Shown: piece by piece, positions 1 to 16,818 of the stretch
How the letters are laid out: each line of letters starts with the position of its first letter
How positions within the stretch are numbered: position 1 is the stretch's first letter
Source: an uncultured Collinsella sp.
GTDB lineage: Bacteria > Actinomycetota > Coriobacteriia > Coriobacteriales > Coriobacteriaceae
Assembly: GCA_900754745.1 (NCBI GenBank)
Contig: CAAEEB010000090.1
Coordinates: forward strand, 1 to 16,818
DNA: 16,818 bases
Reading direction: 5' to 3'
The notes under the pieces: model-generated
Databases searched by the model: none
Told to the model about the DNA's origin: nothing
What the model saw: the letters and a program-made list of their open reading frames with translations, nothing else
Program-made: the position numbers and the translations under genes

Positions 1-33
1 CCCGCCGGCAACATCGCCGACGGGCGCCGTTTT
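1..33 (+). terminator. Possible terminator of an upstream gene, cut by the window edge
   Basis: CCCGCCGGC (1-9) and GCCGACGGG (16-24) pair except for one C-A position, with a 6-nt loop, and TTTT follows at 30-33. The left arm may extend beyond the window. It would end a plus-strand gene that lies outside; this is a weak call from shape alone. Confidence 0.35.
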
Positions 34-65
34 CTGATGCAAGGGTAGCTAATTTGCACAAAAAC

Positions 66-116
66 AAGGAGTGTTCCAAACTGCCGGCAGAGAAGGAACG
101 CCCCCAGGTGCCGACC
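66..116 (+). repeat. Direct repeat, copy A, left of the ATPase gene
   Basis: Bases 66-100 match 1579-1613 at 32 of 35 positions, beginning AAGGAGTGTTCC and containing AAACTGCCGGCA. Inside each copy there is a looser internal repetition: GGAGTGTYCC followed by CTGCCGG, then GGAACGYCCC followed by TGCCG. The two copies bracket the ATPase gene and its promoter repeats. They could be ends of a mobile cassette or members of a dispersed intergenic repeat family; the window cannot tell these apart. Confidence 0.7.
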
Positions 117-122
117 TACACC

Positions 123-214
123 CCCACATTATTCGATGGAAAAACGTGGTTGCCTCCCACATTATTCGATGGAAAAACGTGGTTTACTCCCACATTTTTC
201 GATGGAAAGACCAA
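123..214 (+). repeat. 33-bp tandem repeat upstream of the ATPase gene
   Basis: Units begin at 123, 156 and 189, an exact 33-bp period. The first 29 bases of units 1 and 2 are identical; unit 3 is truncated and diverged at its right end. Each full unit has a dyad: CCACATT, 12 bases, AACGTGG. The central CGATGGAAA is kept in all three. The array ends just before a TATACT hexamer and the ATPase start, so it is placed like an operator array. There are no unique spacers, so it is not a CRISPR. One frame reads through as 11-residue repeats, which is simply what a 33-bp period gives. Confidence 0.8.
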
Positions 215-222
215 GACGGTCT

Positions 223-228
223 TATACT
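223..228 (+). promoter_or_regulatory. Candidate -10 hexamer for the ATPase gene
   Basis: TATACT lies 23 bases before the ATG at 252, and TAGGAGG (241-247) lies between as the ribosome-binding site. I see no good -35 hexamer; that position falls in the third 33-bp repeat unit, so an activator or repressor bound to the repeats could act here. Confidence 0.4.
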
Positions 229-251
229 AACCATGATCGTTAGGAGGCAGT

Positions 252-1553
252 ATGCAGCGACGGCTAATGGACGAACTCATCGCTTGGAAATCTAGGGCAA
301 ACCGCAAGCCCCTCCTGCTTAAGGGGGCCCGCCAGACGGGAAAAACCTGGCTTCTTAACGAATTCGCAGGCCAGCAGTATCAAAACGTCATCCGCTTTGA
401 CTTTATGCTCGAACCGGGCGCACGTTCGCTGTTCGACGGAAGCCTTGACCCCAAACGCATCATCTCCCAGATAGAGCTCCTGCGCGGCCAGACCATAACG
501 CCGACAGACACGCTCATCATCTTCGACGAAATCCAAGAGGCACCGCGTGGCATCACCTCACTCAAATACTTCAACGAGCTGGCGCCGGAATACCATATCG
601 TGGCAGCCGGCTCCTATATGGGGCTCGCGCTCCGACGCGAAAACGAGTCGTTCCCCGTCGGCAAGATCGACCAGCTTACCATGCGCCCCATGGGGTTTGT
701 CGAGTTCGTTCGTGCCGTCGATGGCGATCCGCTCGCAGATGCCATCCTTGCCGCAGACATGGACCTGCTGGCGAACGTTTCCGAAAAGCTCGAGCGCCTG
801 CTCAAGGAATACCTCGTTGTCGGTGGCATGCCAGAAGTTGTCTCCGCTTTCGCCGCCTCCCACGATTTCATCGAGGCCCGCAGGCTTCAGCAGCAAATCA
901 TCGAAGCTTATGAATCCGATTTTGGCAAGCATGCGCCAGCCCGCATCGTCGAGCGCATGAGGCTGGTTTGGAAATCCCTTACCGGCCAGCTCGCAAAGGA
1001 AAACAAGAAGTTCGTCTACGGTGCGCTCCGTCCCGGGGCGCGCGCACGCGATTTTGAGGAAAGCCTCCAGTGGCTCATGGACTATGGAATCGTTCATAAG
1101 GTGCCACGTGTTTCCGCCCTAAGAGCACCGCTCACAAGCTACGAGGATCTCTCGGGCTTCAAGCTGTTCTGCATCGACACCGGCATCCTCGGAGCACTCT
1201 CCGGCCTCTCGCCAGCCATTGTTCTGAACGGGCCCGCTGTTTTTACGGAGTTCAAAGGCTCGCTGACCGAGCAATACGTCGCACAGGAGCTTTTGCTCCA
1301 AGGCAAAACTCCCGCGTATTGGTCATCCTCCTCCGGCAATGCAGAGACTGACTTTGCCATCGACCATGCGGGGACCGTGCTTCCGCTCGAGGTCAAGGCG
1401 GCAGAGAATCTCAAAGCAAAGAGCCTGAGGATTGCCTGCGAGAAGTTCAAGCTCGAGCGCTGCGTGAGAACATCGTTAGCGGCATATAGAGACGAGAGCA
1501 CGCTCGTCAACATTCCGCTCTGGGAGATTGGGCAAATCGACAAGCTGGCATAG
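252..1553 (+). CDS. AAA-family ATPase with C-terminal DUF4143 domain
   Basis: A 433-residue protein. The N-terminal AAA ATPase has a Walker A motif GARQTGKT (25-32, Lys31) and a Walker B motif LIIFDEIQ (88-95, Asp92-Glu93), followed by a sensor-like VAAGS (117-121). The C-terminal part is DUF4143, ending in a PD-(D/E)XK nuclease-like arrangement: Glu365 and Asp367 in AETDF, then EVK at 380-382. The family is common in gut and archaeal genomes and its cellular role is unsettled; some members are thought to belong to mobile or defence-like cassettes. The ATG at 252 is supported by TAGGAGG five bases upstream. It is monocistronic, unrelated to the lac genes, and bracketed by direct repeats at 66 and 1579. 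The family call is firm; I assign no function. Confidence 0.88.
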   Translation: MQRRLMDELIAWKSRANRKPLLLKGARQTGKTWLLNEFAGQQYQNVIRFDFMLEPGARSLFDGSLDPKRIISQIELLRGQTITPTDTLIIFDEIQEAPRGITSLKYFNELAPEYHIVAAGSYMGLALRRENESFPVGKIDQLTMRPMGFVEFVRAVDGDPLADAILAADMDLLANVSEKLERLLKEYLVVGGMPEVVSAFAASHDFIEARRLQQQIIEAYESDFGKHAPARIVERMRLVWKSLTGQLAKENKKFVYGALRPGARARDFEESLQWLMDYGIVHKVPRVSALRAPLTSYEDLSGFKLFCIDTGILGALSGLSPAIVLNGPAVFTEFKGSLTEQYVAQELLLQGKTPAYWSSSSGNAETDFAIDHAGTVLPLEVKAAENLKAKSLRIACEKFKLERCVRTSLAAYRDESTLVNIPLWEIGQIDKLA

Positions 1554-1578
1554 GCGCTGTGGAGGGAGGGTGCCCCGT

Positions 1579-1629
1579 AAGGAGTGTCCCAAACTGCCGG
1601 CAAAAAAGGAACGTCCCTATCTGCCGCAT
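1579..1629 (+). repeat. Direct repeat, copy B, right of the ATPase gene
   Basis: This copy matches 66-100 at 32 of 35 positions and lies 25 bases after the ATPase stop codon. The half-unit pattern is clear here: GGAGTGTCCC-AAA-CTGCCGG, then GGAACGTCCC-TAT-CTGCCG. It has the same orientation as copy A. The rest of the gap, 1630-1665, shows nothing I can name. Confidence 0.7.
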
Positions 1630-1665
1630 TCCCGAAGCAAGGCAACGCCGATGTTTTGGCAACGG

Positions 1666-1811
1666 CAGCGAGCGGGCCGCATTTGAGACAAGGTGACGTG
1701 AAACGAAAGGGCGCCGACCTTCTGGTCGCGCCCTTGAAGTTGAACGTCAGATTGTCCAAATGCGGCCCGCGCAGCGTCGGCAGGTTACGGCGTTTGGTAA
1801 AACGCCGTAAC
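1666..1811. repeat. Structured composite element, copy 1, directly after lacC
   Basis: A 146-nt element with the same layout as 3910-4056. In order: a CAGCGAGCGG edge (1666-1675); an outer stem, 1672-1690 with 1753-1770 (18 pairs, one bulged A); a middle stem TGACGT/ACGTCA (1694-1699 with 1744-1749); and an apical stem, 1707-1719 with 1724-1735, with one bulged C and loop TTCT. Next come the linker GCGCAGCGTCG (1769-1779) and a perfect 12-bp hairpin, GTTACGGCGTTT (1784-1795), loop GGTA, right arm 1800-1811. The last hairpin sits one base from the lacC stop codon. There is no U-tract on either side, so it is not a standard intrinsic terminator. Which strand acts is unclear. Confidence 0.75.
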
Positions 1812-1812
1812 T

Positions 1813-2748
1813 CTAAAGCTCCGTTACTTCAACGCTGTTGTAGACCTCGTCCCAGCGATCCATGACCAGGTGGCCGGTCTTGGGATCCATGGCGTTGAGC
1901 TTGCCGCAGGTATTGGCGGTCTTGAGCACGGTGACGTCGTCGGCACCAGCAGCAATGGCATGTGCAAAGCCGGCGATGGTCGAGTCGCCGGAACCCGTCG
2001 CGTTCACAGCCGCAATCGCGGGCGTCTTGGCGCGGAACGCGCGGCCCTCATGGAAGCCCACCGAACCGGCAGCGCCCATCGAAACGACGACCCAGGGGAT
2101 ACCGGCAAAGCGGTCATCGGCGGCAAGCGCCTCGCGCAGGGCATCGACATCATCGGTCGTAAAGGACGTACCCAGCAGGCCGTTAATCTCGGTCAGGTTG
2201 GGCTTTACGAGCTCAGGCTTAGCGTCGGACTCCAGCGCGGCTTCCAGCGATGCACCCGAGGTGTCGAGCAGCACCTTGGCGCCCGCCTCCTCGGCGATCT
2301 TGACGAGCTCGGCATAGTAGCCGGCATCGACGCCACGCGGCAGCGAGCCCGAAAGCGTCACGACGTCCGCCTTCGCTGCAAGCTCGGCGAACTTGGCCGT
2401 AAAGGCCTCGAGCTCGGCCGGGGCGATCTGCGGGCCGCTCTCCAGCAGCTCGGTCTGATTGCCCTCGTGCAGAATATTCAGGCAAATGCGTGTCTCACCG
2501 GCGATGGGCACAAAGTCGTTCTTGACGCCATCGGCATCCATAAGCTCAGCCATATAGGCACCCATGTGGCCGCCGAGCAGGCCGGTCGCGAGCACGTCGT
2601 CGCCCAGCTGCAGCAGCACACGGCTCACGTTGAGGCCCTTACCGCCAGCGGTCTTTTCGGGCGTCACACGGTTAACATCGTCGATGATCAGCTTGTCGAG
2701 CTGATAGCGCGTATCGATCGACGGGTTCATGGTAACGGTCAGAATCAT
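1813..2748 (-). CDS. lacC: Tagatose-6-phosphate kinase (LacC, PfkB family)
   Basis: A 311-residue cytoplasmic sugar kinase that phosphorylates tagatose 6-phosphate to tagatose 1,6-bisphosphate with ATP. It starts MILTVTMNPSID, as LacC proteins do, and carries the PfkB N-terminal signature GGKGLNVSRVL. A LacC-like segment ILHEGNQTE follows, and the C-terminal motif is ATGSGDS with catalytic Asp255. The length matches the family (about 310). The reading frame extends upstream to 2790, but I chose the ATG at 2748 because GGAG lies at a normal distance before it and family members begin there. It is the last gene of the minus-strand lacA-lacB-lacX-lacC series, 53 bases after lacX. The related 1-phosphofructokinase is the main alternative; the neighbours and the LacC-like sequence argue for tagatose 6-phosphate. 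Confidence 0.93.
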   Translation of the reverse strand: MILTVTMNPSIDTRYQLDKLIIDDVNRVTPEKTAGGKGLNVSRVLLQLGDDVLATGLLGGHMGAYMAELMDADGVKNDFVPIAGETRICLNILHEGNQTELLESGPQIAPAELEAFTAKFAELAAKADVVTLSGSLPRGVDAGYYAELVKIAEEAGAKVLLDTSGASLEAALESDAKPELVKPNLTEINGLLGTSFTTDDVDALREALAADDRFAGIPWVVVSMGAAGSVGFHEGRAFRAKTPAIAAVNATGSGDSTIAGFAHAIAAGADDVTVLKTANTCGKLNAMDPKTGHLVMDRWDEVYNSVEVTEL

Positions 2749-2801
2749 ATTGAACTCCTGTTCCGGGGCGGCATGACCCGCCCCAAACATACGATAACTC
2801 G

Positions 2802-3683
2802 TTAAAGGATCTCGATCTCAAAGCCGCGGATGACGGTCTCTCCCGGCTTGGCCACCAGGCAGCCACGCTTGTGTTCCAGAATATCGTCCTCGTCGGAGCA
2901 GGTGGACAGACCACCCCACGGCTCAACTGCCACAAAGTCGCCCTCGGGCTTGCTCCACACAATCAGGTACGGCATATCGGGGAACGTCAGGCGCACGCCC
3001 TTGTCCTCGGTTTTCTTGGCCAGCGTAACCACGCGGCTCTCGAGCACGTCGAAGATGGTCTCCACGAAGTCGAAGAGTTCGTGGGTAAGCGGCAGGTTCT
3101 GGCCGATCATGGGGTTCTTGCTGCGATGCTCAACATCAATCAGGCCCGTCGAGGGAACGGCGGTACAGAGCTCGGTGGCCTCGCACTGCTCAAAACGAAG
3201 CTCATAATCGTCATAGGACTCGCCCTCGTTGAGCGGGCACTTAAAGCCGGGGTGACCGCCCACAAAGAACGGCATGTCCTCGGTGCCCTCATTGGTCACC
3301 TCGTACGACACGGCCACCTTTTCCGAATCGATCGTGTAACGAGCAACGATCTTAAACGGATACGGGTACTGCTCGAGCAACTCGGCATGGTCGGCAGAGC
3401 TTAGGCTCAGCGCAACCATGTTGTCGCTCTGTTCCTCGAGCTTCCACTCCTGTTTGCGCGCAAAGCCGTGGCGGGCGAGCTTAACCTCGCGGCCGCCCAT
3501 GGTCATTGCGTGACCGTCACGAAGGCCACCGCAGATCGGGAAACAAATGGGTGCCTGGCCCGACCAGACCGCCGGATCACCCTGCCACAGGTACTCACGG
3601 CCGTTGGCCGCAATAGAAGTGAACGACCCGCCCGCCGTGCTCAGTGCCACGCGGATAGAACCGTTATCAAGAACAAACTCCAT
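2802..3683 (-). CDS. lacX: Aldose 1-epimerase family protein, LacX-like
   Basis: A 293-residue protein of the galactose mutarotase-like fold, similar to LacX of lactococcal lac operons. His72 (in RHGFAR), His144 (in GGHPGF) and Glu254 (in VEPWGG) fit the conserved histidines and catalytic glutamate of aldose epimerases. An early ICFPICGGL segment is also typical. It probably interconverts sugar anomers, perhaps of galactose or its 6-phosphate; the exact substrate of LacX-type proteins is not established. The frame opens at 3716, but the ATG at 3683 has AAGGGAAGG upstream and starts with the family-like MEFVLDNG. It lies between lacB and lacC on the same strand. The 377-bp gap from lacB, with a structured element in it, could separate lacXC from lacAB transcriptionally. 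Confidence 0.88.
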   Translation of the reverse strand: MEFVLDNGSIRVALSTAGGSFTSIAANGREYLWQGDPAVWSGQAPICFPICGGLRDGHAMTMGGREVKLARHGFARKQEWKLEEQSDNMVALSLSSADHAELLEQYPYPFKIVARYTIDSEKVAVSYEVTNEGTEDMPFFVGGHPGFKCPLNEGESYDDYELRFEQCEATELCTAVPSTGLIDVEHRSKNPMIGQNLPLTHELFDFVETIFDVLESRVVTLAKKTEDKGVRLTFPDMPYLIVWSKPEGDFVAVEPWGGLSTCSDEDDILEHKRGCLVAKPGETVIRGFEIEIL

Positions 3684-3909
3684 AGGAGCCTTCCCTTTCT
3701 TACGACAGCCCGCCAAGTCAATAGGGCTGATAGAAAACCGGCCCGCGCCCCCTCACAGAAACGCGAGCCGTCAATTGAAAAGCTGCAAATCGCCAAGTAC
3801 AGCCAAGAGCGAAGCACTCAAGCCAAGCAAGCAAACGTGTTATCGGAGCAGCTCGCCGTACCAGAACACTTCGCAACAACAGGGGCGATCTCACAGGTCA
3901 CTCAAACGT
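3684..3909. other. Intergenic stretch between lacX and the second structured element
   Basis: Apart from the lacX ribosome-binding site next to 3683 and CTCAAACGTC at 3901-3910 (which can pair with 3978-3988), I see no clear gene, promoter or repeat. A plus-strand frame running through here has no start context and mostly overlaps lacX and the structured element, so I do not call it a gene. If lacX has its own promoter it should lie here, but no convincing hexamer pair was found. Confidence 0.4.
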
Positions 3910-4056
3910 CAGCGAGCGGCGCTCAGGTGCCCCAGGTCGCCGCGAAAGAGGAGCGACGCGTACTTCAGTACGCGAGCGACGGTTTGAGCAGCGAGATGGG
4001 GTGCCTGGGCGGCGCGCAGCGTCGACCCGTTACGCGGTTTGGTAAAACCGCGTAAC
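3910..4056. repeat. Structured composite element, copy 2, directly after lacB
   Basis: A 147-nt element laid out like 1666-1811. CAGCGAGCGG (3910-3919) is identical to copy 1. The outer stem is 3916-3934 with 3997-4015 (15 Watson-Crick and 3 G-U pairs on the plus strand, one mismatch). The middle stem is GTCGC (3936-3940) with GCGAC (3976-3980). The apical hairpin is CGCGTAC/GTACGCG (3957-3963 with 3968-3974) with loop TTCA. The linker GCGCAGCGTCG (4014-4024) is identical to copy 1. The terminal 12-bp hairpin is GTTACGCGGTTT (4029-4040), loop GGTA, right arm 4045-4056. It ends four bases from the lacB stop codon. Stem sequences differ from copy 1 while pairing is kept. Confidence 0.75.
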
Positions 4057-4060
4057 CTCC

Positions 4061-4585
4061 TTAGTCGTGATACTCGCCGCGGTCCCACTTCTCGAGGAAC
4101 TCGTCAAAGAAGTGCGGGTCAGCCTGAGCCTCGGCGTCGGCCATGTTGCAGGCATCGATCTTGGCGATCAGGGCGTCGTGCTCGGGAGTCTTCTCGTAGG
4201 GCTCCTCCAGGAAGGCAAGCATGATATCGGCCATCAGGAACTCGCCGGTGATCTTGCCGCCAAAGCCCACGATGTTAGCGTTGAGCTCGCGACGGGCATA
4301 CAGGGCAGAGGTCATGTCGCGGACCAGGGCGCAACGGGCGCCGGGAACCTTGTTGACGGCGTTGGTGATGCCGATGCCGGTGCCGCACAGGGCCACGCCA
4401 AAGTCGGCCTTGCCGCTGGCAACGGCCTCGCCCACGGCCTTGCCGTAGATGGGATAGTGCGTACGGGTGTGGCTGTAGGTGCCGCAGTCGAGCACCTTGT
4501 AGCCAGCCTGCTCCAGGCGGTCGGCCAGATAGATCTTCTCGTCCGTAACGATATGGTCGCAACCGATTGCGATGGTCTTCTTCAT
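4061..4585 (-). CDS. lacB: Galactose-6-phosphate isomerase subunit LacB
   Basis: A 174-residue subunit of the heteromeric LacAB enzyme, which isomerises galactose 6-phosphate to tagatose 6-phosphate in the cytoplasm. It belongs to the RpiB/LacAB fold. The N-terminus [13 protein letters not shown] has the Asp-His pair (10-11), Cys67 sits in ALCGTGIGI (the RpiB/LacB active-site cysteine motif), and the C-terminus [13 protein letters not shown] is nearly identical to Firmicutes LacB as I recall it. The length matches the family (about 171). The ATG has AAAGGA upstream. It follows lacA by 63 bases on the same strand, in the usual A-then-B order. Confidence is high because the sequence is so characteristic. 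Confidence 0.96.
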
Positions 4586-4648
4586 CAGAACGTCCTTTCG
4601 TCTGAATTCACAAGTTGAGGTAGAAGTTCGAGTTCTCGGTGGCTCTCG

Positions 4649-5077
4649 TTAGGCCATCTTGTTGAGCATGTCGACACGGATCTGGTGACGGCCGCCGGCG
4701 TACTGGGCGCGCAGGAACTCGCGGGCGATCTTCTTGGCGACCTCGGTGCCCACAACGCCCGGGCCCATGGTGACCATGCGCGAGCCGTTGTGCTCGCGGG
4801 TCATGTAGGCGGAACGCTCGTCGGAAATGTTGGCGACGACCATGCCCTTGATCTTGACGGCGGCCATATAGGAGCCGACGCCGTACTTATCGAATGCGAA
4901 GCCCTGGGAATCCTTGTGCTCCAGCAGGTCCTTGGCAACGGCGGTCGCGGAATCGACAAAGTCCGCGGCAGGGGTCTCGGAATAGTCGACGACCTCGTGA
5001 CCGTCGGCGATGAGCATCTCCTTGATGGACTCCTTCATCGACATACCGTCGGCATCGGAAGCGATTACAACCCTCAT
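4649..5077 (-). CDS. lacA: Galactose-6-phosphate isomerase subunit LacA
   Basis: A 142-residue partner of LacB. It has the RpiB-like fold but no CGTG cysteine motif, as expected for LacA. Hallmarks are KIKGMVVANISDERSAYMT, the TREHNGSRM segment, and a C-terminus GGRHQIRVDMLNKMA that closely matches lactococcal LacA. The ATG is preceded by AGGAGG at good spacing. It is the first gene of the minus-strand lacA-lacB-lacX-lacC series. Upstream lies a 240-bp region with a TGTTC/GAACA palindrome, further GTTC/GAAC half-sites and an ACCGTT direct repeat, so induction is probably controlled here. Confidence 0.96.
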   Translation of the reverse strand: MRVVIASDADGMSMKESIKEMLIADGHEVVDYSETPAADFVDSATAVAKDLLEHKDSQGFAFDKYGVGSYMAAVKIKGMVVANISDERSAYMTREHNGSRMVTMGPGVVGTEVAKKIAREFLRAQYAGGRHQIRVDMLNKMA

Positions 5078-5170
5078 GACATCCTCCTTGAGAGATACGC
5101 AGGTGCGTAGTTTCTGTTTGGAAGTGTTGAATCGCGTTCAGGTCCGGGCATCTGAATGTGCGGTTCTTCA

Positions 5171-5202
5171 CTGTTCATGTTTATTTGAACACATTCGAAC
5201 AG
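5171..5202 (-). promoter_or_regulatory. GTTC/GAAC half-site cluster close to lacA
   Basis: CTGTTC at 5171-5176 can pair with either TGAACA at 5186-5191 or GAACAG at 5197-5202. The spacing differs from the tighter palindrome at 5228-5247, so this is a second, looser site about 100 bases before lacA. It may be a secondary operator for the same regulator; the evidence is the half-sites alone. Confidence 0.45.
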
Positions 5203-5227
5203 TAACTGCAACAACTATTTGTTTATC

Positions 5228-5247
5228 TTTGTTCTTTTTTGAACAAA
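5228..5247 (-). promoter_or_regulatory. Palindromic DeoR/GlpR-type operator candidate upstream of lacA
   Basis: TTTGTTC and GAACAAA flank TTTTTT as perfect arms. The core TGTTC-N6-GAACA has the layout of GlpR operators (DeoR family). The lactococcal lac repressor LacR is also a DeoR-family protein, but no such regulator is encoded in this window. The 12-mer TGTTCTTTTTTG also occurs upstream of lacF (complement of 7105-7116). Confidence 0.55.
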
Positions 5248-5248
5248 T

Positions 5249-5278
5249 ACCGTTCACAGATGATTGCTGACCGTTTGG
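5249..5278 (+). promoter_or_regulatory. Direct repeat ACCGTTCAC-N12-ACCGTT, lacA region
   Basis: ACCGTTCAC (5249-5257) and ACCGTTTGG (5270-5278) are 21 bp apart. A further GTTC at 5231, inside the palindrome, is in phase at the same period. The same arrangement occurs upstream of lacF (7139-7168, opposite strand) and, more weakly, in both lacI-lacE gaps. Two helical turns between half-sites suggests a protein binding one face of the DNA. Confidence 0.55.
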
Positions 5279-5317
5279 ACCGGGCGCGGACATAGCGACC
5301 ATGTGTTCAACAAACAA

Positions 5318-5350
5318 AAGGGCGGCCGAGAACTCGTCTCGGCCGCCCTT
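5318..5350 (-). terminator. Intrinsic terminator after the membrane-protein gene
   Basis: AAGGGCGGCCGAG (5318-5330) pairs perfectly with CTCGGCCGCCCTT (5338-5350), with a 7-nt loop. Read on the minus strand, TTTGTTTGTT follows the stem. It lies 34 bases past the stop codon at 5385 and separates that gene from the lacA promoter. Confidence 0.85.
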
Positions 5351-5384
5351 CTCACGGTTGATATTCCAAAGATTGCTTTGCCGC

Positions 5385-6416
5385 CTACTCAGACTGCCCG
5401 CTCTTCTTGGCATGTTTGGACGGACCGCTCAAGAAACGACCCGTCAGATAGTTCGCGGGACCGGAGATATCGATCCCCAGCAGCATGTGTCCTAGCCATA
5501 GGAACGCCGCGAGCACCAGCAGAGGAATCACACACGAGGTCACGATCATCACGATGACGCCTTCGATGAGGTCGGTCACCTGCTGCACGATCTCGTCGGT
5601 CATCTGCTTGGCACCGCTGGTTACCGACGTGACCAGGCTCGAGGCCCCATCAGTCAACTGCTCGAGCACGTTTTTGGACTCCGTGGCCTCGGATTTTTTC
5701 TTGTTCGATTTTGAGCTGGTCTCGGCTGACTTGTCCGTGGTATCGGTCTTTTCCGCAGCGTCCGCAGCCTTTTGCTCAGCTTGCTCAATACTTACGCGAT
5801 ACGTTTCATCGACCTTCTGCGACACCCATACGCTCGCAGGCACGAGCGCCATGCCGATCACGGCAACCACCAGCACGCGTGTCGCCACACGGCGCAGGAC
5901 AGCGCTCGTGCTCCAGCGCCCGTGAATGCCGAGCGACACCGCAAAGAGCACCAAAGCAGACGGGATTAAGATGCCCAGGCCAACCGACCACAAAATTGTG
6001 AGCAAATATTTCTCTAGGTAGAGCACGGCAAGCACGATGCCAAGGTTGCCTGAAAGCTGTGCGAGCTGCTCGGCAACCGGCGTTCCCGTATCACCAGGCA
6101 GCGCGGTAATGCCCGCAGATAGAGCAACGCATGAAGCCGTGAGCGCCAAAACATTGCCTTTCTTTTGGTCGATAACCTCTATGGTGGAATCCCAAGTTTT
6201 GGTATCGGCGAAATGCGGACGAGCTACAAAGCCCGACAGCAGCGCCAGTACCACGAGCGCAACGATGATACCGATCTGCAGCTTTTTGTTTGCGCACACG
6301 ACATCGGACAGGCTGGGCTGCAGCTCGGTTACCGTCGTGTGCTCGGTTATCTGGACAGGACGCCCATGAGCCATCTCGTGCGCGTCTCTTTTTTGTATTG
6401 ACCCGTTATCCGGCAT
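5385..6416 (-). CDS. Multi-pass membrane protein of unknown function
   Basis: A 343-residue protein that I do not recognise as a named family. Hydrophobic stretches lie at about 46-64, 88-106, 123-142, 143-164, 180-199 and 286-313, so perhaps five or six membrane spans. Between 205 and 285 is a hydrophilic insert rich in Lys, Glu, Ser and Thr (for example SSKSNKKKSE), probably outside the membrane. The segment ITALPGDTGTPVAEQLAQLS, followed by LEKYLLT, looks like a conserved core; I recall similar wording in conserved hypothetical membrane proteins of Firmicutes but cannot confirm it. The ATG at 6416 has AGGAGG upstream. It has its own terminator and lies between lacF and lacA on the same strand. 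No link to sugar transport is visible in the protein. Confidence 0.82.
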   Translation of the reverse strand: MPDNGSIQKRDAHEMAHGRPVQITEHTTVTELQPSLSDVVCANKKLQIGIIVALVVLALLSGFVARPHFADTKTWDSTIEVIDQKKGNVLALTASCVALSAGITALPGDTGTPVAEQLAQLSGNLGIVLAVLYLEKYLLTILWSVGLGILIPSALVLFAVSLGIHGRWSTSAVLRRVATRVLVVAVIGMALVPASVWVSQKVDETYRVSIEQAEQKAADAAEKTDTTDKSAETSSKSNKKKSEATESKNVLEQLTDGASSLVTSVTSGAKQMTDEIVQQVTDLIEGVIVMIVTSCVIPLLVLAAFLWLGHMLLGIDISGPANYLTGRFLSGPSKHAKKSGQSE

Positions 6417-6533
6417 TTGGATACCTCCTCAGTCCGGGGCTTAATGCGAAAGGGAGTATACCCACCGAGCAAAAATCGAACGGGAGGACGAACGGAGCGC
6501 ACCAAGACTGTCCCCAATGACTATCACGGGATG

Positions 6534-6600
6534 AGTTGCGGTGGAATAGGGATTGTTTTGCGCCCGCCGGCCCCTATTCAGTCCCTATTTCACCGCAACT
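6534..6600 (+). repeat. Long near-perfect inverted repeat (22-bp stem)
   Basis: Arm 6534-6555 (AGTTGCGGTGGAATAGGG...) and arm 6579-6600 (...CCCTATTTCACCGCAACT) pair over 22 positions. Both departures from Watson-Crick are G-U in plus-strand RNA and would be A-C mismatches in minus-strand RNA. The 23-nt loop holds CGCCCGCCGGCCCC. It lies between lacF's terminator and the membrane-protein start, with no gene nearby on the plus strand. It may be a palindromic dispersed repeat or a small structured RNA. Confidence 0.65.
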
Positions 6601-6614
6601 TGGAGGAGGACAGA

Positions 6615-6647
6615 AAAAGCCCTGCTGCGGATAGCGGCAGGGCTTTT
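6615..6647 (-). terminator. Intrinsic terminator after lacF
   Basis: AAAAGCCCTGCTGC (6615-6628) and GCGGCAGGGCTTTT (6634-6647) form a 14-bp stem with one G-U pair and a 5-nt loop. On the minus strand the stem is followed by a T run. It lies 28 bases past the lacF stop, so lacF appears to be transcribed alone. Confidence 0.85.
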
Positions 6648-6675
6648 GGAAGGGAACTGAGTTGCGCAAAAAGGG

Positions 6676-7014
6676 TTAGGCGAGCTTGGCCTCGAGCTCG
6701 GCGATGCGCTTGTAGGCATCGATGGTAAAGCGGGTCTGCTTCTCCAGGATCATGGTGGTCATGAGAGTATCCTGAGCATGGGCCATGATGAAGGTCATCT
6801 CCATCTCGCCGCCGCCGGCCTCCTGCGAAAGCAGCTTGGTCTGCGTGTCGTGGGCGCCGATAAGTGCATCGCTGGCATCCTTGTGCAGCTGTTCGGCCTT
6901 CTCAAAGTCACCCTCGCGAGCAGCATCGAGCGCTGCAAGCAGATCGGTCTGGGCGTCACCGGCGTATGCGACGATCTCGAATCCAACCATCGAGATTTCT
7001 TCTTTGGTTGCCAT
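6676..7014 (-). CDS. lacF: Lactose-specific PTS IIA component (LacF)
   Basis: A 112-residue cytoplasmic phosphocarrier that takes phosphate from HPr and passes it to the IIB domain of LacE. It is of the helical, trimeric PTS lactose/cellobiose IIA type. The phosphorylated histidine is His79 in MAHAQDTLMTTM, and Asp82 matches the metal-binding aspartate of the trimer. It is slightly longer than usual (about 104) because of a short N-terminal extension and a Gly-rich turn at 67-69. The ATG has AAAGGA seven bases upstream. It is monocistronic, with its own terminator and its own upstream half-site array. It is the only IIA in the window and could serve both LacE1 and LacE2 (inference). Confidence 0.93.
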   Translation of the reverse strand: MATKEEISMVGFEIVAYAGDAQTDLLAALDAAREGDFEKAEQLHKDASDALIGAHDTQTKLLSQEAGGGEMEMTFIMAHAQDTLMTTMILEKQTRFTIDAYKRIAELEAKLA

Positions 7015-7104
7015 ATTGCGTTCCTTTCACATATGAACCAATGGAGAGCATCGCGTCCGGGCATACGCGCTGCGTTGTGTATGACAGAAACAATAACATT
7101 CAAA

Positions 7105-7116
7105 CAAAAAAGAACA
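7105..7116 (-). promoter_or_regulatory. Half-operator shared with the lacA promoter
   Basis: On the minus strand this reads TGTTCTTTTTTG, identical to 12 bases of the lacA palindrome at 5228-5247, but the right arm is changed (GTTTGAA instead of GAACA). It may be a weaker site of the same regulator, or a promoter element for lacF. Confidence 0.4.
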
Positions 7117-7138
7117 GCGCAAAACGTAATTTTGAGCT

Positions 7139-7168
7139 ATGAACGGTCACTATTCGCCCGTGAACGGT
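7139..7168 (-). promoter_or_regulatory. Direct repeat ACCGTTCAC-N12-ACCGTTCAT upstream of lacF
   Basis: On the minus strand ACCGTTCAC (7168-7160) and ACCGTTCAT (7147-7139) are 21 bp apart. The 12-bp spacers here and at the lacA site agree at 6 of 12 positions and both end in TG. A third GAAC at 7183-7186 is in the same 21-bp phase. The repeat is about 125 bases before lacF and reads toward it. The rest of 7015-7228 shows nothing else I can name, including no clear terminator for lacI1. Confidence 0.6.
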
Positions 7169-7228
7169 TTTTAAGCCAGTCCGAACAATATCAAACACAA
7201 TTATCGGCAACCCAAACAGGTCCGCACC

Positions 7229-8233
7229 CTAGCGTACATCGCGCACCGTATCGCCCTCGACGAGCACGCCCGGAAACAGCCTGTGCTCCACACCGGGTGC
7301 AACGCCCTCGGCGCCGGCAATCTTGTCGACCGCCCACATGCCGACGCGCTTGTTGTCAAAGCGCACCGTGGTCAGGCGACGGTCGGGCACGATATCGCCC
7401 AGACTATCGTCAACACCCACCACGCTCACGTCCTGGGGCACGCACTTCCCGCGCGACTCGAGCCCACGGATACAGCCATATGCCATGGCATCGTTGGAGG
7501 CATAAATGGCCGTGCAGGTCGGATCATCCGCAAGCACCTGGCCGGCAGCATATCCACTCTGCGCCGTCCAGTCGCCACGGACGAGCTGCGGTGGCTCAAT
7601 GCCATGCGCACGCAATGTCTCACGCCAGCCTTCCTCGCGCCGCATGCCCGAAAGCGAGCGCTCGGGGCACGAGATAAAGTGCACGGTCTTGTGCCCCTGC
7701 TCCAGCAAGTACTCGACCACCTGGCGCGAGCAATCGAACTGGTCGTTATCGACCGTCGAGCACAGCGGGTGCTCCAGCATGGTAACGAGCACCGTCTGCA
7801 TACCGGGCAGCGGCTCAAAGGTGCCAAAGTCCGCCGGCATGCGGTTCATGATCACGACCATACCGTCCACCGGCAGTGCGCTCATACGCGACGATGCGCT
7901 CTCGAGGGTATAGGGGTGTCCATCTACTTTAGTGAGGGTGATGGCGTAGCCGTGTTTGTCGGCGGCGGCGGCAAAGCCCTCCATACGGTCGAGGTTGCCG
8001 GTGCCGGTAATGTTGAACATGGCGACGCCGACGGTCTTAAACTTACCGCGGCGCAGCGATCGACCGGCAAAATTGGGGCGATACCCCAGCTCGCGCATGG
8101 CGGCACGCACGCGCTCCTTGGTCTCGGGGCGCACGCTGGGCGAATCGTGCACCGTACGCGAGACTGTCTGCTCCGAGACGCCCGCGAGACGCGCCACATC
8201 CTTAACGGAAACCGATTTTTTAACAGCGTCCAT
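7229..8233 (-). CDS. LacI-family transcriptional regulator 1
   Basis: A 334-residue regulator, the normal length for the family. The N-terminal helix-turn-helix is about 10-29 (VKDVARLAGVSEQTVSRTVH), with hinge motif GRSL including Leu60. A periplasmic-binding-like sensor domain follows, with a late GVDDSLGDIVPDRRLTTVRF segment. The frame is open to 8407, but the ATG at 8233 is chosen because family members start a few residues before the helix-turn-helix and the upstream extension reads through operator DNA. The Shine-Dalgarno is weak (AGAAAG). It is divergent from lacE1, and two palindromic sites with a central CG lie between them, so it most likely represses lacE1-lacG1 until a lactose-derived inducer binds. 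The inducer is not predictable from sequence. Confidence 0.9.
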   Translation of the reverse strand: MDAVKKSVSVKDVARLAGVSEQTVSRTVHDSPSVRPETKERVRAAMRELGYRPNFAGRSLRRGKFKTVGVAMFNITGTGNLDRMEGFAAAADKHGYAITLTKVDGHPYTLESASSRMSALPVDGMVVIMNRMPADFGTFEPLPGMQTVLVTMLEHPLCSTVDNDQFDCSRQVVEYLLEQGHKTVHFISCPERSLSGMRREEGWRETLRAHGIEPPQLVRGDWTAQSGYAAGQVLADDPTCTAIYASNDAMAYGCIRGLESRGKCVPQDVSVVGVDDSLGDIVPDRRLTTVRFDNKRVGMWAVDKIAGAEGVAPGVEHRLFPGVLVEGDTVRDVR

Positions 8234-8323
8234 AGGAGATCTTTCTATGTCAACGATGCCATTGATGACATCCTGCACAGTCAATTTATACGCCTTCAAG
8301 TATATCCAACGCCTCCCCCTTAA

Positions 8324-8353
8324 TACGCTCACCACCCAAAACCTACCGTTCAC
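8324..8353 (+). promoter_or_regulatory. Degenerate 21-bp-spaced direct repeat upstream of lacE1
   Basis: ACCGTTCAC (8345-8353) is an exact copy of the half-site seen upstream of lacA and lacF. TACGCTCAC (8324-8332), 21 bp earlier, matches it at 6 of 9 positions. This is weaker than the lacA and lacF sites and could be chance apart from the exact half-site. Confidence 0.35.
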
Positions 8354-8390
8354 CGACATTTTTGCTTCCCCAAACGGCTTTTGGCGCCCA

Positions 8391-8408
8391 AATGTTAACG
8401 TTGCCATT
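8391..8408. promoter_or_regulatory. LacI-type operator O1 for lacE1/lacI1
   Basis: AATGTTAACGTTGCCATT is an imperfect palindrome with the central CG typical of LacI-family sites. It is close to the 8511-8528 site in inverted orientation and resembles the lacE2 operator core ATGACAACGTTGTCAT. It is likely bound by the divergently encoded regulator. Confidence 0.6.
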
Positions 8409-8510
8409 GCGCAAACACAGAGCCACCGGGCGGCTCAAACGTTTACGTATAAGGAATCGACGGTTCGCAGGCACAGGAACCACCGGTTCGCGTCTTTTTT
8501 TGTGTCGCAA

Positions 8511-8528
8511 AATGGCAACGTCAACATT
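8511..8528. promoter_or_regulatory. LacI-type operator O2 for lacE1/lacI1
   Basis: AATGGCAACGTCAACATT is the inverted relative of the 8391-8408 site. The two centres are exactly 120 bp apart, a distance at which a tetrameric repressor could loop DNA. The lacE1 start codon is 61 bases downstream. Confidence 0.6.
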
Positions 8529-8589
8529 TTGGCAACCGAACGCCAAAAGCTACCATCGTTGTTAACCCACCGACTCTTAGGAGCATTGC

Positions 8590-10365
8590 ATGGAGCAACT
8601 TATCGCCACCATCGAAAAAGGCCAGCCCTTTTTCAACGCGATCGCCCGCAACAAGTACCTCAAGGCGATCCGCGACGGCTTTATCTCCGTCATCCCCATC
8701 ATCATCTTCTCGTCCATCTTCTGCCTGGTAGCCTCGGTCCCCAACATCTGGGGTTTCTACTGGCCCGATGACATCAACAACGCCCTGTGGAAGTGCTACA
8801 ACTACTCCATGGGCATCCTGGCCATCGCCTGCGCCGCCACCACAGCCAAGCACTTCGCCGACGCTCAGAACCGCGACCTGCCCAAGAACAACCAGATCAA
8901 CTTCATCTCGTGCATGTGCGCGGCCATCATCGGCTTCTTGCTCCTTTCGAGCGACACGATCGCCACGGACGCTGCCAGCGGCTTCAACACCACTTACCTT
9001 GGTTCCAAGGGCCTGCTGACCGCCTTCATCGCTGCGTTTGTGACCGGCATCATCTACAAGTTCTTCATTAAGCGCAACATCACCGTCAAGATGCCCGAGC
9101 AGGTTCCGCCCAACATCTCGCAGACCTTTAAGGACATCATCCCCTTCTCCGTCTGCATCACCGTCTTTTGGGTCTTTGACATCGCCTTCCGCGCTGCTTT
9201 TGGCTTCTGCTTTGCCCAGGGCGTCATCCAGGTGTTCCAGCCCCTGTTCACCGCTGCCGACGGCTACATCGGCCTCGCTGTGATCTACGGCGCCATGAGC
9301 CTGTTCTGGTTCGTCGGCGTCCACGGCCCCTCGATCGTCGAGCCCGCCATCGCTGCCGCTCTCGTTGCCAACATGACCGACAACCTGGCTGCGTTCCAGG
9401 CCGGTCAGCACGCTTCCGCTGTCCTGACCCAGGGTGCCCAGTACTTCGTCGTCTGCATGGGCGGCACCGGCGCCACGCTCGTCCTGGTCTTTATGTTCTG
9501 CTTCTTGGCCAAGTCCCAGGAGATGCGCGCCGTCGGTAAGGCCGCCATCGTCCCCGTGTGCTTTGCCGTCAACGAGCCGCTGCTGTTCGCCGCGCCCATC
9601 GTGCTCAACCCCGTCTTCTTTGTCCCGTTTGTCTTTGCCCCGATCGCCAACATCTGGATCCTCAAGATCTTTATCGACTTCTTGGGCATGAACGGCTTTA
9701 TGTACACCCTGCCTTGGACCGTCCCCGGCCCCATCGGCACCATCATGGGTCTGGGCTTCCAGCCGCTCGCCTTTGTGATGCTCGCCCTTATCCTGGTCGT
9801 CGACTTTGCCCTGTACTATCCGTTCTTCCGTGCCTATGACGCCCAGAAGTGCGCCGAGGAGGCCGAGATTTCCCAGGAGGAGCTCGCCGCCAAGAACGCC
9901 GAGAAGGCCGCCAAGCTCAACGATGCCTTCCAGGGCAAGGCCGACGCCAAGAGCGTTGCCGCCGGCGCTGCTGCCGAGGCCGTGAAGGCCGACGCCCCCG
10001 CCGCCTCCGCAGCACCTGCTGCCGAGGCAACGACCGCCAGCGACCTCAACGGCAAGCGCGTGCTCGTGCTCTGCCAGGGCGGCGGTACCTCGGGCCTGCT
10101 CGCCAACGCACTGGCCAAGGCTGCCAAGGAGCGCGGCATCAATCTTGAGACCGCTGCCGAGGCCTATGGCAACCACGTGGACATGCTCCCCGACTTTGAC
10201 CTGGTCGTCCTGGCCCCGCAGGCCGCAAGCTACCTGGCCGACCTGCAGAAGGACTGTGAGCGCGTGGGCAACAAGTGCGTCGCCTGCCGTGGCAAGCAGT
10301 ACATCGAGCTCTCCCAGAACGGCGACAAGTCTCTCGCCTTCGTCTCCGAGCAACTCTCGAAGTAA
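8590..10365 (+). CDS. lacE: Lactose-type PTS IICB permease, copy 1 (LacE)
   Basis: A 591-residue membrane protein that imports and phosphorylates lactose or a related beta-galactoside. IIC spans about 1-420 with many membrane helices. Landmarks are GVHGPSIVEP (His245) and the conserved NEP motif with Glu329 in FAVNEPLLFAAP. A hydrophilic Ala/Glu/Lys/Pro-rich linker follows (about 421-484). The IIB domain then begins KRVLVLCQGGGTSGLLA, with phosphocysteine Cys495. The motif and the C-terminal IIB position match LacE rather than cellobiose-type CelB/CelA. There is no IIA domain, so LacF (6676-7014) is the likely donor. The ATG at 8590 has TTAGGAG seven bases upstream. lacG1 follows, with a hairpin between. 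The true substrate could be another beta-galactoside. Confidence 0.93.
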   Translation: MEQLIATIEKGQPFFNAIARNKYLKAIRDGFISVIPIIIFSSIFCLVASVPNIWGFYWPDDINNALWKCYNYSMGILAIACAATTAKHFADAQNRDLPKNNQINFISCMCAAIIGFLLLSSDTIATDAASGFNTTYLGSKGLLTAFIAAFVTGIIYKFFIKRNITVKMPEQVPPNISQTFKDIIPFSVCITVFWVFDIAFRAAFGFCFAQGVIQVFQPLFTAADGYIGLAVIYGAMSLFWFVGVHGPSIVEPAIAAALVANMTDNLAAFQAGQHASAVLTQGAQYFVVCMGGTGATLVLVFMFCFLAKSQEMRAVGKAAIVPVCFAVNEPLLFAAPIVLNPVFFVPFVFAPIANIWILKIFIDFLGMNGFMYTLPWTVPGPIGTIMGLGFQPLAFVMLALILVVDFALYYPFFRAYDAQKCAEEAEISQEELAAKNAEKAAKLNDAFQGKADAKSVAAGAAAEAVKADAPAASAAPAAEATTASDLNGKRVLVLCQGGGTSGLLANALAKAAKERGINLETAAEAYGNHVDMLPDFDLVVLAPQAASYLADLQKDCERVGNKCVACRGKQYIELSQNGDKSLAFVSEQLSK

Positions 10366-10374
10366 GTAACGCTC

Positions 10375-10408
10375 AGGGCCAGCCGACCATCCAAGACCGG
10401 CTGGCCCT
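10375..10408 (+). terminator. Hairpin between lacE1 and lacG1
   Basis: AGGGCCAGCCG (10375-10385) and CGGCTGGCCCT (10398-10408) are perfect complements with a 12-nt loop. Only a weak T run follows (TTCGATTTA), so it is more likely a partial terminator or an mRNA end-stabiliser that lowers lacG1 relative to lacE1. lacG1 has a poor Shine-Dalgarno (TTGGAT). Confidence 0.55.
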
Positions 10409-10431
10409 TCGATTTAGACGATTGGATCATC

Positions 10432-11871
10432 ATGTCCGTTAACCCTGCTAGCGTCACCAACCCGCCCGCGCAGTTTCCCGAGGACTTTGTCTTTGGCGGC
10501 GCCACCGCTGCCTACCAGGTAGAGGGCGAGACCCGCACTCACGGTAAGGGCAAGGTCGCCTGGGACGACTTCCTGGAGGCCCAGGGGCGCTTCTCCCCCG
10601 ATCCCGCTTCGGACTTCTACAACCAGTACCCCGTCGATCTGGAGCTGTGCGAGGAGTTCGGCATCAACGGCATTCGCCTCTCCATCGCCTGGAGTCGCAT
10701 CTTCCCCAACGGCACCGGCGAGATCAACCCCGAGGGCGTCCAGTTCTACCACGATCTCTTCGCCGAGTGCCACAAGCACCACGTTGAGCCGTTTGTCACG
10801 CTGCATCACTTTGACACGCCGCTTCCCCTCTTTGAGAAGGGCGACTTCCTCAACCGCGAGACCATTGACGCCTTTGTGGACTTTGCCACCTTCTGCTTTA
10901 AGGAGTACGCCGACCAGGTGACCTACTGGTTCACCTTTAACGAGATCTGGGCCGACGCCTCCAACACCTACATCGAGGGCACCTTCCCCGGTGGCGTCAA
11001 GGCACATCTTGCCGAGGCCTTCCAGTGCGAGCACAACATGATGCTCGCCCACGCCAAGGCCGTGCTGGCCTTCCACAACGGCGGCTTTAGGGGCAAAATC
11101 GGCGTCATTCAGTCGTTGGAGTTCAAGTACCCGCTCAACGAAAACGACCCCGCCGACATCAAAGCCGCCAACAACGAGCACGTGCTGCAAAACCAGTTTT
11201 TGCTCGACGCCACCTTCCGCGGCGACTACGCGCCCGACACCCTCGAGTGCGCCAACCGCCTGGCTGCCGTCTCGGGCGGCACCATCGAGATCCTGGACGA
11301 GGACCTCGAGATTATGCGCGAGGCAGCGCTCTACAACGACTATCTGGGCGTTAACAACTATCAGTGCCGCTTCTTGAAGGCCTACGACGGCGAGAACGAC
11401 CTGCACCACAACGGTACGGGCGAGAAAGGCACCGGCCGCTGGCGCGTTAAGGGTATTGGCGAGCATGTGAACAAGCCTGGCATCCCCACCACCGACTGGG
11501 ACTGGATCATCTATCCCGAGGGCCTGTTCGATCTGCTCGTCTACATTAAGCAGCGCTACCCCAACTACAAGCAGATCTTCATCACCGAAAACGGTATGGG
11601 TTACAAGGACCCCTACAAGGACGGCTTTGTAGACGACCAGCCGCGCATCGACTACATCGAGCAGCACCTGCGCTGGTTGCTCAAGGCCATGGAGGTGGGC
11701 GTCAACGTGGGCGGCTACTTCCTGTGGAGCCTGCAGGATCAGTTCTCCTGGACCAATGGCTACAACAAGCGTTACGGCTTCTTCTACGTTGACTTTGAAA
11801 CCCAGAAGCGCACGCCCAAGGCAAGCGCATACTGGTATAAGCACGTGGCGCAGACCCGTCGTCTGGACTAG
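10432..11871 (+). CDS. lacG: 6-phospho-beta-galactosidase, copy 1 (LacG, GH1)
   Basis: A 479-residue cytoplasmic GH1 enzyme that splits lactose 6-phosphate to galactose 6-phosphate and glucose. The acid/base is Glu171 in TFNEI and the nucleophile is Glu386 in ITENG. The phosphate-binding trio of LacG (Ser428, Lys435, Tyr437 in the lactococcal enzyme) corresponds to Ser439, Lys446 and Tyr448 in FSWTNGYNKRYG. TTDWDWIIYPEGL is also LacG-like. After the acid/base the loop reads NEIWADASNTYIEG, unlike LacG2 and classical LacG, so the aglycone side may differ. The ATG is 66 bases after lacE1 with a poor ribosome-binding site. About 65-70 percent identity to LacG2 is an eye estimate. 6-phospho-beta-glucosidase is the main alternative. 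Confidence 0.93.
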   Translation: MSVNPASVTNPPAQFPEDFVFGGATAAYQVEGETRTHGKGKVAWDDFLEAQGRFSPDPASDFYNQYPVDLELCEEFGINGIRLSIAWSRIFPNGTGEINPEGVQFYHDLFAECHKHHVEPFVTLHHFDTPLPLFEKGDFLNRETIDAFVDFATFCFKEYADQVTYWFTFNEIWADASNTYIEGTFPGGVKAHLAEAFQCEHNMMLAHAKAVLAFHNGGFRGKIGVIQSLEFKYPLNENDPADIKAANNEHVLQNQFLLDATFRGDYAPDTLECANRLAAVSGGTIEILDEDLEIMREAALYNDYLGVNNYQCRFLKAYDGENDLHHNGTGEKGTGRWRVKGIGEHVNKPGIPTTDWDWIIYPEGLFDLLVYIKQRYPNYKQIFITENGMGYKDPYKDGFVDDQPRIDYIEQHLRWLLKAMEVGVNVGGYFLWSLQDQFSWTNGYNKRYGFFYVDFETQKRTPKASAYWYKHVAQTRRLD

Positions 11872-11963
11872 TCAACGTCATCGGCCGCCGTGACCATCAC
11901 GCTGCCGCGCACCTTACCATTCCCGATCGCATGGGCGCTGCGTCCATGCACCTCTTTCCGTGT

Positions 11964-12027
11964 GGCGGATACGACCTTCCCGGTGGATGCTTCAGCATCC
12001 TTGGTCGTATCCGCCGTTTTTGTTTTT
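11964..12027 (+). terminator. Two-tier intrinsic terminator after lacG1
   Basis: GGCGGATACGACC (11964-11976) pairs perfectly with GGTCGTATCCGCC (12003-12015). Inside is a second hairpin, GGATGC-TTCA-GCATCC (11985-12000). GTTTTTGTTTTT follows at 12016-12027. It is 92 bases past the lacG1 stop, and the interval 11872-11963 shows nothing else of note. Confidence 0.9.
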
Positions 12028-12051
12028 GGGCGGGCTGGGCCGCGTTCGTTT

Positions 12052-12108
12052 GTCTCGATCTGTAACATCTAACTCGCTTTTGGCCGTCTAACTGTTACAG
12101 ATCAAGAC
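12052..12108 (-). repeat. CTGTAAC/GTTACAG hairpin repeat, copy 1
   Basis: Arms 12052-12067 and 12093-12108 pair over 16 positions with one exception, around a 25-nt loop. The exception is C-A on the plus strand but G-U in minus-strand RNA. The same pattern recurs 81 bp later at 12134-12188, with the loop keeping AAAA and CTAACT (plus strand). It lies downstream of lacI2 on the minus strand. Confidence 0.7.
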
Positions 12109-12133
12109 AAAGATGATGACTGGGTAGACAAAA

Positions 12134-12188
12134 TCTCAATCTGTAACACCTGGTCGAGTTTTTGGGTCCTAACTGTTACAGATTAAGA
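12134..12188 (-). repeat. CTGTAAC/GTTACAG hairpin repeat, copy 2, next to lacI2 stop
   Basis: TCTCAATCTGTAACA (12134-12148) and TGTTACAGATTAAGA (12174-12188) pair over 14 of 15 positions, with the same C-A (G-U on minus) position as copy 1. It begins 18 bases past the lacI2 stop codon. On the minus strand it is followed by a short TTTTG, so it may act as the lacI2 terminator. Confidence 0.7.
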
Positions 12189-12206
12189 TGAACGAGCCGA
12201 GCACGT

Positions 12207-13217
12207 CTACGCCCGCAGATCCCGCACGCTCGCGCGCTCGACCAACACGCCCGAGACGAGCGTACGGCTTCTGGAGCTCGGGGCTTCCAGACCTGCGACG
12301 ACCTCGTTAAGCGCACGGATGCCCAGCTCGCGGTGGCGAAACTTCACCGACGTCAGAATCGAGTTGGGAATCGTCTTGTAGAGCTCATCGTCGAAGCCGA
12401 TCACGGACACGTCGTCGGGCACACTGAGCCCTTTGTCACGTAGAGCCATCATCACGCCGTTTGCCATGCAGTCGTTAGCAGCGAGGACCGCCGTGCAATC
12501 GGGCTTATCGGCAAGCACAAGGCCCGCGGCATAGCCACTATCCGCATTCCAATCGCCTTGCAGAGGCTCGGGCGGCTCAATGCCACGCGCCTCGAGTGCC
12601 GCACGCCAACCTTTCATACGGCACTGGCTCGACAGCGACTCTTTCTTACCCGAAACGAAATACACGTTCTTGTGACCATGATCCAAGAAGTACTCGCACG
12701 CCATGCGCGCGCCGCCCTCTTGGTCGTCACTGACGGTGGAGCAGGTAGGATGTTCCATCGGTGTGATAATCACAGTCTTGAGGTCCTTCGGTGCCTCAAA
12801 GGTATCAAAGTCATCGACCATCTGACGCAGGTTGAAGATCATGCCATCAACAGGCAGCTGCGACATCCTGCGCGCCGCATCGGCAAGGGTCATCTTCTCC
12901 CCTGCGCGCTTCTTAATCATCGTGAGCGCAAAGCCGCGTTCCTCGGCGGCATCGGCGATACCGTCAATCATGTCCACGGCACCACCCGACAAGTGAAACA
13001 GCACGACGCCGATGCACCCGTAACGGCCCAACTTGAGCGAACGCGCGGCAAAGTTGGCTCGAAACCCGAGCGCCTCCATGGCCGCATGGACCTTATCGCG
13101 TGTCGACTCTCGCACGCTATCGGGCTCGTTGATCACGCGCGAAACCGTCTTGAGAGAAACACCAGCGGCAATCGCCACATCATTCATTGAGACATTTTTC
13201 TTGTCCATCGTTGCCAC
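12207..13217 (-). CDS. LacI-family transcriptional regulator 2
   Basis: A 336-residue regulator, paralogous to the protein at 7229-8233. The helix-turn-helix is about 11-30 (MNDVAIAAGVSLKTVSRVIN) and the hinge is AARSL with Leu61, which in this family inserts at the central CG of the operator. A sensor domain follows, with FDDELYKTIPNSILTSVKF late in it. The start is GTG at 13217: GGAG lies five bases upstream, whereas the in-frame ATG three codons later has poorer spacing. It is divergent from lacE2, with a 24-bp perfect palindrome between them, so it probably represses lacE2-lacG2 and perhaps itself. Its recognition helix (SLKTVSR) differs from that of regulator 1 (SEQTVSR), in line with the different operators. 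Confidence 0.9.
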   Translation of the reverse strand: MATMDKKNVSMNDVAIAAGVSLKTVSRVINEPDSVRESTRDKVHAAMEALGFRANFAARSLKLGRYGCIGVVLFHLSGGAVDMIDGIADAAEERGFALTMIKKRAGEKMTLADAARRMSQLPVDGMIFNLRQMVDDFDTFEAPKDLKTVIITPMEHPTCSTVSDDQEGGARMACEYFLDHGHKNVYFVSGKKESLSSQCRMKGWRAALEARGIEPPEPLQGDWNADSGYAAGLVLADKPDCTAVLAANDCMANGVMMALRDKGLSVPDDVSVIGFDDELYKTIPNSILTSVKFRHRELGIRALNEVVAGLEAPSSRSRTLVSGVLVERASVRDLRA

Positions 13218-13289
13218 TGCTTCTCCAGTCGGTTTTACATCGCTTGTTTTTGCGTTCTAGCATACACTACCTGCCTGACTGATAAATCA

Positions 13290-13319
13290 ACCGTTTACCG
13301 AACAATATCGACCACTCAC
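13290..13319 (+). promoter_or_regulatory. 21-bp-spaced direct repeat upstream of lacE2
   Basis: ACCGTTTAC (13290-13298), a 12-base spacer, then ACCACTCAC (13311-13319). The halves match ACCGTTCAC at 8 and 7 of 9 positions, with the same spacing as the lacA and lacF sites. It lies just before a candidate promoter for lacE2. Confidence 0.45.
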
Positions 13320-13329
13320 CCGTATATCC

Positions 13330-13358
13330 TTGTTGCTCTTCCAAAAATGTCTTACGTT
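13330..13358 (+). promoter_or_regulatory. Candidate lacE2 promoter
   Basis: TTGTTG (13330-13335) and TACGTT (13353-13358) are 17 bp apart. The -10 would overlap the first operator half-site, which fits LacI-type repression. The hexamers are only moderate matches to the consensus. Confidence 0.35.
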
Positions 13359-13390
13359 GTCATTAACGAAATGACAACGTTGTCATTTCG
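13354..13390. promoter_or_regulatory. LacI-type operator with three half-sites, lacI2-lacE2 gap
   Basis: Bases 13367-13390 form a perfect 24-bp palindrome centred on AACGTT (core ATGACAACGTTGTCAT). Just before it, ACGTTGTCATT (13354-13364) is another half-site, inverted to AATGACAACGT (13370-13380), so the middle half-site could pair with either neighbour. The central CG fits LacI-family binding. Bases 13391-13484 hold only a small CCTTCC/GGAAGG hairpin, and AAAGGAG before lacE2 is its ribosome-binding site. Confidence 0.8.
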
Positions 13391-13491
13391 CAATGCCTTC
13401 CTTAAGCAGGAAGGTTTCCGGGCAGTCCTGACCATCCATCGACGACCAGTTCCATCCACATGCATCGCGCATCAAGTAGCAAAGGAGCTCT

Positions 13492-15270
13492 ATGGACGCC
13501 ATCGTAAAGATGCTCGAAAAGCATCAACCGTTCTTTGAGAAGATCTCGAGGAACATATACCTCCAGGCCATCAAGGACGGATTCCTTGGGTGCATGCCCA
13601 TTGTCCTCACCTCTTCGATCTTTCTGCTCATTGCCACCCTTCCCGGCGTAGTCGGCGTCACGCTGCCCCAGCCGCTCATCGACTGGTGCAACAAGCTCTA
13701 CAACTTCACCATGGGCGTCATGGGCATCATGGTTGCCGGCACCACTGCCAAGAACTTCACGGCTTCCATGAACCGTCGCATGCCCGCCGGCAAGGTGCTC
13801 AACGACGGCTCCACCATGGTTGCCGCCCAGTGCAGCATGCTTTTGTTAGCTGTTACGCAGTTCACCACCAAGTTCAACGGCTCCGAGCTTTCGGTCTTCG
13901 ACTGCACCAGCATGGGTACGCGCGGTCTGTTCTCGGCCTATATCGCCGCGTTCATTACCGTTTGGGTCTATAAGTTCTGCGTCTCGCGCGATCTGACCAT
14001 TAAGCTGCCCAAAGAGGTCCCGGGCGCCATCGCTCAGAACTTCCGCGACATCATCCCCTTTGGCGGCGCCGTCATCATCTGCGGCATCATCGATGTCGTC
14101 GTGCGCAACCTCATGGGCGTTCCGTTCTCCGAGCTGCTTATCAAACTGCTCTCCCCGCTCTTTACCGCTGCAGAAACCTATCCTGGCCTTATCCTTATCC
14201 AGGCAGCAACCGCGTTCTTCTGGTTCATCGGCGTCCACGGTCCCTCGATCGTCCAGCCGGGCATCGACCCCATCCGTCTTGCCAACCAGGCCGAGAACCT
14301 GCAGGTTCTGCTGGCCGGTGGCCACCCCGCCCACTCCCTCACCTTTAACATGTCGCTCGTGGGTGAGTTCGGCGGTACCGGCGCCACGTTCATCGTGCCG
14401 CTTCTGCTGATTCTCTTTATGAAGTCCAAGCAGCTCAAAGCCGTCGGTAAGGCCTCGATTGTTCCTGTTGCCTTCGCCGTCAACGAACCGCTGCTCTTTG
14501 GCGCGCCGATGATCCTTAACCCCTACATGCTCATCCCCTTTGTTGCCGCCGGCTGCGTCAACGTGAGTGTTGCCAAGTTCTTTATCGATAACGTGGGCAT
14601 GAACGGCTTCTCCTTCGTGGTGCCTTGGGCCACCCCCGCCCCCATCGGCATTTTCATCACCACGAACTTCCAGCTTATTGCCCTGGTATTTGTCGCGATC
14701 ATCATCTTGCTGGACGCCATCATCTACCTGCCGTTCTTGAAGGCATACGATAAGCTGCTCTGCGACCAGGAGGCCGAGCGCGCCGCCGAGCTGGGTCTCG
14801 AGTCCGATGGTGCCGCCACCATCGCCGCCAGCACCTCTGCGCCCGCTGCCGAGCAGACCGCCGCTGCCGTCGAGCCGACCGCCGCTGCCGCCGACAGCGA
14901 GCCTGTCGCCGATCAGCCCGAGCCCGCCGCCGACGCATCCGCCAAGAAGGACGTCGATGGCCTGAAGGTCCTCGTCCTGTGCGCCGGCGCCGGCACCTCC
15001 GCCATGCTCGCCAACGCCATTAAGGAAGGTGCCGCACAGACCGGCGAGAACATCGCCTCCTCCGCTGGTGCCTATGGCCAGCACACCGCCATCATGGATC
15101 AGTACGACGTGATCGTGCTTGCCCCGCAGGTCCGTAGCTACTACAACGACATGAAGGCCGACACCGATCGCCTGGGCATTAAGCTGCTCGCCCCGCGCGG
15201 CAAGGAATACATCGACCTTACCCGCGATCCCGCCGGTGCCATCAAGTGGCTCCGCGAGAACCTCGACTAG
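13492..15270 (+). CDS. lacE: Lactose-type PTS IICB permease, copy 2 (LacE-like)
   Basis: A 592-residue paralogue of the protein at 8590-10365. The IIC domain (about 1-425) has GVHGPSIVQP (His249) and the NEP motif with Glu332 in FAVNEPLLFGAP. A long Ala/Pro/Glu-rich linker covers about 426-486. The IIB domain has phosphocysteine Cys497 in LKVLVLCAGAGTSAMLA; the glycine-rich loop differs from LacE1 (CAGAGTSAM against CQGGGTSGL). There is no IIA domain. The ATG has AAAGGAG five bases upstream. It is divergent from lacI2 and 75 bases before lacG2. It probably imports lactose or another beta-galactoside such as galactobiose or a host-glycan disaccharide; that choice is inference. Confidence 0.91.
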   Translation: MDAIVKMLEKHQPFFEKISRNIYLQAIKDGFLGCMPIVLTSSIFLLIATLPGVVGVTLPQPLIDWCNKLYNFTMGVMGIMVAGTTAKNFTASMNRRMPAGKVLNDGSTMVAAQCSMLLLAVTQFTTKFNGSELSVFDCTSMGTRGLFSAYIAAFITVWVYKFCVSRDLTIKLPKEVPGAIAQNFRDIIPFGGAVIICGIIDVVVRNLMGVPFSELLIKLLSPLFTAAETYPGLILIQAATAFFWFIGVHGPSIVQPGIDPIRLANQAENLQVLLAGGHPAHSLTFNMSLVGEFGGTGATFIVPLLLILFMKSKQLKAVGKASIVPVAFAVNEPLLFGAPMILNPYMLIPFVAAGCVNVSVAKFFIDNVGMNGFSFVVPWATPAPIGIFITTNFQLIALVFVAIIILLDAIIYLPFLKAYDKLLCDQEAERAAELGLESDGAATIAASTSAPAAEQTAAAVEPTAAAADSEPVADQPEPAADASAKKDVDGLKVLVLCAGAGTSAMLANAIKEGAAQTGENIASSAGAYGQHTAIMDQYDVIVLAPQVRSYYNDMKADTDRLGIKLLAPRGKEYIDLTRDPAGAIKWLRENLD

Positions 15271-15285
15271 TTTCCTCCCTCTGTT

Positions 15286-15311
15286 GGTGCCCGGACCCCA
15301 GTTCGGTCACC
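15286..15311 (+). other. Hairpin between lacE2 and lacG2
   Basis: GGTG (15286-15289) pairs with CACC (15308-15311), and CCGGAC (15291-15296) with GTTCGG (15301-15306, one G-U). There is a single C/T mismatch between the two helices and a 4-nt loop CCCA. No T run follows. It occupies the same place as the lacE1-lacG1 hairpin but has a different sequence, so it may have a similar role in mRNA processing. Confidence 0.45.
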
Positions 15312-15345
15312 TCTCCCTATTCGTATCCCACAGAAAGGATGACTC

Positions 15346-16767
15346 ATGACCAACCCCATGCAGTTCCCCGACGGCTTTGTGTTTGGCGGCGCCACCGCTG
15401 CCTACCAGGTTGAGGGCGAGACCCGTACGCACGGCAAGGGCAAAGTGCCCTGGGACGATTTCCTGGCCGCCCAGGGTCGCTTCTCCCCCGACCCCGCAAG
15501 CGATTTCTACAACAAGTACCCGGTCGATATCGACCTGTGCCAGCGCTTCGGCATCAACGGCATCCGTGTCTCCATCGCGTGGAGCCGCATCTTCCCCAAC
15601 GGCACCGGCGAGGTTAACCCCGAGGGCGTTGCCTTCTATCACGAGCTCTTTGCCACCTGCAATAAAGCCGGCGTTATCCCTTATGTCACGCTCGATCACT
15701 TTGACACGCCCGAGGCCTTTTACCAGGACGGCGGCGAGGGCTTCCTGACGCGCACGACGATCGACGCCTTTGTCGAGTACGCTAAGTTCTGCTTTGCCGA
15801 GTTCACCGAGGTCAAGCACTGGTTTACCTTTAACGAGATTCCCGCGACCGCCGAGGGCAGCTTTATCGTCGGCAACTGGCCGCACGGCGAGAAGTATCGC
15901 CTGGACAAGGCCTTCCAGCTCATGCACAACATGATGGTGGCCCATGCCAAGGCCGTCGTCGCCTTCCACGAGGGCGGCTTTGAGGGCGAGATCGGCATTG
16001 TCCAGAACCTGGAGCCCAAGTATCCCCTCGATCCCAACAGTGCTGCCGACTGCGAGGCCGCCCGCATGGCCGACGTCATCAACAACCGCTGGGTACTCGA
16101 CGCCACCTTTCGCGGCCACTATGCAGCCGACACCATGGAGGCTGCGACCAAGCTGGCCCATATCGCCGGCGGCGAGCTCGACGTCCGCGACGAGGACATC
16201 GCCGCGCTGACCGCCGCGCTCCCCTACAACGATTGCCTGGGCGTCAACACCTACAAGTGTCAGTTCCTGCGTGCCGCCGAGGGCGAAAACGACATCAACC
16301 ACAATGGCACTGGCGACAAGGGTTCCTCGCGCTGGTTCCTCAAGGGCGTTGGTGAGGCATGCGTGCGCGAAGGCGTACCCACCACCGATTGGGACTGGAT
16401 TATCTATCCCGAGGGCCTGTACGATCTGCTGCTCCGCATTAAGAACGATTACCCCAACTACAAGAAGATCTACATTACCGAGAACGGCATGGGCTATAAG
16501 GACGACTTCGAGGACAGCTTTATCGACGACGCCCCTCGCATCGACTACATGCGCCAGCACCTCGCGTGGATCCTCAAGGCGATCGACGGCGGCGTGAACG
16601 TCGACGGCTACTTTGTGTGGTCGCTGCAGGATCAGTTCTCCTGGACCAACGGCTATAACAAACGTTACGGCCTGTTCTACATCGACTTTGAGACCCAGAA
16701 GCGCTACCCCAAGGCGAGCGCGTACTGGTACAAGAACGTCGCGGAGACCGGCCTGCTCATGGCCTAA
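15346..16767 (+). CDS. lacG: 6-phospho-beta-galactosidase, copy 2 (LacG, GH1)
   Basis: A 473-residue GH1 enzyme, close to the classical LacG length (468). The acid/base is Glu164 in TFNEI and the nucleophile is Glu379 in ITENG. Ser432, Lys439 and Tyr441 in FSWTNGYNKRYG match the 6-phosphate-binding trio of lactococcal LacG. The loop after the acid/base (EGSFIVGNWPHGEKY) is closer to classical LacG than that of LacG1, and the C-terminal third is strikingly LacG-like. One difference from LacG1 is TLDHFDTP in place of TLHHFDTP next to the glycone site; the second, conserved His is kept. The ATG has AAAGGA upstream. It is the last gene of the lacE2-lacG2 pair. Confidence 0.94.
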   Translation: MTNPMQFPDGFVFGGATAAYQVEGETRTHGKGKVPWDDFLAAQGRFSPDPASDFYNKYPVDIDLCQRFGINGIRVSIAWSRIFPNGTGEVNPEGVAFYHELFATCNKAGVIPYVTLDHFDTPEAFYQDGGEGFLTRTTIDAFVEYAKFCFAEFTEVKHWFTFNEIPATAEGSFIVGNWPHGEKYRLDKAFQLMHNMMVAHAKAVVAFHEGGFEGEIGIVQNLEPKYPLDPNSAADCEAARMADVINNRWVLDATFRGHYAADTMEAATKLAHIAGGELDVRDEDIAALTAALPYNDCLGVNTYKCQFLRAAEGENDINHNGTGDKGSSRWFLKGVGEACVREGVPTTDWDWIIYPEGLYDLLLRIKNDYPNYKKIYITENGMGYKDDFEDSFIDDAPRIDYMRQHLAWILKAIDGGVNVDGYFVWSLQDQFSWTNGYNKRYGLFYIDFETQKRYPKASAYWYKNVAETGLLMA

Positions 16768-16798
16768 TTTCCGCCGCATACCCCCTGTCGGCCGCATG

Positions 16799-16818
16799 CG
16801 AACCCCTCCACGGGTTCG
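16799..16818 (+). terminator. Possible terminator after lacG2, cut by the window edge
   Basis: CGAACCC (16799-16805) and GGGTTCG (16812-16818) are perfect complements with a 6-nt loop. The window ends with the right arm, so no T run can be seen. Its position 32 bases after lacG2 fits a terminator. Confidence 0.45.

Follow-up and report, generated by a model that had tools for sequence, protein, structure and literature searches.

Paired hairpins behind lacC and lacB of a Collinsella genome: members of a repeat family of probably mobile palindromes found mostly at stop codons

Introduction

Long imperfect palindromes located between genes and devoid of their own transposase are known as ERIC-type elements, and integron cassette arrays carry attC sites with the core sequences RYYYAAC / GTTRRRY. 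Repeats of the REP/BIME type (GTAG and CGTC super-families) are described in PMC3733652 as multi-copy palindromes with unpaired tags near the 3′ ends of ORFs; they are 20–40 bp long, CGTC stems have 8–9 bp, and GTAG termini often supply the TAG stop codon. According to PMC1525189 and PMC11208160, respectively, REPs are targets of insertion sequences, and IS621, a member of the IS110 family, inserts into REPs of E. coli. Among structured RNA candidates, the Collinsella-1 motif (RF01700) was named from this genus (PMC2864571) and palindromic candidate RNAs of gut metagenomes were catalogued (PMC8040213).

Here we consider two elements found behind lacC and lacB in a 16,818-nt stretch of Collinsella DNA, hereafter called the window, together with their relatives. 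Like REP/BIME, the Collinsella element is multi-copy, palindromic, tagged, located near ORF 3′ ends and targeted by an insertion sequence, and it falls under a broad definition of REP-like repeats, that of intergenic palindromes present in many copies and adjoining the 3′ ends of ORFs. Unlike REPs, it has ~150 nt plus a left module, a long hairpin with constant loops, other tags and one usual orientation to the stop codon. Assignment to either super-family was therefore rejected: for GTAG repeats (20–40 bp, unpaired GTAG) the element is too long and its base tags are CAGCGA and GCAGCGTCG, while the CGTC form (8–9 bp stem, 4–5 nt loop) disagrees with a 12-bp short stem and several stems of the long hairpin. 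With ERIC, taken in its general description, the element shares the form of a long intergenic palindrome without its own transposase and differs by the second hairpin and docking at stop codons. In contrast to an attC cassette array, its copies are scattered over the chromosome, as judged by eye. Similarly to IS621 in REPs (PMC11208160), an IS110-type element occupies one point of the palindrome, but both the insertion sequence and the target are different, and the Collinsella element is the target, not the mover.

RF01700 gave no match in the window copies (E up to 10) or in 17 loci (E up to 1), and identity with a known Rfam RNA was rejected, since the window had no match and weak hits with high E-values lay far below the family threshold. 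No description of the family was found among the papers searched on repeats and structured RNAs of Collinsella, Eggerthella and Coriobacteriia, on REPs and on IS110, though supplementary tables of PMC8040213 might hold a piece of it. Six taxon terms of the Collinsella lineage are all absent from the text of PMC3733652, and that of PMC12306157 mentions neither Collinsella nor Coriobacteri-. We are dealing with a large repeat family that is present in no paper found and in no Rfam family.

Results

Architecture of the two window copies

Copy 1 occupies 146 nt (1666–1811) and copy 2 occupies 147 nt (3910–4056). They share the edge CAGCGAGCGG, the linker GCGCAGCGTCG at offsets 103 and 104, and terminal perfect 12-bp hairpins with the loop GGTA (1784–1811 and 4029–4056), while the apical loops of their long hairpins both start with TTC. 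On the plus strand copy 1 is preceded by a left module of type A, AACGCCGATGTTTTGGCAACG (1639–1665), conserved among many copies. The copy itself starts with the tag CAGCGA at the base of the long hairpin (1666–1671), which in other copies is the insertion point of an IS110-type element (between CAG and CGA, one base being ambiguous), and continues with the long hairpin itself (1672–1770; its outer, middle and apical stems vary, its internal loops are constant and the apical loop is TTCT) and the GCGCAGCGTCG tag (1769–1779), which shares 2 nt with the 3′ foot of the outer stem. Copy 2 follows a B-like left module, CACAGGTCACTCAAACGT (3884–3909), and is composed on the same strand of CAGCGA (3910–3915), a long hairpin of another body subtype with the apical loop TTCA (3916–4015, limits approximate), the GCGCAGCGTCG tag (4014–4024) and the terminal hairpin. 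A conserved module of 25–27 nt stands ahead of the edge in many copies of the family.

Both adjoining genes are read from the minus strand. The TAG stop codon of lacC (1813–1815; gene 1813–2790, PfkB kinase according to Pfam) lies 1 nt past the hairpin of copy 1, and the TAA codon of lacB (4061–4063; gene 4061–4585, LacAB_rpiB) is 4 nt past that of copy 2. Neither strand has a U-tract or T-tract after either hairpin. In all these respects, i.e. the limits and parts of two elements of the same length, their contact with stop codons and the missing U-tract, the initial annotation of this DNA proved accurate. The plus strand, antisense to lacC and lacB, is the one that folds better. Folding of both copies exceeds chance: on the plus strand none of 200 dinucleotide shuffles folded as well as segments 1633–1811 (z −11.3) and 3904–4056 (z −7.2), and z-scores for the minus strand were −11.5 for the lacC copy and −3.2 for the lacB copy. 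A scan with the sigma-70 consensus registered no promoter-like site on either strand in 1560–4100.

A terminator-like stem with a T-rich tail is located between the lacB element and lacX (3770–3739, minus strand), and its sequence is also found behind lacB in most strains compared. Since this site lies beyond the lacB copy, the lacB transcript need not end at the element.

Copy number and distribution

The nearest genome, G001, which shares 71% of sampled words with the window, gave 53 matches per window copy in a DNA search (E up to 10, many of them partial), and 28 near-full copies were found there by an iterated profile, besides two in the window. The covariance model R1, built from 21 copies, matched 35 of 58 relatives. 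Within the genus 34–49 matches were registered in 15 of 35 genomes and 0–18 in the other 20, and outside it three genomes had 1, 1 and 12; fragments and reverse-strand hits are included in these numbers, so that true copies are fewer. The exact hairpin-linker pattern was present in at least 120 stretches of named genomes, and among the matches listed all belonged to Collinsella, many being labelled C. aerofaciens.

The 12 matches outside the genus came from G052, which represents another family of the order. Among the best 11 of them CAGCGA was found in 10, one was a short fragment, and in 8 of 11 the stop of an ORF of at least 60 aa was within −1 to 5 nt. After copies of this type had been added (model R2), a class-wide sample with at most 10 candidates scored per genome gave matches in 114 of its 296 genomes and in 39 of its 125 genera, and every match was inside the order. 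Ten genomes searched deeper contained 4 to 55 matches each. Twenty copies taken from them had CAGCGA in all cases and exact GCAGCGTCG in 18; their short hairpins paired in 10–12 of 12 positions, and in 8 of 20 the stop of an ORF of at least 70 aa was within −1 to 5 nt. In a sample of the phylum, 8 of 246 genomes matched under strict filters, all of them in the order, and genomes of this sample from outside the order gave no match.

Transfer as phage or plasmid cargo was rejected: no stretch was found in viral contigs by the exact-pattern scan, phages gave no match to the element, and the sole hit in a plasmid collection was NZ_OY725717.1, a 0.9-Mb replicon of C. aerofaciens. Deposited as plasmid 6, it carries lac, pst, tgt and queA genes and looks like a piece of chromosome.

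Long hairpins that have similar internal loops but lack both the tags and the short hairpin number about ten in G001 (for instance at 250523, 1758973, 1662264, 498050, 1333802, 1559971 and 628312), and by eye several of them immediately follow a stop codon, oriented like the element. Such a tagless hairpin is also located behind lacC in some low-copy Collinsella (L221–L223).

Structure and covariation

The usual order of parts is a short left module, CAGCGA, a hairpin of ~100 nt, the GCAGCGTCG tag, a hairpin of ~12 bp and the stop codon of a gene read from the other strand. Covariation, suspected in the initial annotation from two copies only, was borne out in 100 distinct copies from 100 chosen loci: 48 helix pairs were standard in 96.6% of cells, and 39 of them showed changes on both sides. 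None of 500 shuffles reached any of the five measures used, and structures slid along the alignment paired in 29–43% of cells. The model alignment (A3) was built from 21 of 30 copies. Fitting of the 100 copies to the model biases their alignment in its favour, but an unfitted alignment of 26 of these 30 (four without the full short hairpin were excluded) gave double changes in 29 of 44 pairs predicted by RNAalifold. Chance resemblance of the two window hairpins is thereby ruled out, as it also is by shuffle folding of both copies.

Constant parts of the family are the unpaired ones, namely CAGCGA, GCAGCGTCG and the internal loops, where TGAAA..GAGGAG faces CGACGATTGAA and AAGGTG faces CAGATT. 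By reading rather than computation, the first of these loops can be written on the plus strand as repeated G.A/A.G neighbours. Outside the short tags, body subtypes have little contiguous identity to one another. CGTC is present at both tags in many copies, and the bases ahead of the short hairpin are not constantly GTAG.

Position behind stop codons

In the first set of matches, 82 of 104 had the stop of an ORF of at least 80 aa at a distance of −1 to 5 nt from the short hairpin, and in 25 of these 82 the first G of the hairpin doubles as the last base of TAG. The enlarged set comprised 179 of 188 matches (those below 125 nt were excluded), 168 of them unique and 6 too near a contig end. Among the 162 assessable Collinsella copies, 128 were −1 to 5 nt from a long-ORF stop, 12 were at 6–59 nt and for 22 a stop was not found. 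Random positions had a stop at this distance in 288 of 20,000 cases (1.4%) and random noncoding positions in 426 of 20,000 (2.1%). Grouped by gene end, 35 of 57 groups were stop-adjacent in at least half of their copies and the other 22 were not. At the opposite side of the element a same-strand long-ORF stop was found within 25 nt of the left edge of the model in only 2 of 104 matches. Outside Collinsella the association is weaker (8/20 and 8/11 in the samples described above). Adjacent copies followed TAG in 100, TAA in 24 and TGA in 4 cases, while stops of long frames in G001 were distributed as 686, 573 and 143; TAG is thus over-represented at the element, partly because of the G shared with the hairpin.

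Six copies on NZ_OY725717.1, whose coordinates coincide with those of G008:C6, were compared by eye with the deposited annotation. They lie 1, 4 and −1 nt from annotated stops of a hexose kinase gene, lacB and a DAHP synthase gene, and 1, 2 and −1 nt from those of an M20 peptidase gene, an SDR gene and queA. The next gene behind them is convergent in two cases and co-directional in four, and the position is therefore not special to convergent gene pairs. Many copies, covariation and a preference for gene ends together uphold the assumption of a repeat family, for which a covariance-model search of the class and a count of gene-end positions had been proposed along with the initial annotation.

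Such proximity to stop codons is what one might expect of a 3′-end element acting in the gene's own mRNA, where hairpins behind the stop would slow ribosome release or block 3′–5′ decay. A precedent is given by E. coli REPs located within 15 nt of stop codons (PMC12306157), and the mRNA-sense strand is still very stable, with a mean folding energy of −81.1 kcal/mol. This strand is, however, the weaker fold of the two, and close strains differ in whether a given gene has the element at all. We consider a role in mRNA possible, though rather doubtful as the main explanation.

Turnover and exchange at gene ends

Behind lacC, different strains have at least three body types at the same point, or none. 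At the lacB end G001 has 29 nt where the window has 287. Eighteen Collinsella genomes closest by LacB were inspected by eye: the window body was found behind lacB in two others, a second body in three, a truncated body alone in three, and no element in ten. It had been supposed initially that the element might be an RNA protecting or processing lac mRNA ends. This supposition gained no support, and the element is not lac-specific: it is absent from many lacB ends and also follows DAHP synthase, queA, M20 peptidase and SDR genes, by which a lac-specific regulator was rejected.

Many strains have a copy at the same gene ends. Where a gene end is represented by at least two distinct copies (37 cases), body subtypes differ in 21 and hairpin classes in 20. 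Most body and hairpin classes were found in several combinations, and left modules also combine variously. Comparison with G001 gave a counterpart for 90 copies (copies, not loci); for 53 the corresponding gene end of G001 was without one, and 4 were unplaced. Twenty-five distinct G001 sites of the unoccupied type, among the sites listed, were classified by eye. Five are ordinary T-tract terminators (1525857, 1401323, 1468383, 1341118, 799590), three belong to another palindrome family (1018520, 2210673, 690844), one is a related long hairpin without tags (498139), three are body remnants (877681, 897413, 1013375), two are short hairpins without a body (276017, 1052994) and one is a copy in the opposite orientation (1119325). 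In five the matched flank was in or beside another copy (776024, 1026938, 1641204, 1544076, 12089), and in five nothing was evident. Gene ends bearing the element were not clearly poorer in T-tract terminators (3/14 against 409/1,140 for others; 14 of 28 ends passed the ORF and spacing filters). A target duplication, which together with terminal repeats marks an autonomous IS or a MITE with inverted ends, can be proposed for one site only (1052994), which fits a CGT duplication round the long hairpin and fits slippage deletion equally.

The window has a long palindrome AGTTGCGGTGGAATAGGGA...TCCCTATTTCACCGCAACT at 6534–6600; palindromes of this kind are those at the G001 gene ends 1018520, 2210673 and 690844, where other strains have the element.

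Within single loci, 56 pairs were compared, each pair sharing one gene end and one body type. Single stem changes kept pairing through G.T in 52 cases and broke it in 45, double changes kept the pair in 16 and broke it in 2, and the change rate per site was 0.030 in stems and 0.019 in unpaired parts. In our reading the family as a whole, more than any single locus, is where the structure is maintained, being only weakly kept at the latter; the slower change of unpaired sites may reflect some constraint at the locus as well. The 16 double changes that keep a pair, as well as the occupation of the same gene ends in many strains, would suit ancient immobile hairpins inherited with their genes and diversified by gene conversion between copies. 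Against such an origin, which seems unlikely, stand the little contiguous identity shared by body subtypes beyond the short tags, the many ways in which left modules and hairpins combine with bodies, and the presence or absence of the element at lacB among close strains.

Strand preference

The least expected result is that the strand opposite to the adjoining gene folds better in 172 of 178 copies, which are related to each other and so do not provide 148 + 30 independent comparisons. With RNA parameters this strand was better in 143 of 148 Collinsella copies (mean −90.9 versus −81.1 kcal/mol) and in 29 of 30 copies from the other family of the order (−101.7 versus −85.9); DNA parameters gave the same preference (142/148 and 30/30). 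Apical loops C(UUCG)G were found on the opposite strand in 11 of 148 Collinsella and 10 of 30 other copies. On this strand G.T exceeded A.C (104 versus 48) and G.A exceeded C.T (68 versus 7). This preference fits a folded single-strand intermediate or an RNA made from that strand, and a role in the gene's own mRNA fits less well.

A functional structured RNA transcribed from the strand opposite to the gene, for instance a barrier against antisense transcription entering its 3′ end, would account for the better fold, the C(UUCG)G loops, the excess of G.T and G.A, and the coincidence of constant parts with unpaired ones. Yet the same strand is preferred with DNA energy parameters, neither a promoter-like site nor a U-tract was found at the window copies, and 45 of 97 single stem changes within loci break the pair, which means no strong selection at each locus. 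Such an RNA is therefore improbable as the general explanation.

Least of all do we expect intrinsic terminators of unusual length: terminators, too, are hairpins behind stop codons, and as judged by eye ordinary terminators stand at some sites that carry the element in other strains, but the window copies lack the T-tract that should follow a GC-rich hairpin, a consensus scan found no terminator-like site inside either of them, and a terminator would need neither constant tags nor constant internal loops.

IS110-type insertion and search for a mover

The right end of one and the same sequence interrupts the left module of 12 unique copies, which are spread over 8 gene ends. In G001 this sequence corresponds to an element of ~1.54 kb that occurs three times and whose transposase matches DEDD_Tnp_IS110 and Transposase_20. 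Two of its occurrences lie at the foot of the long hairpin, between CAG and CGA with one base of ambiguity, and the third adjoins another GC-rich hairpin. A 388-codon frame beside two G001 copies was rejected as an autonomous parent, since it is part of this inserted element.

None of the five Y1_Tnp genes of G001 had the GCAGCGTCG tag or the short-hairpin motif within 1.5 kb, and two of its three RAYT-like genes are flanked, by eye, by other repeats. A REP mobilised by RAYT, where the RAYT gene would be flanked by the repeat, is therefore not supported in G001. The idea of a palindrome recognised by a transposase, also put forward initially, stands in so far as an IS110-type element enters at one fixed point, and falls short in that no enzyme moving the element itself was found in G001.

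Orientation of the element follows two chromosome arcs in 32 of 34, 40 of 43 and 28 of 30 matches among those listed (of 45, 55 and 40). Genes were co-oriented in 14 of 17 callable windows (20 fetched), and in G001 the replication-strand orientation was observed for 22 of 28 elements and 813 of 1,207 genes. Since elements and genes are mostly co-oriented, a replication-strand bias is not separable from gene orientation, and insertion directed by the replication strand is not claimed.

Discussion

Both window elements are copies of a repeat family of the order, located mostly directly behind stop codons, and the data taken together make it probable that they are non-autonomous mobile palindromes of a REP-like kind, of which the strand opposite to the gene would be recognised in folded form. 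An enzyme acting in trans may move or exchange their modules as folded single strands, and insertion would be aimed at gene 3′ ends. The family may then have a host function as well, the hairpin pair standing in for the former 3′-end hairpin of the gene, whether terminator or decay barrier. Swaps at one address could also result from recombination between strains or copies instead of transposition.

If these mobile palindromes are what we suppose, genomes of a gut lineage hold long structured repeats by the dozen, placed exactly where genes end, and the role of a bacterial gene ending could be studied in them as a natural experiment, since a given gene may end, depending on the strain among close relatives, in the element, in a different element, in a terminator or in nothing. 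The elements are, in addition, natural landing sites of IS110-type elements in human gut bacteria. A much bolder proposal, to which we give little credence so far, is that stop-codon-docking mobile elements work throughout the order with the strand opposite to the gene, that a two-hairpin nucleic acid with tandem G.A loops faces polymerases or forks from behind the gene, and that gene endings are exchangeable cassettes sharing their sites with terminators.

Several other repeats were noticed in the vicinity. The window has a repeat of the type GGAGTGTCCCAAACTGCCGGC...GGAACGTCCC at 1581–1625, and such repeats adjoin many copies of the element. In G001 many copies are adjoined by repeats GTAGTCATT..GGGGACGTTC..AATGACTAC, which in form are like the GTAG-type repeats beside two RAYT-like genes of this genome. 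An AAA_14/DUF4143 ATPase gene (252–1553), preceded by direct repeats of the CCCACATT type (123, 156, 189), lies between the lacC element and a hairpin at 1–40 that resembles the terminator behind lacC in other strains; this gene looks like an insert separating the lac end from its terminator. Finally, arms like TGTTACAGATYAAGA and its complement occur in four places of the window segment 12046–12195, forming an operator-like set of inverted repeats.
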